DNA from: Coriobacteriales bacterium
Lineage (GTDB): Bacteria > Actinomycetota > Coriobacteriia > Coriobacteriales > UBA8131
Length of the DNA stretch: 64,000 nt
Direction: 5' to 3'
Assembly (NCBI GenBank): GCA_031282405.1
Contig: JAITDU010000045.1
Coordinates: 1-64,000, forward strand
The notes beneath the pieces were generated by a model. The model had not been told where the DNA came from and searched no databases. It saw only the letters and a list, made by a program, of their open reading frames with translations. This document shows, piece by piece, positions 1 through 64,000 of the stretch. The translations under genes and the position numbers were made by a program. The number at the start of each line of letters is the position of its first letter. The stretch's first letter is position 1.

Positions 1-663
1 AAGCCAATCTGTCCGCCTGCACAAAGCAGGGTTGCTTATGCAAAAAGTGAAACACAAACCCGCAAAGGTTTTACCCTCGTCGAACTCATCGTCGTCATCG
101 TAATTCTCGGCATACTTGCCGCTATTGCCATACCGGCGCTCACGGGCTACATAAGCAAAGCAGAAGACAAACAGTGGGAGATGCAGGCGCGTGATAAAAA
201 CATAGCTTTGAAAACCGTCATTGACGAGGCCTGGGCCCGGGGGGATTTTGCCGACAATGATGCTGCCCTATATTTTGCGCAAGGGGTCAATGACTTTTCT
301 TCTCTCAAGCACTTCGAAATCACAGGGTTATCTTACTCTGCTTATTCCGATGGCACCAAACTTTTTAGCGAAGCCGCTGCCCTGCTTGGCGAAGAGTATG
401 TATGGGATGGTCCCGGCTTCAGATCGATTGACTATATTGCTACTCTAGGTTCTGATGCCACAGCCGCCACTGCCGACGCGTTTTACTTTGGCTTTGCCCC
501 CGAGGGTTATGTCAGCGGTAAGCCAGTCATTGGCGTTAGTTACAAGCTGACCCGTTTTGATGAAGTGGCGACGGTAAACGATTGTCTTGCTGCCCTCGCG
601 AATGGTGACATCTCCTATGATGCAAATGCCGGCTACGAGGTCTATCATTTGACCGTTGACTGA
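1..663 (+). CDS. Type IV pilin-like protein (5' end outside window)
   Basis: The reading frame is already open at base 1 and has no ATG, GTG or TTG before the conserved region, so the true start lies upstream. About residues 22-50 of the visible part form a class III (prepilin) signal: R-K-G-FTLVELIVVIVILG followed by a long hydrophobic helix. The G/F junction is the expected prepilin peptidase site, with Glu five residues after it. The remaining ~160 residues are a soluble, aromatic-rich domain without a recognisable family signature. Such proteins are membrane-anchored pilus or pseudopilus subunits, in a type IV pilus or a competence/secretion machine. Which one cannot be told because the neighbouring pilus genes would be upstream. 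It ends with tandem TGA TGA stops. Confidence 0.8.
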   Translation, partial: KPICPPAQSRVAYAKSETQTRKGFTLVELIVVIVILGILAAIAIPALTGYISKAEDKQWEMQARDKNIALKTVIDEAWARGDFADNDAALYFAQGVNDFSSLKHFEITGLSYSAYSDGTKLFSEAAALLGEEYVWDGPGFRSIDYIATLGSDATAATADAFYFGFAPEGYVSGKPVIGVSYKLTRFDEVATVNDCLAALANGDISYDANAGYEVYHLTVD

Positions 664-823
664 TGAAGTGAGCTGTATACCTCTCCTCAAGGGTACGGGG
701 CATAATCGCGTGCCTCACCCATAATCAAGCGCGCAAACAATCAGTTCGATAACACCCGCCAGCGCAATGGGCCACATTTTGGTATCCTGTAGAGCAACAA
801 AAACCACGAGAGAGGGAACCTGC

Positions 824-1420
824 ATGGACATTACGGTTACGGGACGTAAGATGACAGTGAGTGACGCCCTGCGCAGCTATGTCGAAGAAAAATTGGAGAA
901 TTCCGTCAAGGTCTTTAACATCTCGCCGATGTCGGCAGAAGTGGTGTTGCGTAAAGAGAAAAACCCCGCCAATCCCAAGCCGGCCGTAGCCGAGGTGACC
1001 TTGTTCACAAAAGGCCATATCATTCGCGCTGAAGAGGCCGAGGAGGATATGTACGCTGCCATCGATGTGGCCGCTGCCAAAGCCGAGCGCCAGTTACGTA
1101 AATACAAAACCAGGGTACTGGATCGGCGTACCCACGACAAGAAACTTGGGGAGGTATTGGCCCAGGAAGAAAAATCTCTGACGAAAGATGAGCATGCAGT
1201 TGGCACTGACGATAATGAGGTCGTACGCATGAAAGAGATCGACCTGGTAGCTTTAACGGAACAAGAAGCGATGCTCCAGATAGATCTTCTCGGCCATGAC
1301 TTTTTTGTCTATAGCGATGACGCCACGGGATTAGCCAACGTCATGTATCGCCGCCGCGACGGCTCCTATGGTATCCTCCGACCTCGCGCCGGCGTTTCAG
1401 ACCCAGACCAACAGGCTTGA
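824..1420 (+). CDS. hpf: Ribosome hibernation promoting factor, long form
   Basis: 198-aa protein of the S30AE/HPF family. The N-terminal ~100 residues (MDITVTGRKMTVSDALRSYV onward) are the ribosome-binding domain that occupies the decoding site in stationary phase. The C-terminal ~60 residues, with FFVYSDDATGLANVMYRRRDGSYG, are the dimerisation domain of long HPF that pairs two 70S ribosomes into 100S particles. The frame is open 19 codons further upstream, but ATG 824 follows a purine-rich GAGAGAGGGAA site and gives the usual family N-terminus. It stands alone upstream of a cell-division gene, with about 160 bp of non-coding sequence before it. Confidence 0.93.
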   Translation: MDITVTGRKMTVSDALRSYVEEKLENSVKVFNISPMSAEVVLRKEKNPANPKPAVAEVTLFTKGHIIRAEEAEEDMYAAIDVAAAKAERQLRKYKTRVLDRRTHDKKLGEVLAQEEKSLTKDEHAVGTDDNEVVRMKEIDLVALTEQEAMLQIDLLGHDFFVYSDDATGLANVMYRRRDGSYGILRPRAGVSDPDQQA

Positions 1421-1453
1421 TGACAGCATCCAGCGGATATGCAACAGGGAGTT

Positions 1454-1975
1454 ATGGTCACGAAATCGTACAGCAAAGCATCAAGCGGCACGAAACGCAG
1501 CGATGGCACTAAAAAACGTGGTGCCCGCACGGCCAAAACTGCGAATCAGACCTATCTCAGCAGGCTGATACTGGTTGCAGGTGTTTGCGCTTGCCTTGTA
1601 ATCACGGTGTTAGCGCTGTATCCGGTACTCAGAGAATACTATATCGTGTCGAGAGCCAACGAACAACTCAATGCTGAACTCTCTGCCGTCTTGGATCGTA
1701 ATGACAAGATTGCTGCTCAGATTAAGGCTCTCAACACTGTCGAAGGCATTGAGAACCGGGCACGTGAGCAGTTTGGCTGGGTTAAGGCGGGGGAGGAGGC
1801 CGTGAACATTACGGGCCTGAATATCACGGACTCTACGACACTTTTGCCTCAATCGATAACGCCCGGCGAAATCAAGGCTCAAACAAGTTGGTGGACGGAT
1901 TTTCTGGATACCTTGTTTGTTGTGGATACACAGGAGAGTACTGAGCCAATTCCCGACCCATTCATCAACCAATGA
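1454..1975 (+). CDS. FtsB/DivIC-like septum formation initiator
   Basis: Small bitopic membrane protein (~173 aa): a basic, Lys/Arg/Ser/Thr-rich cytoplasmic tail, one transmembrane helix (LILVAGVCACLVITVLALYP), then an extracytoplasmic coiled-coil stretch (NEQLNAELSAVLDRNDKIAAQIKAL) and the characteristic IENRAREQFGWVKAGEE segment of the DivIC/FtsB family. These proteins act with FtsL and FtsQ/DivIB to activate septal peptidoglycan synthesis. ATG 1439 is an alternative start five codons upstream; neither has an ideally spaced ribosome site. The last codon overlaps the next gene (ATGA), implying translational coupling to the Ppx/GppA gene, an order common in Actinobacteria. A Ser/Thr/Pro-rich tail follows the coiled coil. 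Confidence 0.82.
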   Translation: MVTKSYSKASSGTKRSDGTKKRGARTAKTANQTYLSRLILVAGVCACLVITVLALYPVLREYYIVSRANEQLNAELSAVLDRNDKIAAQIKALNTVEGIENRAREQFGWVKAGEEAVNITGLNITDSTTLLPQSITPGEIKAQTSWWTDFLDTLFVVDTQESTEPIPDPFINQ

Positions 1976-3084
1976 CGACTGTTTCTCGTGGGGAGAATTC
2001 GTCCTTGACAGCCGCTGTCAACTCAGCCGATATCACCGTTCCTCGCAGAGATAATTCAGTTTTGACCGATCATTCCAGTCAGATCTATGCGGCTATTGAC
2101 CTGGGAACCGTTACCTCACGCCTGTTGCTCGGCCGCGTGGACTCTTTTGGCGTAGAGCCGCTATTCAAAGACATGGTGATTACCAACCTTGGCGAGGGTT
2201 TATCAGCCAGCCGCAGAATATCTGCCGCTGCACTTGACAGGTTGTTAGCTGCGCTGCGCGGGTTCAAAGAACACATTGTTGCGGCACAGGTAGATCTGGC
2301 AGGGGAGAACAGCAACACGACCATCCCTGTGCGTGTAGTAGCCACTTCGGCAATGCGCGATGCCCATAACAGTACAGAAGTGCTCGCAAAGATACGCGAA
2401 CTCGGCTTTGAAACAGAGGTTATCAGTGGCATCGAAGAGGCCGAGTTATCATTCGGGGGTGCCCTCAGCGGCTTTTCCAGCCTGCCTGAACCTGTGCTTA
2501 CTGTTGATGTCGGGGGTGGCTCCACTGAACTCATCCTCGGCAGAAAAAACAGCTCTTGCAGTGCCCCTGTCTCTTCAGTGCGGCCCGAATCGTTCGAAAA
2601 ACCGCTTGTATATACTGAGCATTCCTTTGATGTGGGCAGCAGGCGCGTGACGGAGCTTTTTCTGCACAGCGATCCACCCACGCCCACTGAGCTAGAGCAG
2701 GCCAAAAGCTGGATACACTGTCAACTGTCGGCGTTTATCGCTGAATTGCCTGCCACGCCGGTAGAATGTATCGCTGTCGCCGGCACCGCTACAAGCGCCA
2801 TAACAATACGCGATGAGATAGCTGTCTTTGAAAGTCGTCTTGTACATGGCAAGCGCTTAGAAACGGCCCAGTTGGATGCGCTCATTCAGATGCTGGCTGC
2901 GCTGCCGTTGGCCGAACGACAACAGGTAATCGGTCTGCATCCGGACCGCGCGCCGGTGATCGTTGGCGGTTTACTCGTATTGCAGGTAATACTTGAAGCC
3001 ACGGGATGTGGTTCCTTTGTTGCCAGCGACACCGATATCCTTCAAGGGATACTCTTGGAACAGGCTACGGCCAATGGCCGCTAG
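1972..3084 (+). CDS. Ppx/GppA family exopolyphosphatase
   Basis: 370-aa member of the Ppx/GppA phosphatase family (actin-like ASKHA fold). Visible motifs: phosphate-1 loop AAIDLGTVTSRLLLGRV at about residues 40-56, VVATSAMRDAHN near 122-133, the substrate-binding SGIEEAELSFGGAL, and the phosphate-2 loop TVDVGGGSTELILG near 177-190. The family hydrolyses inorganic polyphosphate or pppGpp. The single-domain length is that of the short actinobacterial Ppx, without the C-terminal HD domain of E. coli Ppx. The ~38 N-terminal residues before the fold are Ser/Thr-rich and probably disordered. It starts within the stop of the FtsB-like gene. Confidence 0.9.
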   Translation: MTTVSRGENSSLTAAVNSADITVPRRDNSVLTDHSSQIYAAIDLGTVTSRLLLGRVDSFGVEPLFKDMVITNLGEGLSASRRISAAALDRLLAALRGFKEHIVAAQVDLAGENSNTTIPVRVVATSAMRDAHNSTEVLAKIRELGFETEVISGIEEAELSFGGALSGFSSLPEPVLTVDVGGGSTELILGRKNSSCSAPVSSVRPESFEKPLVYTEHSFDVGSRRVTELFLHSDPPTPTELEQAKSWIHCQLSAFIAELPATPVECIAVAGTATSAITIRDEIAVFESRLVHGKRLETAQLDALIQMLAALPLAERQQVIGLHPDRAPVIVGGLLVLQVILEATGCGSFVASDTDILQGILLEQATANGR

Positions 3085-3171
3085 TTGCCTCGTGACTGCC
3101 TCAGAGCTGACTTTGTCTGCCAATCTGCTAAACTATGTGCCGCCGCTCGTGCGGTAGTTTTTTTGAAGTGT

Positions 3172-3247
3172 GCGCCGTTAGCTCAGTTGGTAGAGCAGAG
3201 GACTTTTAATCCTAAGGTCGCGGGTTCGATTCCCTCACGGCGCACCA
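3172..3247 (+). tRNA. tRNA-Lys (anticodon TTT)
   Basis: Complete 76-nt cloverleaf including an encoded CCA. The acceptor stem GCGCCGT pairs with ACGGCGC, followed by T8-A9. The D arm is GCTC...GAGC, the anticodon loop CTTTTAA has TTT at 3205-3207, and the T arm CGGGTTCGATTCCCT is intact. Its last 20 bases and the next 23 bases are repeated directly at 3376-3418, so the locus carries a partial duplication of its own 3' end. The intact copy should be functional. Confidence 0.95.
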
Positions 3248-3418
3248 TCTTTGAGGTTAGGTATGCTTTATCCGTGAGGGACTCGAACCCGAAAGGGGTA
3301 AACAGTCCTGTGGACTGTTTACGGCGTAGCGAGCGTACGCGAGCGATAGCCTGTGGATTGCGAAGCAATACGCGCGATTCCCTCACGGCGCACCATCTTT
3401 GAGGTTAGGTATGCTTTA
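3228..3418 (+). repeat. 43-bp direct repeat of the tRNA-Lys 3' end around an inverted T arm and hairpin element
   Basis: Bases 3228-3270 (second half of the T loop, T stem, acceptor, CCA and 23 bp of downstream spacer) are repeated exactly at 3376-3418. Between them lie an inverted, slightly imperfect copy of the tRNA T arm (3271-3290, ending CTCGAACCC) and the 85-bp hairpin element. Another short inverted fragment (CGTGAGGG, 3421-3428) follows the second repeat. The arrangement is tRNA - spacer - inverted T arm - element - T arm/acceptor/spacer. The same arrangement occurs behind tRNA-Leu(CAA) at 54.9-55.1 kb. Confidence 0.9.
3291..3375 (+). repeat. tRNA-associated hairpin element, copy 1 (85 bp)
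   Basis: Starts GAAAGGGG and contains a perfect 11-bp stem with a 3-nt loop (GTAAACAGTCC, TGT, GGACTGTTTAC at 3298-3322). Then come a G/C/A-rich AGCGAGCG motif repeated twice and a second small hairpin (ATTGC GAA GCAAT), ending CGCGC. It differs from copy 2 at one base. At the right junction it abuts tRNA sequence just after the TTC of the T loop. No protein is encoded; it resembles a non-autonomous REP/MITE-like repeat or a structured RNA. Confidence 0.85.
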
Positions 3419-3443
3419 GACGTGAGGGTTCAAGCGGTTACTG

Positions 3444-3596
3444 GGGAGCGTGGCGGAATTGGCATACGCAGTGGACTTAAAATCCACCGCCGAAAGGGGT
3501 AAACAGTCCTGTGGACTGTTTACGGCGTAGCGAGCGTAAGCGAGCGATAGCCTGTGGATTGCGAAGCAATACGCGCGAGTCCCGCCGCTCCTACCA
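3444..3596 (+). pseudogene. tRNA-Leu (TAA) interrupted by the hairpin element
   Basis: The 5' two thirds are a good class II tRNA-Leu: acceptor GGGAGCG (3444-3450), D arm GGCGGAATTGGCATACGC, anticodon stem GTGGA/TCCAC with TAA at 3478-3480. The 3' end GAGTCCCGCCGCTCCTACCA supplies half the T loop, the 3' T-stem strand CCCGC, the 3' acceptor strand CGCTCCT (a G-T pair at the end) and CCA. The expected 5' T-stem strand (GCGGG) and the TTC of the T loop are missing. In their place stands the 85-bp element (3492-3576). As written, the gene cannot fold a T arm, so it is broken, processed in some unknown way, or misassembled. Confidence 0.8.
3492..3576 (+). repeat. tRNA-associated hairpin element, copy 2 (inside tRNA-Leu)
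   Basis: 84 of 85 bases match copy 1, including the 11-bp stem, the duplicated AGCGAGCG and the small ATTGC/GCAAT hairpin. The left junction is in the variable arm (CACCGCC then GAAAGGGG); the right junction is again in the T loop, directly before GAGTCCC. Unlike copies 1 and 3 there is no intact tRNA 3' end or inverted T arm to its left. Confidence 0.9.
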
Positions 3597-3778
3597 AACT
3601 TGAGTTTTCCCTTACAGGGTTTACTGCTGTTGTCTTATTGGTGGGCTTACGATGGCGCATAGACGTGGGGTAGCAGATAATAAGGAAGCACCAGAGGTAA
3701 ACTGCATAAGACCAATCTAGTGGAGAAAAAAAGTAGACACCGGCACTTTCTAATTAAACTCGAAAGTGGGGCAGGAGT

Positions 3779-4648
3779 ATGTCAGCCGAAAAGCTCAGTC
3801 AGAATACTGATATTGAGAGGTCGCCAACGAATCACATTCCGATGCCTAATGAGGGAGAGGAGTTAGTCGTTGATTGGCTAAAACCGTTGAGCTACAGAGT
3901 TATACCTCAACGAATTTCCGAGGGTCCGACTCAAGTAAACACTGCCAAAAGAATTGTTTTCGCTGCTGAACGGTTTGCTGAGTTTATCGCTGCCGTTGAT
4001 ACCGAATTCGCTAATCTACCCAATCCTCTTTCCTTCCAAGTAAAAATTATACCTATGAAGACAGGCCCAAATGTCCAGATAGACTGGAGTAAAACTCAGT
4101 TTCCTATTGATATTGAGCGAGTTGATAAGTTAGGTATTCAAGCCAGCGAAGTACTGCATCACCTCCGCGCTGCAACAGACTATTTCTACTTCAATCTGGT
4201 CTGGTTGATTACACAGAAACGCTCGGAAGACAGACTCGTTTTTCCGAATTTCAAAGCAAAACCGTCTTGGGACAAGCATGTGCGAAAGTGGAAGCCAAAT
4301 GCTGAAATGCTCACGATAGTTGATGCACTCGAAGAGCTACAAAGATTTAACGGACGTTCCTGGATTGCGGACTTGGCAGATCTAAGCAATGCCGACAAGC
4401 ACTATCTACCGGTCTTTGTTTCTCTAAGCTTGGAGATCACAATCCCGAGCACCACTCCGGTTAACCAATGGGTTTCTGTTCCAGCCGTACCTAGGCTCTT
4501 GGTCAAACTGGAGGGTGAAGAAAAGGATTTTATTCAGATAATTCATGCTGTACTGGCTGGAATAATTGATTTAACAAATCCTCTGCTAACCGAAGAGGGT
4601 AACGATCCCATTATTTACGAGTTTGATTCTATGTCAAAAGCCCTGTAA
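3779..4648 (+). CDS. Uncharacterised protein (possibly HEPN-like helical)
   Basis: 289 aa, not recognised with certainty. A helical core at about residues 120-215 carries a pattern seen in uncharacterised actinobacterial proteins: an invariant-looking H-H-L-R-A-A-T-D-Y segment (EVLHHLRAATDYFYFNLV), then RSEDRLVFPNFK, and LADLSNADKHYLPV where a DKH triad follows a helix. The flanking regions are strand-rich. There is no signal peptide or membrane segment. A GGGGCAGGAG ribosome site precedes the ATG. It stands between the broken tRNA-Leu and the ATPase gene, in a region unlike the surrounding core, so it is probably accessory DNA next to a tRNA. Function unknown; a defence or abortive-infection role would be speculation. 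Confidence 0.7.
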   Translation: MSAEKLSQNTDIERSPTNHIPMPNEGEELVVDWLKPLSYRVIPQRISEGPTQVNTAKRIVFAAERFAEFIAAVDTEFANLPNPLSFQVKIIPMKTGPNVQIDWSKTQFPIDIERVDKLGIQASEVLHHLRAATDYFYFNLVWLITQKRSEDRLVFPNFKAKPSWDKHVRKWKPNAEMLTIVDALEELQRFNGRSWIADLADLSNADKHYLPVFVSLSLEITIPSTTPVNQWVSVPAVPRLLVKLEGEEKDFIQIIHAVLAGIIDLTNPLLTEEGNDPIIYEFDSMSKAL

Positions 4649-4730
4649 TTCGGGATGCATGGGTCACATCGTGGTTCTCGGTTGCCTTTTTTGTAGACAT
4701 CGAATTCTCTCTGCGTGCCCAGTGGTAACC

Positions 4731-4752
4731 AGTAACGACGTAGTAACGACGT
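4731..4752. repeat. 11-bp tandem repeat in intergenic DNA
   Basis: Two perfect adjacent copies of AGTAACGACGT in the 207-bp gap between the two island genes. No promoter, terminator or RNA is evident in this gap. Confidence 0.7.
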
Positions 4753-4855
4753 AATAGTCTGATTGCATGGATGGACAGAGGTGGCGACCGCTATAATGGA
4801 TGGGTTGGTATTTGGAACGGATCCATGATGTCTAGGAAGCCAGATAGGAGATCGT

Positions 4856-6247
4856 GTGAGCATTGAGCCGTTAATACGAGAGCTTGTCGCCTTGCCAGTT
4901 GAGACCGATTGGGTGGAGTTCAAGCACAACAACTCCGACCCGAAGGAGATTGGCGAATACATCAGCGCTCTTGCCAATACGGCCACCCTACGCGTCAAGG
5001 GCAAGGCATACGTCGTCTGGGGTATTGACGATGAGACCCACGATTTGCTCGGCACGAAGTTTGACCCGGCAAGGGCAAAGGCCAACAACACCGAAATTGA
5101 CACCTGGCTGCGCAAACGTCTGAGCGATTATGCCGGGTTTCGCTTCTTCTCTGAAGACATTGAAGGTAAGCGAATAGTCCTCTTGGAGATCGACCCCGCC
5201 CAGGTGGCGACTGTTCAATTTGAACACAACGCCTGGTTACGAGTTGGGACCTACAAAAAGAAGCTGAAGGACTTTCCCGCACTGGAAGCTGAGCTTTGGA
5301 AGAAGCTCAACAATGCCAACTTTGAGGTGCAGCCAGCCAAGTCCGAGTTGACGATGCGGGAGGCGTTCAAGCTGCTGGACTACGTCTCCTACTTCGACCT
5401 GCTGGGGATCGAGCAACCGGAGAGTCAGTCGCAGATGCTCCACTATCTAATGGAAGACGAGATCATCACCAAACAAGACAACGCTCTTTTCTCAATCACC
5501 AACCTCGGTGCATTGCTGTTCGGCAAGAAACTCAGCGGCTTCAACCGGGTCTGGCGCAAAGCGCTGAGAATCGTCCAATATAAGGGCGTGAGTCGGGCAG
5601 AAGGAGTACGCGAGGAGGTAATGGATCGTGGCTACATCTCGGGCTTCGAGGAATTCATCCGCATCATAGAAAGTATCCTGCCTTCGCGGGAGGAGCTTGT
5701 TAACGGCGCAAAGCAGGTGGCGATTACGGCCTATCCAGACACCGGGATAAGGGAGCTGGTCGCAAACCAGCTCGAGCATCAGGATTTAACCGAGACCGGC
5801 TCGGGGCCGATGGTGGAGATATTCGACGGGCGCATTGAGTTCACCAACCCCGGCACGCCGCTTGTGGACACCAACAGGTTCATTGACGGCCCGCCAAAGA
5901 CTAGAAACGAAAAGATTGCAGCGTTATTCCGCAGGGCGGACATTAGCGAGGAACGAGGTAGCGGTTGGGACAAGATCGAGATGTCCTGCGGTGACTACTA
6001 CCTCCCCGCGCCGAGGATAACTGAGTATCCATATGCCACCCGCGTGACGATGACGGATCACAAGGCATACAAAGACATGAGCATTGAGGAGCGGCTCTGG
6101 ACATGCTATATCCACGCCTGCTTGCAGCAAACAGTAGGCAAGCATTTGAGCAACACATCACTTCGCGAAAGGCTCGACCTGCCCGAGAGTAGCAAGGCAA
6201 TGACATCGCGGCTCATCAAAAAGGCGGTCCCTAATATTGTTGCCTGA
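4856..6247 (+). CDS. AlbA_2/Schlafen-type ATP-binding protein
   Basis: 463 aa from GTG 4856, preceded by AGGAG. The N-terminal ~120 residues are an AlbA_2 (Schlafen-like, putative DNA/RNA-binding) domain: WVEFKHNNSDPKEIGEYISALANTATL, then AYVVWGIDDETHDLLGT. A GHKL-type ATPase domain follows (REALVANQLEHQD-like segment IRELVANQLEHQDLTETG, FTNPGTP, ERGSGWDKIE). Family members serve as transcriptional regulators or defence-associated ATPases. They usually finish with a wHTH and an aromatic 'Y-x-P-F-W-A' tail. Here the protein stops at KKAVPNIVA just as that tail should follow, and a near-copy of the DNA around the stop (6235-6259) recurs at 6343-6367, so the C-terminus is probably truncated by a rearrangement. 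Confidence 0.85.
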   Translation: MSIEPLIRELVALPVETDWVEFKHNNSDPKEIGEYISALANTATLRVKGKAYVVWGIDDETHDLLGTKFDPARAKANNTEIDTWLRKRLSDYAGFRFFSEDIEGKRIVLLEIDPAQVATVQFEHNAWLRVGTYKKKLKDFPALEAELWKKLNNANFEVQPAKSELTMREAFKLLDYVSYFDLLGIEQPESQSQMLHYLMEDEIITKQDNALFSITNLGALLFGKKLSGFNRVWRKALRIVQYKGVSRAEGVREEVMDRGYISGFEEFIRIIESILPSREELVNGAKQVAITAYPDTGIRELVANQLEHQDLTETGSGPMVEIFDGRIEFTNPGTPLVDTNRFIDGPPKTRNEKIAALFRRADISEERGSGWDKIEMSCGDYYLPAPRITEYPYATRVTMTDHKAYKDMSIEERLWTCYIHACLQQTVGKHLSNTSLRERLDLPESSKAMTSRLIKKAVPNIVA

Positions 6248-6367
6248 TAGTTGCCGCAAGACGACGTTTGGTGCGTGGATTTGTTGATACCAGCCAATTT
6301 ACCTGTAGGTTCATGTACTGAGTTATCTCTAAACCGGATAGTTATTGTTGCCCGATAGTTGCCTCAA
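6235..6367. repeat. 25-bp near-identical direct repeat around the ATPase stop codon
   Basis: 6235-6259 and 6343-6367 match at 23 of 25 positions (core GATAGTTGCC). The first copy spans the stop codon of the ATPase gene. The duplication suggests the 3' end of that gene has been rearranged. Confidence 0.75.
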
Positions 6368-7019
6368 AGCAAGGATCGGGTGTAACAGTTCGCCAGCTAT
6401 ATCTTGAGAACTGCTGTGTAGACTTGTTCAAACCCTTTGATTCTCCGAATCTGCTATGGGCTATGCGCTCGCTTATGCGAGGCGTCGCGGTGACGTTCGT
6501 GGCGCAAAATGCGCCTGTATCGTAAGCACTGTTGGCTGACCGGTTGTTAAAAACCTTGGTTTTGCAGGGCTTTTGCGCAAGTCCCATATCACCACTCGCT
6601 CCAAACTGAGTACTGTTATGTAGATACGGCGGACTCGAACCCACGCCACCAATCTTACCTATATCCCCTCTAGTGCTCTGTACAGCCAAATTCATCATAT
6701 CTGAAGCGGTCTTTTCGCCGCTATGCTGTGTTGGAAAAGCGCGCCATTATCATCAGTAGTGCCGCACTTTTCCTCCCTGGCTGCCGGCGAAAATCCTCGC
6801 TTCAAACACGAAGTCTTTGACTTTACAGAGCACTAGGATCTTCTAACTGCAGGCCGAACAACCCGTTCTAGGGCCCGTTTGCTTGATACCATCCTTACAT
6901 CTGTTCAAAATTCATCAACAATATGTAAAATTGAACAACTATAGCATGTGGAAACCGTACTGTTGTTACAACTTTCGTGCACCATGGTGATCAGGAACTC
7001 AAAGTGAGGTGAAGGGTAA
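6248..7019. other. Gene-free, rearranged stretch
   Basis: No convincing coding sequence in about 770 bp. It holds the second copy of the 25-bp repeat (6343-6367), a tRNA T-arm-like relic on the minus strand (6628-6647, containing GGGTTCGAGT), a 167-bp segment bounded by inverted repeats (6670-6836) and a spaced inverted repeat TGTTCAA/TTGAACA (6902-6908/6931-6937) just upstream of the first choline-kinase fusion. The last may be an operator. This looks like decayed mobile or tRNA-flanking DNA. Confidence 0.6.
6670..6836. repeat. 167-bp MITE-like segment with terminal inverted repeats
   Basis: CTAGTGCTCTGTACA at 6670-6684 is the reverse complement, with one mismatch, of TTTACAGAGCACTAG at 6822-6836. 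The interior has no open reading frame of note. Size and ends fit a miniature inverted-repeat element or the remnant of an insertion sequence. No transposase is present here. Confidence 0.5.
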
Positions 7020-8894
7020 TTGCTCAACGCAAATGAATTTACCGTACTCAATACTATCCGCAAGGCCGAGGCAGCCGGCACGGTATTGGATTCTCAAAGG
7101 GAGATTGCCGTGGTCAGCGGTCTTTCGCTCGGCACGGTTAACACGACTGTTAACGAGTTGACAGCTCGTAAGTATCTTTCTGTGTCAGAAAAAGGAACCA
7201 GACTTGCCCCCTCAGGCTTTAAAGCTTTGCGCCCTTACCGGGTTGACAACGCCATCATTTTGGCAGCCGGTACCTCCAGCCGTTTTGTGCCTATCTCCTA
7301 TGAAAAGCCAAAAGGTACCCTCAGTGTCAAAGGAGAAGTACTGATAGAGCGATTGATTCGCCAACTCAAAGAAGCAAATATCACTGCTATCACCGTCGTT
7401 ATCGGTTATATGAAAGAGCAATTCCTCTACCTGGAAGACACGTTCGGTGTCGACCTGATCGTCAACGATGTTTTTGCCGAGCGCAACAACAACTCCTCAC
7501 TCAAACTGGTGACCGACAGACTGGCCAACAGCTACATCGTCACCTCAGATTCCTATTTTACTCAAAACGTCTTTGAGGAATACGTTTACAAGGCCTACTA
7601 TGCATCCGTTTTTATCGAGGGCCCCACCGACGAATACTGCCTGCGTACCGGCCCGAAGGGGCGGATAATTAAGGTCAATTATGGCGGCAGTGATGAATGG
7701 GTGATGTTTGGACAGGCTTATTTCGATCGAGCATTCTCGCGGCGCTTCGTTGAGCTGCTTAACAAAATCTATGATGTGCCAGAAACTAAATCCAAGCTCT
7801 GGGAGGGCATCTACGCCGAACATGTTAAAGACTTCGACATGGAGATAAGGAAGTATAGTGACGGCATTATCTACGAGTTTGACTCATTGGACGAACTGAG
7901 AGAGTTTGACGAAGACTTTGTTACCAATATCGACTCAACGGTCTTGGACAATATCTGCCAAACACTGGACTGCGAGCGTCACCAGATACGCCAGATGCGG
8001 CCCATCGAAGCTGGCCTTTCGAACTTTTCCTTTTATTTTAAGGTCTCGGGAAAGAAAACCGGTGAATATGTCTATCGACATCCTGGCGCTGCCACCCAGG
8101 GTATACTTAATCGGGCGGTCGAGGCCGAGGTAGAGACTATCGCCAAGCAGTTGGGTTTAGACGATACCTTTATCTACCAGGACCCTCACATCGGCTGGAA
8201 GATATCTCGTTTCATACACATTGATGAAGACTTTGATTATCACAACGAACATCATGTCGACACCGCACTGGAAATTATCAAAAAGCTGCATAATTCCGGA
8301 GAAGTCGTGAATAATCGTTTTGACCTTTTCGAGGAGACTCAAAACATTATCAACAAGTTGCGTTCATCGAAACAACTGGACTTTCCGGATTTTCAAGCGC
8401 TGAACGAACGTGCTGAGCGACTGGCGGCCTATGTGCGTCAAGACCCGCACATCTGCTTATGTCACAACGACTTTTATGATCCTAACATCTTGATTTCCGA
8501 CGACACTTTTTTCCTGATTGATTGGGAGTACACCGGCATGACGGATTTTGCTTCTGACCTGGGCACGTTCATTAGTTGCTCAGATTACAGTTATGAACAG
8601 GCACTCAGTGTACTTGAGAAGTACTTTGGCCGTCCACTTACCTCTTCAGAGTTGGCTCACTGTATGGCCTATGTTTCGCTGGCCGGTTACTACTGGTTCA
8701 TCTGGGCGCTTAACAAGGAAGCCGCCAATGAGTCGGTAGGAGAATGGCTGCATCTCTGGTATCGCTATGCGAAGGAATATGGGTTTATTGCCGAGGAACT
8801 CATCGCCAAAGCCCCATCTCAACCCCAGACCCAGTTCATGACTCAGATCTTCAGTCAAACTCAAGTCCTGCATACCACACCACATCCACAATAA
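7020..8894 (+). CDS. HTH / LicC-like nucleotidyltransferase / LicA-like kinase fusion
   Basis: 624 aa starting at TTG 7020 behind GAGGTGAAGGG. Three parts: a winged-helix DNA-binding domain (~1-65, with QREIAVVSGLSLGTVNTTVNEL); a sugar-phosphate-type nucleotidyltransferase (~75-300, NAIILAAGTSSRFVPISYEK); and a choline/ethanolamine-kinase-like domain (~320-600) with the catalytic loop CHNDFYDPNIL near 480 and the metal-binding LIDWEYTG near 500. LicA phosphorylates choline and LicC makes CDP-choline; fused, they would turn an imported amino alcohol into a CDP-activated head group for surface decoration. The HTH may link this to regulation. The next gene, an EutH-like permease, lies 13 bp downstream. 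Whether choline or ethanolamine is the substrate cannot be seen. Confidence 0.85.
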   Translation: MLNANEFTVLNTIRKAEAAGTVLDSQREIAVVSGLSLGTVNTTVNELTARKYLSVSEKGTRLAPSGFKALRPYRVDNAIILAAGTSSRFVPISYEKPKGTLSVKGEVLIERLIRQLKEANITAITVVIGYMKEQFLYLEDTFGVDLIVNDVFAERNNNSSLKLVTDRLANSYIVTSDSYFTQNVFEEYVYKAYYASVFIEGPTDEYCLRTGPKGRIIKVNYGGSDEWVMFGQAYFDRAFSRRFVELLNKIYDVPETKSKLWEGIYAEHVKDFDMEIRKYSDGIIYEFDSLDELREFDEDFVTNIDSTVLDNICQTLDCERHQIRQMRPIEAGLSNFSFYFKVSGKKTGEYVYRHPGAATQGILNRAVEAEVETIAKQLGLDDTFIYQDPHIGWKISRFIHIDEDFDYHNEHHVDTALEIIKKLHNSGEVVNNRFDLFEETQNIINKLRSSKQLDFPDFQALNERAERLAAYVRQDPHICLCHNDFYDPNILISDDTFFLIDWEYTGMTDFASDLGTFISCSDYSYEQALSVLEKYFGRPLTSSELAHCMAYVSLAGYYWFIWALNKEAANESVGEWLHLWYRYAKEYGFIAEELIAKAPSQPQTQFMTQIFSQTQVLHTTPHPQ

Positions 8895-8907
8895 AGGAGA
8901 AGACATA

Positions 8908-10209
8908 ATGGGTTTGCAAGAATGGATCGCCACGCATTTTCTCGAAAGCTCACCTATGGAGATATTTGGTTTTGTTGTGGTATTGATTATCATGGTCTGC
9001 GCCCTGGCAGGCGCGATAGCTTCGGTGATCAAACCAGAAAGTGCTCTCGGACAGGAATTCGTTGGTGGTATCGACTCTATCGGCCCGATATTCTTGCCTG
9101 TTGCCGGCATTATGGCCGCAGCACCCTATCTCACAGCGTTCGTGAGTTCAGTGTTTGGTCCGGCTTTCTCATTTTTGGGAGCAGATCCGGCCATGGCCGC
9201 TACCACTTTCATTGCAGTTGACATGGGTGGCTACCAATTGGCGGATGCCCTGGCACAAACCAAAGAGAGTTGGATAATGGCCATGGTTACAGGATATATG
9301 GGTGGCGCCACGATTGTTTTTACCATCCCCGTAGCCTTGAAGATGATTCGTAAAATAGATCGCAAGTATCTGGCGCTTGGTGTGATGTGTGGGCTTTTAT
9401 CAATTCCCATTGGCGTGTTTGTTTCCAGTGTTATTATTGCGTTTTCTCACCCGATGATCCGCGAGGCAATAATAGCGGGATCCGGCGAGGCGAGCTATCA
9501 GTTGGCCTTGGGCTTTGGCACTATCGGACTTAACCTTGTGCCGTTAATCATCATCTGTGTTGCTTTGGCCCTGGGCCTCAAATTTAAACCCGATGCCATG
9601 ATTAAGGGTTTTATTGTATTTGGTCGTTTTTTAGAGTCGGCGTTGAAGCTGGTATTCGTCGTGGTAGTCGTGGAGTACTTTACCGGTCTGCCCACGGCAC
9701 TGTTTAATGGTTATTTTGGCTTTGAGCCTATCATTGCCGACGAGATTGACCTATTCCGAGCCCTGGAGGTTTCTGGTGCCATTGGCATCATGCTCTGTGG
9801 TGCCTTCCCCATGGTCTATTTGATCAAGCGGTATCTGGCCAAACCGCTGGCGTCCATCGGACGATTTTTTGGGCTTTCGGCCGACGCGGTAACTGGCATA
9901 TTGGCCGCTGCTGCCAATGTTTTGGCTTTGCTGGAGATAGTTAAAGACCTGCGCGCCCGAGACAAGGTTATCTGTCTGGCCTTTGCGGTCTGCTGCGCCT
10001 TTTTGTTTGGCGACCACCTATCGTTCACGGCTAATTTTCAACCCTCGTTGATTGCTCCGGTGATGCTGGGTAAGATAGTCGGCGGCATCTGTGCTGTGTT
10101 TTTCACAAGGTTCCTGGCGCTCAAAAAGGCAGAGCAACTTGAACAAGACGATATCAAGGCTGGTTTGGTACAACTGGACGCAGAGGGTTCAGTGGCCCCG
10201 TTGAGCTGA
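8908..10209 (+). CDS. eutH: EutH-like ethanolamine permease
   Basis: 433-aa polytopic membrane protein. It matches EutH along its length: DMGGYQLADALAQ, GYMGGATIVFTIPVALKMI, RKYLALGVMCGLLSIPIG, NLVPLIIICVALALGLKF, and FLFGDHLSFTANF near the end. About ten or eleven hydrophobic segments are visible. EutH imports ethanolamine, mainly where diffusion is insufficient. No eutBC ammonia-lyase or microcompartment genes are nearby. Instead it sits between two nucleotidyltransferase-kinase fusions, so here it probably feeds amino alcohol into CDP-activation rather than catabolism (inference). Ribosome site AAAGGAG eight bases before the ATG. Confidence 0.88.
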   Translation: MGLQEWIATHFLESSPMEIFGFVVVLIIMVCALAGAIASVIKPESALGQEFVGGIDSIGPIFLPVAGIMAAAPYLTAFVSSVFGPAFSFLGADPAMAATTFIAVDMGGYQLADALAQTKESWIMAMVTGYMGGATIVFTIPVALKMIRKIDRKYLALGVMCGLLSIPIGVFVSSVIIAFSHPMIREAIIAGSGEASYQLALGFGTIGLNLVPLIIICVALALGLKFKPDAMIKGFIVFGRFLESALKLVFVVVVVEYFTGLPTALFNGYFGFEPIIADEIDLFRALEVSGAIGIMLCGAFPMVYLIKRYLAKPLASIGRFFGLSADAVTGILAAAANVLALLEIVKDLRARDKVICLAFAVCCAFLFGDHLSFTANFQPSLIAPVMLGKIVGGICAVFFTRFLALKKAEQLEQDDIKAGLVQLDAEGSVAPLS

Positions 10210-10269
10210 GGATCGATCTTTATTGTGCCCTGTTGTCTGTAATCAAGGCTAGAAATAACGGTATCAAAA

Positions 10270-10421
10270 TGTCAAGATTATTGGATAAAAACGAGACGCA
10301 TCAACTCAATAAAAACGAATTTTTGGTATTGAGTGCCATCAACGGAGCTCTGTCCGACGTCGGACAGCAGCATAGTGCCTGCAATAAAGCTCGTAGGGGG
10401 GGGGCTCACAGCTTTTTATAG
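10270..10421 (+). pseudogene. Out-of-frame N-terminus of the second HTH-LicCA fusion
   Basis: ATG 10270 opens MSRLLDKNETHQLNKNEFLVLSAINGA, clearly parallel to the first fusion's NEFTVLNTIRKA, but the frame ends at TAG 10419-10421 shortly after a run of nine G. Reading on with one G fewer joins the frame of 10466-12274 without any stop. So this segment and the next gene are one coding sequence split by the homopolymer. The segment also contains a perfect 18-bp palindrome (10350-10367). Confidence 0.65.
10396..10404 (+). other. G9 homopolymer at the frame break
   Basis: Nine consecutive G. Upstream codons lie in frame 1 (ATG 10270) and downstream codons in frame 2 (the long 10466-12274 frame). 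Loss of one G fuses them into a single frame of about 668 codons with no intervening stop. This is the sequence signature of either slipped-strand phase variation or a homopolymer sequencing error. Confidence 0.7.
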
Positions 10422-10465
10422 ACAAAATCAGCGCTGCCCCGTACGATCTTCAACATCAGATTGCC

Positions 10466-12274
10466 GTGGTCAACGGTTGTTTGAGTGCTGCTCCGCATAT
10501 TACGCAACGCTTTACTGCTGAGACCAGTGGCCTGTCGCTGAGCACGGTTGCCAGAACACATGCCAGACTGAACGCGCGCCAATTCCTGGATAAAAACGGC
10601 ATCACGATTCTGGGCAAAGCCGCCTTGGAGCCTTACAAGGTCGATAACGCCATTATCCTCGCGGCCGGCCTGGGTACGCGCCTTGTTCCCTTTACCTACC
10701 ACAGTCCCAAAGGACTCCTGCCGGTCAAAGGAACGTCGATGATTGAGCGGCAGATAGAACAACTGCGGGAGTGTGGCATCGAAGAGATACTCATCGTTGT
10801 TGGCTATCTCAAGAAGAAATTTGATTATCTGATAGATAAATATAATGTTCGCTTGCTATACAATCCTGAATACGCCACGAAGAATAACCTGACTAGCCTC
10901 TATTATGCCCGTCAGTATCTCAAAAACAGCTATGTGCTGGTTTCTGACAACTGGATAGAGCACAACATCTTTAACAGTCATGAGTATGACAGCTGGATTT
11001 GTGGCGTATATTATCAGGGAAAAACTAATGAATGGGCAACCACGACCGGGGCTCGCGATCGTATTCTGAGCTTGAAAATCGGCGGTGAGGATGTATGGGG
11101 ACTGATTGGCCCAGCGTATTTCTCCCGTGCTTACTCTGTCGAGTTTTGTACCTTACTGGAACGTTACTACCAGCGTCCCGAAACGGATGACTTTTATTTC
11201 GAGCATATTATCAGTGACAATCTAAAAACGTTGCCGATTAGCTTGAACCGTCAAAGCGCAGACAATGTCTACGAGTTTGAGAACCTGGAGGAGTTACGTG
11301 CTTTTGATGTGGATTACGGAAAAGATACCAATAACGAGGTGATGCAACAGATTGCCCAGATCTTTGGGGTGGAACAAAGCGCTATTGAGATTATCGGCCC
11401 ACTGAGGGAGGGGATGACCAACAACAGCTTCCTGTTTGTGGTTGACGGCGTGTCTTACGTGTTCAGAGTGCCGGGGCAGGGTACCGACAGGCTCATAGAC
11501 CGCCGAAGAGAAAAGCGTGCCTATGAGCTGGTGGCGCCCCTGGGCCTGACCGATGAGATAATCTTTTTTGACGACATGACCGGTGTCAAGGTATCGCGTT
11601 ATTATAAGGGTGCTCGCGTCGTCGACCCGGAAGATGATGCCCAGGTGGCCGAGGCAATGCAGCTGTTGAGGCAGATCCACACTACAGAGTCTGCCACCGC
11701 GCCCAAAGCCACACCACTCCGTTTTGATGTCAAACATGAAATCGCGTTTTATGAAAAACTGGCATCTGAGTTGAATGCCATCCACTATAGCGATTACGCA
11801 GAGATCCGTGCTAAAGCCAACGAGCTTTTAGATTTGCGCGAACACCTGGCAATCCCCGAGGTGCTTTGCCATATCGATTATGTCTATACCAACATACTCT
11901 ACCTGCCCGAAAGAATGTGCGTTATCGATTGGGAGTACTCTGGCTTTGCCGACCCCATAATCGATGTGGCCATGTTCGCCATCTATGCTTATTACAATCG
12001 TCAGCAGGCCGATCGAGCGCTTGTTTTGTACCTAGGTCGCGAACCAACGCGCCTGGAACAGACCCGCCTGTATATGTATATGGCACTTTGCGGTTTGCTC
12101 TGGAGTCTTTGGACCGAGTACAAGCAAGGACTGGGCGATGAATTTGGCGACTACTCACTCGTTCAATATCGTTATATGAATGACTTTTATCAGGTGATAA
12201 AAGACGAAGGCTATCTGGCCGAAGCGCGCGCATATCTGACCAGCCGTGATAAAGCACCGGAAAACTGTGGATAA
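10466..12274 (+). CDS. Second LicC-like nucleotidyltransferase / LicA-like kinase fusion
   Basis: Paralogue of the 7020-8894 gene. As it stands the frame begins at GTG 10466 and gives 602 aa: part of an HTH (GLSLSTVARTHARLNARQFL), the nucleotidyltransferase (NAIILAAGLGTRLVPFTYHS) and a kinase domain with CHIDYVYTNIL and VIDWEYSGF. The catalytic loop has H-I-D where the first copy has H-N-D. The frame is open for about 20 further codons before GTG 10466, back to the G tract, so the full protein probably begins at 10270 when the G run has 8 rather than 9 bases. No good ribosome site precedes GTG 10466. Its neighbours are EutH upstream and a LicB-like permease 50 bp downstream. Confidence 0.8.
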   Translation: MVNGCLSAAPHITQRFTAETSGLSLSTVARTHARLNARQFLDKNGITILGKAALEPYKVDNAIILAAGLGTRLVPFTYHSPKGLLPVKGTSMIERQIEQLRECGIEEILIVVGYLKKKFDYLIDKYNVRLLYNPEYATKNNLTSLYYARQYLKNSYVLVSDNWIEHNIFNSHEYDSWICGVYYQGKTNEWATTTGARDRILSLKIGGEDVWGLIGPAYFSRAYSVEFCTLLERYYQRPETDDFYFEHIISDNLKTLPISLNRQSADNVYEFENLEELRAFDVDYGKDTNNEVMQQIAQIFGVEQSAIEIIGPLREGMTNNSFLFVVDGVSYVFRVPGQGTDRLIDRRREKRAYELVAPLGLTDEIIFFDDMTGVKVSRYYKGARVVDPEDDAQVAEAMQLLRQIHTTESATAPKATPLRFDVKHEIAFYEKLASELNAIHYSDYAEIRAKANELLDLREHLAIPEVLCHIDYVYTNILYLPERMCVIDWEYSGFADPIIDVAMFAIYAYYNRQQADRALVLYLGREPTRLEQTRLYMYMALCGLLWSLWTEYKQGLGDEFGDYSLVQYRYMNDFYQVIKDEGYLAEARAYLTSRDKAPENCG

Positions 12275-12324
12275 GACTACACCTCGGGCAGGTCGCAGTG
12301 CCCACTATGACTGAAAGGATAAAG

Positions 12325-13482
12325 ATGGAGAAGAAGGCCGCGCAACTAAAAGCGCAGCAAGCAGGGCGTTTCTTTCGCAAGGGAGTAATCATTGCAGTAG
12401 TCTCGGGCATCCTCTATGGCATCTATTCCGCCTGTTTGCTGGCGGCTACCGGATCGGGCGAATGGGTTTTTTGGTACGAAGGCTACGCGGAGGGAAGCTT
12501 TATCAACCTGCCCGTAACATTCCTCATGGGTTGCTTAATTCTGGGGGCTCTTGGCTCGGGGATCAACGATTTTATCAGTGCCATCTGGATGCTTGCCAAA
12601 GCAGCGGTCAAGGGCAAGTTCGTAGACTTTCTACGCTGCTTGAGGTCCAAGCCCGGCATGGTCATGGTCGTTTGCGCCCTTATCGGCGGCCCGATTGCTT
12701 CTACTGCTTACTTGATCGCCTTGACTATGGCCGGTCCGATTGCCACTCCCATATCGGCACTGTGTCCGGCTATCGGTGCCATCATTGGCCGTGTATTGTT
12801 CAGGCAAAAACTCAACGCTCGCATGGTTGTGGGCATCCTGGTGTGCGTCATTGCCACTTTTATGATTGGCTCTGTGGCCTTTGGCGAAATAGCCATCGAC
12901 ACTCAGTACCTGGCTGGGTTGGCCATTGCCTTGATTGCCGCTTTAGGCTGGGGTATCGAGGGCGCTGTGGCCGGCTTTGGCACCTCGGTTATGGACTACG
13001 AAATCAGCATCTCTATCCGCCAGCTCACCAGTGGTGTCGTAACACTGTTCATTCTCACCCCTATTCTGTTCATAATCGCCGGGCAGGTTAATTTCTTTGA
13101 CATGCTTGGTGGCGCTTTTACGGGCGACCTCTTTATCCCCGACACCTGGATGATCGGTGCTCCCATTGTGTTCTTTTTGATTTCGGGTCTGGCTGCGGGC
13201 CTTTCATTTGGTTTTTGGTACAAGGGAAACAGCATGTGTGGCGCTGCATTGGGCATGGCCTGCAACGGTGGTTTCTCATTTTGGGTGCCCTTCTTTAGCT
13301 TTTTGATTTGCGGCCTCTATCTCGGTTGGGGCTTTGATGCCACCGGCGCACTGGATGTAAGCACCGGTTATGTGTTGGCACCCATTCAATGGGCTGCAGC
13401 CGTCGTTATGGTGCTAGGCATATTCCTCATTGCCGTCAATCCACTGGACTGGTTCAAAAAACGCGAGAAGGCAGAGAGGTAA
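12325..13482 (+). CDS. LicB-like DMT-family permease
   Basis: About 385 aa with some ten transmembrane helices in two halves, typical of the drug/metabolite transporter superfamily. Motifs such as GGPIASTAYLIALTMAGPIATPISALCPAIGAIIGRVLF are the DMT repeat. LicB, the choline importer of phosphocholine-decorating bacteria, belongs to this superfamily, and the position beside two LicCA fusions supports choline or a related amine as substrate. ATG 12325 has AAAGGA five bases upstream; GTG 12298 and ATG 12307 are in-frame alternatives that would add a short basic tail. Substrate is inferred from context only. Confidence 0.78.
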   Translation: MEKKAAQLKAQQAGRFFRKGVIIAVVSGILYGIYSACLLAATGSGEWVFWYEGYAEGSFINLPVTFLMGCLILGALGSGINDFISAIWMLAKAAVKGKFVDFLRCLRSKPGMVMVVCALIGGPIASTAYLIALTMAGPIATPISALCPAIGAIIGRVLFRQKLNARMVVGILVCVIATFMIGSVAFGEIAIDTQYLAGLAIALIAALGWGIEGAVAGFGTSVMDYEISISIRQLTSGVVTLFILTPILFIIAGQVNFFDMLGGAFTGDLFIPDTWMIGAPIVFFLISGLAAGLSFGFWYKGNSMCGAALGMACNGGFSFWVPFFSFLICGLYLGWGFDATGALDVSTGYVLAPIQWAAAVVMVLGIFLIAVNPLDWFKKREKAER

Positions 13483-13487
13483 AAGCA

Positions 13488-13751
13488 ATGTTACCATTGA
13501 ATTATGCAATCTTAGAGTTGTTCAAAGACGGCGGCGCGTATGATACCACAGCTGTTATGGCAGTTCTGGCCGATACCTATGGTTCTTTCAAGGCTTTCAA
13601 CAGCGCAGCAGTCTTGGAGTCGCTTATGTCGGCAGAAAAGAACGAGCTTTTGACAGAAGCGCATTTTGACCTTGATAATACGGGAGAATTGCACGTTTAT
13701 TACGAGGCCACCGATTATGGCAAAGAGATGATTGGGCGCTACATTGGTTGA
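13488..13751 (+). CDS. Small uncharacterised protein, possibly winged-helix-like
   Basis: 87 aa from ATG 13488, five bases after the permease stop and behind GAGAGGT, so it is in the same operon. The predicted layout (helices in LNYAILELFKDG, TTAVMAVLADTY, FNSAAVLESLMSAEKNELL, then HFDLDNTGELHVYYEATDYG as a hairpin) would suit a small winged helix. No family is recognised. It separates the permease from the methyltransferase gene. Confidence 0.65.
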   Translation: MLPLNYAILELFKDGGAYDTTAVMAVLADTYGSFKAFNSAAVLESLMSAEKNELLTEAHFDLDNTGELHVYYEATDYGKEMIGRYIG

Positions 13752-13856
13752 GACGAAGCGACAGCGGCTAGTGCAACGATTGCTAACGGGGGTATGCCTT
13801 AGTCTGTTGCGAACAGGCTCTGATGAAACATAATGACACGGGATAAAAGGAGTATG

Positions 13857-15371
13857 ATGACACTTGCCGGACAGCTACGTTTGCTTGGCAGCGAGCAGAT
13901 GCAGATTGTGCACGAAAAAGCACTGGAACTCTTAACCAAAAAGGGCATTGTTTTTGAAGATGATGTTTGTAGGGAGATACTCAAACGCGGTGGTGCGCGT
14001 GTGGAAGGTAGCACGGTTTTTATCAGCGAAAAGTTGGTGGAGAAGTGCCTGGCAACAACACCCAAACGCTTTGTTTTGGAAGCACCCAACCCTGCGCGCA
14101 GCACTGCGGTGGGAGAGGGCTTGCTGATTCATCCGGCTGGTGGCGAGATATTCATTCTGGATTACAACGGACAGCGACGTAGTCCCACTATGGCAGACTT
14201 TGCCAACTTACAAAAGCTCTACCAGGCCTGCGACAATGTAGACATCGCCGGTTATCAGCCAATAAGCCCTTTGGATGTGTCTGAGCGCACCAAGGGGTTG
14301 CGTTGCACCTTGGAGTCGCTGCGTGCCAGCGATAAACCGATACTTTCGCCGATGGAACTTGAGACGGTAGAAAAAAAGCTTGAGGTGTTGCGCCTGCTTG
14401 ACCTTGCCTTTGGCGGCAACGGTGCCGGCATTGATACGAAAAGCCCGGAGACGGGCAGTGCCGGAATGGTTGGTGCCGGTATGGGCGAAGACAAAGGTCC
14501 TTTCTCAAGCAGCTATCTGGCTGAACACTACGTTACCTGGCACATTGTCTGTCCAAACTCGCCGTTTTTCTATTCTCAGTTTGCCTGCGATGGTATTCGC
14601 GTATTTGCCCAGTACAATCAACCGGTCTGTATCGTCTCTGCGCCGATGTCTGGCATTACTGCTCCTGTGTTTTTGCTCTCGACACTGGTACTCACTCTGG
14701 CCGAGGAGTTGGCCGGACTGGTGTTAGCGCAACTGATTCGCCCCGGTGTGCCGGTGGTGCTTTCGTCCTCATTGACCTACGGCTATATGCGTACCGCTAC
14801 ATGGGAGTGTGCCAGCCCCGACTCGGCGCTGATGTTGGCGGCTTCGACCCAGATGATCCGGGAGTTTTATGGCCTGCCTGCCCGGGCACAAACCGGCGTT
14901 ACCAGTTCCAAGCTCATAGACTACCAGGCCGGCATCGAGACTATGCAGAGTTTTTTATATTGTGCGCTGGCCGGCACGAACCTCACCAGTCAAACGGTGG
15001 GATCCCTGGCCAATCTGCTTACCATATCATTGGAAAAGACCGTGCTTGACGACGAGGTCGTAGGGCGGGTGCGCCACATGCTGGCCGGTCTTCCCTTTAA
15101 CGAGGTGCAGTTGGGTATGGACGATCTGTTTGCGGCCGCGCCGGCTTCGAGCTTTCTGGAGGCCGATTCCACCATTGAGCATTTTCGCGATTTTTGGACA
15201 CCGAGTGTCTCTGATTGGCGCGACATCGATTCCTGGGAGGCCGACGGCTCGCCCGACGTGCAAGTAGCTGCGCACAAACGCGTACAGGAGATCTTGGAGG
15301 CCGCGCCACAAACGCTCCTTGATCCTGTGTTGGATGTCGAGTTGGAGCGCTATGTGCTCTCATTAGAGTAG
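13857..15371 (+). CDS. MttB-family (non-pyrrolysine) methylamine methyltransferase homologue
   Basis: 504 aa (ATG 13857 after AAAGGAG; ATG 13833 and 13854 also in frame). The N-terminus EQMQIVHEKALELLTKKGIVFEDDV and the body (HPAGGEIFILDYNGQRRSPT, SPMSGITAPVF, QTGVTSSKLIDYQAGIETMQS) match the trimethylamine methyltransferase superfamily. No in-frame TAG occurs, so this is a non-pyrrolysine member. Characterised relatives (MtgB, MtpB, MtcB) demethylate glycine betaine, proline betaine or carnitine and hand the methyl to a corrinoid protein. No corrinoid protein or its activase lies in this window. It follows a choline/ethanolamine cluster, which suggests a quaternary-amine substrate. Confidence 0.82.
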   Translation: MTLAGQLRLLGSEQMQIVHEKALELLTKKGIVFEDDVCREILKRGGARVEGSTVFISEKLVEKCLATTPKRFVLEAPNPARSTAVGEGLLIHPAGGEIFILDYNGQRRSPTMADFANLQKLYQACDNVDIAGYQPISPLDVSERTKGLRCTLESLRASDKPILSPMELETVEKKLEVLRLLDLAFGGNGAGIDTKSPETGSAGMVGAGMGEDKGPFSSSYLAEHYVTWHIVCPNSPFFYSQFACDGIRVFAQYNQPVCIVSAPMSGITAPVFLLSTLVLTLAEELAGLVLAQLIRPGVPVVLSSSLTYGYMRTATWECASPDSALMLAASTQMIREFYGLPARAQTGVTSSKLIDYQAGIETMQSFLYCALAGTNLTSQTVGSLANLLTISLEKTVLDDEVVGRVRHMLAGLPFNEVQLGMDDLFAAAPASSFLEADSTIEHFRDFWTPSVSDWRDIDSWEADGSPDVQVAAHKRVQEILEAAPQTLLDPVLDVELERYVLSLE

Positions 15372-15479
15372 GGGAGAAAAACGGGCCGCCACAGACCGCC
15401 CCGTCCCCCGGGGCACAAGATATGCCCCACTGTGTGGCAACGCGGCGCTTTTCCTGTGCATCAAAATGGGCTGACGTAT

Positions 15480-17933
15480 CTAATAGATACCCCGAAACAG
15501 GTGTCCGGTGGTGCGACCCTTGCGCTTGGGCAGACTGCCCGCGCCGCGCAGTGCCAGCGTGAGCCCGCGCGCGGCTCTCTCGACCTCGGCTTTGGTCTGC
15601 CGGATGTCCAAAAGTGTGCAATCCACGACGAACTCGCTTATCCCCAGGGCCATCAAGGTGGGTATCTCGCCGACAAGGTCCAGCGACCGTGCATTGTAGA
15701 GGTGACTGCGACCCAAAGCGTCTGTTGTAAGCGGGAAGCGGTAGTCCTTGCGATCTTGGAGAAAATAGGCATGGGTGCGCAGTTTGCAGGTGTCACACTG
15801 CTGATTGCAGGGGCCGGCTGCCATCAACACACAATGTGCCGTGGTCATGAGTTCCTGGGCACCGCTGATGGTAAGTGCCAGAGGCACAGGAGACGTGGGA
15901 GCTAAAACCGCCAGCTCCTTGAGCGACAGTTCCGGCCCCAACCAGGTCAACTGCGCCCCAAGACGGGCATACAGCTCCAGTGTGGGCCGATTGTAGGCGG
16001 CCAGAGCCGGACCGGTGGCAAAGCCGGCTGTGTGCGTGCGGGCCAGTGGCAGCTCTCCAGGATTGTTGACGACGACAGGACGCTCGCTGTTCAGTCGTTG
16101 CGTTAATGAGGCCAGATCGCGGTCATGGACTATAGATGGCAGGTAGTCCCAGATTGGGATAGATGCGCCACGCGACGCTTTTGCAGAGTGAATCCCGTAC
16201 GAAATACTATTATGATAGTATAATTTATGAACACCGGAGGCTACTGCCGCCTGTGCACGTGAGGTATCTGCAACCAAGGCTGCTAACACTACCTTACCGC
16301 GCGCAGCTGCAGGCAAGGCTGTCATTTTGTGTGTGGGCTTGAGCCTGCGATCATGCCACTCGTGTAGTAATGCGGCCGATAACTCCTGCAGCAGTTCGCT
16401 GCGCAACCGGTGGATGGTGCCAAAACTCAGGCCAATGCCTTCATCCGCCTGTATGTGCCAATCAACGACCGTAAAGGGCGTAGTCCCCACACGCCCCAGG
16501 TGCTCCTGTAATTCCTCGGCGCTTATAGTGCGAGAGTGAGCCCTTTCAACCATATCGCCGCAAATCTCGACTTTTGCGCGTCCGTCCAACGTTTCGGCCT
16601 GGAGAAACAGGGGTTTTCCAATGACAGCTCGGGCGCAGATGCTCAGCGGCACAATGCCACGATTGCCGACAAACAGCCTTCCCTCGTCAAAGGTGGTATC
16701 AGTGGGGGCTGTAGCGGTCACGGTCTGGCTTTGTGCGCGTCGATAGTCCATCAATGTATTGTCGGACTTCCCGCGAAGGTAGGCAGAGGTAAAGCCGCGC
16801 TGGGTATAAAGATCAGCTGCGGCGCTGGCTCGGCCATCAACGCCAGCAAATCCCTCGTTTGACTTGTGGGCAGACCGCAAGGGAAAATTACACGCAGCAG
16901 TCTCACCAGCAGTGCTGTTCTCGCCAACGTCGCTTTCGTTTTTCTCTCCATATCGTTCATCAAGTGCCTGGCGATATGCTCGGGCTGTAGTATAGACGTA
17001 GTGCGGCTTGCGCATCCGACCCTCGATTTTTAGCGCAGCGGTGCCGGTATTTATGAGTTCGGGCACAAGTTCAATGCCGGCCAGGTCGGCCGTGGAAAGC
17101 AGATGGTTGCCGGCGGTTTTAAGTACGCGGTCATCGGCACCGTCGATGAGCCGATAGGGCAGACGGCAGGGTTGAGAGCACAGACCGCGGTTTGCTGAGC
17201 GCGTACCTACAAGCGAGGACATCAGACAGTGCCCGGAGTAGCTCACACACAGCGCACCGTGGACAAAGATCTCGGTGTCCACTTTCTGGGAGCTTATCGA
17301 CGCAATCTCTTTGAGTGACAGTTCGCGTGCCAGGGTTACCCGCGTGGCACCCAGATGTGACAAAAAGGCGACGGCCTGGGCGGACTGGGCCCCCGCCTGG
17401 GTAGAGGCGTGTAACTCGATTTGTGGCTGTTCGTGGTGCAGACGCTCCATCAGGCCCAGATCAGCCACAATCAAGGCATCAGCACCGGCATACCAGGCTT
17501 GGCGGGCCAGTTCCAAAGCGGCATCGAATTCGTCAGGCAAAATAGCAGTATTTAAGGTAAGATAGAGTCGCGCGCCGGCCAGGTGGACCAGATCGGCAGC
17601 AGCGCGCAGGCTCTTCAACGTAAAATTTGGAGCGTTGCGCCGGGCATTGAAGTCGGCGACACCCAGGTAAACTGCGTCGGCACCACCAGCCAGGGCAGCG
17701 AGCAGTGCTTCAGGGCCACCTACGGGGCACAGCAGCTCCAAAGGAGAGTGCACCGATGTGTCACTCACTGCTGTCAGATTGAGTATTCCCGACGTTAGGC
17801 TGGTCTCATCCGGTAAAGAGCCATCCCTTGCAGAGGCGGGCGTTTTAGCGAATGAGGAGGTAGATGCGGGCGTTAACGGCGTTGTGGGCATGGTTGTCTG
17901 GTCAAAACCGCCCTGTTTTATTTCAGTTATCAT
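15480..17933 (-). CDS. Peptidase U32 family protein
   Basis: About 817 aa. The conserved U32 core near the N-terminus reads ELLCPVGGPEALLAALAGGA, GVADFNARRNAPNFT, then HGALCVSYSGHCLMSSLVG and RSANRGLCSQPCRLPY, the last being the cysteine motif of the family. A long C-terminal extension with ETLDGRAKVEI and a CNQQCDTCKLRTH cluster near the end fits the U32/DUF3656 type. Relatives include RlhA, which hydroxylates 23S rRNA, and YhbU/TrhP tRNA-modifying proteins, so an RNA-hydroxylation role is more likely than proteolysis. It is convergent with the MttB gene. The start is uncertain: in-frame ATGs lie at 17999, 17969 and 17933; the last leaves room for a divergent promoter. Confidence 0.85.
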   Translation of the reverse strand: MITEIKQGGFDQTTMPTTPLTPASTSSFAKTPASARDGSLPDETSLTSGILNLTAVSDTSVHSPLELLCPVGGPEALLAALAGGADAVYLGVADFNARRNAPNFTLKSLRAAADLVHLAGARLYLTLNTAILPDEFDAALELARQAWYAGADALIVADLGLMERLHHEQPQIELHASTQAGAQSAQAVAFLSHLGATRVTLARELSLKEIASISSQKVDTEIFVHGALCVSYSGHCLMSSLVGTRSANRGLCSQPCRLPYRLIDGADDRVLKTAGNHLLSTADLAGIELVPELINTGTAALKIEGRMRKPHYVYTTARAYRQALDERYGEKNESDVGENSTAGETAACNFPLRSAHKSNEGFAGVDGRASAAADLYTQRGFTSAYLRGKSDNTLMDYRRAQSQTVTATAPTDTTFDEGRLFVGNRGIVPLSICARAVIGKPLFLQAETLDGRAKVEICGDMVERAHSRTISAEELQEHLGRVGTTPFTVVDWHIQADEGIGLSFGTIHRLRSELLQELSAALLHEWHDRRLKPTHKMTALPAAARGKVVLAALVADTSRAQAAVASGVHKLYYHNSISYGIHSAKASRGASIPIWDYLPSIVHDRDLASLTQRLNSERPVVVNNPGELPLARTHTAGFATGPALAAYNRPTLELYARLGAQLTWLGPELSLKELAVLAPTSPVPLALTISGAQELMTTAHCVLMAAGPCNQQCDTCKLRTHAYFLQDRKDYRFPLTTDALGRSHLYNARSLDLVGEIPTLMALGISEFVVDCTLLDIRQTKAEVERAARGLTLALRGAGSLPKRKGRTTGHLFRGIY

Positions 17934-17992
17934 ACAAGTACCCTGTTGGTTGCGCGTTATTGTTACCATTGTGTCAGGACGTAGGAGGTTGA

Positions 17993-20086
17993 ATGTCATC
18001 CCGAATAAAGAGAGCCAAGCAGGCTCCTAAAAAACACATCATACCATTTACTCTAATGGCCATAGCTTTCATTTTGGTATTCATTCTCGGGATCGGTGCC
18101 GCCAGCGCCTTTGCTTTGGTGGATAAGTGGCTTGAGGATCTGCCGCCAATTACCGACTACACGGCATTTAATGTTGCCCAAAAAACCAAAGTCTACGCCA
18201 GTGATGGCACAACGCTTTTAGCTGAATTCTTTGTTGAGGATCGGGAGCCGGTAGAGGCCAATCAGGTTTCGCCCCATCTGTTCAACGCCACAATAGCCAT
18301 TGAAGATGAGCGCTTCTGGCAACACAACGGTATTGACCCCTACGGCATCGCTCGAGCGGCCGTTAACGACCTTATCGGTGGTACTACCCAAGGTGCATCT
18401 ACCATTACCCAGCAGTTCGTGCGCCAGACTATACTCAAAAACGAGGCCAACGATATAACGATCGAGCGCAAAGTGCGCGAGATGTATCTGGCCACCGAGA
18501 TTGAAAAAAAATACTCTAAAGAATCCGTGCTGATGATGTATCTCAACACCATCAACTATGGCGACGGTGCCTGGGGTATCCAGTCAGCAGCCCATCATTA
18601 TTTCAACAAGAACGCCGCTGACCTCAATTTGGCGGAGGCAGCGCTGTTGGCGGGTATTCCTCAGCAACCTACCTACAACTGCCCGGTCTATTATCCCGAT
18701 AACGCCAAAGCCCGTCGTAATGCCGTTTTGGAGCGGATGTACGTCAATGGCTATATCACTAGGGCCGAAAGCGACGCGGCCAAGGCGAGTGAAGTGACCT
18801 TAAATCTGAGCGAGAAACCCAACGACGGCATCTATCTGGCACCCTATTTTACTTCCTATGTACGCGATGTCATGGAAAACGAATACACCACTGATGTCGT
18901 GTTCAAAGGCGGACTTACGGTCTATACGACGCTGGATATGGGTATGCAGGAAGCAGCCGAGGAAGCCTGTGCCGATAAGGAGTATCGCCTAGACGACGAT
19001 GTTGAGGTGTCGCTGACGACGGTAGAGCCGGGTACGGGCCACATTAAGGCTATGCGTGGCGGCAAAGACTATTACACCGACGAGTGGTCTACCTCTACGG
19101 ATATGAAGCGTCAGGCTGGTTCATCTTTTAAGACATTCGCGCTTTTGGCCTGCCTGGAGCAGGGCTATGCGCCCACTACGGCGGTTTCGGGTTCTTCGCC
19201 GGTCACCATAGACGGTTGGCGCGTAGAGAACTACGGTGGCGCCAGCTACGGCACTCTTAATCTGAGGTCGGCCACAGCGGTATCTTCCAATACTGCCTAT
19301 GCGCGTGTTGTGCGCAAAATCGGTGCTTCGGCGGTGGTCGAGATGGCCCACAGGTTGGGGATAAAATCCAATTTGGCAGCAGTGAATTCAGTTGTACTCG
19401 GCTCTCAGGGTGTCAACACATTAGAGATGGCCTCGGCTTATGCTACGATTGCTGCTGAGGGAGTGTATAACGAGCCTACGCCTATCACAAAGATCGTAGA
19501 CAGCGAGGGAAAAACAATCTATGAGCATGTACCCGAGAATAAGCGTGTAGTGTCGCCCGAGGTGGCCTATGCAGCCATTGAAGTGCTGGAAGGTGTACTA
19601 ACGGGCAACGGCACCGGCACTGCAGCCTATCTTGGCTATCAGGAAGCAGCCGGCAAGACCGGTACTTCCGAAGATTGGCGCGACTCCTGGTTCTGTGGCT
19701 TTACGCCTCAGCTTTCCACCGCTGTGTGGATTGGCGCTCGACAAGAACGCTATATTGCTGATAATGTCGGTGGCGCTAACTGTTGCCCTGTGTGGAAGCA
19801 GTTTATGAACTACGCTCTTGAGTTTTACCCGGCCGCGGACTTTGCCGGACAGAATGCCCCCGAATACAAAGCGGATATGTCGTTTATGACCGACGATGAA
19901 AAGGCGCAGGCCGATGCCTGGGCCCGAGCGGCGGCGGCACAGGCAGCTGAAGAGGCTGCAGCGGCAAAAGCCGCCGAGGACGCTGCCGCCCAAAAAGCCG
20001 CCGAGGACGCCGCTAATCAAGGTAACCAGAACCAAAGCGGCGGAGGACAGGCTGGCGGCTCCGGTGGTTCAGGTACGGGCGGCTAG
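17993..20086 (+). CDS. Class A penicillin-binding protein (PBP1A-like)
   Basis: 697 aa, ATG after AGGAGG. A basic N-terminus and one membrane anchor (~17-43) precede a GT51 glycosyltransferase with AIEDERFWQHNGID (catalytic Glu ~104), TQGASTITQQFVRQ and RKVREMYLATEIE. The transpeptidase domain has the SxxK motif in AGSSFKTF (~375), SSN in AVSSNTAYARV and KTGTSEDWRDSWF (~555). It polymerises and crosslinks peptidoglycan. The tail is low complexity: Ala/Glu/Lys-rich repeats (AAAKAAEDAAAQKAAEDAA), then a Gly/Ser/Asn-rich end, common in actinobacterial PBPs. Transcribed divergently from the U32 gene. Confidence 0.93.
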   Translation: MSSRIKRAKQAPKKHIIPFTLMAIAFILVFILGIGAASAFALVDKWLEDLPPITDYTAFNVAQKTKVYASDGTTLLAEFFVEDREPVEANQVSPHLFNATIAIEDERFWQHNGIDPYGIARAAVNDLIGGTTQGASTITQQFVRQTILKNEANDITIERKVREMYLATEIEKKYSKESVLMMYLNTINYGDGAWGIQSAAHHYFNKNAADLNLAEAALLAGIPQQPTYNCPVYYPDNAKARRNAVLERMYVNGYITRAESDAAKASEVTLNLSEKPNDGIYLAPYFTSYVRDVMENEYTTDVVFKGGLTVYTTLDMGMQEAAEEACADKEYRLDDDVEVSLTTVEPGTGHIKAMRGGKDYYTDEWSTSTDMKRQAGSSFKTFALLACLEQGYAPTTAVSGSSPVTIDGWRVENYGGASYGTLNLRSATAVSSNTAYARVVRKIGASAVVEMAHRLGIKSNLAAVNSVVLGSQGVNTLEMASAYATIAAEGVYNEPTPITKIVDSEGKTIYEHVPENKRVVSPEVAYAAIEVLEGVLTGNGTGTAAYLGYQEAAGKTGTSEDWRDSWFCGFTPQLSTAVWIGARQERYIADNVGGANCCPVWKQFMNYALEFYPAADFAGQNAPEYKADMSFMTDDEKAQADAWARAAAAQAAEEAAAAKAAEDAAAQKAAEDAANQGNQNQSGGGQAGGSGGSGTGG

Positions 20087-20133
20087 TAAGGCCACCGGAT
20101 TGCCGTGCCGGACCAGCCATCTATTTTGGTTGG

Positions 20134-20215
20134 CTTGAGCCCGTAAGGCGATTTATGGAGCGGCAGTACTGTTAGTGCCCCGCGGTTGCGAAGCCATGAG
20201 CCTTACGGGCTTAAG
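20134..20215. repeat. Spaced 16-bp inverted repeat between convergent genes
   Basis: CTTGAGCCCGTAAGGC (20134-20149) and GCCTTACGGGCTTAAG (20200-20215) are complementary at 15 of 16 positions with a 50-bp loop. It lies between the PBP gene and the convergent galE. No T-run follows either arm, so a transcription terminator is possible but a small palindromic insertion fits equally well. Confidence 0.55.
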
Positions 20216-20259
20216 GTCAGTCAGAATGCGTCACGTTATACGCCACAGTGACAGCACGG

Positions 20260-21270
20260 TTATGCTGGCTCGCCATGGCTCGAAGTGCTTATCTTCTGAC
20301 GATAGGCAAAGTCGCTGGACAACATTTGTTCCAATGATAATTGTGGCTGCCAACCCAACAGTTCTTGGGCGCGTTGGTTGTTGGCAATGAGTTTGGCCGG
20401 GTCGCCATCGCGTCGAGGTGCATATTCGTATGCGAACTCGAACATCTTAAGCGCCGCATCAACGACCTGCTTGACCGAAAATCCTTGTCCGGAACCGAGG
20501 TTGCAGAGTACGGAGCGGTCATTGTCAAGAATATATTTGGCTCCGAGAATATGAGCGCGAGCCAGGTCAGAAACATGGATGTAATCGCGTACACAGGTGC
20601 CATCAATCGTATCATAATCATTGCCGTATATCTGTAATTTTTCGCGCAGGCCTAATGCGGTCTGCATAATCAACGGTATCAGATGGGTAAGTTGGTCTTT
20701 GTCCAAACCAATGCGCAAGGAAGCATCGGCACCAGCCACATTGAAATAGCGCAGGATGCAGTAGTTCATATCGTGGGCCTGGGCCACCCATTGGATCATC
20801 TTCTCGGCAGCCAGCTTGGTTTCGCCATAGGGGTTTATCGGCACGGTGAGATCACCTTCCAGACACTCACCATTATGGGACTTGTCCGGCTCACCATAGA
20901 CAGCTGCTGTTGAGGAAAATACAATAGTTCGTACGTTAGTCTTGACCATCGCCTCCAACATCGTGCGAAGCCCCTCGACATTGTTATGATAATATGCCAG
21001 CGGATTTGAAACACTTTCTGGCACAACGAGCTTAGCGGCAAAGTGCAAAGCAACATCAAAACTGCCGGAAGATGTGCCCTGGGCAAGCGCTCTGGTGGTG
21101 GCATCAAGGTCTCTGATATCGCCTTCGATGAAGCGTACTCCTTCAGGAACGGCAGAGCGTCGCCCCGTAGACAAGTTGTCGTAAACAACCACTTCATGGC
21201 CGTCACGTATCAGCTCAAACACTACATGTGAGCCGATATAGCCAGCTCCGCCCGCAACCAGAACCTTCAT
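20260..21270 (-). CDS. galE: UDP-glucose 4-epimerase
   Basis: 336 aa. N-terminal Rossmann motif MKVLVAGGAGYIGSHVVFEL binds NAD; the catalytic Ser/Thr region is FSSTAAVYGEP and the catalytic tyrosine-lysine pair is in NPYGETKLAAEKM. Downstream are YFNVAGADASLRIG, DYIHVSDLARAHI and GDPAKLIANNQRAQELLGW, all typical of GalE. It interconverts UDP-glucose and UDP-galactose for surface polysaccharides. The frame is open 45 codons upstream of the ATG chosen, but the 21270 start has AAAGGAG correctly placed and gives the standard N-terminus. Confidence 0.94.
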   Translation of the reverse strand: MKVLVAGGAGYIGSHVVFELIRDGHEVVVYDNLSTGRRSAVPEGVRFIEGDIRDLDATTRALAQGTSSGSFDVALHFAAKLVVPESVSNPLAYYHNNVEGLRTMLEAMVKTNVRTIVFSSTAAVYGEPDKSHNGECLEGDLTVPINPYGETKLAAEKMIQWVAQAHDMNYCILRYFNVAGADASLRIGLDKDQLTHLIPLIMQTALGLREKLQIYGNDYDTIDGTCVRDYIHVSDLARAHILGAKYILDNDRSVLCNLGSGQGFSVKQVVDAALKMFEFAYEYAPRRDGDPAKLIANNQRAQELLGWQPQLSLEQMLSSDFAYRQKISTSSHGEPA

Positions 21271-21480
21271 AGATACTCCTTTATATTCGTTGATAGTACT
21301 GCCCAGCCAGACGAGCAGTTTTCGTACATCGAGCGGACAAACCTTTGCCACCCGACACGGGGTCTGTCTCCCGATTATATCGGCGTAGCGTACGTTTGTC
21401 AGCATACACAGTCACACGCATATTCTATAATCAAAATCGTTCCCAGTTTAATTGAGTGACTATGTGGGCTAGGAGGCCTT

Positions 21481-22692
21481 TTGTTAACAATAGACGAACA
21501 GATGCGTATCATCACCAGTGGAAACGCCACAGTGGTGCCAAAGGCCGCTTTGAGGGAGAAACTGGCCAGTGGCCGTTCTCTCAAAGTCAAACTGGGGGTC
21601 GACCCTACGGCCCCTGATCTGCATCTGGGGCACGCAGTGCCCCTGCGCAAATTGCGACAACTCCAGGATATTGGTCATAGGGTTATCCTGATCATCGGTG
21701 ATGCTACGGCACTTATCGGCGATCCCTCTGGACGCAACAGCACCCGACCGCCGCTCAGCCCCGACGAGATCGCTGCAAACGCCCAGACCTATGTGGACCA
21801 GGCCTACAAGTTGCTTGATGAGTCCAAAACCGAGTTGCGCTACAACAGCGAATGGCTCAGTCCGCTCACCTTAGAACAAATTCTTAAACTTACCGCACAG
21901 TTTACCGTGGCCAGAATATTAGAACGCGATGATTTTTCACAGCGTTATCAAAGCGAACGACCTATCTCATTGCATGAATTCCTCTACCCGGTCATGCAGG
22001 CCTATGACAGCGTTGTCGTGGCAGCAGACATCGAGATTGGCGGCAACGATCAACTTTTCAACCTGTTGGCCGGGCGGGAGTTGATGGAAAAACAGGGCAT
22101 GTCTCCCCAGGTCTGTTTGACCCTACCTCTTTTGGAAGGCACCGACGGTCATCTTAAAATGTCCAAGTCGTATGGCAACTATATCGGCATAACCGACGAG
22201 CCCGCAGACATGTTCGGCAAACTCATGAGCATTCCCGACAGTCTGATGGAGCGTTATTTCCACCTGGCATCCACCCTGACGCCAGACGAAATCGATGTCA
22301 TCGTCGCTGGCTTGACATCCGGCAGTCTGCACCCCAACGCCTGCAAACGCCGCCTGGCAGCCAACATTGTCAGTCTTTATTGGGGAGAAGACGCGGCGCG
22401 AACAGCCGAAGCAGCTTTCGATCGGGTGTTCAAAGACCACAACCTGCCTGCGAACATCCCTGAGATCTCTGCAGATTTTGATGTTGATCATGATGGTCTG
22501 GTATACATGCCACCACTGCTGGTAGCGGTGGGCCTTGCCGCTTCTAATGGAGAAGCCAGACGTTTAGTGGATAACGGTGGTGTGAAAGTAAACGGCCAGG
22601 CACTGGCAAAAGGCGCATACAAGCTTGAAGCGCAGCTCTTAAAGGGTGCTGTGATCTCGGCAGGAAAACGAAAGTTCGTAAAGTTGATATAG
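21481..22692 (+). CDS. tyrS: Tyrosyl-tRNA synthetase
   Basis: 403 aa. TTG start behind TAGGAGGCC. Class I motifs HLGH (residues 48-51) and KMSKS (~226-230, in LKMSKSYGN) are intact. The tyrosine-binding region ...QAYDSVVVAADIEIGGNDQLFNLLAGREL is of the bacterial TyrS/TyrZ type. A C-terminal S4 RNA-binding domain reads ARRLVDNGGVKVNGQALAKGA. It charges tRNA-Tyr in the cytoplasm. An 11-bp tandem duplication (AGTTGATATAG, 22682-22703) covers its stop codon. Confidence 0.95.
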   Translation: MLTIDEQMRIITSGNATVVPKAALREKLASGRSLKVKLGVDPTAPDLHLGHAVPLRKLRQLQDIGHRVILIIGDATALIGDPSGRNSTRPPLSPDEIAANAQTYVDQAYKLLDESKTELRYNSEWLSPLTLEQILKLTAQFTVARILERDDFSQRYQSERPISLHEFLYPVMQAYDSVVVAADIEIGGNDQLFNLLAGRELMEKQGMSPQVCLTLPLLEGTDGHLKMSKSYGNYIGITDEPADMFGKLMSIPDSLMERYFHLASTLTPDEIDVIVAGLTSGSLHPNACKRRLAANIVSLYWGEDAARTAEAAFDRVFKDHNLPANIPEISADFDVDHDGLVYMPPLLVAVGLAASNGEARRLVDNGGVKVNGQALAKGAYKLEAQLLKGAVISAGKRKFVKLI

Positions 22693-22733
22693 AGTTGATA
22701 TAGAGGAGAGATTAACGTGAGGAAAAGGCTGGC

Positions 22734-24074
22734 ATGAGGACTTTATTCACCGATATAGATTATCTGAGCTCAGACTTTACGATAGCGCACGGCTCGGTAG
22801 TAGTGGAGGATACCTCTATCGTCTACGTGGGTGCTGAGGACCCCCCTAAGAGTGGGCAAGAGCCTTCCTCGCTTGTCGGCCAAATCGACCGGCGCGATCT
22901 CGTCAACACCATCTCCGGAAAAGGGCGCCTGCTTATCCCCGGCCTCTATAATCTACACACCCATATACCTATGACACTTTTGCGTGGCTACGCTGAGGGC
23001 CTTGCTTTAGACGAGTGGCTGAATACGCGCGTATTTCCTTTTGAAGCTCAAATCGCCCCGGCAGCCGCTTTGCCGGCCTCGGAGTTAGCTATCGCCGAGA
23101 TGTTGCGCTTTGGTACGGTGGCCTTCTCGGACATGTATAACTTCAGTGCAGAGCGCATCCAAGCAGTGGCTGCCAGTGGCATCAAGGCCAATATCAGCTA
23201 TGGCCCGGTGGCTTTTGACCCTGAGACGCGCTATGAGGATCTGCCGGCTAAAATCGAAGTCGCACAACTTGTACACGAGCACCATAACAGCCTTGACGGA
23301 CGCCTGCGTATCGATATATTTATACATTCTGAATATCTCTCTAATCAGCATATCGTGCGCTCGGTGGTCCAGCAGGCCCAGGAATTGGGCGTGGGTACCC
23401 ACATCCATCTGAGCGAGACCCAAAAGGAACATGAGGAGTGCAAACAAAGACATGCCGGTCTTACTCCAGCTGCCTATTTTGACTCACTGGGGTTTTTTAA
23501 GGTGCCCTGTACCGCCGCCCACTGCGTTTGGACCGAACCCACAGATTGGCAGATAATGGCTGCGCACGGTGTAAGTGTTGCCCATAATCCTGCTTCTAAT
23601 GCTAAACTCGGCTCTGGTTTTGCACCTATTGCTCGCATGATGGACAGTGGCATCACGGTTGGTCTGGGTACCGACAGTGTGGCTTCCAACAACAATCATA
23701 ATCTGTTCAAGGATATCTATCTGGCAGCTCTTTTGGATAAGGGAGCACAGCGTGACCCGGTACTGGTCAGCCCGACTCAGGCTTTGCGCGCGGCCACTAT
23801 CGCTGGTGCTCGTGCGCAAGGACGAGAACGCTGTGGTCGTATTGAAGTGGGTGCGCGTGCTGACCTGGTTTTGTTGAATGTGGATGTGCCTTGGATGCAG
23901 CCCGTGCACGACCAACTCAACAACCTGGTCTACTCTGCGCAGGGTAGCGATGTCATCCTTACGATGGTTGACGGCGAAGTGCTGTATTCAAACGGTGAAT
24001 GGAAGACCATCGATGTCGAGCGCGCCGCCTACGAAACCAGCCGTGCTACCGACAAAATACTGGCGGCGCTTTAG
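22734..24074 (+). CDS. MTA/SAH deaminase-type amidohydrolase
   Basis: 446-aa metal-dependent amidohydrolase. Motifs: LIPGLYNLHTHIPMTLLRGYAEGL (two metal-binding His), FGTVAFSDMYNF, THIHLSETQKEHEECKQRHG-like segment, CTAAHCVW (metal His), HNPASNAKLGSGFAPI and the catalytic TDSVASNNNHNLF. This is the pattern of 5'-methylthioadenosine/S-adenosylhomocysteine deaminases (MtaD) and the related SsnA chlorohydrolases; MtaD is favoured by the LRGYAEGL and SNAKLGSG segments. It would convert the adenosine moiety of MTA or SAH to inosine in S-adenosylmethionine recycling. It follows tyrS at 42 bp. Confidence 0.85.
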   Translation: MRTLFTDIDYLSSDFTIAHGSVVVEDTSIVYVGAEDPPKSGQEPSSLVGQIDRRDLVNTISGKGRLLIPGLYNLHTHIPMTLLRGYAEGLALDEWLNTRVFPFEAQIAPAAALPASELAIAEMLRFGTVAFSDMYNFSAERIQAVAASGIKANISYGPVAFDPETRYEDLPAKIEVAQLVHEHHNSLDGRLRIDIFIHSEYLSNQHIVRSVVQQAQELGVGTHIHLSETQKEHEECKQRHAGLTPAAYFDSLGFFKVPCTAAHCVWTEPTDWQIMAAHGVSVAHNPASNAKLGSGFAPIARMMDSGITVGLGTDSVASNNNHNLFKDIYLAALLDKGAQRDPVLVSPTQALRAATIAGARAQGRERCGRIEVGARADLVLLNVDVPWMQPVHDQLNNLVYSAQGSDVILTMVDGEVLYSNGEWKTIDVERAAYETSRATDKILAAL

Positions 24075-24170
24075 GTATCACACCCACCTGCGATGCTAAG
24101 ATTTATTCAGGTCATCGCACAGAAAACCACTGCGTTGGTTGGCGGACAATGGCCGAGATATAGCATGATA

Positions 24171-24204
24171 GAAAGGCTAAGGTAGAGTCGTACCTTAGCC
24201 TTTC
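24171..24204. terminator. Perfect 13-bp hairpin
   Basis: GAAAGGCTAAGGT pairs exactly with ACCTTAGCCTTTC around an 8-nt loop. It lies between the deaminase gene and porG. No long T-run follows, so it may act as a terminator/attenuator in both directions or protect the transcript end. Confidence 0.55.
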
Positions 24205-24291
24205 ACTCAGGCTCACATGCGCAGGCGACAGACGATGTTCTGTATGCGGACGGATGTCTGGTCAGCCTGCCCGGATCAAGGAGGAACCCTA

Positions 24292-24867
24292 ATGGGTCAA
24301 CTCACCGAGATCCGCTGGCATGCCCGTGCCGGCCAAGGCGCGGTAACGGCATCAAAATTGTTAGCGGAAACAGCACTTATGAAAGGCAGTTACATCCAAT
24401 CTATGCCGGAGTACGGTCCTGAGCGTACCGGCGCGCCCCTCAGAGCTTATTCGCGCATCAGCTCTGAGCCCATAGAAGTCCACAATAACATCGTAAATCC
24501 CGACGTTGTTGTGGTCTTAGATGAGACACTGCTACCTATTGTCGATGTCTTAGAAGGCATCAAACCCGAGGGCACTCTTGTTATCAATAGCGCAAAAAAC
24601 AGAGATGAAATCAGAGAACTTGTCGATGCCGGTGACGACATCAAAGTGGCAGTGGTCGATGCGTCTCGAATAGCTCTGGATACCATTAGGCGCGACATAC
24701 CCAACACGCCTGTGGTTGGTGCTCTGGCGCATATAACCCATATTGTTAGCGTTGACGACCTCAAGGAGAACCTGATCAAGACCTTTGGTAAGAAGTTTGC
24801 CCGCGAGATCATAGATGCCAATCTGGAATCAGTGGACAGGGCGGTAGGGGAGGTACAAGTAGCATGA
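24292..24867 (+). CDS. porG: Pyruvate:ferredoxin oxidoreductase, gamma subunit
   Basis: 191 aa. The hallmark HARAGQGAVTASKLLAETAL and SMPEYGPERTGAPLRAYSRIS identify the gamma subunit of 2-oxoacid:ferredoxin oxidoreductases; AKKFAREIIDANLESVDRAV-like text closes the domain. The chosen ATG has AAGGAGG nine bases before it; the frame is open 25 codons earlier. First gene of the gamma-delta-alpha-beta operon, its stop overlapping the next start (ATGA). The complex decarboxylates pyruvate to acetyl-CoA and CO2 and reduces ferredoxin, the central anaerobic reaction. Confidence 0.93.
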   Translation: MGQLTEIRWHARAGQGAVTASKLLAETALMKGSYIQSMPEYGPERTGAPLRAYSRISSEPIEVHNNIVNPDVVVVLDETLLPIVDVLEGIKPEGTLVINSAKNRDEIRELVDAGDDIKVAVVDASRIALDTIRRDIPNTPVVGALAHITHIVSVDDLKENLIKTFGKKFAREIIDANLESVDRAVGEVQVA

Positions 24868-25265
24868 ATAAGCAAAATGATAACAATCAAGCTGCCAAAA
24901 GCTCTATCGCACTTGACACGGGCGATATGACCACGACATTTGCACGTAGTGTTGAAGACTTTGATTGTTGGCGCTCTGAGGACTTTACTTTAGGGGGAGT
25001 GGTCACGGATGCCGGTAATTCTATACTCTATAAAACAGGCGGTTGGCGCAGTCTACGACCGGTGTGGGATGAGGAAAAGTGTACGAACTGTATGCTCTGC
25101 TGGGTACACTGCCCAGATTCTTCGATACTGGTCGCAGATAAGACCATGATTGGTATCGACTACGATCACTGCAAGGGTTGCGGCATCTGTGCTCTGGAGT
25201 GTCGCTTTGAGGCTTTGCGTATGCTTTCAGAATCTGAGGCTGCGTCTTTGGAAGGAGGCCAGTGA
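24864..25265 (+). CDS. porD: Pyruvate:ferredoxin oxidoreductase, delta (ferredoxin) subunit
   Basis: 133 aa with two [4Fe-4S] motifs of the 2x(C-x2-C-x2-C-x3-C) type: CTNCMLCWVHCP and CKGCGICALECRF. The preceding segment TGGWRSLRPVWDEEKC is typical of PorD. It relays electrons from the catalytic subunits to ferredoxin. Overlaps porG by four bases and porA by one base. A longer N-terminal extension than the shortest PorD proteins is present. Confidence 0.93.
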   Translation: MNKQNDNNQAAKSSIALDTGDMTTTFARSVEDFDCWRSEDFTLGGVVTDAGNSILYKTGGWRSLRPVWDEEKCTNCMLCWVHCPDSSILVADKTMIGIDYDHCKGCGICALECRFEALRMLSESEAASLEGGQ

Positions 25266-26449
25266 TGGCAGAAGTAACCGTACTGGCAGCCACCGGCAAC
25301 ATGATGGTGGCTGAAGCCTTCAGACAGGCAGCCCCCGATGTTATTGCCGCCTATCCCATCACTCCTCAGACGGCGATAGTCGAAAACTATGCAAAATATG
25401 TTGCTGAGGGTCGGGTACATACGGAATTCGTGGCCGTAGAAAGCGAGCATTCCGCGCTCAGTGCTTGTGTAGGCGCTTCTGCCGCCGGAGCTCGCGTGGT
25501 CACTGCAACCTCTTCTCAGGGCCTGGCTCTGATGTATGAAGAGTTGCACATTGCCGCCGGTATGCGTCTGCCCATCATTATGGCCAATGCCAATCGAGCC
25601 CTCTCGGCTCCCATCAATATCCACGGTGATCACTCTGATGTCATGGGTGGACGCGACAGTGGCTGGATCATCTTGTTCGCCGAAACTGCCCAAGAAGCCT
25701 ACGACAATTCGATCATTGCTTTCCGGGTGGCTGAACATCCCGCCGTCCAATTGCCGGTGATGACGACATTGGACGGTTTTATCACCACCCATGCCATGGA
25801 GCGCTGCGAACTTTTGGATGACGGTACGGTCGAGGCCTATGTTGGCAAACGCCGTCCACAAAACCCTCTGATAGGTGGCGCTGCGCCGGTTGGCCATGGA
25901 ATGTTTGCCTCCTTGGGTGGCACCTATTTTGAGTTGAAGCAGGCTCAGCGTCGGGCTGTTTGTGGCTCCGCTCCCCACATCTTGACCGAGGGCCAAAAAT
26001 GGGCCGCTGTCTGCGGTCGCGACTTTGACTTTATTGACAGCTTTGCCTGCGATGATGCCGACTACATCTTAGTGGTATTGGGCTCTGCCGCCGGTAATGC
26101 CCGCGTTGTTGCAAAAGAGCTCAGGGCCGCAGGTATTAAAGCGGGTGTGGCCAAGATTCGTGTGTTCCGTCCGTTTCCTGCCTCTGAGTTGCGTGATGTG
26201 TTGCAGGGTGCCAAAGCTGTGGGTATTCTGGATCGCAGTGACTCCTTCGGGGCACCGTACGCTCCGGTGGGTTTGGATGTGCGCACTGCGCTCTATGATT
26301 TGGACACACGCATACCGACGCGCAACTATGTATACGGTCTGGGCGGCGCCGACGTCACTCTCGACGCGATGCGCCAGGCCTTCTCCGAACTCCAGTCCTT
26401 GGCCGCGGGCCACCTGGACCAGGGGCTTAGCTATCTGGGAACGAGGTAA
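25265..26449 (+). CDS. porA: Pyruvate:ferredoxin oxidoreductase, alpha subunit
   Basis: 394 aa from ATG 25265 (GGAGG seven bases upstream; GTG 25262 is also in frame). Signature segments are VIAAYPITPQT, EFVAVESEHSALSACVGASAAGARV, TATSSQGLALMYEELHIAAGMRLPI and NIHGDHSDVMGGRDSGWI, the pyrimidine-binding and CoA/pyruvate-binding parts of the thiamine-diphosphate fold. The gene order gamma-delta-alpha-beta and the beta subunit motifs favour pyruvate over branched-chain 2-oxoacids. Confidence 0.93.
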   Translation: MAEVTVLAATGNMMVAEAFRQAAPDVIAAYPITPQTAIVENYAKYVAEGRVHTEFVAVESEHSALSACVGASAAGARVVTATSSQGLALMYEELHIAAGMRLPIIMANANRALSAPINIHGDHSDVMGGRDSGWIILFAETAQEAYDNSIIAFRVAEHPAVQLPVMTTLDGFITTHAMERCELLDDGTVEAYVGKRRPQNPLIGGAAPVGHGMFASLGGTYFELKQAQRRAVCGSAPHILTEGQKWAAVCGRDFDFIDSFACDDADYILVVLGSAAGNARVVAKELRAAGIKAGVAKIRVFRPFPASELRDVLQGAKAVGILDRSDSFGAPYAPVGLDVRTALYDLDTRIPTRNYVYGLGGADVTLDAMRQAFSELQSLAAGHLDQGLSYLGTR

Positions 26450-26452
26450 GAT

Positions 26453-27394
26453 ATGGCTTCCATCAAAGAACACTCTAAGACCCCGGAACGCCTCGTAGGC
26501 GGCCATCGTCTCTGCGGTGGCTGCGGTGCTTCCATTGCGGTACGTCAAGTACTTTTAGGTGCTGGCGCTGATGCCGAGGTGGTGGTGGGCGCGGCAACAG
26601 GCTGTCTGGAGGTCTCTACGACAGCGCTGCCCTATTCCTCCTGGAACACCTCCTTCATCCATAATGCCTTCGAGAATGCTGCAGCTACTATCACTGGTGT
26701 AGAGGCCGCCTACCAGGGCCTTAAAGCCGCTGGCCGGATTGCCCAGGACAAACAGATCAAGTTCGTAGCTTTCGGCGGCGACGGCGGTACCTATGATATC
26801 GGCTTTCAATCGTTGAGTGGTGCCTTGGAGCGTGGACACGACTTTGTTTATGTCTGCTACGATAACGGCGCCTACATGAATACCGGTATCCAGCGTTCAT
26901 CTGCCACCCCACACTATGCCTGGGCCACGACAGCAGAAGTCGGCAGCGCTCTGGCAGGCAAGCCGCAGCGGCGCAAAGACCTTACTTCGATAGTAGCCGC
27001 TCATCATATCCCCTATGTCGCCCAGGCATCGGTGGGTAACTGGAAGGACCTTGTCGATAAAGCTGAGCGAGCCTTCGCGACTCCAGGGCCGGCATTCATC
27101 AATGTTCTGGCGCCCTGTCCTCGTGGGTGGCGTTATGACTCCAGCCAAACCATTGAGGTCTCACGTCTGGCATTTAAGACCAAGTTTTGGCCACTGTTCG
27201 AAGTGCGCGACGGAATCTGGAGTATGAAAGAGGTACGCGAAAAAGACGTATTGCCCCTCGAAGAATTCCTTAAGGTCCAGGGACGCTTCAAGCACCTGTT
27301 CAAACCTGGTAATGAGCACCTTATCGAGCGCCTGCAAACAGAAGTCGATGAAGCCTACGAATATATTCGCAAGATGTGCGTAATCACTGCCTGA
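26453..27394 (+). CDS. porB: Pyruvate:ferredoxin oxidoreductase, beta subunit
   Basis: 313 aa. The thiamine-diphosphate binding motif is FGGDGGTYDIGFQSLSGALE followed by DNGAYMNTGIQRSS. Cysteines in HRLCGGCGAS, ATGCLEVS and LAPCPRGWRYD ligate the proximal [4Fe-4S] cluster. PYSSWNTSFIHNAFENAAAT is the pyruvate-enzyme version of that segment. Last gene of the por operon, three bases after porA. Confidence 0.93.
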   Translation: MASIKEHSKTPERLVGGHRLCGGCGASIAVRQVLLGAGADAEVVVGAATGCLEVSTTALPYSSWNTSFIHNAFENAAATITGVEAAYQGLKAAGRIAQDKQIKFVAFGGDGGTYDIGFQSLSGALERGHDFVYVCYDNGAYMNTGIQRSSATPHYAWATTAEVGSALAGKPQRRKDLTSIVAAHHIPYVAQASVGNWKDLVDKAERAFATPGPAFINVLAPCPRGWRYDSSQTIEVSRLAFKTKFWPLFEVRDGIWSMKEVREKDVLPLEEFLKVQGRFKHLFKPGNEHLIERLQTEVDEAYEYIRKMCVITA

Positions 27395-27464
27395 TAGTAC
27401 CCCCTATGCGCACCGTCAATTCTTGGTGCAAGTCCGGATACCGAAGAGAAAGGATTATCGTCAG

Positions 27465-28613
27465 ATGATGCCGGAAGCAAAGACGATCAAGCAGTTTCGG
27501 GCGCCGCAGGCAACACAATCACAAAGCGATCTGCAACGGCCATGCAAAACATCGTGTGCGAGAAGTACTGCCACGTATCAGACGTATGATACGTGGCGAT
27601 CCAGACACGCGAGAGCCACCTGTGTATTTCTTGTCGTATTAGCGGCCTTGCTCCTTGTGCCAACACTGTTTGGCTGTGCGCGCGCCGATAAGGCAACGAC
27701 CCCTGCTTCGAGCGCTGGATCTGCCACTCAGACATCGCCCGGACCGTCTATCGTCATTGGCACCATGGTCACCGAGGATATCTTGCCTATGTGGGTGGCT
27801 GAATCTGAAGGGATGCTGGCCAACTCGGGGTTGGATGTCAGTATCCAGACGTTCCAAAGCGCTCAGGAATTATCAACGGCGCTGGCCTCCGGTGCTATCG
27901 AAATGGCAATGACGGACATCATGGTCTCGGCCACGCTCGAAGCCTCCGGTACTCCGGTCGCGCTGCGCTGGGTGACGCTGGGTACCACACCTGAACAGGG
28001 TCGATTTGGAATCATGGCCAGTCCCGCGAGTGGTTACACCACCTTGGAACAGTTGGCCGGCGTACCTATCGGTGTGGGCTCTTGTACTGTGCCGGAGTAT
28101 GTCATGGACAAACTGATGGCAGCGGCGGGCGTATCTAAAGATGAGATTATTGGCGAAGAAATCAAGAAAGTACCTGTCCGCTATGAGATGATGGTGGCAA
28201 ACCAGGTTGCCGCTGCGGCGTTGCCCGGCTCGCTCCTTGCCTTAGGAGAGGTCAATGGCATGATACTGATTGCCGATGATCGCGGTGCAGAAAATCTGTC
28301 TCAGTCGGTGATGATCGCCAATGCGGACTTTTCCCAAAGCTCAGAGGGTGCCGCAGCCCTCTCTCTTCTGGGAGGTATCTGGAACGAAGCAGTTCGCATG
28401 ATAAACGATGACCCCGAAGCTTTTCGTGGGCTGCTTATTGAAAAGGCCCAGTTGCCTGAACCGGTCCAAGCTACCTATCCTGTAAACAAATACCCTTTGA
28501 CCGAGTTGCCCTCAGCAGCAATGGTTGATCCGGTACTGGACTGGATGTTTGAGAAGGGTTATCTTAGTCAAGAATTACGATACGACCCACAGACAGGAAC
28601 CTTTAGCCACTAG
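27465..28613 (+). CDS. Lipoprotein substrate-binding protein of an SsuA/NMT1-like ABC transporter
   Basis: About 382 aa. After a long N-terminus comes a lipoprotein signal (VFLVVLAALLLVPTLFGC, Cys as lipid-attachment site) and a linker rich in Ser/Thr/Ala. The periplasmic-binding fold follows: IVIGTMVTEDILPMWVAESEGML, LSTALASGAIEMAMTDIMVS, EQLAGVPIGVGSCTVPEYVMD, as in proteins that capture nitrate, sulfonates, taurine or thiamine precursors. The ATPase and permease follow with overlapping ends. The frame opens at TTG 27423, but ATG 27465 has AAAGGA upstream. The ligand cannot be assigned. Confidence 0.85.
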   Translation: MMPEAKTIKQFRAPQATQSQSDLQRPCKTSCARSTATYQTYDTWRSRHARATCVFLVVLAALLLVPTLFGCARADKATTPASSAGSATQTSPGPSIVIGTMVTEDILPMWVAESEGMLANSGLDVSIQTFQSAQELSTALASGAIEMAMTDIMVSATLEASGTPVALRWVTLGTTPEQGRFGIMASPASGYTTLEQLAGVPIGVGSCTVPEYVMDKLMAAAGVSKDEIIGEEIKKVPVRYEMMVANQVAAAALPGSLLALGEVNGMILIADDRGAENLSQSVMIANADFSQSSEGAAALSLLGGIWNEAVRMINDDPEAFRGLLIEKAQLPEPVQATYPVNKYPLTELPSAAMVDPVLDWMFEKGYLSQELRYDPQTGTFSH

Positions 28614-29452
28614 TGCTCACATTCAAACAGGTCAATAAATCTTATGTTGGCAAGGCCAGACAGCTCATTGCGCTGGATGGCCTGTCTTTTTCTGTGCCTT
28701 CCGGCAGATCGTTTGCGATGATAGGTCCATCCGGTTGCGGTAAATCTACAGCATTGCTGCTGGCAGCCGGCCTGCTCAAGCCCAATTCTGGCGAGGTTCT
28801 TATCGGCGACCAACCCATTTTGCATCCCAGACGACAAACTGCATTGATTCTTCAAGACTTTGGCCTCCTGCCCTGGAAAACCGTCTTTGAGAATGCCACC
28901 TTGGGACTGCGTGTACGCGCCTGTGCCAAAGAGGAACGGATTGTGCGCACCCATCAAGCGCTACAGCAGGTGGGCCTGGAACAATTTGCCGCTGCCTATC
29001 CCAGTGAGCTTTCGGGCGGCATGCGCCAACGTCTGGCTTTGGCCAGGGCACTGGCTTTGGATGTTGACGTGATGCTGATGGACGAACCACTCAGTGCCCT
29101 GGATCTGGGACTGCGCGAAAGCCTCCAGGATTTGTTGCTTGCGCTGTGGCGCAGACGTGGTTATACACAGTTGTTAGTTACGCACTCTATTGAAGAAGCG
29201 ATATTCCTTGGTCAGCAGGTACTGGTGATAAGCCCGCGCCCTGGTCACGTTGCCACTATTATTGATAATCCCGAGGCCGGCGAGGCCAATTATCGCAACA
29301 GTACGCTGTTCGCTGCGCGATGTCGCGAACTACGTAAGGCGCTACTCAGTCAAAGCGGGCGAGACGGCGCGTTCAATAGAACCCGAGATGCTGATAACAG
29401 CGAGGCCGTCACTGACATCCACAGCGGAAAGGATACAAACTGTGATGCCTAG
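28613..29452 (+). CDS. ABC transporter ATPase (SsuB/TauB-like)
   Basis: 279 aa, GTG start inside the upstream stop (TAGTG). Walker A GPSGCGKST, Q-loop ALILQDFGLLPWKTVF, signature ELSGGMRQRLALARAL, Walker B VDVMLMDEPLSALD and H-loop LLVTHSIEEAIFLGQ are all present. It energises import of the ligand bound by the upstream lipoprotein. The C-terminal ~50 residues after the fold are polar and variable. It overlaps the permease by eight bases. Confidence 0.92.
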   Translation: MLTFKQVNKSYVGKARQLIALDGLSFSVPSGRSFAMIGPSGCGKSTALLLAAGLLKPNSGEVLIGDQPILHPRRQTALILQDFGLLPWKTVFENATLGLRVRACAKEERIVRTHQALQQVGLEQFAAAYPSELSGGMRQRLALARALALDVDVMLMDEPLSALDLGLRESLQDLLLALWRRRGYTQLLVTHSIEEAIFLGQQVLVISPRPGHVATIIDNPEAGEANYRNSTLFAARCRELRKALLSQSGRDGAFNRTRDADNSEAVTDIHSGKDTNCDA

Positions 29453-30173
29453 GCCTCTCGCCTATCTACTAGCGCTCATAGTGATCCTGTTGTCCTGGCA
29501 ACTTTTGGCTCTGGTCATCGCTTCTCCGGCTTTTCCTACCCCGATAGCGACCGTACCGATGCTCAGCGTCTATGCCACTCAGTTGGGTCCGGATTTTCTC
29601 GCCAGTCTCTATCGGGTACTGGTGGCCATGCTTTTAGGCACCGTAACTGCTATGCCTCTTGGGCTCGTCATCGGCACATCATCACGTCTGGATGCTCTCT
29701 GTGCTCCGATACTTTATATCCTTTATCCCATTCCCAAGATTGTCTTTTTGCCGGTGTTGCTTGTAATGATGGGCCTGGCCGATACTCCCAAGATAGTGCT
29801 TATCGCGATAACAATCTTTTTTCAGGTACTGGTTACCGTGCGTGACGCTGCCAAAGAGGTGCCATCTGCGGCTATCCTCAGTGTCCGCTCGCTTGGTGCT
29901 TCGCGCTTGGATGTATTTAGGCATGTGGTGGTGCCTGCCTGTCTGCCGTCACTATTCACGGCCCTGCGCATCAGTTCTGGTACTGCCGTAGCTATTTTGT
30001 TTTTTGCCGAGGCCTTTGCCGGCTCTACCGGTCTGGGATATTTCATCGTTGATTCCTGGGCTCTGCTTAACTACCCTCGCATGTTTGCCGGTATCATCGC
30101 CATGGCCTTTTTAGGTGTGCTCCTTTACGAGGTGTTTGACATTGTTGAACGTAAGTTAGCGCGATGGCGTTGA
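29445..30173 (+). CDS. ABC transporter permease (SsuC/TauC-like)
   Basis: 242 aa with about six transmembrane helices (LAYLLALIVILLSWQLLALVIA first). The EAA-loop region reads ...AKEVPSAAILSVRSLGASRLDVFRHVVVPACLPSLFTALRI, typical of this family, and IYILYPIPKIVFLPVLLVMMG-like text is the conserved SsuC segment. ATG 29445 lies within the 3' end of the ATPase gene; GTG 29442 is an equivalent start. Third gene of the transporter operon. Confidence 0.9.
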   Translation: MPRPLAYLLALIVILLSWQLLALVIASPAFPTPIATVPMLSVYATQLGPDFLASLYRVLVAMLLGTVTAMPLGLVIGTSSRLDALCAPILYILYPIPKIVFLPVLLVMMGLADTPKIVLIAITIFFQVLVTVRDAAKEVPSAAILSVRSLGASRLDVFRHVVVPACLPSLFTALRISSGTAVAILFFAEAFAGSTGLGYFIVDSWALLNYPRMFAGIIAMAFLGVLLYEVFDIVERKLARWR

Positions 30174-30249
30174 TCCGCATGGTAACAAGCAAGTGGCGAA
30201 CTTCTGTCACGCCCGTCGGCGAGCGGCCCGATGCAGTAAAATCATCACT

Positions 30250-31155
30250 ATGAGTGGCGAGACCAAAAGCGATCTATCCGTACAAGATGTCCAGCAGCGT
30301 CTGGAACTCCTGGGTTATGATCTGGGCGACGAAGCCAAGCGTGGTTTGTATGGCGAGAAGACTGCGGCTGCGGTTGCGGATTTCAAAGCCAGTGTGCACT
30401 TAGAGCAAAACGACGCGCTTGACCAACAGACCTGGACAGCTCTTATCGATGCCAGTTTGGCTTTGGGCGATCGAGCGTTGTACTTGCATATGCCACATTT
30501 CCATGGTCGTGACGTTCGACTTTTACAAGACGCTCTGGCCTCACTGGGCTTTGCCTGCAACAACGATGGTGTCTTTGGACCCAACACTGAGCGAGCTTTG
30601 CGCGACTTCCAATATAACAGCGGTCTGGAACCTTCCGGGATTCTCGATACCGGCAGTATTGCGGCAATAGCGCGCCTCAAGCACGCCTGGGAAGGTAAAC
30701 GTGGAGTCATAATCGAAGGGCGGACCTTGGGATATGCCCGGGCGGCAAGTGTCCTGGAGACTACACCTATCTGTGTTTTCGGCACCAGCAAATCCGCACG
30801 CTCCATCGCAGACAGGATCTCAAATCTGGCGCTGGCTACCACCCCCCAATCCAAGGTCGTCAGTGCGGCTTTCATGACCACGGCTCCCAGCAAAGACATG
30901 TTCCTTATAGGATTAAATCTTGCTCAAACCGGTGTGATGGAAGCATCCTCAACCAGCATACCAATGTTCAGTTTGAGTGCCGACAGGGGCCTGGCAGCCA
31001 GGATCGCTGGTGTTTTGAAGGCCAGGAGTGCCAGCGATAAGCGCATCGTCATTGAGATCATGGCTGCGTCGACGAACAAGCGGGCGTTGTCTTCTGCCCA
31101 AGAACAGCAATGCGCCATTACGATCCTCGATGCTCTCTGTACGGTGTTCGCCTGA
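30250..31155 (+). CDS. Protein with two peptidoglycan-binding domains
   Basis: 301 aa. Two PG_binding_1 repeats fill the first half: VQDVQQRLELLGYDLGD...YGEKTAAAVADFKASVHL and VRLLQDALASLGFACNN...FGPNTERALRDFQYNSGL, each a three-helix bundle that binds cell-wall peptides. The second half (from about residue 150) is a compact alpha/beta region (VIIEGRTLGYARAAS..., VFGTSKSARSIADRIS) not recognised as an amidase. No signal peptide is visible from ATG 30250; starting at 30193 adds a basic stretch but no clear signal either. Follows the transporter operon at 76 bp. Confidence 0.75.
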   Translation: MSGETKSDLSVQDVQQRLELLGYDLGDEAKRGLYGEKTAAAVADFKASVHLEQNDALDQQTWTALIDASLALGDRALYLHMPHFHGRDVRLLQDALASLGFACNNDGVFGPNTERALRDFQYNSGLEPSGILDTGSIAAIARLKHAWEGKRGVIIEGRTLGYARAASVLETTPICVFGTSKSARSIADRISNLALATTPQSKVVSAAFMTTAPSKDMFLIGLNLAQTGVMEASSTSIPMFSLSADRGLAARIAGVLKARSASDKRIVIEIMAASTNKRALSSAQEQQCAITILDALCTVFA

Positions 31156-31275
31156 AGGTTTTGGGGAGAAGGTGTACTGATCCTAGTGCCAAGAGGCACT
31201 CATTTTGTCGAGAGGCGCCCATATCATCACGTTCATCTTGCGTTACTCTATGGAGAGCAGGAAGCGCAAAACACT

Positions 31276-32247
31276 CTACAGGCCCAGGCTTTTCAAAATC
31301 ACATCCAACGCTTCCCCTAAACTCAGATTGTTGAATTGAGCGGTGGCAAACACGCTGGCCACCAAGACCACCGCAAGGCCGACAAGCACCACTGCCGCAA
31401 AACGCAGAACATTTTGTGGCAGATCAAATGAACGTCGGCCACGTTCGTTGTGCAAAACAGGAAAGTCATGATAAATGTGGATTTGTTTGCCCGAAGCCAT
31501 CGTCAAAACCTCATCGAAGGACACCCGGATACTCTCAGCGTGATCGCGTAAGTGAGTAGTACCGCTCTGGATATCCTCGGTAGTTATGATCTGAGTGGTT
31601 CGGCCCTGCTGACCTTCTGTGCTCGTGACAGCAGCTTTATGAGGAACAGCCGCTGCGAGCGGTACATTTGTGCCATTGAATGGTTCGTCCAGTCGACGCT
31701 TTAAATCATCATTCTGGGCATTAAGCTCAACCAAATCGGTAATCATTGCCGCTAATTCTTGCTCCAGGCCCAACTTTGCCTCGATGACTCTGTTGAGCTC
31801 CAATTCCTTGCTGTAGGTCTCCGCGCTCGCCTGTTCCAGGTCGTCGACTATTTCCTCGCGGCTCATTCGTTCGATACTGACCTGTTCTTTGAGTTGCCGT
31901 AATTGAGCGATCAGTACCTGGTTGCTGTATCTTTGCGATTCCAGATCATCGGTAAGATCTCGCATCAGCTTATCGCGCTCATGCAAGCTCTCCGTCTGCT
32001 GAGCTAATCTTTGCTCCAACCTCCGTAGATGCTCCACCAAGAGTTCAGCGCTGTTTTTAAGGTATTCTTCGGCGGCAGCCAGATCATCGGCTTTGGCTAT
32101 CTCGTTACCGAGCGTGGCGTTTTTCTTACTTGTGAAAAAAACAATATTGCCCGCCACATAGCGAGTAGTATTGTCATCAGTCAATACCAAATCCTGCTCG
32201 GTTATCTCGTAAAGATAGACACCCTCTTTACGGCCACGACTCAACAT
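31276..32247 (-). CDS. Coiled-coil protein with C-terminal membrane anchor
   Basis: 323 aa, not assigned to a known family. A ~50-residue N-terminal domain (GVYLYEITEQDLVLTDDNTT, VAGNIVFFTSKK) precedes a long heptad-rich coiled coil from about 55 to 180 (LVEHLRRLEQRLAQQTESL, LNRVIEAKLGLEQELAAMI). A polar linker and one transmembrane helix near the C-terminus (FAAVVLVGLAVVLVASVF, ~285-305) end the protein. It is therefore likely tail-anchored with the coil in the cytoplasm, perhaps a structural or partition role. Convergent with the peptidoglycan-binding gene. Confidence 0.7.
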   Translation of the reverse strand: MLSRGRKEGVYLYEITEQDLVLTDDNTTRYVAGNIVFFTSKKNATLGNEIAKADDLAAAEEYLKNSAELLVEHLRRLEQRLAQQTESLHERDKLMRDLTDDLESQRYSNQVLIAQLRQLKEQVSIERMSREEIVDDLEQASAETYSKELELNRVIEAKLGLEQELAAMITDLVELNAQNDDLKRRLDEPFNGTNVPLAAAVPHKAAVTSTEGQQGRTTQIITTEDIQSGTTHLRDHAESIRVSFDEVLTMASGKQIHIYHDFPVLHNERGRRSFDLPQNVLRFAAVVLVGLAVVLVASVFATAQFNNLSLGEALDVILKSLGL

Positions 32248-32367
32248 CCCTGTGGTCCTTATCTCGGCAGCGTTATCAACGGCAAAATGGCACCTTAAAA
32301 CCCGCCCCTTGGCAAAAAGAGCTGGGAACGGGCGATTACCGGTTTTGAGAACAAATGTGAGTTGGCG

Positions 32368-32586
32368 TTACTTGCCGTCTAGGTAAACGTCCAAAGCTGC
32401 ACGGATGATCTCGGAGGAATTGGACGGTTCTACCCCCTTGATCTTGTTCTGCGCCGAAAGCTCAAGCAGCTTGACATATTGGTCGGCAAACACGTAGAAA
32501 CCTTTGTAGACGGTTGGTCGATCCAAGCCTCTTTCATTCTTTAGTGCCTTTTGCAGCGCCTGAGAACCCTTTTTGTGAAGAACCAT
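32368..32586 (-). CDS. Small ribbon-helix-helix-like protein
   Basis: 72 aa (start chosen at 32586, behind GAAAGGAAAC; the frame opens 19 codons earlier). FYVFADQYVKLLELSAQNKI followed by SSEIIRAALDVYLDG resembles the strand-helix-helix layout of CopG/Arc-type DNA-binding proteins, with a basic N-terminus. It is transcribed away from the BTAD regulator and shares an AT-rich ~140-bp upstream region with it, so it could bind there. Assignment rests on pattern only. Confidence 0.6.
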   Translation of the reverse strand: MVLHKKGSQALQKALKNERGLDRPTVYKGFYVFADQYVKLLELSAQNKIKGVEPSNSSEIIRAALDVYLDGK

Positions 32587-32725
32587 CTGTGTTTCCTTTC
32601 TGTCGAAAATTTTTCTAAATTGTACTTGACAGTGCTCTAACATAACTGTATGCTAGCATGCCCAGCTGTGAACGTAAATACTAAATTGCTAAAATTTTTG
32701 ATAAAACAGGAAAGGCGGTATAATT

Positions 32726-34519
32726 ATGCGGGTGAACGGTAGTGAACACGATCCGATCCAGACAGCGGTTGCCTTACCCAAGGATGTTACCATGGGATTA
32801 CCTCATCTGATTGAAAGTAATCGCGGCGTACCCTGCTTTATCAAATGTCCCAAAAATGGGGGAGAAGCGCAGCTTTTGGCTGCCCTGCAGTTATCCTGTG
32901 CCTTGCGAAACGATCCCCTCCGTCTGGATGTTGACGAAGAGGGCAATCTCAGCGCTATGCCCACCGAGTCAAACGCTGAGGCAGATGGCGACAGACTGGT
33001 AATCATCGACCATCAGAGGTGGCTGGACGACGGTGCAACCCAGCGTTTTTCTGATGCCGTCGACAGACTTATCGAGCGGGACTTTCGTGTGATTGTCTGC
33101 CTGGGTGCACACTATGACCGATACGAGGACCTACAGTCTGATCGTTTGCTTATAACCGGCAGAATGCTGTTCGATGCAGGCTGGTTGTCTCCCCCTGATT
33201 ATCCGCGGTGTCTCACCTCTTTTTTTGAGGATTATCTACCGCTGGAAATACGCCTGTGCGCGGCACTGGTCACACTGATGAAACGCGCGACTTTGGCGGA
33301 ATTGGCAGAATTAGGCTATGACTTCAAGGGGGACCTACCTGAGCTTTTGGCTGATCTCAATCCGCTTTACCACTACGATACTTCCACAGGCGAGATCCAT
33401 TGTGTAGATGTTCCCTTACAGGACTTGAAAGAAACGTTCCTCAAGCTCATGCACGAGTATCTGTCCACATCGCCCGTTGATAATCCGCTCACCGAAAGCC
33501 TTCAAAGGCTTACAATGGTGTCCATGCGCCTGTTATCCCGTGGCGACCTGATGCGTTCGCATCAGATATTGTCAATGATCGAGGAGTATTTGGCCGCCAC
33601 TACCGTGGATGGCCCGTCGAGTACCGGATTATTTTTCCAAACTCAGGAAGAGAAAAAGACAGCAGAGATCTCCTGTCCGCCTCAAATCGCAGATAGAGCT
33701 TCTATGCAAATTGCTGCATATTCCGTAGACCTGTCAACTGCGCCTCGGCTTTGTGATGTTAAGCCACTTTACATCAAACTCTTTGGTCAGATGGAGTTGT
33801 TTATTGGCAATTCGCTACTGGGCAATAGCTTTTTGAGGCGAAGAATGGTTGCCCGTATGCTCAGCTACATCGTGTTCAATCAGCGCAGGGGAGTATCGCG
33901 TCAAAGCCTTGTGGAATATTTGTGGCCTCATCTCGATTGCGACCACGGACTCAAAAACTTGTATACGACCTGGAGCTTTCTGGGTAGGGGACTGGGCTTT
34001 AGCAGTATTAAGTTTTGCCCCTATATCATCAGAGAAGGTCATCTGTACCGCTTGAATCTTGAATTGGTCACCTGCGACATTTACCATTTTGAGCACTTGG
34101 CCCGCCGGGCATTGTTCGGCAATCTGACACTTCCGCAGTTGCTACAGGTGGTTGTGGAGATGGAGACTATCTATGCGAGCGGAATTGTTACGAATGTCGC
34201 TACTGATAGTTTTTTGGCAACCCGGCAAGAACACCTTAAAACGATTATGGTGGACGCACTGATTCAGGCATCTCAACTGTTAAAGGAAAACGGCAACATT
34301 ACTAAGGCTGTTTACTATGCCCGGACTGCCTATGAAATAGATGATTCCCGCGAGGATGTTTATCGCGTATTGATGGGTGTACAGTTTGGCGTGGGACAGC
34401 GCACCGCTGCCATGCAGACTTATTTTACCTGTAAGCAATACCTCTCAGAAGAGCTGGGCATCCTGCCCTCCAAATCAACAACAGATCTTTATCAAGAGCT
34501 ACTGTTAGCCGATGTTTGA
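32726..34519 (+). CDS. BTAD-domain transcriptional regulator
   Basis: 597 aa from ATG 32726 behind AGGAAAGGCGG. The N-terminal third has a STAND/AAA-like look but lacks an obvious Walker A. From about residue 350, KLFGQMELFIGNSLLG..FLRRRMVARMLSYIVFNQRRGVSRQSLVEYLWP is an OmpR-type winged helix as in SARP proteins. The last ~130 residues (LKTIMVDALIQASQLLKENG, ALIQ.. AYEIDDSREDVYRVLMGVQFGVGQRTAAMQTY) form the TPR-like BTAD domain. Such regulators are abundant in Coriobacteriia. Its target may be the divergent small gene or itself. Confidence 0.75.
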   Translation: MRVNGSEHDPIQTAVALPKDVTMGLPHLIESNRGVPCFIKCPKNGGEAQLLAALQLSCALRNDPLRLDVDEEGNLSAMPTESNAEADGDRLVIIDHQRWLDDGATQRFSDAVDRLIERDFRVIVCLGAHYDRYEDLQSDRLLITGRMLFDAGWLSPPDYPRCLTSFFEDYLPLEIRLCAALVTLMKRATLAELAELGYDFKGDLPELLADLNPLYHYDTSTGEIHCVDVPLQDLKETFLKLMHEYLSTSPVDNPLTESLQRLTMVSMRLLSRGDLMRSHQILSMIEEYLAATTVDGPSSTGLFFQTQEEKKTAEISCPPQIADRASMQIAAYSVDLSTAPRLCDVKPLYIKLFGQMELFIGNSLLGNSFLRRRMVARMLSYIVFNQRRGVSRQSLVEYLWPHLDCDHGLKNLYTTWSFLGRGLGFSSIKFCPYIIREGHLYRLNLELVTCDIYHFEHLARRALFGNLTLPQLLQVVVEMETIYASGIVTNVATDSFLATRQEHLKTIMVDALIQASQLLKENGNITKAVYYARTAYEIDDSREDVYRVLMGVQFGVGQRTAAMQTYFTCKQYLSEELGILPSKSTTDLYQELLLADV

Positions 34520-34692
34520 ATTTTTTTTGATATTTTTTCAGAAAGTACAGAGTTTGCCGTTAATAAGCCGTTAACTATGTTAGAATTGGCCCAGGCCACA
34601 TTGAGTGGCCGTTGGCTTTGCGCTGAGAGCCGCTTGGCGGCGGTCTCAGTGTGTATGTTGCCCGGTTTTTGGGCTTAGAAGAAAGGCAAGAC

Positions 34693-34899
34693 ATGGCAGA
34701 AGGTAAGGTTAAGTGGTTCAATGCCGACAAGGGTTACGGTTTCATCTCCCGGGAGGATGGCGAAGACGATCTGTTCGTCCACTACTCCGAGATCCAGGTG
34801 GATGGCTTTAAGACCCTGGAAGAGAACGCATCAGTCGAGTTTGACATCACCACCGGTCAAAACGGCAAGCTCCAGGCAAGCAACGTCCATAAGATCTGA
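34693..34899 (+). CDS. Cold-shock protein
   Basis: 68 aa, the full length of the CspA family. RNP1 is KGYGFI and RNP2 is DLFVHYS within [19 protein letters not shown]. The protein is a single OB-fold that melts RNA structure. The frame is open 14 codons earlier, but ATG 34693 follows AGAAGAAAGG and gives the family N-terminus. A long, structured leader (34520-34692) and a following strong terminator show a monocistronic gene. Confidence 0.95.
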
Positions 34900-34923
34900 C
34901 AGATTAAGAAAAGTTGCAAAATC

Positions 34924-34953
34924 GGACGGCTCCCAGAGCCGTCCTTTTCTTTC
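34924..34953 (+). terminator. Rho-independent terminator of the cold-shock gene
   Basis: GGACGGCTC (34924-34932), a 3-nt loop and GAGCCGTCC (34936-34944) make a perfect 9-bp GC-rich stem, directly followed by TTTTCTTTC. Confidence 0.93.
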
Positions 34954-35043
34954 GGGCCTCTATCGTCTGTTGCTCTGCGGCTCATGGGTACATTCTCGCG
35001 ATATGTTTAGATATGCTTAGAACCATACGAAACATCCCGGCCT

Positions 35044-35838
35044 ATGCCTGACGTGCTTCTTCATAGTTGTTGTGCCCCCTGTTCTATTATGCCGATACGA
35101 CTTCTGCGTAAAAATAAACGGGAGGTAAGTGTCTTTTATTATAATCCCAATATCCAGCCTGAGGCCGAATACCAACGTCGCCGTGCGGTTGCACAGGATT
35201 ACTTTGCTCAAATCGGCGTGTCCCTTGTTGATGTGGGACTGGCGTATAACAGCGAGAAATGGCAGACACAGGTAGGGTGCTTCGGCGGTCCGTATCCGCT
35301 GATAGAATCTGCGTCTGATTACCGGCAAAACCATCGTCAGCGTATGAAACGCTGTGAGGCCTGCTATCATCTCAGGCTCTATGAATTGGCGCGCGTGGCG
35401 GCCGAACGGGGGTTTTCGACCATAACGAGCACCCTTTTGGTGTCACCTTATCAGTTCAACGGGCGCATTCAAGAGGTATTGTGCCAGTCGGCTCAGGCCT
35501 ATGGTGTGCAGGCCTATCCGAAAGATTGGCGTGAGCATTATCAGGCAGCCACACAGACTGCCCGGGAGATGAGTATGTATCGTCAGAACTATTGCGGTTG
35601 TGCCTATTCACGTGAGGAAGCCGACATGGAGCGAGCTGCCAGAAAAGAGCAGCGCCATAACGTGCGCCGTTCCTATCTCAGTATCGATAACACGTCAGCT
35701 CTGTTGGCTGCCCACAAAGAAAGCAAGATACTTAAGGAGGAGCCCACGACTACCGTAGCACCGAAAGCTTCAGCAATACCACGTGGCCGAGCACTGGTAA
35801 AAGAGAAGCATCGACTGGGGAAAGATCTGACATGTTGA
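35044..35838 (+). CDS. queH: Epoxyqueuosine reductase QueH
   Basis: 264 aa. Conserved cysteine motifs of QueH (DUF208): HSCCAPCSI at the N-terminus, RMKRCEACYHLRL and YCGCAYSREEA. These hold an iron-sulfur/metal centre that reduces epoxyqueuosine to queuosine in tRNA, replacing the cobalamin enzyme QueG in many anaerobes. The core is followed by a ~50-residue polar tail. It overlaps queA by seven bases, and tgt follows, so this is a queuosine-insertion operon. Confidence 0.92.
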   Translation: MPDVLLHSCCAPCSIMPIRLLRKNKREVSVFYYNPNIQPEAEYQRRRAVAQDYFAQIGVSLVDVGLAYNSEKWQTQVGCFGGPYPLIESASDYRQNHRQRMKRCEACYHLRLYELARVAAERGFSTITSTLLVSPYQFNGRIQEVLCQSAQAYGVQAYPKDWREHYQAATQTAREMSMYRQNYCGCAYSREEADMERAARKEQRHNVRRSYLSIDNTSALLAAHKESKILKEEPTTTVAPKASAIPRGRALVKEKHRLGKDLTC

Positions 35839-36908
35839 CGGCCGATTTTGATTACGAACTGCCCCCGGAATTGATAGCTCAGGCTCCGACGGTGCCGCGT
35901 GACAGGTGCAGGTTACTCGTATTGGAACGCACCAGCGGCTGCATTGAGCACCAATACTTTTTAGAGCTTACTGACTATCTTAAACCCGCAGACCTGCTGG
36001 TCGTGAATGACACCAGGGTGATGCCGTCTCGGTTGTTTGGCAAGAAATCCGACAGTAATACCAATGTAGAGGTATTACTGTTACGTCTCATCCAGTCAGA
36101 CGCAGACGGGCGTCAGCAGCTTTGGGAAGCCCTTGTAAGGCCGGGCAGGCGGATAAGGCCGGGTGTTCGGTTGGATTTTTCGGAGTTGATTGGCCAGGTG
36201 ACTCAGTGGTCTGGTGAGGGCTTTGGTGGTACACGTCGTGTGATGCTGGAATCGACAGGCATACAAAGCGTTTCTGAGGTTTTGCATCGAATCGGACACA
36301 TCCCTCTGCCGCCTTATATCGACCATTACGATGGCGACACCGATCTGTACCAAACCGTTTATGCTGTTGAGGAGAACTCAGCGGCGGCACCAACGGCCGG
36401 ATTGCACTTCTCGCCAGAGATGCTTGCCCAATTGCAGTCCAATGGCATCTCCTTTGCTGCGATCAATCTGGCAATCGGCCTGGACACCTTTCGTAAAGTC
36501 GATACGGAGGTGCTGGAGGATCATCTGATTCACAGCGAGGTTTATACGGTGAGTGAGGCTGTCTGTTGTGCCGTCTACCGTGCCCGAGCCGCAGGTGGAC
36601 GTGTCATAGCCGTAGGAACAACTGCTGTCAGGGCGCTGGAGAGCGCCTTTAATCCGCACAATGGTCGTCTCGAACCCCAGTATCAGAAGAGCACCAGTCT
36701 GTTTATCACGCCGGGATACACTTTTAACGTCGTTGATGCCCTGATCACCAATTTTCATACGCCGCGATCAACACTGATGATGCTCGTTTGTGCCTTCGCC
36801 GGTCGCGATTTGATAATGGCGGCCTACGAGGAGGCAAAACGTTGTGGTTATCGTTTTTTATCGTTTGGCGATGCTTTGTTCATCCACACAAAGGAAGTTA
36901 AGCGGTGA
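35832..36908 (+). CDS. queA: S-adenosylmethionine:tRNA ribosyltransferase-isomerase
   Basis: 358 aa. Signature segments: FDYELPPELIAQAPTVPRDRCRLLVL, LVVNDTRVMPSRLFG, HIPLPPYI, AAPTAGLHFSPEML, INLAIGLDTFRKV and ITNFHTPRSTLMMLVCAFAG. It transfers ribose from S-adenosylmethionine to preQ1 at the tRNA wobble position, giving epoxyqueuosine, the substrate of the neighbouring queH product. Confidence 0.95.
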   Translation: MLTADFDYELPPELIAQAPTVPRDRCRLLVLERTSGCIEHQYFLELTDYLKPADLLVVNDTRVMPSRLFGKKSDSNTNVEVLLLRLIQSDADGRQQLWEALVRPGRRIRPGVRLDFSELIGQVTQWSGEGFGGTRRVMLESTGIQSVSEVLHRIGHIPLPPYIDHYDGDTDLYQTVYAVEENSAAAPTAGLHFSPEMLAQLQSNGISFAAINLAIGLDTFRKVDTEVLEDHLIHSEVYTVSEAVCCAVYRARAAGGRVIAVGTTAVRALESAFNPHNGRLEPQYQKSTSLFITPGYTFNVVDALITNFHTPRSTLMMLVCAFAGRDLIMAAYEEAKRCGYRFLSFGDALFIHTKEVKR

Positions 36909-36948
36909 TGAGGCGCTCTGATAGGTGTCATCAAAGAGGAGTGCGTAG

Positions 36949-38091
36949 ATGACCGGTAAGCCTTTTGCCTATCGTGTTGTGGCTAAGGATCGAGTGTCAT
37001 CTGCCCGAGCCGGCGTACTGGATACGCCACACGGCCTGGTCGAAACTCCTACGTTCATGCCAGTTGGGACCCGAGCCAGTGTAAAAGCGCTTACGCAAAG
37101 TCAACTCAATCAACTGGGTACTCAGGTAGTTTTAGCCAACGCCTATCACCTGTATCTACGACCGGGCGCTCCTGTCATCGCTGATGCCGGAGGACTACAT
37201 CATTTTATGGGACGTCAAGGGCCAATCCTCACGGACTCAGGAGGCTTCCAGGTTTTTAGTCTCAAGAAAACCGTGCGCTCAGATGATGAAGGAATCAGCT
37301 TTAAATCTATTCTCGATGGCTCTGCACATCGGTGGACACCTGAGGATAACATGCATATCCAAGAGCGTCTGGGTGCCGACATCATCATGCAATTGGATGT
37401 CTGTTCGCCTTATCCGGCCAAACGCGATGAAGTGGCCGTGGCGGTCGAGCGCTCGGCAGCGTGGGCAGGGCGTTGCCGTCAAGCTCACACTACTCAAGAC
37501 CAGGCGCTTTTTGCTATCGTTCAAGGAGGCGTCTTTGACGATTTACGTTCGCGCAGTGTTGCCGCTCTTTTGGAAATCGAGGAACGTTTTGGGCGTTTTG
37601 AAGGCTTTGGTATCGGTGGTTATTCGGTAGGCGAGCCGCATCGGATAATGCTCAAGGGTCTCGCGGTCCTCTTGCCAAAACTTCCTCAGGACCGGCCACG
37701 CTATTTGATGGGTGTGGGCAACCCCACGAGCATCCTTTTAGCTATTGGCCATGGTGTGGATATGTTTGATTCGGTCTTGCCTACTCGCACTGCCCGTATG
37801 GGCACGGCTTTCTCGCATGCGGGTCGGCTTAATATGCGTAATTCTTGTTTTGCCACAGATTATGGACCTTTGGATGCACAATGCAACTGCGAGGTCTGCA
37901 CGAGTTACTCACGCGCGTATCTCCGACATCTGATAGTATCCAAGGAGATCGCAGGCGCTGTTCTTCTCAGCATCCATAACCTGCATTTTTTGCTGGATCT
38001 AACGCGCAGAGCGAGGGCGGCAGTGCTCCGAGGTGGTTTCGCCGCGTTTTTGTCACAGTGGTTGGATTCTCCGGCAGCTCATGATTATTAA
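36949..38091 (+). CDS. tgt: tRNA-guanine transglycosylase
   Basis: 380 aa. Contains ETPTFMPVGTRASVKAL, YHLYLRPG, the catalytic-Asp loop LTDSGGFQVFSL, the second Asp in FDSVLPTRTARMGTAFS, and a zinc site CNCEVC with a further His in SIHNLHF. It exchanges guanine 34 for preQ1 in tRNAs with GUN anticodons. It follows queA at 40 bp with a GAGGAG-like site and completes the queH-queA-tgt operon. Confidence 0.96.
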   Translation: MTGKPFAYRVVAKDRVSSARAGVLDTPHGLVETPTFMPVGTRASVKALTQSQLNQLGTQVVLANAYHLYLRPGAPVIADAGGLHHFMGRQGPILTDSGGFQVFSLKKTVRSDDEGISFKSILDGSAHRWTPEDNMHIQERLGADIIMQLDVCSPYPAKRDEVAVAVERSAAWAGRCRQAHTTQDQALFAIVQGGVFDDLRSRSVAALLEIEERFGRFEGFGIGGYSVGEPHRIMLKGLAVLLPKLPQDRPRYLMGVGNPTSILLAIGHGVDMFDSVLPTRTARMGTAFSHAGRLNMRNSCFATDYGPLDAQCNCEVCTSYSRAYLRHLIVSKEIAGAVLLSIHNLHFLLDLTRRARAAVLRGGFAAFLSQWLDSPAAHDY

Positions 38092-38355
38092 GCGCTATAA
38101 TTTCTAAAAAGACACTCGAGAAAGCCTGATGCGTCACGCTTTGCGCTCGTGTATGTTTTACGTATTGTTCGGCCCTTGTACGATATATCGTTACTCAGCG
38201 TTAGATAAGGCAGTGGGGCACAAGAAGCTCAAAACGCACAAAATCTCGCCCCTGTGTTTCTGTGTACTTTTGTGTGGCGCATGCACCTTGTATACTTTAT
38301 ACAGGGACATTTCGCAGTGTCAGATGAGTAGACCTATGATTGGAGTGGCTTTGTA

Positions 38356-39918
38356 GTGGCTGATAGAAGATTCAAGCCAAAGAAGAGACCGGCACCGGTA
38401 CGCAACCACGCAATATTGCTTATTTTATTAGCAGTATTGCTGATTGGCTCGTTTATTATGTTCGTTCCTCCTCAAGATAAAATAAAGCAGGGACTTGATG
38501 TTCAGGGTGGATTGTCGATAGTCATGCAGGCCAGTAAGGTCGACGGTTCTGGTGCCAGCGGAGAGGAATTGGAGGCGGCACGCCAGATTGTTGAGCGTAG
38601 AATCAATCTGCTGGGGGCCAGCGAGGCCAGTGTCCAGGTCCAGGGTGACAATCAGCTGCTTGTCCAGATTCCCGGTACCGTCGACCAGACCCAGGCTTTG
38701 TCGACCATTGGCCAGACCGGTGTCTTGGAATTCGTTAATTTGGCCGAGGTGGCGAATCAAGCCGATGTTCAGACTCTGCAAAGCGGCACGACACTGGCAG
38801 AACAGCAGATCAACGAGATGTTGGCTTTTGGGCAGATTGATCCTGCGCAGCTTGATGTTGAGCTGAGTGGTAATCGGGCACCTGCAGGTATGTATTCCGT
38901 GAACGAGGTTGACCTGGGTAATGGCAGTACCTATACCACGTATCATCACCTGACGTTAGCCCCTGGTAGCTACACTGCAATATTCACCGGAGCGGACATC
39001 GAATCAGTCCAGGTTGGTCGTGAAAACGAAAAAGCCAATGTCTACTATTCGGTCAATCTCAAGCTCAATGCCACAGCAACTCAGGCTTTTGGAGAGGTTA
39101 CCACACAACTCGCCCCTACCAAGGGTAAGATAGCCATTCTTTTGGACGGTGCCATTCAATCTGCTCCGGCGGTACAAAGTGCTATTACCACCGGCGATGT
39201 TGCCATCACGGGAAACTACAGCCTTCAAGATGCCAACGCGCTTAAAACGGTTCTTGAATCCGGCTCGTTGCCGGTCACCCTGACGGTCATTACTTCTCAA
39301 GCCATCGGTCCTACTCTCGGTCAAGAGTCGTTGGCTTCCGGAGTTTTTGTGGCTATCATCGGACTGGTTTTGGTGGCCGTTTATCTGGTTGTTTTTTATA
39401 AGGGTATCGGTCTTTTAACTTCGGCCGCCGTCATAATCTTCGCCCTGCTTTATCTGGGAGTGTTAGCGACCTTATCGTTCTTTGGTCAGTTCGCGTTATC
39501 GCTGGCCGGCATCGCCGGCATCGTCTTGGCTATTGGTGTTGCAGCCGATTCTTCTATCCTTGTGCTGGAACGCTTCAAGGAAGAGATTCGTATGGGACGC
39601 TCGGTGCGCGCGGCTTCAATTACCGGTGTCAAACATGCCATAGAGACCTCGATTGATGCTGACTTGGTAGCTTTAGTATCGGCACTGGCCTTGTTCTTCA
39701 TTGCAGTGGGCTCCACAAAGGGATTTGGTCTGACTTTGGCCCTGGGTGTGGTTTGCGATATAGCGACAATGCTCTTGTTCAAAGCACCGCTCATCAGGCT
39801 TCTGGCTCCGCGTATCATTACTCGCCACCCCGGATTTTGGGGCGTCAAGGAAGATGAGCAGATCGCTTTGGCAGCCGGTGAATTGAATCGAGGTGATCTC
39901 GATGGTCAGACTGTTTAA
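38356..39918 (+). CDS. secD: Protein translocase subunit SecD
   Basis: 520 aa, GTG start. An N-terminal membrane helix (AILLILLAVLLIGSFIMFV), the periplasmic region with QGLDVQGGLSIVMQA, ERRINLLGASEASVQVQG and the P1 head, then five membrane helices starting in GVFVAIIGLVLVAVYLVVFY with AGIAGIVLAIGVAADSSILVLERFKEE. SecD uses the proton gradient to complete protein export with SecYEG-SecA. It follows tgt, as in many bacteria, but no yajC is visible between them. Confidence 0.93.
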   Translation: MADRRFKPKKRPAPVRNHAILLILLAVLLIGSFIMFVPPQDKIKQGLDVQGGLSIVMQASKVDGSGASGEELEAARQIVERRINLLGASEASVQVQGDNQLLVQIPGTVDQTQALSTIGQTGVLEFVNLAEVANQADVQTLQSGTTLAEQQINEMLAFGQIDPAQLDVELSGNRAPAGMYSVNEVDLGNGSTYTTYHHLTLAPGSYTAIFTGADIESVQVGRENEKANVYYSVNLKLNATATQAFGEVTTQLAPTKGKIAILLDGAIQSAPAVQSAITTGDVAITGNYSLQDANALKTVLESGSLPVTLTVITSQAIGPTLGQESLASGVFVAIIGLVLVAVYLVVFYKGIGLLTSAAVIIFALLYLGVLATLSFFGQFALSLAGIAGIVLAIGVAADSSILVLERFKEEIRMGRSVRAASITGVKHAIETSIDADLVALVSALALFFIAVGSTKGFGLTLALGVVCDIATMLLFKAPLIRLLAPRIITRHPGFWGVKEDEQIALAAGELNRGDLDGQTV

Positions 39919-40858
39919 GCGCGACATCGACTTCCTCTCACATCGAAGGATATTTTTTGTTGTCTCGATTACGCTGGTCGTTATATCTTTGGCCGCACTC
40001 CTGGTCAGAGGCCTTAACTTTAGCATTGAGTTTGTCGGCGGTACCTCTATCAGCTTTACGGAAACCGGGGAGACAACAACTGAGCAGATGCGCGAGGCCT
40101 TTGAAGCCCAGGGTGTCGAGGCGCCGATAGTCCAGACTACGATAGACTCTGCCGGGATAGCTGGTTTTGTCGTACGCACGGCTGAGACCGATGCCGCCGC
40201 AGCCTCTGCCATCGCCGATGAGGTAGCCGCTAATCTTGCATTGGATTCTTCTGCTTTCCAGGTTACGACTATCGGTCCCGGCTGGGGCTCTGAAGTCACT
40301 CGTACTTCTATGATAGCGTTTTTTGTGGCCCTGGGCTTTATCATCTTGCTTATCGCTCTGCGCTTTGAGTATAAGATGGGCTTTGTGGCTGTTTTGACAT
40401 TAATCCACGACTTAATTATTGTGCTTGGAGTCTATGCTCTGTTCGCAAGAGAGGTCACACCTAACGTTGTAGCTGCTCTGCTCACAATCATGGGCTATTC
40501 TCTGTATGATACCGTGGTGGTATTCCATCGCATCAAGGATAATATGGCCTCAGCGGCGCGCCACTCGTTCATTACGGTGGCTAACCACTCCGTCAACCAG
40601 GTATTGATGCGCACAGTTAACACTACTCTCTCGTCATTGGTGCCCGTACTGGCTATGTTGCTGTTTGGCGGCGAGACCTTAAAGGACTTTGCCTTTGCCA
40701 TGACGGTCGGTCTTGTACTCGGCTCTGCTTCATCTATCGCTTTGGCCGCGCCGCTCTATGCTTTGTGGAAACAGCGCGAACCCAAATACCGAAAGCTCTA
40801 TAAGAAGTATGGTGAGGGTGTCGGCGTGTTTACGACTGCAGAGGATCTGAGCGACTGA
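39902..40858 (+). CDS. secF: Protein translocase subunit SecF
   Basis: 318 aa. Six membrane helices with the SecF motifs FSIEFVGGTSISF, AFFVALGFIILLIALRFE, TLIHDLIIVLGVYALF and LTIMGYSLYDTVVVFHRIKDN. Start chosen at ATG 39902, inside the end of secD, because GAGGTGAT stands five bases before it; GTG 39893 is in frame. Partner of SecD in the export motor. Confidence 0.94.
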   Translation: MVRLFKRDIDFLSHRRIFFVVSITLVVISLAALLVRGLNFSIEFVGGTSISFTETGETTTEQMREAFEAQGVEAPIVQTTIDSAGIAGFVVRTAETDAAAASAIADEVAANLALDSSAFQVTTIGPGWGSEVTRTSMIAFFVALGFIILLIALRFEYKMGFVAVLTLIHDLIIVLGVYALFAREVTPNVVAALLTIMGYSLYDTVVVFHRIKDNMASAARHSFITVANHSVNQVLMRTVNTTLSSLVPVLAMLLFGGETLKDFAFAMTVGLVLGSASSIALAAPLYALWKQREPKYRKLYKKYGEGVGVFTTAEDLSD

Positions 40859-40950
40859 TCTGGCCCTGTGGCTTTATTGCCGGCGCGGCAAGCAAGCTGC
40901 TTTTGAGCGCCTTTCTCTTAACCTGTTTTTGCGCCGATTATGTAAGAACT

Positions 40951-41781
40951 CTAGGGACTTTCGAGTTGCCAGGTAACCAGTAGGTCCTCACTGTAGGAGA
41001 GGGCGCTTGGTTGATACACCAGCCGTATTGCGTTGTTGGCGGCAAAATACAGTCGACCGACGAACCTACCACCGCCGGCCAGTTCGTAGGCTTCAAAATT
41101 CGAAGTGATTGTCGTGCCATCTGCGGCAGTGCCCACAAAGGTATCGATGCGTGTGCCGTCGGCTGCTTCAAGCATCCATTGAGTGGAGTATAACGTAGTA
41201 GGGGCATCGCGCTGATTATCGAATTCGACTATGGCCACGAGGATTGCCGAGCCATCGCTGCTGGGCGGCCCTACTTCGACGCTGTTCACTTTTACTCTGA
41301 GTCCTTCGTTGTCGATTGCTGTGCCGATACTGAGGCTTTTATATGTACTGTTCGCTGTTTGTCCCACTACGGTCGGTCGGGCAGGATCGCTGGGCTTGGA
41401 CGGCGTGGTGCTTTCCTCGGGCAAATTGATGTTGACGATCCAAATAGTGGCTAAAGCTACCACGACCACTATTATCAGCCAAAACCAAAGTCGGGCGAAG
41501 AAGGGGCGCAGGCTCTTGCCACAGAACGGACAATGTTCAACATTGCTTACAACTCTACTGCGACAACGCTTGCAGTAGACTATCCCGCGCTTGAGAGCCG
41601 GCGAGATAGGTCGCTCTGCACTGCGCCGGGGTATCCTGCGCTTGCCGTCGAACCTATTGCTCGTATCGGAAAAACGCCATCGTCTTTGTCGTATTCGGCT
41701 TTTACCTTTGCCTGCCAAATCGGTCTCCCAAAGCGCGTGGACGCAGAGTGTTGTACTCTGTGGTTCACCTGACAGCAACAT
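40951..41781 (-). CDS. Zinc-ribbon membrane protein with DUF4352-like domain
   Basis: About 276 aa; the start is uncertain (ATG 41781 or TTG 41835). A basic N-terminal stretch leads to a zinc ribbon (YCKRCRSRVVSNVEHCPFCG), one transmembrane helix (FWLIIVVVVALATIWIVNI) and an extracellular beta-rich domain. The domain (GTAIDNEGLRVKVNSVEVG, VAIVEFDNQRDAPTTLY, GGGRFVGRLYFAAN) resembles DUF4352/immunoglobulin-like telokin folds. Such proteins are surface or immunoprotective lipoprotein-like factors of Actinobacteria. Divergent from recJ. Confidence 0.72.
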   Translation of the reverse strand: MLLSGEPQSTTLCVHALWETDLAGKGKSRIRQRRWRFSDTSNRFDGKRRIPRRSAERPISPALKRGIVYCKRCRSRVVSNVEHCPFCGKSLRPFFARLWFWLIIVVVVALATIWIVNINLPEESTTPSKPSDPARPTVVGQTANSTYKSLSIGTAIDNEGLRVKVNSVEVGPPSSDGSAILVAIVEFDNQRDAPTTLYSTQWMLEAADGTRIDTFVGTAADGTTITSNFEAYELAGGGRFVGRLYFAANNAIRLVYQPSALSYSEDLLVTWQLESP

Positions 41782-41855
41782 TCTACCGTATATACGCCCA
41801 CTACGAGGTACAATGTGGATAGCACACTCATTCAATGCCGTTGAGGAACTTACCT

Positions 41856-44800
41856 ATGCGCTGGATAGTCAAGTCTGCCTCATTGGAGGCTGCTCAAAAA
41901 ATCGAATATGAACTGGGTATACCACTGTTGGTTGCCAGAATACTGGTGGCACGGGGTATCTGTACACCTGAAGAGGCCCGGGACTTCGTTGCTCCCAGTT
42001 TAGAACGTTCCTGGCTTGATCCCGAATTGATTCAAGGCATGCAGGAGGTGGTAGATCGTTTAGAAGCGGCCATACGCCAACATAAGCGCATCGTCATCTT
42101 TGGCGATTACGACGTGGATGGGATAACCGCCGCTGCGGTCATGGTGCGAACACTACGCGAATTAGGTTCAGCACCACAGGTTGTCCTACCAAGGCGAGAG
42201 GGGGAGGGCTATGGTCTGAGTCCGGCAGCTTTGGAACGAGTTCGTTCGCTCAACCCTGATATGCTGGTAACGGTGGACTGTGGTGTATCCAACGTTAATG
42301 AGGTAGTAGAGCTGCAGCAGGCGGGTATCGAAGTTGTGATAACCGACCATCACGAGGACTCGGGCAAACGCCCCCCCAACACCCCTTTAGTCGATCCCAA
42401 ATTGGTTTCTGGCGGGCCCAGCGCAACATTGGCGGGCGTAGGTGTGGTATTAAAATTGGTGCAACTGCTGGGTAGGCGTTTTTCAAAAATCGAACTGTGG
42501 CGTTCGTATCTTGACTTGGCGACTCTGGGTACCCTTGCCGATCAGATGCCACTAAAGGCCGAAAATCGAGCGCTCGTAGCAGCCGGTCTGGAGATTATAA
42601 ACAACAATCCCAGACCAGGCATTGCGGCGCTTCTCGCCCAGGAAAATCCTGAGAGAAAACTCGTAAGCTCAAACAGTCTGGCTTTTGGGTTGATCCCTCG
42701 TTTGAATGCTGCCGGTCGTATTCGTGACCCGCTCATAGCTTTGGATCTGCTTATCAACGATGAGTCGCGGAGTATCCGAGCTAACGCCCAGCGCTTGGAG
42801 GAATTAAACCGCGAGCGGCGCATTTTGGAAAAGCTACTCTTTGAACAGGCGCTGCAACAGGCCGAAGGACTAACGCCGAATAGGAGGATCACCGTAGTCG
42901 GTGGTGAGCAGTGGCATGAGGGTGTACGCGGGATAGTTGCCAGTCGACTCGTACGACATTATCAGATGCCCGTGATCGTGTTTTCTCTTGAAGGCGACGT
43001 TGCGGTGGGTTCCGGTCGTTCCTATGGGCAGGTCAATTTACACCAGACAGTTGCCCAACTTGAGGAGATGCTGCTGCGTTTTGGTGGCCATGCCGGTGCC
43101 ATCGGGCTTACGATTGCCACTGAGCGGTTGTCAGAATTCCGCGAGCGGCTGGAAGCGATTTTGGCTACTGAGCCAGCGGAATTATTCGATCCGCGTTTGG
43201 AGGTGGATGCCGAAGTCGGTCTGGCCGATATGGATTTGCTTACTGTTGCGGAGATGGATGCCCTCGAACCTTATGGCAGTGCCAATAGAGAACCTAAGCT
43301 GATCGTTCGAAGCGTGTTCATACGTGGTGCGCGGGCAGTAGGTGCCACGCAAAACCACCTCGTGTTCAAGATATTTGACGGCCTGCGCGAGTTTTCGGCC
43401 ATCTGGTTCAATTGCCCAGATGTGACAGCAACGCTGTCCATCAGCTCTTCTGTCGATATCGTATTTACTCCTAAGATAGATGAATGGCACGGTCATCAGA
43501 GTGTTAAATTGCATGTCCAGGATGTATTGGTGCCCGACCAAGCCGGCACGTTACCGCCCTGGCTCCACAGACTGATGGAACAGCCTGTCGAGACACACAA
43601 CTCCGATACGTTGCGCCCGATAAGTGCCTCCGGCAACGCAGCCCACAGTCAACCGTCTACTCACACAGCAACCGACCAGGAACTGGCACAGCAACTCTAC
43701 GACCGGGATATCATCTTGCATCCCGCGCAACAACAAGCCCTGCAAGCTCTGGAGCTTAACAAGGCCACCCTCGCTGTCATGGCAACCGGCCGTGGCAAAT
43801 CACTGATCTTTCAACTCCATGCTGTCAAACGTGCGCTGTCGTCTCAGTGCCAAAGTATATTCATCTACCCTCTTCGCGCGCTTTTGGCTGATCAGGAATA
43901 TGCGCTGCGTACCATGTTGGGTAGACTGGGTTTAAGTTGTGTGAGTATCAATGGCGCGACGCCGTTAGAACAGCGCCGATTAATCTATGAGCGTATCGCG
44001 GCCCACGAAGTGGATATTGTGCTGACCACTCCGGAATTTGCCCTGTTCAACTCAGTACACCTGTTCAATCGTGGCAATTTTGGCTTTATTGCCATTGACG
44101 AGGCACATCATATCGCCACTGCCACCCACGATTTCAGGCCGGATTACCAACGATTGGCACGCCTGCGGACGCTTGTGCCTGAGGCAAACGTGTTAGCCTG
44201 CACTGCTACGGCCGACGATGCAATCACTCAGGCAATTTGTGCGTCTTTAGCTATCGAGACCATCGTCTCTGATACCAGCATACGCTCTAATCTGCAGCTT
44301 GATGACCAGCGCAATGCTCCTGAGCGTGAATATTATTTAGCTAATATATTAGCATATTCCTCGAAGGCCATTGTCTATGTTAATTCGCGTTCGATGAGTA
44401 TTGAACTCTGTAAACTGATGCGTAAGCTGCTGCCCCAACGAGCATCGCGCCTTGTCTTTTATCATGGTGGGCTCACGCGCGATGACCGTAGTCGAGTTGA
44501 GGCGGCTTTCAGGTCTGGTGAGGCGGATACAATCATCGCTACGAGCGCCTTCGGCGAGGGTGTTAACGTACCTGATATTCGTGATGTCGTCTTATATGAC
44601 CTACCATTCAGTCTAATAGACTATAATCAGATGTCGGGACGAGCCGGTCGTGATGGTCAGTCCGCCTGCATACATCTGTTGGCACAGCCAGAAGATCAGG
44701 TGCACAATCGCCGTATATTGGATTCAGTTGCGCCCACCAGGGAGCAACTGGTAGGAGTTTGGCGCTGCCTACAGGATTTGGAGTTGCATCAGCCCAGCGA

Positions 44801-45302
44801 ACACGTGCGTCACACCTATAGTCTGGCTGAGTATTTGGCAAAAAACGTTCAACCGAACAAACCGAAGGGAGTAGGTACGTCCCTGGATTCTTCTGAACGT
44901 GTATCGACGACACCGGTGGCTTTGGCGACAGCGCCGGTACGTAAAAATGCGCAGCACAAGAGCACTTCCCAAGTCGTAAACGGCAGTTTTTTTACCCTGG
45001 ACGGTGCTCAGGCAGCGCTAGCTGTCTTTGATGAACTCGGACTTATCACCCCAGTCAGAGCATCATATGATAAAGCCTGTGCAAAGACAAACGAGGATAG
45101 TGTAGCGCGTGCTACCAGCTGGCACTATCGATTAAACACTGCTGTCGGTAAAGTCGATCTGACTGCCAGTGCGCGCTACGCAGAGGGGCTCAAGTCCCGG
45201 GAATCATTTGACGCTTTCGCAGAATGGCTGTTCACTTCCGGCCCCGATGAGCTATTATCGGTAATTCAAAGGCCGATAGTGCCTCATATGCCCACGGTTT
45301 GA
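41856..45302 (+). CDS. RecJ exonuclease fused to a RecQ-like helicase
   Basis: 1148 aa. Residues ~1-570 are RecJ: the DHH motifs IVIFGDYDVDGITAAAVM (~80), VTVDCGVSN, VVITDHHED, and the DHHA1 segment RFGGHAGAIGLTI. From ~610 a superfamily 2 helicase begins: Walker A MATGRGKSLIFQ (~643), DEAH box in IAIDEAHHIA (~746), ACTATADD and motif VI QMSGRAGRDG. The RecQ-C-terminal zinc and HRDC regions are not evident; the last ~250 residues are unassigned. A helicase joined to a 5'-3' single-strand exonuclease would act together at stalled forks or in RecFOR repair. ATG 41856 has GAGG upstream. Confidence 0.88.
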   Translation: MRWIVKSASLEAAQKIEYELGIPLLVARILVARGICTPEEARDFVAPSLERSWLDPELIQGMQEVVDRLEAAIRQHKRIVIFGDYDVDGITAAAVMVRTLRELGSAPQVVLPRREGEGYGLSPAALERVRSLNPDMLVTVDCGVSNVNEVVELQQAGIEVVITDHHEDSGKRPPNTPLVDPKLVSGGPSATLAGVGVVLKLVQLLGRRFSKIELWRSYLDLATLGTLADQMPLKAENRALVAAGLEIINNNPRPGIAALLAQENPERKLVSSNSLAFGLIPRLNAAGRIRDPLIALDLLINDESRSIRANAQRLEELNRERRILEKLLFEQALQQAEGLTPNRRITVVGGEQWHEGVRGIVASRLVRHYQMPVIVFSLEGDVAVGSGRSYGQVNLHQTVAQLEEMLLRFGGHAGAIGLTIATERLSEFRERLEAILATEPAELFDPRLEVDAEVGLADMDLLTVAEMDALEPYGSANREPKLIVRSVFIRGARAVGATQNHLVFKIFDGLREFSAIWFNCPDVTATLSISSSVDIVFTPKIDEWHGHQSVKLHVQDVLVPDQAGTLPPWLHRLMEQPVETHNSDTLRPISASGNAAHSQPSTHTATDQELAQQLYDRDIILHPAQQQALQALELNKATLAVMATGRGKSLIFQLHAVKRALSSQCQSIFIYPLRALLADQEYALRTMLGRLGLSCVSINGATPLEQRRLIYERIAAHEVDIVLTTPEFALFNSVHLFNRGNFGFIAIDEAHHIATATHDFRPDYQRLARLRTLVPEANVLACTATADDAITQAICASLAIETIVSDTSIRSNLQLDDQRNAPEREYYLANILAYSSKAIVYVNSRSMSIELCKLMRKLLPQRASRLVFYHGGLTRDDRSRVEAAFRSGEADTIIATSAFGEGVNVPDIRDVVLYDLPFSLIDYNQMSGRAGRDGQSACIHLLAQPEDQVHNRRILDSVAPTREQLVGVWRCLQDLELHQPSEHVRHTYSLAEYLAKNVQPNKPKGVGTSLDSSERVSTTPVALATAPVRKNAQHKSTSQVVNGSFFTLDGAQAALAVFDELGLITPVRASYDKACAKTNEDSVARATSWHYRLNTAVGKVDLTASARYAEGLKSRESFDAFAEWLFTSGPDELLSVIQRPIVPHMPTV

Positions 45303-45379
45303 ACCGCACCGATTGAACGACACCAAAAAAACGGCCGCTTAGCCGGCCTCGATGAACAAAGGATAGTCAATTCAAGAGT

Positions 45380-47698
45380 ATGAGCGCCAAGCCCACACAA
45401 ACAACCGCACAACAACCTGACAACGCCCAGGCTGCGCCTGAGAGCGCCCTTGATCACGTGGTGGAACAGGCTGCCACCTATATGTCTACAGCCGAGATCG
45501 AGCAGCTCTGGACTGCGTTTCATTACGCTAACGATGCCCATATCGGACAAAAGCGTAAGACCGGAGAGGAATTCATCACTCATCCGGTAGCCGTAGCACT
45601 GATCCTGGCCGAGTTGCGCATGGATGTGGACACCATCACGGCCGCACTCTTGCATGATACTGTCGAGGATTCCTCGCGTACATTGGCAGACATTGCCCAG
45701 CATTTTTCTGATGACGTCATGGTACTCGTTGATGGTGTCACGAAGATCACACGTATCGAGATAGAGAGCCTGGGAGAACAGCAGGCTAAAAATCTGCGCA
45801 AAATGCTGATTGCTATGTCGCGCGATATCCGGGTCATCGTCATCAAACTGGCTGATCGTCTCCACAACATGCGCACGCTCCAAGCCCTCAGCGAAGACCG
45901 CCGGATATTCAAGGCCCGTGAAACAATGGAGATCTACGCGCCTCTAGCGCATAGACTGGGTATCAATTCAATTAAATGGGAATTGGAAGATTTGGCGTTT
46001 TATTATCTGGACCATACTCGCTTCAGACAGATCCAACGGATGGTAGCCGAGTCGCGCACAGCTCGCGAAAAATATCTGGCTGATACGATAGCTCAACTGG
46101 AGGTGGAGCTGACCAGAGGCAACGTCCAGGCAAAGATCACCGGACGGCCCAAACACCTTTATTCCATCTATCAAAAAATGGCCGAGAAGGGCAAGGATTT
46201 CTCGGAAATATATGACCTTATTGCCCTGCGCATCATTGTCGATACCCAAGCTGATTGCTACACCTGCTTGGGAGCGGTACACACCCTCTGGTCGCCGATG
46301 CCCGGTCGCTTTAAGGACTATATTGCCATGCCTAAATTCAACAGGTATCAATCGTTGCACACAACGGTGATTGGTCCGGCGGCACGCCCCCTGGAAATCC
46401 AGATACGCACGAAGGAAATGCATCGGACCAGCGAGTATGGCGTTGCCGCCCACTGGCGCTACAAAGACAGCAAGAAGAACAAGGGCGTCCGGGATAATAA
46501 GGGCGACAGTTTTGATGCTGTTTTTGACGAACAGCTCCTATGGTTGCATCAGATGCTGGATTGGGCCGATGATGCTACTGACCCGGCGGAATTTTTAGAT
46601 TCTCTAAAGCGCGACCTGAACTATTCCGAGGTGTTTGTATTTACCCCCAAAGGTAAGGTCATCAATCTGCGTGCCGGCTCCACACCCATTGATTTTGCCT
46701 ATGCCATCCATACCGAAGTAGGAAATCACTGCGTTGGCGCCAAGGTAAACGGATCAATAGTGCCGCTTAGCTATGAGCTACAGACGGGCGATCGAGTGGA
46801 GATACTCACCCAAAATAATTCCGGTCCATCCCGTGACTGGCTCATTTTGGCAAAGACCCCCTCAGCGCGTCAAAAGATACGTTCGTACTTCTCCCGCATA
46901 TCTCGAAATGATGACATTCTCAAGGGCCGTGATCTGCTGTCGCGCGAGATGCGCAAACATGGTCTGGGCATCTCTTCAACCCGCTCCACTCAGGCGTTAA
47001 TCAAGGTGTGCGAGGAGATGGGCTTTAGTAACAGCGATGATCTGTTGGCCCAGATAGGCGCCGCAAAGACCAGCCCACGCCAGATTGCCAATAAGCTGTT
47101 GAAACAATTGGTCAAACCAGGTACCGACCTGTGGCCCAGTGTCCAGAGAATCGCCGGTTTGGACCGGGCGACCTCTGATGTCATCGCGTCGCGCAGAATC
47201 AACACTCGTTCTAAACATGCCTCTGCCGGGGTCATCGTCAAGGGTCTTGACGATGTCTTGGTGCGTTTGGCGCAGTGCTGTAATCCGGTACCGGGCGATA
47301 AGATAATCGGCTTTGTGACCCGCGGTAGGGGAGTGTCGGTACATCGTGATAACTGCCCTAACGCCGTTCGGTTGATGCAGACTCCGGAACGAATTATCGA
47401 AGTTGAGTGGCAGGAGAGCGCAAAAAACACCAATACGTTTAACGTAGAGGTATTTGTTGAAGCCCTTGATCGGCTCAGACTTTTGCAGGATGTGACGGTG
47501 ACAATGGCAAACAACGGTGTCAATATCCTGGGTGCAAATACGTCAAGCCACTCAGATGGCATCGTGGAGATGCGCTTTGTGTTCGAGGTGGGCGCTACAG
47601 CCCAAATAGCCCATATACTCAAGGATCTCAAGGCCGTAGACGGGGTTATAGATGCCCGTCGTAACCTCCCTGGCCAGATGGTCAAAAAGAACCGCTAG
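45380..47698 (+). CDS. rel: Bifunctional (p)ppGpp synthetase/hydrolase
   Basis: 772 aa with the full RelA/SpoT layout. HD hydrolase: ALLHDTVEDSSRTL, IKLADRLHNMRTL. Synthetase: GRPKHLYSIYQKM, DLIALRIIVDTQADCYTCLG, FNRYQSLHTTVIGP. TGS domain with EVFVFTPKGKVINLRAGSTPIDFAYAIHT. A C-terminal ACT domain carries VFVEALDRLRLLQDVTVTM. Both active sites look intact, so it can make and degrade the stringent-response alarmone. The start is taken at ATG 45380. It follows the recJ fusion at 77 bp and precedes an MBL hydrolase, a usual Gram-positive neighbourhood. Confidence 0.95.
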   Translation: MSAKPTQTTAQQPDNAQAAPESALDHVVEQAATYMSTAEIEQLWTAFHYANDAHIGQKRKTGEEFITHPVAVALILAELRMDVDTITAALLHDTVEDSSRTLADIAQHFSDDVMVLVDGVTKITRIEIESLGEQQAKNLRKMLIAMSRDIRVIVIKLADRLHNMRTLQALSEDRRIFKARETMEIYAPLAHRLGINSIKWELEDLAFYYLDHTRFRQIQRMVAESRTAREKYLADTIAQLEVELTRGNVQAKITGRPKHLYSIYQKMAEKGKDFSEIYDLIALRIIVDTQADCYTCLGAVHTLWSPMPGRFKDYIAMPKFNRYQSLHTTVIGPAARPLEIQIRTKEMHRTSEYGVAAHWRYKDSKKNKGVRDNKGDSFDAVFDEQLLWLHQMLDWADDATDPAEFLDSLKRDLNYSEVFVFTPKGKVINLRAGSTPIDFAYAIHTEVGNHCVGAKVNGSIVPLSYELQTGDRVEILTQNNSGPSRDWLILAKTPSARQKIRSYFSRISRNDDILKGRDLLSREMRKHGLGISSTRSTQALIKVCEEMGFSNSDDLLAQIGAAKTSPRQIANKLLKQLVKPGTDLWPSVQRIAGLDRATSDVIASRRINTRSKHASAGVIVKGLDDVLVRLAQCCNPVPGDKIIGFVTRGRGVSVHRDNCPNAVRLMQTPERIIEVEWQESAKNTNTFNVEVFVEALDRLRLLQDVTVTMANNGVNILGANTSSHSDGIVEMRFVFEVGATAQIAHILKDLKAVDGVIDARRNLPGQMVKKNR

Positions 47699-47734
47699 TC
47701 TTGGGTATGCCAAGAAAGGATAGGTAGTATACCA

Positions 47735-48430
47735 ATGCTCGTAGAGTCGCTTCCCGTGCGGATTGCGCAAAACCCTGACTTCTGCACGAATTGCTATATC
47801 CTCAGCAGTGCCGAGGAACCAGACTGTGCCCTTGTTATCGACCCTGGCGATGAAGCTGAGTTAATACTGAAGCAGCTGGGAAAACGCCATCTGGCGGCCA
47901 TAGTGTTGACACATGGTCACTATGACCACATCGGTGCTGTTCCCGAACTGGTTTTGGCTACCGACGCTCATATATATGCTCATCAGGCCGATGCCGAAGC
48001 CATAGCACAGAGCTATGATCGTATTAAGAGTGGCTTTGCCGCGTTCTTAAACCGAACACATGCCAAGCGTGGTGGCGGGAACGATTCTGGGCAGGCGATA
48101 TTGGATAAAACCGCGCCGCGCATAGACACGCTGGTAAAGGATGGGGATCACATCCGTCAGTGTGGACTTGATTTACAGGTCTGGCATACACCTGGACATA
48201 CCAAAGGAAGCATTTGCCTCTTAGACGCTACAGGAGGTAGACTATTCAGTGGGGACACGCTGTTCAAAGGAACCTGTGGCCGTACTGACTTTTTTGGCGG
48301 TAGTCCCGAGAACATGCATGCGTCACTGCAACGCCTAAAGACCTTACCTGCCAGCACAAAGGTATTTCCTGGTCATGATCAGACGACCACTATCGGCGAA
48401 GAGATGGATCGGGGGTTGAATGAATACTAA
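47735..48430 (+). CDS. Metallo-beta-lactamase fold hydrolase (glyoxalase II-like)
   Basis: 231 aa. Metal-binding HxHxDH motif in VLTHGHYDHIGAVPEL, further ligands in VWHTPGHTKGSICLL, SGDTLFKGTCGRTDF and PGHDQTTTIGEE. Single-domain proteins of this kind are annotated as hydroxyacylglutathione hydrolase-like. The usual position after rel in Firmicutes and Actinobacteria is occupied by such a gene. The substrate is unknown. Confidence 0.85.
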   Translation: MLVESLPVRIAQNPDFCTNCYILSSAEEPDCALVIDPGDEAELILKQLGKRHLAAIVLTHGHYDHIGAVPELVLATDAHIYAHQADAEAIAQSYDRIKSGFAAFLNRTHAKRGGGNDSGQAILDKTAPRIDTLVKDGDHIRQCGLDLQVWHTPGHTKGSICLLDATGGRLFSGDTLFKGTCGRTDFFGGSPENMHASLQRLKTLPASTKVFPGHDQTTTIGEEMDRGLNEY

Positions 48431-48466
48431 CAGAAGTCATCACCCCCAAAGAAACGGGAGGCGCTG

Positions 48467-50290
48467 ATGTATATCGCAGTTGTTCAATTCAACCCGACGG
48501 TCGGAGCACTGCCCCATAATTGCGACCGCGCGTTAGCAAAAGTTGAAGAATTATCCAAGTTGCCCTACCCGCCGGATCTGGTGGTTTTTCCGGCCTATGC
48601 CCTTACGGGCTCAGAGTTGGGTGGGCTGATGTATCATAACGCTTTTGCGGCCGAGTGTCTGGATGTAGCCCAGCGTTTCATCGCAGAGGCTAAACTGCCT
48701 ACATTGATCGGCACGATGCTTCCTCGCCCCTCTTTTGGCTCAGCGCATTTCGTCTGCCAGGAGGAGGTTTTATTTGCGCATGACGGCCATGGCTCAGCTT
48801 TGGGTTTCGTTGATTTGACGGCAGATCTTGATGAACAGGATTACGTGGAGAGCGTCAGCATCAAACTCAATGGCACAAAAATGACGGTTATCCTTGACGA
48901 TTTTGTTTATGCAGACAGCGATTATAGCGATTCTGATGCCATCATCATGATGCTCGCCAAGAATTATCAGACGGCCAGTGAGATGTTCACTTCTTCGAGT
49001 CTCGTGGATAATCTCAGAGACGATGCCCTCGCCAATGATGCCTGGATAGTCGTCGCTAATCTCTGTGGTGCCGAAGACAGTTCGGTATTCGAAGGAGCCA
49101 GTATTGCCATCTCGCCCGATGGCGCAGTAGCACAATCAGCTGTGCCGTTTGAGGAGGCGGTTTTCACCGTTAATCTCATTGGAGAGAAGAGCAGGGGTGA
49201 TTCTGATATGACCGCTTTGCATAAGAGCGCGCGCGTAGCCGCAAAGAGTGTTCAAGATACATCGTCTGACTCAGCCCACTCTTCTGCTCAGGCCAGACAG
49301 TTGGATAAGAAGCTGATAAAACCGCTGTTGCCTTATGAGGCGGACTGGAAAGCGCTTACCGTGGCACTGCGCGACTACGTTATCAAGAACGGTTTCAGTG
49401 ATGTGTTAGTGGGTATCTCCGGCGGTATCGACTCGGCTCTGGTAACGTCGCTTGCTGTCGAGGCTCTGGGTCTCCAGCACGTGCACGGAGTGTTGATGCC
49501 CTCGCCCCATTCATCTGCGGCCTCACGCACCGATGCGTTGGCGTTGGCTGCTGGACTGGGCATCAGCACTCAGGAGTTTGCGTTAGACGAGCTCTTTACG
49601 TCATTTTTAGCTCAATCTAAGCAGGTAATCGGTACAGAAGGCTCGGATCTGGCTATTCAGAATTTACAGGCTCGCATGAGGACTGTGGTGCTGATGCACC
49701 TCTCTAACACCTATGGGTGGTTACTGTTAAACACCGGCAACAAATCTGAGGCTGCAGTGGGTTATTCTACACTCTATGGCGACACAGCTGGCGCGCTGGC
49801 CCCCTTGGGCAATATCTATAAGACTGATGTCTACGGACTGGCCCGTTGGTTAAACTCCACGAACGAAACCATCCCCCAGGCCATCTTGGACAAGCCTCCC
49901 TCGGCGGAACTCTATCCCGGTCAAAAGGATTCCGATAACATCCCGCCCTATGATGTCTTAGATCAAATACTCAGATTACATATTGAAGAGGGCATGGGCG
50001 TAGACGAAATACTGGAGTTTATCAACAATTACCCCGTGAGCGTGGATATCGACAAGGACCTTGTAGTGGATGTGTTGAATCGGGTTAAAACTGCGGAATT
50101 TAAGCGCCGCCAGGAGCCCTTGGCGCCTCGCCTGGGCGGTTTGGACATCACAGCCGGCCGCGCATGGCCGATAACCAACGGCTTTGCAGACCATAGTCGT
50201 AACCTGTTGGCTCCCACCGAGATAGTTACCTATCTTAATGACATCTACAGTAACAGAATGCCGAATAACAGTGATTTTTTAGGAAACTGA
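48467..50290 (+). CDS. nadE: NAD synthase with degenerate amidase domain
   Basis: 607 aa, the two-domain length of glutamine-dependent NadE. The C-terminal synthetase is intact: DVLVGISGGIDSALVTSLAVE (~315), MPSPHSSAASRTDAL, NTGNKSEAAVGYSTLYGD, PPSAELYPGQKDSD. The N-terminal nitrilase-type domain keeps its fold (IAVVQFNPTVGAL, SVFEGASIAISPDGAV) but not its catalytic triad. The usual Glu (VFPE) is Ala in VVFPAYALTG (~40), the Lys of KxxLPN is not found, and the usual Cys (ICED) is Leu in VILDDF (~142). It would therefore depend on free ammonia. Adenylates NaAD, then amidates it. Confidence 0.9.
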   Translation: MYIAVVQFNPTVGALPHNCDRALAKVEELSKLPYPPDLVVFPAYALTGSELGGLMYHNAFAAECLDVAQRFIAEAKLPTLIGTMLPRPSFGSAHFVCQEEVLFAHDGHGSALGFVDLTADLDEQDYVESVSIKLNGTKMTVILDDFVYADSDYSDSDAIIMMLAKNYQTASEMFTSSSLVDNLRDDALANDAWIVVANLCGAEDSSVFEGASIAISPDGAVAQSAVPFEEAVFTVNLIGEKSRGDSDMTALHKSARVAAKSVQDTSSDSAHSSAQARQLDKKLIKPLLPYEADWKALTVALRDYVIKNGFSDVLVGISGGIDSALVTSLAVEALGLQHVHGVLMPSPHSSAASRTDALALAAGLGISTQEFALDELFTSFLAQSKQVIGTEGSDLAIQNLQARMRTVVLMHLSNTYGWLLLNTGNKSEAAVGYSTLYGDTAGALAPLGNIYKTDVYGLARWLNSTNETIPQAILDKPPSAELYPGQKDSDNIPPYDVLDQILRLHIEEGMGVDEILEFINNYPVSVDIDKDLVVDVLNRVKTAEFKRRQEPLAPRLGGLDITAGRAWPITNGFADHSRNLLAPTEIVTYLNDIYSNRMPNNSDFLGN

Positions 50291-50303
50291 ACAGGCGTCC
50301 ACC

Positions 50304-51269
50304 TTGTCAGATAGACAACCTGTTTCCGTATTGGGCTCGACCCTTATCCTGACGCTCGCTGCCTTTATTTGGGGTATGTGCTTTGTTGCCCAGCGTTCAG
50401 GCATGGAATATATAGGCCCGTTTTTGTTTAACGGCATCCGAGAATTGCTCGGCGCGCTTACGCTGCTGGCGCTTTGGGCTGTTTTTGCGCTCCTGAGTGT
50501 TTTTCGTGGCCGGATTCGTGCCGATAGTGCCCCAAGCCAGAGACGGAGTTTGCTTATCGGCGGCATTATCTGTGGCATTGCCCTGTACCTGGCCTCTAAT
50601 CTCCAACAGATCGGCATGGTATATGTGACCGCTTCCAAGGCGGCTTTTATCACCACGTTGTATATCATTTTGGTGCCGGTACTGGGACTGTTGATGCGAC
50701 ACAGACCACATTGGAACATCTGGGCCAGTGTGGGCATAGCGACTGTTGGCCTTTATCTTCTGTGTATAAATTCGAATTTTGCTCTGGAATTAGGTGATGC
50801 AGTGTTAGTGGCAAGTGCTGTGTTTTGGGCCATCCATATCTTGGCAGTCGGTCACTTTGCCCCACACCTGGGATTCTTGCGGTTGGTCAGGCTCTGTATT
50901 GTTCAGTTCAGTGTTGCAGGAGTACTCTCCATGCTCAGTGCACCCTTTGCGGACAGTGTATTTGTGTCCACACCTTTGAGTTGGGAGGTCATCGGGTTTG
51001 TTACTCCGGAATTAGCCTATGCGGGTATTCTTTCTACTGGCATAGCCTTTACGCTCGCTGCTGTCGGTCAAAAGCATGTCAAGCCACAGACAGCGGCTGT
51101 TGTTATGAGCCTGGAATCGGTGTTTGGCCTTCTTGGTGGTGCCCTGTTGTTGGGAGAGAGCCTGAGCAGCCGGGAACTTGTAGGTTGTGGCTTGATGTTT
51201 ATCGCTGTCATTCTCACTCAAATCAACTTTAAGGCGCGTCCACGAGCCGAAGGAGCCCGCTTTGACTGA
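50304..51269 (+). CDS. DMT-superfamily (EamA) permease
   Basis: 321 aa from TTG 50304, 13 bases after nadE. Ten hydrophobic helices in two EamA repeats: LTLAAFIWGMCFVAQRSGM...GIRELLGALTLLAL and VLVASAVFWAIHILAVGHFA..., with VYVTASKAAFITTLYIILVP and QTAAVVMSLESVFGLLGGAL as the conserved second-half helices. Metabolite or drug exporter of unknown substrate. Not closely like the LicB-type permease at 12.3 kb. Confidence 0.85.
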   Translation: MSDRQPVSVLGSTLILTLAAFIWGMCFVAQRSGMEYIGPFLFNGIRELLGALTLLALWAVFALLSVFRGRIRADSAPSQRRSLLIGGIICGIALYLASNLQQIGMVYVTASKAAFITTLYIILVPVLGLLMRHRPHWNIWASVGIATVGLYLLCINSNFALELGDAVLVASAVFWAIHILAVGHFAPHLGFLRLVRLCIVQFSVAGVLSMLSAPFADSVFVSTPLSWEVIGFVTPELAYAGILSTGIAFTLAAVGQKHVKPQTAAVVMSLESVFGLLGGALLLGESLSSRELVGCGLMFIAVILTQINFKARPRAEGARFD

Positions 51270-51484
51270 TGAGGGACTAAACAAAGGGTGGCGAGTGCGC
51301 TAAGATTCTCTCTAGGCACATAGAGTGTATATAACGCACGCAATGCACCGCGCCGGTAGGTGCCGTTCCAAGCACAGTGAATACCAGTAACACGCCATCT
51401 GGGGTCACTTGAGGCACACGAAACGCCCTATATGCACGGTATAATGCCACAATAATAACGAAATAGCGAGTATAAGGAGAAGCC

Positions 51485-52429
51485 ATGCCAAAGATAACCG
51501 CCGCCGATGTCAGGGTACCACTGGACGTTTTACCCGAGACCAAAAAAACTTACGTAAACAACTTCCTAGCTGCAACGAGAAATACCGGGCGTCTTATGCT
51601 GTTTGCCTGTGACCAGAAGATCGAGCATCTTAACGCCGACTTTTACGGGTCGGGCATCGATGGTGCCGATAATGATCCGGAGCATCTGTTCAGGATTGGA
51701 TCTGGTGGTATAATCGGTGTGTTGGCTGCACAAAGCGGTCTGATTGCTCGATATGCGGCCGATTACCCTACTATCAACTATCTGGTCAAGATGAACTCAA
51801 AAACCAATCTGGTTAAGACCAAGCAAGACGATCCTTATTCCGCTCAGCTTTATCCCTTAGAAGCTATCTTGGCTCTGCGTGAGTCCGGTGCGAACATTGT
51901 AGGGATTGGGTACACGATTTATCTGGGTTCGGAATACGAATCATCAATGCTAGTTGAGGCTGCTGAATTGATTATGGAAGCCCATGCTCATGGCTTGATT
52001 GTTGTGTTATGGATCTATCCGCGTGGTCAGGCGGTGTCTGATGAGAAAGACGCTGATTTGATAGCCGGAGCCGCCGGTGTTGCGCTTTGTCTGGGTGCGG
52101 ATTTTGTCAAGGTAAACCCGCCCAAACCCACAGATGATTCTACATCCGCTGAGCTTTTGGCGCGTGCTTCTGAGGCAGCGGGACGCACCGGACTGGTCTG
52201 CGCCGGCGGTTCTACGGTGGACGCTGCGCAGTTCCTTAACCAGCTCTATGCACAAATACACGTAGGTGGTGCCAGCGGTAACGCTACCGGTCGTAATATT
52301 CATCAGCGTCCTCTGCCCGAGGCTATTCAACTGACCAAGGCTATAAGTGCTATTACACTAGCTGATTACGATGCTCAACGAGCCTTGGACGTGTTCCGGA
52401 ACAAAGAGGAATTTGTGCTGGAGGCATGA
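51485..52429 (+). CDS. DhnA-type class I aldolase
   Basis: 314 aa. Segments LMLFACDQKIEHLN, YLVKMNSKTNLV, EYESSMLVEAAELIMEAHAHG and GADFVKVNPPKP (Schiff-base Lys region), then AGGSTVDAAQFL, define the archaeal-type class I fructose-bisphosphate aldolase/LsrF family. It cleaves fructose-1,6-bisphosphate or a related ketose. ATG 51485 follows AAGGAGAAGCC. A TATAAT box at 51440-51445 lies 40 bases upstream, without a clearly spaced -35 element. Monocistronic. Confidence 0.88.
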   Translation: MPKITAADVRVPLDVLPETKKTYVNNFLAATRNTGRLMLFACDQKIEHLNADFYGSGIDGADNDPEHLFRIGSGGIIGVLAAQSGLIARYAADYPTINYLVKMNSKTNLVKTKQDDPYSAQLYPLEAILALRESGANIVGIGYTIYLGSEYESSMLVEAAELIMEAHAHGLIVVLWIYPRGQAVSDEKDADLIAGAAGVALCLGADFVKVNPPKPTDDSTSAELLARASEAAGRTGLVCAGGSTVDAAQFLNQLYAQIHVGGASGNATGRNIHQRPLPEAIQLTKAISAITLADYDAQRALDVFRNKEEFVLEA

Positions 52430-52624
52430 GGTGCGACATGAAAGGTTCACAGAGGTTGGTAAGAGTTGATAAGTTGATAGGGCGTGTTAAGGTACATTAC
52501 GGCGCGAGCATGCGAATATCAACCCCATTCATGACCGACACACCTAGATAACCCCGCATCATCGCCGTGGCAAAGATGCATCTCAGGCATGCACAGTGGC
52601 TTAGCAGAAGCGATTTATCGGCTG

Positions 52625-54661
52625 TTATTTTGAGGGCGACGCAGGACCGCGCGAGAAAAAATCGAATCGTGGCGGCAGTGTGGTTAGTTGATGTCCTCCT
52701 GTTGCAATGTCGGCTTGAGAAAAAAAGGCTTCATTCCCCAAGAATATGTTATCCCACGAGAAATAATCCTCAGCGCTCACCGGCAAGTTTAGGTGCGAGA
52801 ATATCGATTCGCAGCCAACGGGCACTATCGGATGCATGAGCACCGTAGCAACTCTGAGCAGATAAAAACTGCTCACAAGGGTTTCTTGGCGCTTCTCGCC
52901 AACATCGTGAGCTTCAGCGATGGCACAGGACCAGTATTTGTTGGCACGACGAATGAAATCGCTGGCTATTTGTACCGCACTGTGAAATTCAGTGCGGTAC
53001 ATGGCCTGCTCAAAAGCCAAGATTGTAGCCACCGCGTCATCGCGCAAACTGGCCACTACATCGCCGACGGGCAATAATCCCTTAAAACTATTCTGAGCTT
53101 CGTAGAAGCAGGAGCGAGCCAGACGATTGAATACGTTGGTCAAAAGCGCACTTTCTTTAAGAACCGGATCTGGCGTGCTGGGATCAGCGCTTGGATCCAA
53201 TTCTTTGGGACGGAAGCTGACCGGTTTTTGATTGAGGCCGAGGGCAAGAAAGTGGATGCGCAGTTGCTCGGCTGTATAGTGGTTGAGAAGTTCCAGGGCC
53301 GTAGGTGGCTTGATAACGCCCGATGAGGATGCCTTTTTGTCAAGAAACAAAAGATGATAATTAGCTATGAGATTCGTAAGTTGATATTTTTCCGAGATGA
53401 GCTCTTGATCTTCCGGCGATAGGGGAGAATCGTTCAAAGCGTGCCAAAGTGCTGTTTGGGCTACGCCATAAAAATAGATGTTATCCTGACCGATAAACTG
53501 ATAGATTTGAGCATCGTCGTGCAGCCAGAAGTCCTGCCAGGTGCCTTGAACACGGTCTATAGAGGTGGGGTTTAAGGTCTCAACATCGTGGCCACCGTTT
53601 TCCAGCCAGCAGCGGCTGAAGCTGATCGGTGCCCAAAGCGACTCGGGCCAACACCAGACTGTACGGTCAGACAGGTCCTCGATAATCGGTGCTTTGATAC
53701 CCCACTCAGCGTTGCCGGTTATTCTGAACGGCACCAGTGTCTTGCCGCTACGTAGACGAATCTGTGCGGCCTCTAAGAGTTCAAGAGCCTTGTCACGGCT
53801 AGCAAGATCAGCGAACCTGAGTTCGAACGAGGCCTTGCCTTTTTCCACCGGCTGGTATTCGTGCGTGGGCAGACTGGCTGCCAGTCTTTGGTAATCCTCC
53901 AGGAACTCTTGTTTCACGTAGAGTATTGGCGGCACCAAAAATTCGGCGACAGTAGTGGCTACGACAGCGCGACTGCGCTCATCGTTGTGCAGGTGTTCGA
54001 CGTAGTCTGTCAGTTGGCGATGAAATTCGGGAAGTTTGAGATACCAGTTGGCTACCTGGCGCAGTATTGGGGTAGTGTCACTCACACTGCTTCGTGGATT
54101 GATCAAATCTTCAGGACGGTATTGATGCCCTAACTCGCATTCGTCAGCATAGGCCTGTTGGCTCTTGCAGCCTGGCACAGGACAGGTGCCCAGCACTTGT
54201 CGTCCGTTTAAGAACATCTGGGCTTCTTCGTCGAAAAACTGAGCCGAAAAATCCAATTCTAACCAGCCGTGGGCGTGCAAACGACGGATGATGTGTTCAG
54301 TGACATGACTGTGTATAGGGTAACAGCGACCCAGACCAGAACCCTCAAAAATGTCAAGTGAGATGTGATAACGTCGCAGCGCCTCAACCTGTAGATCGTG
54401 GTTTGCTCTGACATAATCCTGAATGGTCGCGGGTGCCTGACCGGTCTGAACAAGTTGACGATAACCCTCGTCGATAGGGGAGCCATAACAATCGGTGCCG
54501 CTGACAAAGAGCACATTTGGCGCACCGATGCGGTCGCGCAGGAAGCGAGCATAACAATCGGCCGGAACAAACACTCCGCCGATATGGCCAAAATGTAATC
54601 CTTTATTTGCATAGGGCATACCGGCGGTTACTATCGCCCGTTTGGGGAATTGTGGTCGCAT
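52625..54661 (-). CDS. metG: Methionyl-tRNA synthetase
   Basis: 678 aa. The class I 'HIGH' motif is HFGH (residues 23-26, in NKGLHFGHIGG). A zinc-knuckle insertion is seen in GTCPVPGCKSQQAYADECELGH. The SGTDCYGSPIDEGYRQ and WFAPIS-type region (ESLWAPISFSRCW) fit MetRS. The KMSKS loop is atypical: KKASSSGVIKPP (Lys 443 to Gly 448) replaces the usual KMSKSRGN. The anticodon-binding alpha-helical domain follows (FNRLARSCFYE). No C-terminal tRNA-binding (Arc1p-like) domain is present. Confidence 0.88.
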   Translation of the reverse strand: MRPQFPKRAIVTAGMPYANKGLHFGHIGGVFVPADCYARFLRDRIGAPNVLFVSGTDCYGSPIDEGYRQLVQTGQAPATIQDYVRANHDLQVEALRRYHISLDIFEGSGLGRCYPIHSHVTEHIIRRLHAHGWLELDFSAQFFDEEAQMFLNGRQVLGTCPVPGCKSQQAYADECELGHQYRPEDLINPRSSVSDTTPILRQVANWYLKLPEFHRQLTDYVEHLHNDERSRAVVATTVAEFLVPPILYVKQEFLEDYQRLAASLPTHEYQPVEKGKASFELRFADLASRDKALELLEAAQIRLRSGKTLVPFRITGNAEWGIKAPIIEDLSDRTVWCWPESLWAPISFSRCWLENGGHDVETLNPTSIDRVQGTWQDFWLHDDAQIYQFIGQDNIYFYGVAQTALWHALNDSPLSPEDQELISEKYQLTNLIANYHLLFLDKKASSSGVIKPPTALELLNHYTAEQLRIHFLALGLNQKPVSFRPKELDPSADPSTPDPVLKESALLTNVFNRLARSCFYEAQNSFKGLLPVGDVVASLRDDAVATILAFEQAMYRTEFHSAVQIASDFIRRANKYWSCAIAEAHDVGEKRQETLVSSFYLLRVATVLMHPIVPVGCESIFSHLNLPVSAEDYFSWDNIFLGNEAFFSQADIATGGHQLTTLPPRFDFFSRGPASPSK

Positions 54662-54832
54662 CGTTATCCTTTGTCTCCGATTGAAGTTGATGCCGTATGG
54701 TGCGCAAAATATTCTTGCTGGTGCACTGGACGGCGATCGTGGGTGGCTTATTAGGTGTTCGTCTGAAACGACGCATGTCGTCTGTGTGTGATTATCGCAT
54801 AAATGCTACAATCTTTGGTCGTAACCCGTTAA

Positions 54833-54916
54833 GCCCGGGTGGCGGAATGGCAGACGCGGAGGTCTCAAAAACCTTTGTCGCAAGACGTGAGGGTTCAAAT
54901 CCCTCCCCGGGCACCA
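54833..54916 (+). tRNA. tRNA-Leu (anticodon CAA)
   Basis: 84-nt class II tRNA with encoded CCA. Acceptor GCCCGGG pairs with CCCGGGC; the D arm is GGCGGAATGGCAGACGC; the anticodon loop CTCAAAA has CAA at 54866-54868; a variable arm and an intact T arm GAGGGTTCAAATCCCTC follow. Its 3' end plus spacer is duplicated downstream beyond copy 3 of the hairpin element, but this copy is complete. Confidence 0.94.
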
Positions 54917-55107
54917 AAAAAATAGTTGGAACAGTGTTGTTGCAGGAGGGATTTGAACCCGTAAGGGGTAAACAGTCCTGTGGACTGTTTACGGCGAAGC
55001 GAGCGTAAGCGAGCGAAAGCCTGCAGATTGCAAGGCGCGAAGCGGCTCAGCAATGTGCGCAAATCCCTCCCCGGGCACCAAAAAAATAGTTGGAACAGTG
55101 TTGTTGC
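54897..55107 (+). repeat. 47-bp direct repeat of the tRNA-Leu 3' end
   Basis: Bases 54897-54943 (AAATCCCTCCCCGGGCACCA plus 27 bp of spacer) recur exactly at 55061-55107. Between them are an inverted T arm (GAGGGATTTGAACCC, 54946-54960) and the hairpin element. A further inverted fragment (GGAGGGATTTGAAC, 55121-55134) follows and merges into the 5' edge of coaE. Same architecture as at tRNA-Lys. Confidence 0.9.
54961..55060 (+). repeat. tRNA-associated hairpin element, copy 3 (100 bp)
   Basis: Shares about the first 60 bases with copies 1 and 2 with a few substitutions, including the perfect 11-bp stem GTAAACAGTCC/GGACTGTTTAC and the double AGCGAGCG. The distal part is longer and diverged, though it ends again in GCGC directly before the T-loop remnant AAAT. 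Left junction GAACCC-GTAAGGGG. Confidence 0.85.
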
Positions 55108-55132
55108 GAAAGTTATCAAGGGAGGGATTTGA

Positions 55133-55744
55133 ACGTTTACCGTATTCATTACCGGGGGTTTAGCCTCCGGCAAGAAAACTGCCTGTCGTCACCTTCAAAA
55201 CCTGGGGGCGGACTATCTTGATGCCGACTTGATTGCCAAGGAGTTTTTGGATGACGAATTAGTTATTGCCCAGCTTACAGAACAGTATGGCGATGATATT
55301 CTGGATGCGTCCGGCGCACTCGACCGTAAGCGCTTGGCGGCTGCGGCCTTTGTCGGTCCGGAGTCGATCGAAGGTCTTAATCAGACGATCTGGCCGTTGG
55401 TCAAAGAACGTCTGGCGGATCTGCTGCTTGGGCAATCATGCACGCAGACCAGCGAAAATTCACTTACGGTCGTCGAGGTTGCCCTGTTAGCAGAAGCTTC
55501 CGATTTCTGCGATTTGGCGGATTATATTATCGCCATCAGCGCCCCGACAGCCCTGCGTATTGAGCGGGCCTTAGCACGGGGCATGGACAGAGCTGACATT
55601 GAAAACCGCATGGCCCTGCAGGCTACTGATACGGAGCGTGCGGCCATCTGCGACCTGGTTATCGTTAACGACTCAAACCTAGAAGCATTGTATGCCCAAC
55701 TCGATTATTGGTACGATTCGTTCGTGAACGGTAGGCTGTTGTGA
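55133..55744 (+). CDS. coaE: Dephospho-CoA kinase-like protein with abnormal start
   Basis: About 203 aa if read from ACG 55133. The P-loop TGGLASGKKTA and the DADLIAKEF motif identify dephospho-CoA kinase, which phosphorylates the 3'-OH of dephospho-CoA. The frame has a stop (TGA) at 55130-55132 and no ATG, GTG or TTG before the P-loop. ACG 55133 stands six bases behind a strong AAGGGAGG site and would give MFTVFITGG, the normal CoaE N-terminus. ATG 55229 would remove the P-loop. The P-loop Ser is Lys (GKK), the HP motif is WP, and PLL is ALL, so it is divergent. uvrB follows at 60 bp. Confidence 0.75.
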   Translation, partial: TFTVFITGGLASGKKTACRHLQNLGADYLDADLIAKEFLDDELVIAQLTEQYGDDILDASGALDRKRLAAAAFVGPESIEGLNQTIWPLVKERLADLLLGQSCTQTSENSLTVVEVALLAEASDFCDLADYIIAISAPTALRIERALARGMDRADIENRMALQATDTERAAICDLVIVNDSNLEALYAQLDYWYDSFVNGRLL

Positions 55745-55804
55745 TACGCTTGCGGCATCTGCAAGAAATCATTGCGAGACAAACAAGAGGGGAGAAGTAA
55801 CACT

Positions 55805-57928
55805 GTGCCGCATATGGTGGGAAAGCTGTCTGAGGACAGGCTGGCTCAAGGCAATTTTAAGGTTGTGGCACCCTTCGATACAGCCGGCGATCAGCAAACT
55901 GCCGTCGATTCTCTGGCCACCGGGCTTACCGATGGTCTGCGCTATCAGACGCTTTTAGGGGTGACGGGTTCCGGAAAGACCTTTACGATGGCTAAAGTTA
56001 TCGAAAAAGTACAGCGTCCAACCTTGGTGATGGCTCCCAACAAGACACTGGCTGCTCAACTTGCCGCCGAATTAAAAGAATTCTTTCCCCATAACGCTGT
56101 GTCCTATTTTGTCTCTTACTACGATTACTACCAGCCCGAAGCCTATGTGCCTACTACCGACACCTTCATTGAGAAAGATGCCTCTATCAACGAGGAAGTT
56201 GAGAAGTTGCGCCACGCCGCTACCGCAGCTCTGCTCTCGCGCCGTGACGTGATCGTTGTGGCCAGCGTGTCTTGTATTTACGGCATCGGTTCGCCGGCCG
56301 ATTACGCCGGTATGGCAGTATTTTTGGATCAAAGTGTGGCCATGAGCCGCGACGAGTTGATCTACGGGCTTATCGACATCCAATACGACCGTAATGACTA
56401 TGAGTTGCTGCGCGGTACATTCAGGGTGCGTGGCGATGCGGTGGATGTGTTTGCGCCTTATGCCGACAATCCGTTGCGCATAGATTTCTTTGGCGATGAG
56501 ATAGAACAGATACTGGAGGTGAACGCAGTTACCGGCGAGGTACTGAACAACTTCAACTCCATACCTATCTGGCCGGCTTCGCACTACGTGACCGCACGTC
56601 CTAAGCTGGAGCGCGCCGTCACCACTATTACAACCGAACTCGAACAGCGTCTGGCCGAGTTCAAGCGCGAGGGAAAATTACTGGAAGCCCAACGTCTGGA
56701 AATGCGCACGAACTACGATTTAGAGATGTTGACGACCATGGGTTTTTGTTCCGGCATTGAGAATTACTCGCGGCACTTGGATGGTCGCAATGCCGGTGAG
56801 CCACCGTTTTGCCTGATAGATTACTTCCCGAGTGATTTCTTTTGCATCATTGACGAGAGTCATGTAACGGTACCACAGATTCGCGGTATGCATGAGGGTG
56901 ACCGTTCGCGCAAGATCACCTTGGTTGAGCATGGTTTTAGACTACCGAGCGCTTTAGACAACCGGCCGCTCAACTTCAAGGAATTTGAACAGCATGTAAA
57001 TCAATTTGTCTACGTCAGTGCTACACCCGGCGACTATGAAGAACGGGTGAGTGACAAGCTCGTGGAACAAATCATCCGACCAACCGGCCTGTTGGACCCC
57101 GAAGTTATCGTACGTCCGATTACGGGCCAGATTGATGACATTGTCGACGAGGCCAAGCTGCGCATCGAGCGCCACGAGCGCGTTCTTATCACCACACTGA
57201 CCAAAAAAATGGCCGAGAATCTAACTGATCATCTGTTGGATCGAGGCATCAACGCGCGTTATATGCACTCTGATATAGCCACGTTGGAACGAGTGGAGAT
57301 ACTGCGCGACCTCAGACAAGGTAAATTTGACGTCCTTGTGGGAATAAACCTTCTACGTGAAGGTTTGGATTTACCCGAAGTCTCGCTCGTGGCTATTCTC
57401 GATGCCGACAAGGAGGGATTCTTGCGAAATCGCCGTTCGCTGATCCAAACCATCGGGCGTGCCGCGCGCAATGTCTCTGGTCAGGTAGTAATGTATGCTG
57501 ACAAGCTTACGGAGTCCATGCGTATAGCCATTGAGGAGACCCGTCGTCGTCGCGAATTGCAGATAGCCTATAACACCCAGATGGGCATTGAGCCACAAAC
57601 CGTCCGTAAGGCTATCAACGATATCATTGGATATCTTGAGGATGCAGCAACAGACGATGAGAAGGATAGGGACACTTTGGCCAGCGAGTTGGCAGGGCTA
57701 GGTAAAAAGGAGGCACTGCGTATAATCAGTTCCATCGAAGATGACATGGCATCAGCGGCAGCTAACATGGACTTTGAGGCGGCTGCACGACTGCGTGATC
57801 AAGCAGTACGACTCCGGGCAGCTATCGAGGGCAGTGATGAACGTGCTGTTCTTGATCGTCTGAAGCAGGGTGCTCGCAAGGGTAGTGCTCTTGGAGCACG
57901 TAAATCACGTTTCAAATCACGTAAATAA
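55805..57928 (+). CDS. uvrB: Excinuclease ABC subunit B
   Basis: 707 aa from GTG 55805 behind GAGGGGAG (ATG 55814 is an alternative). Typical Uvr[21 protein letters not shown], Walker [30 protein letters not shown]-type box [15 protein letters not shown], helicase motifs [14 protein letters not shown] and [12 protein letters not shown]. The C-terminal UVR domain is seen in [20 protein letters not shown]. It loads onto damaged DNA with UvrA and recruits UvrC. It follows coaE, as in other Actinobacteria, and ends immediately before the dif-like site. Confidence 0.96.
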
Positions 57929-57931
57929 ATT

Positions 57932-57959
57932 ACTTTACATAACATATATTATCAGAATA
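57932..57959 (+). other. dif-like site / attL of the filamentous prophage
   Basis: 28 bp with XerC/XerD-like layout: arm ACTTTACATAA (57932-57942), 6-bp centre CATATA, arm TTATCAGAATA. The left arm and centre resemble the reverse complement of known dif sites (for example the TTTACATAA half). The centre plus right arm (17 bp) recurs at 63194-63210. It is placed directly after uvrB at the left edge of the phage genes. Confidence 0.75.
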
Positions 57960-57979
57960 TGTTATGAATTTCTTATTTA

Positions 57980-58025
57980 GTAACATTATGTTACTTTATC
58001 TACTAGGCCATATAACCCCTAGTAG
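57980..58025. promoter_or_regulatory. Palindromic sequences before the first phage gene
   Basis: A 15-bp palindrome GTAACATTATGTTAC (57980-57994) and a hairpin CTACTAGG/CCTAGTAG (58000-58007 and 58018-58025) lie in the AT-rich 80 bp before the first phage gene. They could be operator, packaging or origin elements. Confidence 0.4.
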
Positions 58026-58037
58026 ATTGGATTTGAA

Positions 58038-58289
58038 ATGGTTTATTTACGCAATGAGCAGACAATGTACCTTGGTGAAAACACCTACACAATCGACGGT
58101 AAAGAGCTTACAACCTATGCTTTTTTGATTCCAAACATCGACAACAAACAGCCGTTAACTATTCGTGTATCTCCTGATCACGTTGATTATCTTCCACCAC
58201 TTTATGTAATGACAACCGCAGATTTTCATCTTTTTGTTGTGGGCAAGAATCTCAAACTCGAATTTTGCGTTGGTTCAGAAGCTGTTTGA
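58038..58289 (+). CDS. Small phage protein, possible ssDNA-binding protein (pV-like)
   Basis: 83 aa, strand-rich and without membrane segments (TMYLGENTYTIDGKELTTYAFLIPN, LTIRVSPDHVDYLPPLYVMT). Size, position as the first gene of the phage transcript and lack of hydrophobic helices suit the pV-type single-stranded DNA-binding protein of inoviruses. There is no sequence proof; the assignment is positional. Confidence 0.55.
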   Translation: MVYLRNEQTMYLGENTYTIDGKELTTYAFLIPNIDNKQPLTIRVSPDHVDYLPPLYVMTTADFHLFVVGKNLKLEFCVGSEAV

Positions 58290-58291
58290 TA

Positions 58292-58387
58292 ATGACTGCT
58301 GACGCTATCATAATATCAATTATACTTTGTGTTTTGCTGGGTTACTTGATCGGCAAAGATATCGTTGGCAGTTTTTTCGATGTCTGA
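58292..58387 (+). CDS. Tiny phage membrane protein
   Basis: 31 aa (MTADAIIISIILCVLLGYLI then GKDIVGSFFDV), one transmembrane helix. It begins two bases after the previous stop and overlaps the next start by eight bases. Small hydrophobic proteins of this size (pVII/pIX-like caps) are usual at this place in filamentous phages. Confidence 0.6.
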   Translation: MTADAIIISIILCVLLGYLIGKDIVGSFFDV

Positions 58388-58535
58388 TATTAGTATACTA
58401 GTGTATCCTCTTAGTGATGCGATTGGTTTTATTGCTTCCTCGGTCGTTATTGGTTTTATTCTAGGTGCTTTGATAGCGATGTTTTCAGCCTTTGCCCGCT
58501 GGCTCGTCTGGGTACTGAAAGGAGGTGAAAAATAA
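58380..58535 (+). CDS. Small phage membrane protein
   Basis: 51 aa. A short N-terminus, one long hydrophobic helix (AIGFIASSVVIGFILGALIA) and a Trp-rich, Lys-ended tail (WLVWVLKGGEK). Its last codons contain the ideal AAAGGAGGTGA ribosome site for the coat gene, whose ATG overlaps its TAA. Likely a minor structural protein at the particle tip. Confidence 0.6.
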   Translation: MSDISILVYPLSDAIGFIASSVVIGFILGALIAMFSAFARWLVWVLKGGEK

Positions 58536-58693
58536 TGTCAGATATCGTAAATGCTATGATTACTGGTTTTGGAACTGCGGCGACTTCGATAGTTTCGGGT
58601 ATTGTTTCGCTTTTGCCGATCGTTATTCCTATTGCTTCGGCCTTCGTTTTGATCAGTGTTGGCTATCGTGTGTTCAAACGATTTGCTCGATAG
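58535..58693 (+). CDS. Major coat protein (pVIII-like)
   Basis: 52 aa. Amphipathic N-terminus with one acidic residue (MSDIVNAMITGFGTAATSIV), a continuous hydrophobic helix (VSLLPIVIPIASAFVLISVG) and a basic C-terminus (YRVFKRFAR) that would face the DNA, the pVIII plan. The ribosome site is the strongest in the phage, matching a need for thousands of copies, and a terminator follows. There is no separate signal peptide, so the coat would insert unprocessed. Confidence 0.72.
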   Translation: MSDIVNAMITGFGTAATSIVSGIVSLLPIVIPIASAFVLISVGYRVFKRFAR

Positions 58694-58702
58694 GATGTTA
58701 TG

Positions 58703-58744
58703 ACCCCTTCTCTTCCCTATTGTTAGATAGAGACGAGAAGGGGT
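58703..58744 (+). terminator. Hairpin after the coat gene
   Basis: ACCCCTTCTC (58703-58712) pairs with GAGAAGGGGT (58735-58744) around a 22-nt loop. It separates the coat gene from the adhesin gene, the place of the central terminator in filamentous phages. Confidence 0.7.
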
Positions 58745-58757
58745 AGGCTTACAATTC

Positions 58758-58843
58758 AATTTTCCACAGCTTAAATTGTCACGTCCTTTTGAATACTCTT
58801 AATAGTATTCAAAAAATTAGCAGCGTGAACGCTGTGGAAAATT
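58758..58843. promoter_or_regulatory. Intergenic cruciform with inverted DnaA-box-like arms
   Basis: AATTTTCCACAGC (58758-58770) is the exact reverse complement of GCTGTGGAAAATT (58831-58843). Each arm holds TTTTCCACA, which fits the relaxed DnaA box TTWTNCACA. Within the loop is a second hairpin, TTGAATACT/AGTATTCAA. A run of T follows the right arm. Candidate origin or packaging structure of the phage, or a terminator. Confidence 0.55.
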
Positions 58844-58858
58844 TTTTTTGGAGTGGTT

Positions 58859-60712
58859 ATGATAAACCGTATTGCTATAGTACTTGCTACATGTATCTGC
58901 TTGTTTTTTTGCGTATCGCCGCAGGCGTATGCGGATGATACAAATCGAGGACAGTTTTACCGCACGTTTCTGAATGCATTTGGGATTACCGTTAATGCTG
59001 ATTATGATGATGCTGCTCTAGCTGCGGAGATTGATCCGTTTTTCAGCGATGTTTTAGGTGATATAGATGCCATTACCTCCCCGATCGACTGGAAGTGGCT
59101 GTCTGAACAGTCCTATTATCCGACATTGACTAACTACATAAGAATTTTATACGCTTCAAATGATGTCGATACCCATAATGGTATGCAGGGTCTGTATTGG
59201 TTTACAGAGTCATTTTCACAAGTAAACTCTAGCTTATATCCGAATGTCCAAACCGAATTTTTTGGTGTAACAGGTACCAATAAACCGATTTACGCAAATC
59301 CCGGCGTTGGTTCTAATCCGGTTTTCCATGAGTACGTTGTTTCATATCCGACTTGGACATCATTTTCTCCAAATTCTTTCCATGTTGATGGCATGCGTCG
59401 TTTTGGCTCCGAGGCTGGCTATTCTATTGTCAAAATTATGAACTTAGCAAATAGTCATACATACTTTACCCCACATACTTATTCCGGCTATTCGAAAAAT
59501 ATTATGACATATAATAATGATGGTGATTTAACTACGTTAGCAGGTGCTATCTATGTTGGCGAAGATGGATATTTTAAAGTTGATTTAATGCGTTGGCGTG
59601 ACGTTTCTTATTATTGGCTACACGGTTTTTCATATACTTATAATTTGACTTATCTTGGTGCGCCTGTGTTTTGTTATCGTCCTAGCAATATTGCCGAAGG
59701 CGGTTTTTATCCTTACTTGATTGATCCAGGTGCGATTACTATTATCGACGATTTATATACTGAAGAAGAAATCGAACGTATATATGTTGATTATGTTGAG
59801 TTACATGCGGATGAGCCGGCAGATCTTAATGCCGTACTTAAATACATGAGCCAATATGTGAACATTGATTTTAATAAGCTAGGTGGTTATAAGTCGAAGT
59901 CTTCCTCAGGTGCGAATAATGACCTAAATTATGGTATGGCGGGTTGGGGTTTTGGTGTTCGCGATTATAACGGCGGATATTCTCTATCGTACTATACAAG
60001 TATTATTTATGTTGTCGATAAAATTGAAGCATACATGTTAACTAATTCTGACCAAGACAATACACAAATTGAAATTGTCGCTACACGCATTGCTACCGGA
60101 TGGGATATTAAAGAATGGCTACCGTCTGAAGTGCCAAAGTATGTAATTTCGTGCAATTATGAGCTCGGGAAGTGGTACGAGAATCTTACTGCAGGCGAAG
60201 TAGTTGTTCTGTCTCGTAACGTTGAATTAATAGTTAGTGATATTGACGAACTATCTACCTACGGGGCTACCGAATTTATAGATTCTCTTGGTGGAACGAT
60301 TGTAAATTATGTTGAATGTAGCCTAGCTCTCAAAAGTGGCGGGTTTGATAGTACATTGCGCTATGATGATCCTGTTATCGCAGGCGGTGGCGATGGTGGT
60401 ACCGTTGGCGATGCTTATCAGGACGGCCGCATTGGCTCTGGTGTCGGCGCACGCCCTGAATTTGCACGCTATTTTCCGTTTTCGCTACCGTGGGATATAT
60501 CTGACTTGCTCCGTATTTTTGTTGCATCTCCCCGAGCTCCTGTTATTGATTTTCCTCTCGCTTCTCCTGATGGGAGTATCAAATATTTTCATATAGATTT
60601 TTCTTCCTATTCAACGTTATCGACGCTTATAAGAACGTTGCTATCAATTGTTTTCTTGATAAGTTTAGTTCGGTTGTACATGTCTATAACTGGCATTGCA
60701 AGCGGTGATTAA
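58859..60712 (+). CDS. pIII-like adsorption protein
   Basis: 617 aa. N-terminal signal peptide (IAIVLATCICLFFCVSPQAYA, cleavage before DD) and a C-terminal membrane anchor (TLLSIVFLISLVRLYMSI) enclose a large Tyr/Asn-rich extracellular region. A Gly-rich linker (AGGGDGGTVGDAYQDGRI) near residue 510 divides the N-terminal part from the anchor domain, as in pIII. It would bind the host receptor at the tip of the particle. ATG 58859 has GGAG five bases before it. No homology to a known receptor-binding fold can be claimed by eye. Confidence 0.75.
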   Translation: MINRIAIVLATCICLFFCVSPQAYADDTNRGQFYRTFLNAFGITVNADYDDAALAAEIDPFFSDVLGDIDAITSPIDWKWLSEQSYYPTLTNYIRILYASNDVDTHNGMQGLYWFTESFSQVNSSLYPNVQTEFFGVTGTNKPIYANPGVGSNPVFHEYVVSYPTWTSFSPNSFHVDGMRRFGSEAGYSIVKIMNLANSHTYFTPHTYSGYSKNIMTYNNDGDLTTLAGAIYVGEDGYFKVDLMRWRDVSYYWLHGFSYTYNLTYLGAPVFCYRPSNIAEGGFYPYLIDPGAITIIDDLYTEEEIERIYVDYVELHADEPADLNAVLKYMSQYVNIDFNKLGGYKSKSSSGANNDLNYGMAGWGFGVRDYNGGYSLSYYTSIIYVVDKIEAYMLTNSDQDNTQIEIVATRIATGWDIKEWLPSEVPKYVISCNYELGKWYENLTAGEVVVLSRNVELIVSDIDELSTYGATEFIDSLGGTIVNYVECSLALKSGGFDSTLRYDDPVIAGGGDGGTVGDAYQDGRIGSGVGARPEFARYFPFSLPWDISDLLRIFVASPRAPVIDFPLASPDGSIKYFHIDFSSYSTLSTLIRTLLSIVFLISLVRLYMSITGIASGD

Positions 60713-60965
60713 TTTGGAAATTTTTCAACCATTAATTGATGCTATTGCAGCTGCATTTGATTTTGTGATTAGTCTGCTGCCTCAGTCTCCCCTACTTACC
60801 CAGCAGTCTGGATTGAATTTATCGGCTGTCAGCCATTATCTTGGCTGGGTCAATTACTTTATCCCATTTGATATTTGTGTCGGGCTGTTTTCTGGCTGGC
60901 TATCTGTATTAGGTCTAACTCTTGTAGCACGTGCAATTTTGCGCTACTTCGGCTTTTTAGGCTAG
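60705..60965 (+). CDS. pVI-like minor coat protein
   Basis: 86 aa, GTG start overlapping the adhesin stop. Two hydrophobic segments (LIDAIAAAFDFVISLLPQ and FDICVGLFSGWLSVLGLTLVARAIL) and a position between pIII and the pI/Zot gene match pVI, which anchors pIII to the particle. Confidence 0.65.
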   Translation: MINLEIFQPLIDAIAAAFDFVISLLPQSPLLTQQSGLNLSAVSHYLGWVNYFIPFDICVGLFSGWLSVLGLTLVARAILRYFGFLG

Positions 60966-60970
60966 GCACC

Positions 60971-61822
60971 ATGATATATGCGTATACCGGTACTCCGGGG
61001 AGTGGTAAGACTTTAAGGGCGGTTAAAGAGCTAGTAAACTTTACTGGCAAGCGTGTTATTACCAATATTGCGCTTTCCGGCATTAATTACTTGCAGTTGC
61101 CTGATTCTGCCGATTTGCTAACTGAAATGTGTTTAGAAGTTTGTAGCCGTAAAGAAGCACAAACATTGGTTGTTATAGATGAAGCGCAAATGCTATTTAA
61201 CTGCCGTGATTGGAGCAATGCCAGCCGCTCGGGTTGGCTCAAGTTCTTTACCCATCATCGTAAATACGGCGCAAAAATAATCCTAGTTACTCAGTCATTA
61301 AGTTATCTCGATAAACAGATCCGTCAGCTTGTCGAGTACGAACATCGTTACCGCCGGCTATCTCGGTGGGGCTGGGTTGGCTTTGTTCTATATTTCCTGA
61401 CTTTTGGTGAGAAATATCTATATGTAGAATATTACGCTCCTGCTAATGAGCGTGTAAGTTTACATATTAGTATGATTGGTCGTAAGTATTATAAGTACTA
61501 TGATACTTTTGATATTCCGAATCGTGACCGTGAATCAGGAGACACAGCTGTTGTATCTCGCCTGGCTCCAGCAGGGTCTGAATGCCCTCTGGAGCCAGGC
61601 GATGACACGAATGTAGTACTTGATTATACAGTCACAACTCGCGAAAATGAGGTTGTATATGTATGTAAGCAGTGTAAAACTTTGTGGCAGTTTTTTGTCA
61701 GTTCGAAAGACAAGTTATATAGTATCATCGCTTATGCAAAAGGAAGGATTAGAAATGCCGAGTACGTTACACCCAAACGAGCTCAAGCCGAAGAGGACTA
61801 CTGGCGCGAAAACCTCAGTTAA
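60971..61822 (+). CDS. Zot/pI-type phage assembly ATPase
   Basis: 283 aa. Walker A YTGTPGSGKT (residues 6-14), Walker B LVVIDEAQMLFNCR (~67), then FFTHHRKYGAKIILVTQSLSYLDKQIRQL as in Zot. A transmembrane helix lies near WGWVGFVLYFLTFG (~133-146) with the remainder outside. Like pI of Ff phages it would drive assembly and extrusion through the envelope. The C-terminus contains a CKQC pair. ATG 60971 follows the pVI-like stop; the frame is open upstream but overlaps that gene. Confidence 0.88.
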   Translation: MIYAYTGTPGSGKTLRAVKELVNFTGKRVITNIALSGINYLQLPDSADLLTEMCLEVCSRKEAQTLVVIDEAQMLFNCRDWSNASRSGWLKFFTHHRKYGAKIILVTQSLSYLDKQIRQLVEYEHRYRRLSRWGWVGFVLYFLTFGEKYLYVEYYAPANERVSLHISMIGRKYYKYYDTFDIPNRDRESGDTAVVSRLAPAGSECPLEPGDDTNVVLDYTVTTRENEVVYVCKQCKTLWQFFVSSKDKLYSIIAYAKGRIRNAEYVTPKRAQAEEDYWRENLS

Positions 61823-62372
61823 CAACTCCCGTGTGCGTAATAATCTTATCTCGCTTGTACTCTCAAATTTATCGGACAAGGTCTATTTCTATACTTTCAC
61901 GTTTGCCGGTACTCCTTCAGACGGTGAATGCAGTCGCATGTTTACAAGATTTCTCAGATACAATCATATCGGTAAATATATTTATATATCTGAGTATCAA
62001 AAGCGAGGAATACTACACTACCATCTATTAAAGTTTAATGAACCAATACTAGCCGTCTGGGAACATGGTTACTATGAGTGTGTGGTAGTACCGTCCTGCG
62101 CTGATGCAGTTCAGACTTCTTTGTATCTTTGCAAATATTTGGTTAAAGATGGATATGTTGATCGGCCGGTTAATTCGAAAGCATATATCTGTTCTAAAGA
62201 TATTACACGACCTGTTGATGTGGATTTTACAACTGCAGTGGACGTTGAGGAACTCGGGTTAATTCCTCTGTACTATAGTGATAAAATTGTTGAAATACCT
62301 ACGCTTGATATACAGAAAGTGTCGCATGCAATTTATGATTTGGCTAATTTGACGGAGGTAAATAATGCCTAA
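61755..62372 (+). CDS. Rolling-circle replication protein (HUH)
   Basis: 205 aa from ATG 61755 behind AGGAAGGA, inside the end of the Zot gene in another frame. The HUH metal motif is HYHLLKF (~89-95), preceded by YIYISEYQKRGILHYH, and the nicking tyrosine region is SLYLCKYLVKDGYV (~122-135), Y-x-x-K-Y. This arrangement resembles Rep proteins of small ssDNA phages. It would nick the plus-strand origin and start rolling-circle synthesis. Confidence 0.82.
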   Translation: MPSTLHPNELKPKRTTGAKTSVNNSRVRNNLISLVLSNLSDKVYFYTFTFAGTPSDGECSRMFTRFLRYNHIGKYIYISEYQKRGILHYHLLKFNEPILAVWEHGYYECVVVPSCADAVQTSLYLCKYLVKDGYVDRPVNSKAYICSKDITRPVDVDFTTAVDVEELGLIPLYYSDKIVEIPTLDIQKVSHAIYDLANLTEVNNA

Positions 62373-62595
62373 ATTTTATTTAACAAAGTCACAACAGCGC
62401 CGTGCTCAAGCCATCGAGGAAGCGCGTAAAATTGCTAAGTTAACTGATGGAGAGGATTTGCCAAATATTGTAGTCACATATGATGTAAATCAGATAAAGA
62501 AGCGTTCCCGTAAAGGTTCTTTGGTTTCTCTTATCATATTTGGCATTTTGGTTGCTTTGTTCTTGTATGTAGTTTTGTACGGTGAGTTCCTTTGA
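62365..62595 (+). CDS. Small phage protein with C-terminal membrane helix
   Basis: 76 aa, start overlapping the Rep stop. A basic cytoplasmic part (KSQQRRAQAIEEARKIAKLT, QIKKRSRKGS) is followed by one transmembrane helix (LVSLIIFGILVALFLYVVLY). Unknown function. Confidence 0.65.
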   Translation: MPKFYLTKSQQRRAQAIEEARKIAKLTDGEDLPNIVVTYDVNQIKKRSRKGSLVSLIIFGILVALFLYVVLYGEFL

Positions 62596-62778
62596 TTCAT
62601 ACTGGCAAGATTTTTTAGTGTGAGGTGGAGCGGTTTTGCAGCTTGTTTTGGTGGTGATGGTGGTACCGTTAGCGATGCTTATCAGGATGGGTGATGCTTA
62701 TCAGGATGGCTGCAGTTCAAATTCTGTTCCCGTGAGAAGATAATATCATATAACTTCTCATGAGGTGTTACCACTTTA

Positions 62779-62805
62779 TACGCCGGCATGCTATCTACGC
62801 CGGCA
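62779..62805. promoter_or_regulatory. Two direct repeats TACGCCGGCA
   Basis: 10-bp direct repeats 17 bp apart, each containing the palindrome GCCGGC, directly upstream of the regulator promoter. They could be operators for the HTH protein or iterons. Confidence 0.45.
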
Positions 62806-62806
62806 A

Positions 62807-62835
62807 TTGTCATATATGTTAATATATATGATACT
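62807..62835 (+). promoter_or_regulatory. Promoter candidate for the phage regulator
   Basis: TTGTCA (62807-62812), exactly 17 bp, GATACT (62830-62835). Both match the sigma-A consensus at four or more positions. It starts 61 bases before the start of the HTH gene. Confidence 0.5.
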
Positions 62836-62895
62836 GATTAGGTTTGTTCCGTATTTGTGCTTATCCTGTTATCGCAGAGAGTTGAAAGGATTGCA

Positions 62896-63099
62896 ATGGA
62901 AATTCAAATCCGAATGGCTTTGGTTTATGCTGGTATTACTCAAAAGCAACTAGGCAAACAGTTGGGCATGTCTCTCCCCTCTTTCAACGCAAAGCTAAAA
63001 CGCGATACATGGACAGTTTCGGAATTGCAGCAGATTGCCAAGGCTTTGAATTGTGAGTTTGTCTCATTTTTTCGCTTCAAGGATGATAAAATTATTTAA
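62896..63099 (+). CDS. Phage HTH regulator
   Basis: 67 aa, ATG 62896 after GAAAGGA. The sequence QIRMALVYAGITQKQLGKQLGMSLPSFNAKLKRDTW is a Cro/CI-type helix-turn-helix with LSELQQIAKALNCEFVSFF-like third part (here VSELQQIAKALN). Size and position as the last phage gene suggest the repressor that keeps the integrated genome quiet. Confidence 0.8.
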   Translation: MEIQIRMALVYAGITQKQLGKQLGMSLPSFNAKLKRDTWTVSELQQIAKALNCEFVSFFRFKDDKII

Positions 63100-63182
63100 T
63101 ACCGTTTGCCGTTTTCTATGTTTTTCTTAAATTAATAGTTATGACTAGTTTTCAATATATATTGTTAAGATATTAATATAAA

Positions 63183-63210
63183 TATTAACATATCATATAT
63201 TATCAGAATA
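63183..63210 (+). other. dif-like site / attR of the filamentous prophage
   Basis: 28 bp: arm TATTAACATAT (63183-63193), centre CATATA, arm TTATCAGAATA. The centre and right arm are identical to attL (17 bp); the left arm differs at several positions and is presumably the phage-derived one. An AT-rich stretch precedes it. Confidence 0.72.
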
Positions 63211-63367
63211 GTGGGTTTGGTATTAAAAGGCTCATTACGGAGCACATAAGGCACTGTATACCGATTCGAGACCGTAGAAGCCTGCAGATGACGGCATAAT
63301 TGACAAAGTCTAAATATAAGACACGACAAGAACACCTTATTTCTCATATACTAGAATCGGAGTAATG

Positions 63368-64000
63368 ATGACATGTTCAGCAACCACTACGCAATCAACC
63401 GTGCAGTCAAAAGTTTACTTTACAAACTTGCGCGTACGCGAAGGACAGTCGCAATTAAGTAAATTGCGTGATCTGGTTATGGCTGCCGGCATTGCAGACA
63501 TCAATTTTGACCGGAAATTCACGGCTATCAAAATGCATTTTGGTGAGGGCGAAAATATTGCTTACCTGCGGCCAAACTATGCCCGCGTGATTGTCGATGT
63601 GGTTAAAGAACTGGGTGGCAGACCCTACCTTGTGGATTGCAATACGCTGTATCCCGGTCGTCGTAAAAACGCCTTGGAGCATATTGATCTAGCCTACGAG
63701 CACGGTTTCTCGCCGTTTTCCACAGGCTGTAACATTCTCATCGGCGATGGTCTGACCGGCTCGGACGAGGCACTGGTACCAGTCAAGGGCGGCCGTTATA
63801 TTACCGAGGCTAAGGTTGGTCGGGCGGTCATGGACGCCGATGTCTTGATCTCGCTCAGCCACTTCAAAGGACATATTGAGACCGGTTTTGGCGGGGCTTT
63901 GAAAAACATTGGCATGGGTTGTGGCTCGCGGGCCGGGAAGATGTCGATACACTCCGCCTCGCGCCCCACCATCAACCAAAATACCTGTATTGGCTGTGGC
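63368..64000 (+). CDS. DUF362 iron-sulfur protein (3' end outside window)
   Basis: 211 codons, open to the last base. VQSKVYFTNLRVREGQSQLS, AIKMHFGEGENIAYLRPNYA, VKELGGRPYLVDCNTLYPG and SHFKGHIETGFGGALKNIGM are the DUF362 pattern; the frame ends in NQNTCIGCG, the start of a [4Fe-4S] ferredoxin motif. Such proteins are ferredoxin-like electron carriers of anaerobes. ATG 63368 or ATG 63365 serves as start, behind CGGAG. First host gene beyond the prophage. Confidence 0.88.
   Translation, partial: MTCSATTTQSTVQSKVYFTNLRVREGQSQLSKLRDLVMAAGIADINFDRKFTAIKMHFGEGENIAYLRPNYARVIVDVVKELGGRPYLVDCNTLYPGRRKNALEHIDLAYEHGFSPFSTGCNILIGDGLTGSDEALVPVKGGRYITEAKVGRAVMDADVLISLSHFKGHIETGFGGALKNIGMGCGSRAGKMSIHSASRPTINQNTCIGCG

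What the first reader, a model, noticed from the sequence alone, without database searches (positions are those of the whole stretch)
57943..63210. A complete-looking inovirus in a Gram-positive Coriobacteriia-like host
The small genes between the dif-like sites carry Zot/pI motifs, a HUH Rep, a pVIII-like coat, and large signal-anchored pIII-like and pVI-like proteins, in the usual order of filamentous phages. Such phages are best known from Gram-negative hosts with an outer-membrane secretin; here no secretin (pIV) is encoded and the host should lack an outer membrane. The module seems intact and could be an undescribed Actinobacteria lineage. Function assignments of the tiny proteins are positional.
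Basis: partly seen in the sequence, partly recalled or inferred. Interest (0 to 1): 0.85.

Follow-up and report, generated by a model that had tools for sequence, protein, structure and literature searches.

The report
Filamentous-phage provirus at Coriobacteriales dif site
A complete-looking 5.3-kb filamentous-phage genome sits in the chromosome-dimer-resolution (dif) site of an uncultured Gram-positive bacterium; it is a divergent new member of a kind of phage already known from Gram-positive bacteria, not a new kind of system.

Summary
Between two dif-like sites (57932-57959 and 63183-63210) lie ten open, same-strand genes in the order ssDNA-binding-like, two tiny membrane proteins, major coat, pIII-like, pVI-like, Zot/pI ATPase, Rep, small membrane protein, HTH repressor. 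This matches Pf1 and the Gram-positive phage B5 in layout. Zot (85 bits against a cut-off of 20) and Rep (35 against 28) pass curated Pfam thresholds. Coat, pIII C-terminus and pVI have distant relatives in the same positions in dozens of inovirus loci. The insertion site is the chromosomal dif: a same-genus genome has an empty dif before the same flanking gene, and the GC skew flips there. No integrase is encoded, but host Xer recombinases are present. The genome has no secretin or Omp85. Novelty is limited: inoviruses of single-membrane hosts are published, and related proviruses, six flanked by dif-like repeats, exist in public Adlercreutzia and other Coriobacteriia genomes, although I found no paper describing them. 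One pattern may explain the missing secretin: nearly all of 160 relatives, this one and B5 have a short pI without the C-terminal membrane anchor and periplasmic domain seen in four diderm phages. Whether this provirus is active is untested.

The parts
57932..57959 (+). attL: ACTTTACATAA-CATATA-TTATCAGAATA, a complete dif-like Xer site, 3 bp after the uvrB stop codon
   Evidence: direct repeat D8/D4; left arm identical to the empty dif of same-genus genome G371
58038..58289 (+). g1, 83 aa, ssDNA-binding (pV)-like by position and size; all-beta in a moderate-confidence single-sequence model
   Evidence: AlphaFold pLDDT 68, six strands; no PDB fold match; family HMM built without it does not recover it: positional only
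58292..58387 (+). g2, 31 aa, one membrane segment, pVII/pIX-like by position
   Evidence: ORF and hydrophobic segment; same place as Pf1 orf30 and B5 Orf3/Orf4
58380..58535 (+). g3, 51 aa small membrane protein
   Evidence: ORF; position as Pf1 orf83
58535..58693 (+). g4, 52 aa major coat (pVIII-like), strong ribosome-binding site AGGAGGTG
   Evidence: tblastn to inovirus contigs E 1e-8; 39 of 44 loci collinear; PHROG 1646 major coat only at E 0.059
58694..58858 (.). structured intergenic region: terminator-like hairpin 58703-58744 and a long hairpin about 58758-58843 (candidate packaging signal or origin)
   Evidence: ssDNA fold -33.1 kcal/mol, z -7.1, 0 of 200 shuffles; Pf1 has an annotated terminator in the same gap
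58859..60712 (+). g5, 617 aa pIII-like adsorption protein: signal peptide ending QAYA, Gly-rich linker, C-terminal anchor
   Evidence: C-terminal ~100 aa match many inovirus loci (E to 1e-12), 88 of 101 collinear
60714..60965 (+). g6, 83 aa pVI-like minor coat, TTG start
   Evidence: tblastn E to 2e-10; 86 of 106 collinear just upstream of Zot
60971..61822 (+). g7, 283 aa Zot/pI assembly ATPase, Walker A GTPGSGKT, Walker B LVVIDEAQ; no membrane segment in the C-terminal tail
   Evidence: PF05707 85.2 bits; PHROG 197 and 1675 (M13 pI); PDB 2r2a; alignment A1; tail analysis
61755..62372 (+). g8, 205 aa HUH rolling-circle Rep, overlaps the Zot end
   Evidence: PF23343 35.2 bits against cut-off 27.8; PHROG 3419 E 1e-9
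62365..62595 (+). g9, 76 aa, C-terminal membrane segment, unknown role, overlaps the Rep end
   Evidence: ORF with strong ribosome-binding site; no family match
62896..63099 (+). g10, 67 aa Cro/C1-type HTH, likely phage repressor
   Evidence: PF13443 29.5 bits against 22; PHROG 4583 E 8e-12
63183..63210 (+). attR: TATTAACATAT-CATATA-TTATCAGAATA, dif-like with a divergent left arm (probably phage-derived)
   Evidence: direct repeat with attL; the DUF362-like host gene begins at 63365

Best explanation
A complete-looking provirus (57932-63210, 5.3 kb) of a filamentous phage (order Tubulavirales) that is divergent in sequence, integrated at the chromosomal dif site of a single-membrane Coriobacteriales bacterium. 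Shown by sequence: the gene set and order, the dif site, the absence of a phage integrase, and the absence of secretin and Omp85 in the genome. Inferred mechanism: host XerC/XerD recombine the phage attP with dif and leave a complete dif at attL. Rep nicks the double-stranded form for rolling-circle replication. The first-gene product coats the single strand. The Zot/pI ATPase assembles coat subunits around the DNA at the one cytoplasmic membrane and extrudes the virion without lysis, with pIII- and pVI-like proteins closing the end. No outer-membrane channel is needed, and the pI accordingly lacks the membrane-anchored periplasmic tail of diderm phages. The pIII-like protein binds a surface receptor, perhaps a type IV pilus. 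The HTH protein represses the provirus.
For: Family hits above curated cut-offs for Zot and Rep. Collinear relatives of coat, pIII C-terminus and pVI in dozens of loci. The same layout in Pf1 and B5 and in circular complete virome genomes. Empty dif before the same flanking gene in a same-genus genome. Dif-like pattern at one or two places in 14 of 25 genomes, with control hits in only one genome. Cumulative GC-skew maximum at 65141, next to the site. Other Coriobacteriia inoviruses flanked by dif-like repeats. Two XerC/D-type recombinases in the host. No secretin or Omp85 with working controls. T2SSF (pilus or secretion platform) present. Prophage GC 39% against about 52% for the contig.
Against: No excised circle, virion or reads were available, so activity is untested. 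attR differs from attL in the left arm. g1, g2, g3 and g9 are assigned by position only, and g1 is not recovered by a family HMM built without it. The host genome is a MAG, 88% complete, so absence of secretin is not absolute.
Confidence: 0.93

Rival explanations
1. A defective, domesticated or satellite inovirus remnant that is no longer able to excise or form virions.
For: attR has a diverged left arm. A scrambled duplicate of the pIII linker lies in noncoding DNA at 62650-62877, suggesting past rearrangement. No evidence of excision is available.
Against: All ten frames are open, with overlapping or closely spaced genes and ribosome-binding sites before several. Every core inovirus function has a candidate gene. 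Other proviruses show the same divergence of one att arm, e.g. L232 and L061.
Confidence: 0.25
2. A Zot-bearing mobile element that is not a phage (plasmid-like ATPase/Rep cassette).
For: Rep families of inoviruses are shared with plasmids; L061 has a plasmid Rep_OBD.
Against: Coat, pIII-like and pVI-like genes are present in canonical order and have collinear relatives in other inovirus loci; circular virome genomes annotated as Inoviridae share the layout.
Confidence: 0.03
3. The insertion site is not dif but an unrelated short repeat, with another integration mechanism.
For: XerC/D dependence is not tested; only sequence and position support dif.
Against: Empty orthologous dif before the same gene in the same genus, GC-skew flip, the pattern at one or two places per matching genome, the same site type in six Coriobacteriia proviruses, no integrase in the element.
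Confidence: 0.04

Closest known systems
Propionibacterium phage B5 (NC_003460, Paulinoviridae), from an actinobacterium
   Same: Gene order small-small-coat-pIII-pVI-pI-Rep; genome 5.8 kb; pI tail without a membrane segment; monoderm actinobacterial host
   Different: Almost no protein similarity (best: 36 aa of Zot, E 0.007); different Rep family (Rep_1)
Dulem virus 72 (PP511697) and bajarodino virus 9 (PQ006132), circular inovirus genomes from animal saliva and faeces
   Same: Closest complete annotated phages by Zot (39% and 30% identity), same gene order, 5.5-5.8 kb
   Different: Rep of Dulem 72 does not reach any Pfam cut-off, extra small genes; bajarodino 9 falls in the Coriobacteriia clade, to which this Zot's relation is unresolved
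Inovirus proviruses in Adlercreutzia, Eggerthellaceae and other Coriobacteriia (L038/L232, L048, L057, L061, L075, L089)
   Same: Same host order; six flanked by dif-like repeats 5.2-8.5 kb apart; L038 shares coat, pIII, pVI and Zot relatives in order
   Different: Zot about 35-43% identical; Rep modules swapped (CRESS-like in L232, Rep_OBD in L061); first-gene family not shared with g1 by sequence
Xer-exploiting filamentous phages of Gram-negatives (XacF1 type; PMC5666396)
   Same: Integration at dif without a phage integrase
   Different: Diderm hosts; the diderm pI proteins checked here carry a membrane segment plus periplasmic domain
Pseudomonas phage Pf1 and coliphage M13
   Same: Functional gene order; Pf1 also has a terminator between coat and pIII
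   Different: Larger pI (424 and 348 aa) with membrane segment and periplasmic tail; M13 also encodes the secretin pIV

Membership tests
Inoviruses (Tubulavirales) | pI/Zot assembly ATPase | tested here: met
   PF05707 85.2 bits against 20.3; invariant Walker motifs in A1
Inoviruses (Tubulavirales) | Small membrane-spanning major coat upstream of pIII | tested here: met
   g4: tblastn E 1e-8, 39 of 44 collinear
Inoviruses (Tubulavirales) | pIII- and pVI-like minor coat genes between coat and pI | tested here: met
   88 of 101 and 86 of 106 loci collinear
Inoviruses (Tubulavirales) | Rolling-circle Rep | tested here: met
   PF23343 above cut-off
Inoviruses (Tubulavirales) | Small compact genome, about 5-15 kb | tested here: met
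   5.25 kb between att sites
Inoviruses (Tubulavirales) | Circular ssDNA in a filamentous virion, extruded without lysis | not testable with these tools
   needs culture or virome reads
Xer/dif-exploiting phages | No own integrase or transposase | tested here: met
   no such family among the ten proteins
Xer/dif-exploiting phages | Insertion exactly at chromosomal dif | tested here: met
   empty dif in G371 before the same gene; skew flip
Xer/dif-exploiting phages | Host XerC and XerD present | tested here: met
   two recombinases above the PRK00283 cut-off, a little below the XerC and XerD equivalog cut-offs
Xer/dif-exploiting phages | Integration depends on XerC/XerD | not testable with these tools
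   needs deletion strains
Paulinoviridae (phage B5 family) | Sequence relationship of pI and other proteins to B5 | tested here: not met
   only a 36-aa match, E 0.007; B5 on an extremely long branch
Coriobacteriia inovirus clade (L038, L063, Adlercreutzia and others) | Zot monophyly with the clade | tested here: inconclusive
   free tree puts it outside; AU test does not reject inclusion, p 0.64
Single-membrane host | No secretin and no Omp85 | tested here: met
   no hits in own genome, controls ring in diderm genomes; genome 88% complete

The most novel reading that the evidence does not exclude
Inoviruses of single-membrane bacteria share a re-engineered extrusion machine: the pI ATPase has lost its membrane anchor and periplasmic domain and must be recruited to the cytoplasmic membrane by another phage protein (for example pVI-like g6 or tail-anchored g9). 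Coriobacteriia would host a coherent, undescribed lineage of such phages that exploit Xer/dif.
Probability: 0.35. Interest if true: 0.55.

Novelty: new member of a known kind. Interest (0 to 1): 0.36.

Why it matters
It adds an intact-looking, precisely bounded inovirus to a host family of Coriobacteriales in which the Zot search found no other, and shows that dif is a repeated landing site for these phages in Coriobacteriia, including culturable Adlercreutzia. The short-pI pattern offers a testable answer to how filamentous phages leave a cell that has no outer-membrane channel.

Tried and rejected
(1) g1 as a member of the first-gene family of Coriobacteriia inoviruses: an HMM seeded with g1 gave 8e-22, but that was circular; built without g1 it never recovers g1. 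Rejected as evidence. (2) g1 as a gpV fold: AlphaFold model all-beta but pLDDT 68 and no PDB match; M13 gpV only 2.6 bits. Inconclusive. (3) Query-specific patterns of this Zot in viral contigs: nothing; relatives appear only with the alignment. (4) Placement of this Zot: long branch, unresolved. (5) uvrB as the syntenic left flank: in the same-genus genome uvrB is followed by a glutamate-synthase-like gene and lies 6.8 kb from dif; the right flank (DUF362-like gene) is the conserved neighbour. (7) Papers: nothing on inoviruses in Adlercreutzia or Eggerthella, nor on dif-integrated inoviruses in Gram-positives, in the searched open-access library; this is not proof that none exists. Supplementary tables of PMC6813254, which may list Coriobacteriia detections, could not be read.

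Full report
What is there. The window is bases 1-64000 of a 131,310-bp contig of a 2.0-Mb genome assembly, 88% complete. Downstream of uvrB (55772-57928) and upstream of a DUF362-like gene (63365 on; named from my own reading of its sequence) lies a 5.25-kb insert bounded by a direct repeat: attL 57932-57959 ACTTTACATAACATATATTATCAGAATA and attR 63183-63210 TATTAACATATCATATATTATCAGAATA. The insert has 39% GC against about 52% around it. It carries ten same-strand genes. No tRNA lies at the ends.

Gene assignments. The Zot/pI ATPase (60971-61819) and the Rep (61755-62369) pass curated Pfam cut-offs and hit PHROG families including M13 pI and rolling-circle initiators. A profile of the Zot and 16 relatives matches PDB entry 2r2a. 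The coat, the C-terminal ~100 aa of the pIII-like protein and the pVI-like protein have no Pfam family. They do match inovirus loci by tblastn, and in 39 of 44, 88 of 101 and 86 of 106 loci respectively the match lies in the expected order before Zot. The pIII-like protein has a signal peptide (ending QAYA), a Gly-rich linker and a C-terminal anchor, by direct reading. g1, g2, g3 and g9 are assigned by position only. For g1 a leave-one-out HMM test was negative and the fold comparison inconclusive. The overall order equals that of Pf1 (ssDNA-binding, orf30, orf83, coat, terminator, pIII-like, pVI-like, pI, then a 430-aa gene in the place of Rep) and closely follows B5. The 58694-58858 gap is strongly structured as ssDNA (z -7.1): a terminator-like hairpin and a long hairpin that may be a packaging signal or origin (inference).

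Insertion at dif. In the only other genome of the genus seen in the collection (G371), ACTTTACATAACATGCATTATCAGAAAA lies about 175-200 bp before the matched start of the orthologue (83% identity) of the DUF362-like gene, with no phage there. The dif-like pattern occurs at one or two places in 14 of 25 genomes searched, and its reversed control only in one genome. Cumulative GC skew over the contig peaks at 65141, next to the insertion. The element encodes no recombinase, and the host has two XerC/D-type recombinases. attL has the chromosomal left arm and stays a complete dif; attR has a different left arm, which I infer to come from the phage. That dif stays intact when filamentous phages integrate is stated in PMC3025954.

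Relatives. Across 399 genomes of the order, 14 (this one included) have a Zot match at this sensitivity, eight of them among genomes at least 90% complete. The named collection gives 129 loci, mostly Lachnospiraceae and Oscillospiraceae, plus Adlercreutzia and other Coriobacteriia, and viral contigs give 172. Shared contigs (JAATFL010000010.1 'Coriobacteriia bacterium' and G359:C19, both 55864 bp; Adlercreutzia contigs likewise) identify the host order as Coriobacteriales. Six Coriobacteriia-type proviruses (L232/L038, L048, L057, L061, L075, L089) are flanked by dif-like repeats, and L232 sits before the same DUF362-like gene. A family member, G383, has a dif followed by a first-gene homologue at a contig end, probably another such phage. 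The other Coriobacteriia Zots form one group with 99% support. This Zot stands apart on a long branch, but an AU test does not reject its inclusion (p 0.64).

The missing secretin. The host genome has no secretin and no Omp85, with controls working, so a single-membrane envelope is the best reading. Four diderm pI proteins (M13 348 aa, PEar6 365, Pf1 424, Cf1c 388) have a membrane segment after the ATPase domain and a further 75-180 aa. Of 160 relatives of this Zot, the median length is 232 aa, four reach 320 aa and only four show a hydrophobic segment after residue 180. This protein (283 aa) and the distantly related B5 protein (308 aa) have none. I infer that the domain which in Ff phages meets the secretin is dispensable when there is no outer membrane. 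How the ATPase then reaches the membrane is open. The hydropathy measure is crude and the 160 relatives are not independent.

What is known. PMC6813254 associated two of six candidate inovirus families with diderm hosts and the other four with monoderm or wall-less hosts. PMC10061712 showed secretion of Enterocloster inoviruses and cites B5 and CAK1. I found no paper on inoviruses of Coriobacteriia or on dif-integrated inoviruses of Gram-positives, within an open-access library and without supplementary tables.

Verdict. A real, well-bounded, probably intact inovirus provirus, divergent in sequence but of a known kind. The interesting remainder is the repeated use of dif in Coriobacteriia and the short pI.

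Noticed in passing
window 62650-62714 and 62858-62877, compared with 60364-60431: Fragments of the pIII Gly-rich linker sequence (41 nt at 93%, 20 nt at 90%) are repeated in permuted order in noncoding DNA between g9 and the repressor, one part doubled in tandem; a possible relic of a pIII domain exchange or tandem-prophage recombination.
   Followed up: partly
L232:7229-8182 (same contig as L038): The dif-integrated Coriobacteriia inovirus encodes a CRESS-type Rep with Viral_Rep and RNA_helicase domains, like eukaryotic ssDNA viruses, instead of the REP_ORF2-G2P type seen in the window. PMC6813254 mentions a family of this kind.
   Followed up: partly
L231:4451-4914 (G383): A dif-like site followed by a homologue of the Coriobacteriia inovirus first gene at the contig end: probably a second inovirus in the window's host family, missed by the Zot search because the contig stops.
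   Followed up: partly
L057:3216-11726: The Adlercreutzia hattorii provirus has two dif-like repeats 8.5 kb apart plus a further half-site near 11650, which may be two elements in tandem at dif.
   Followed up: no
L057 and L096; L048 and L072: Adlercreutzia hattorii and A. mucosicola each carry two inovirus Zot loci; one of each pair is flanked by dif-like repeats and for the other no dif pair was found.
   Followed up: no
G000:C32:42032-43003: The host has a two-domain T2SSF (PilC-like) protein, so a type IV pilus or related machine could serve as phage receptor.
   Followed up: no
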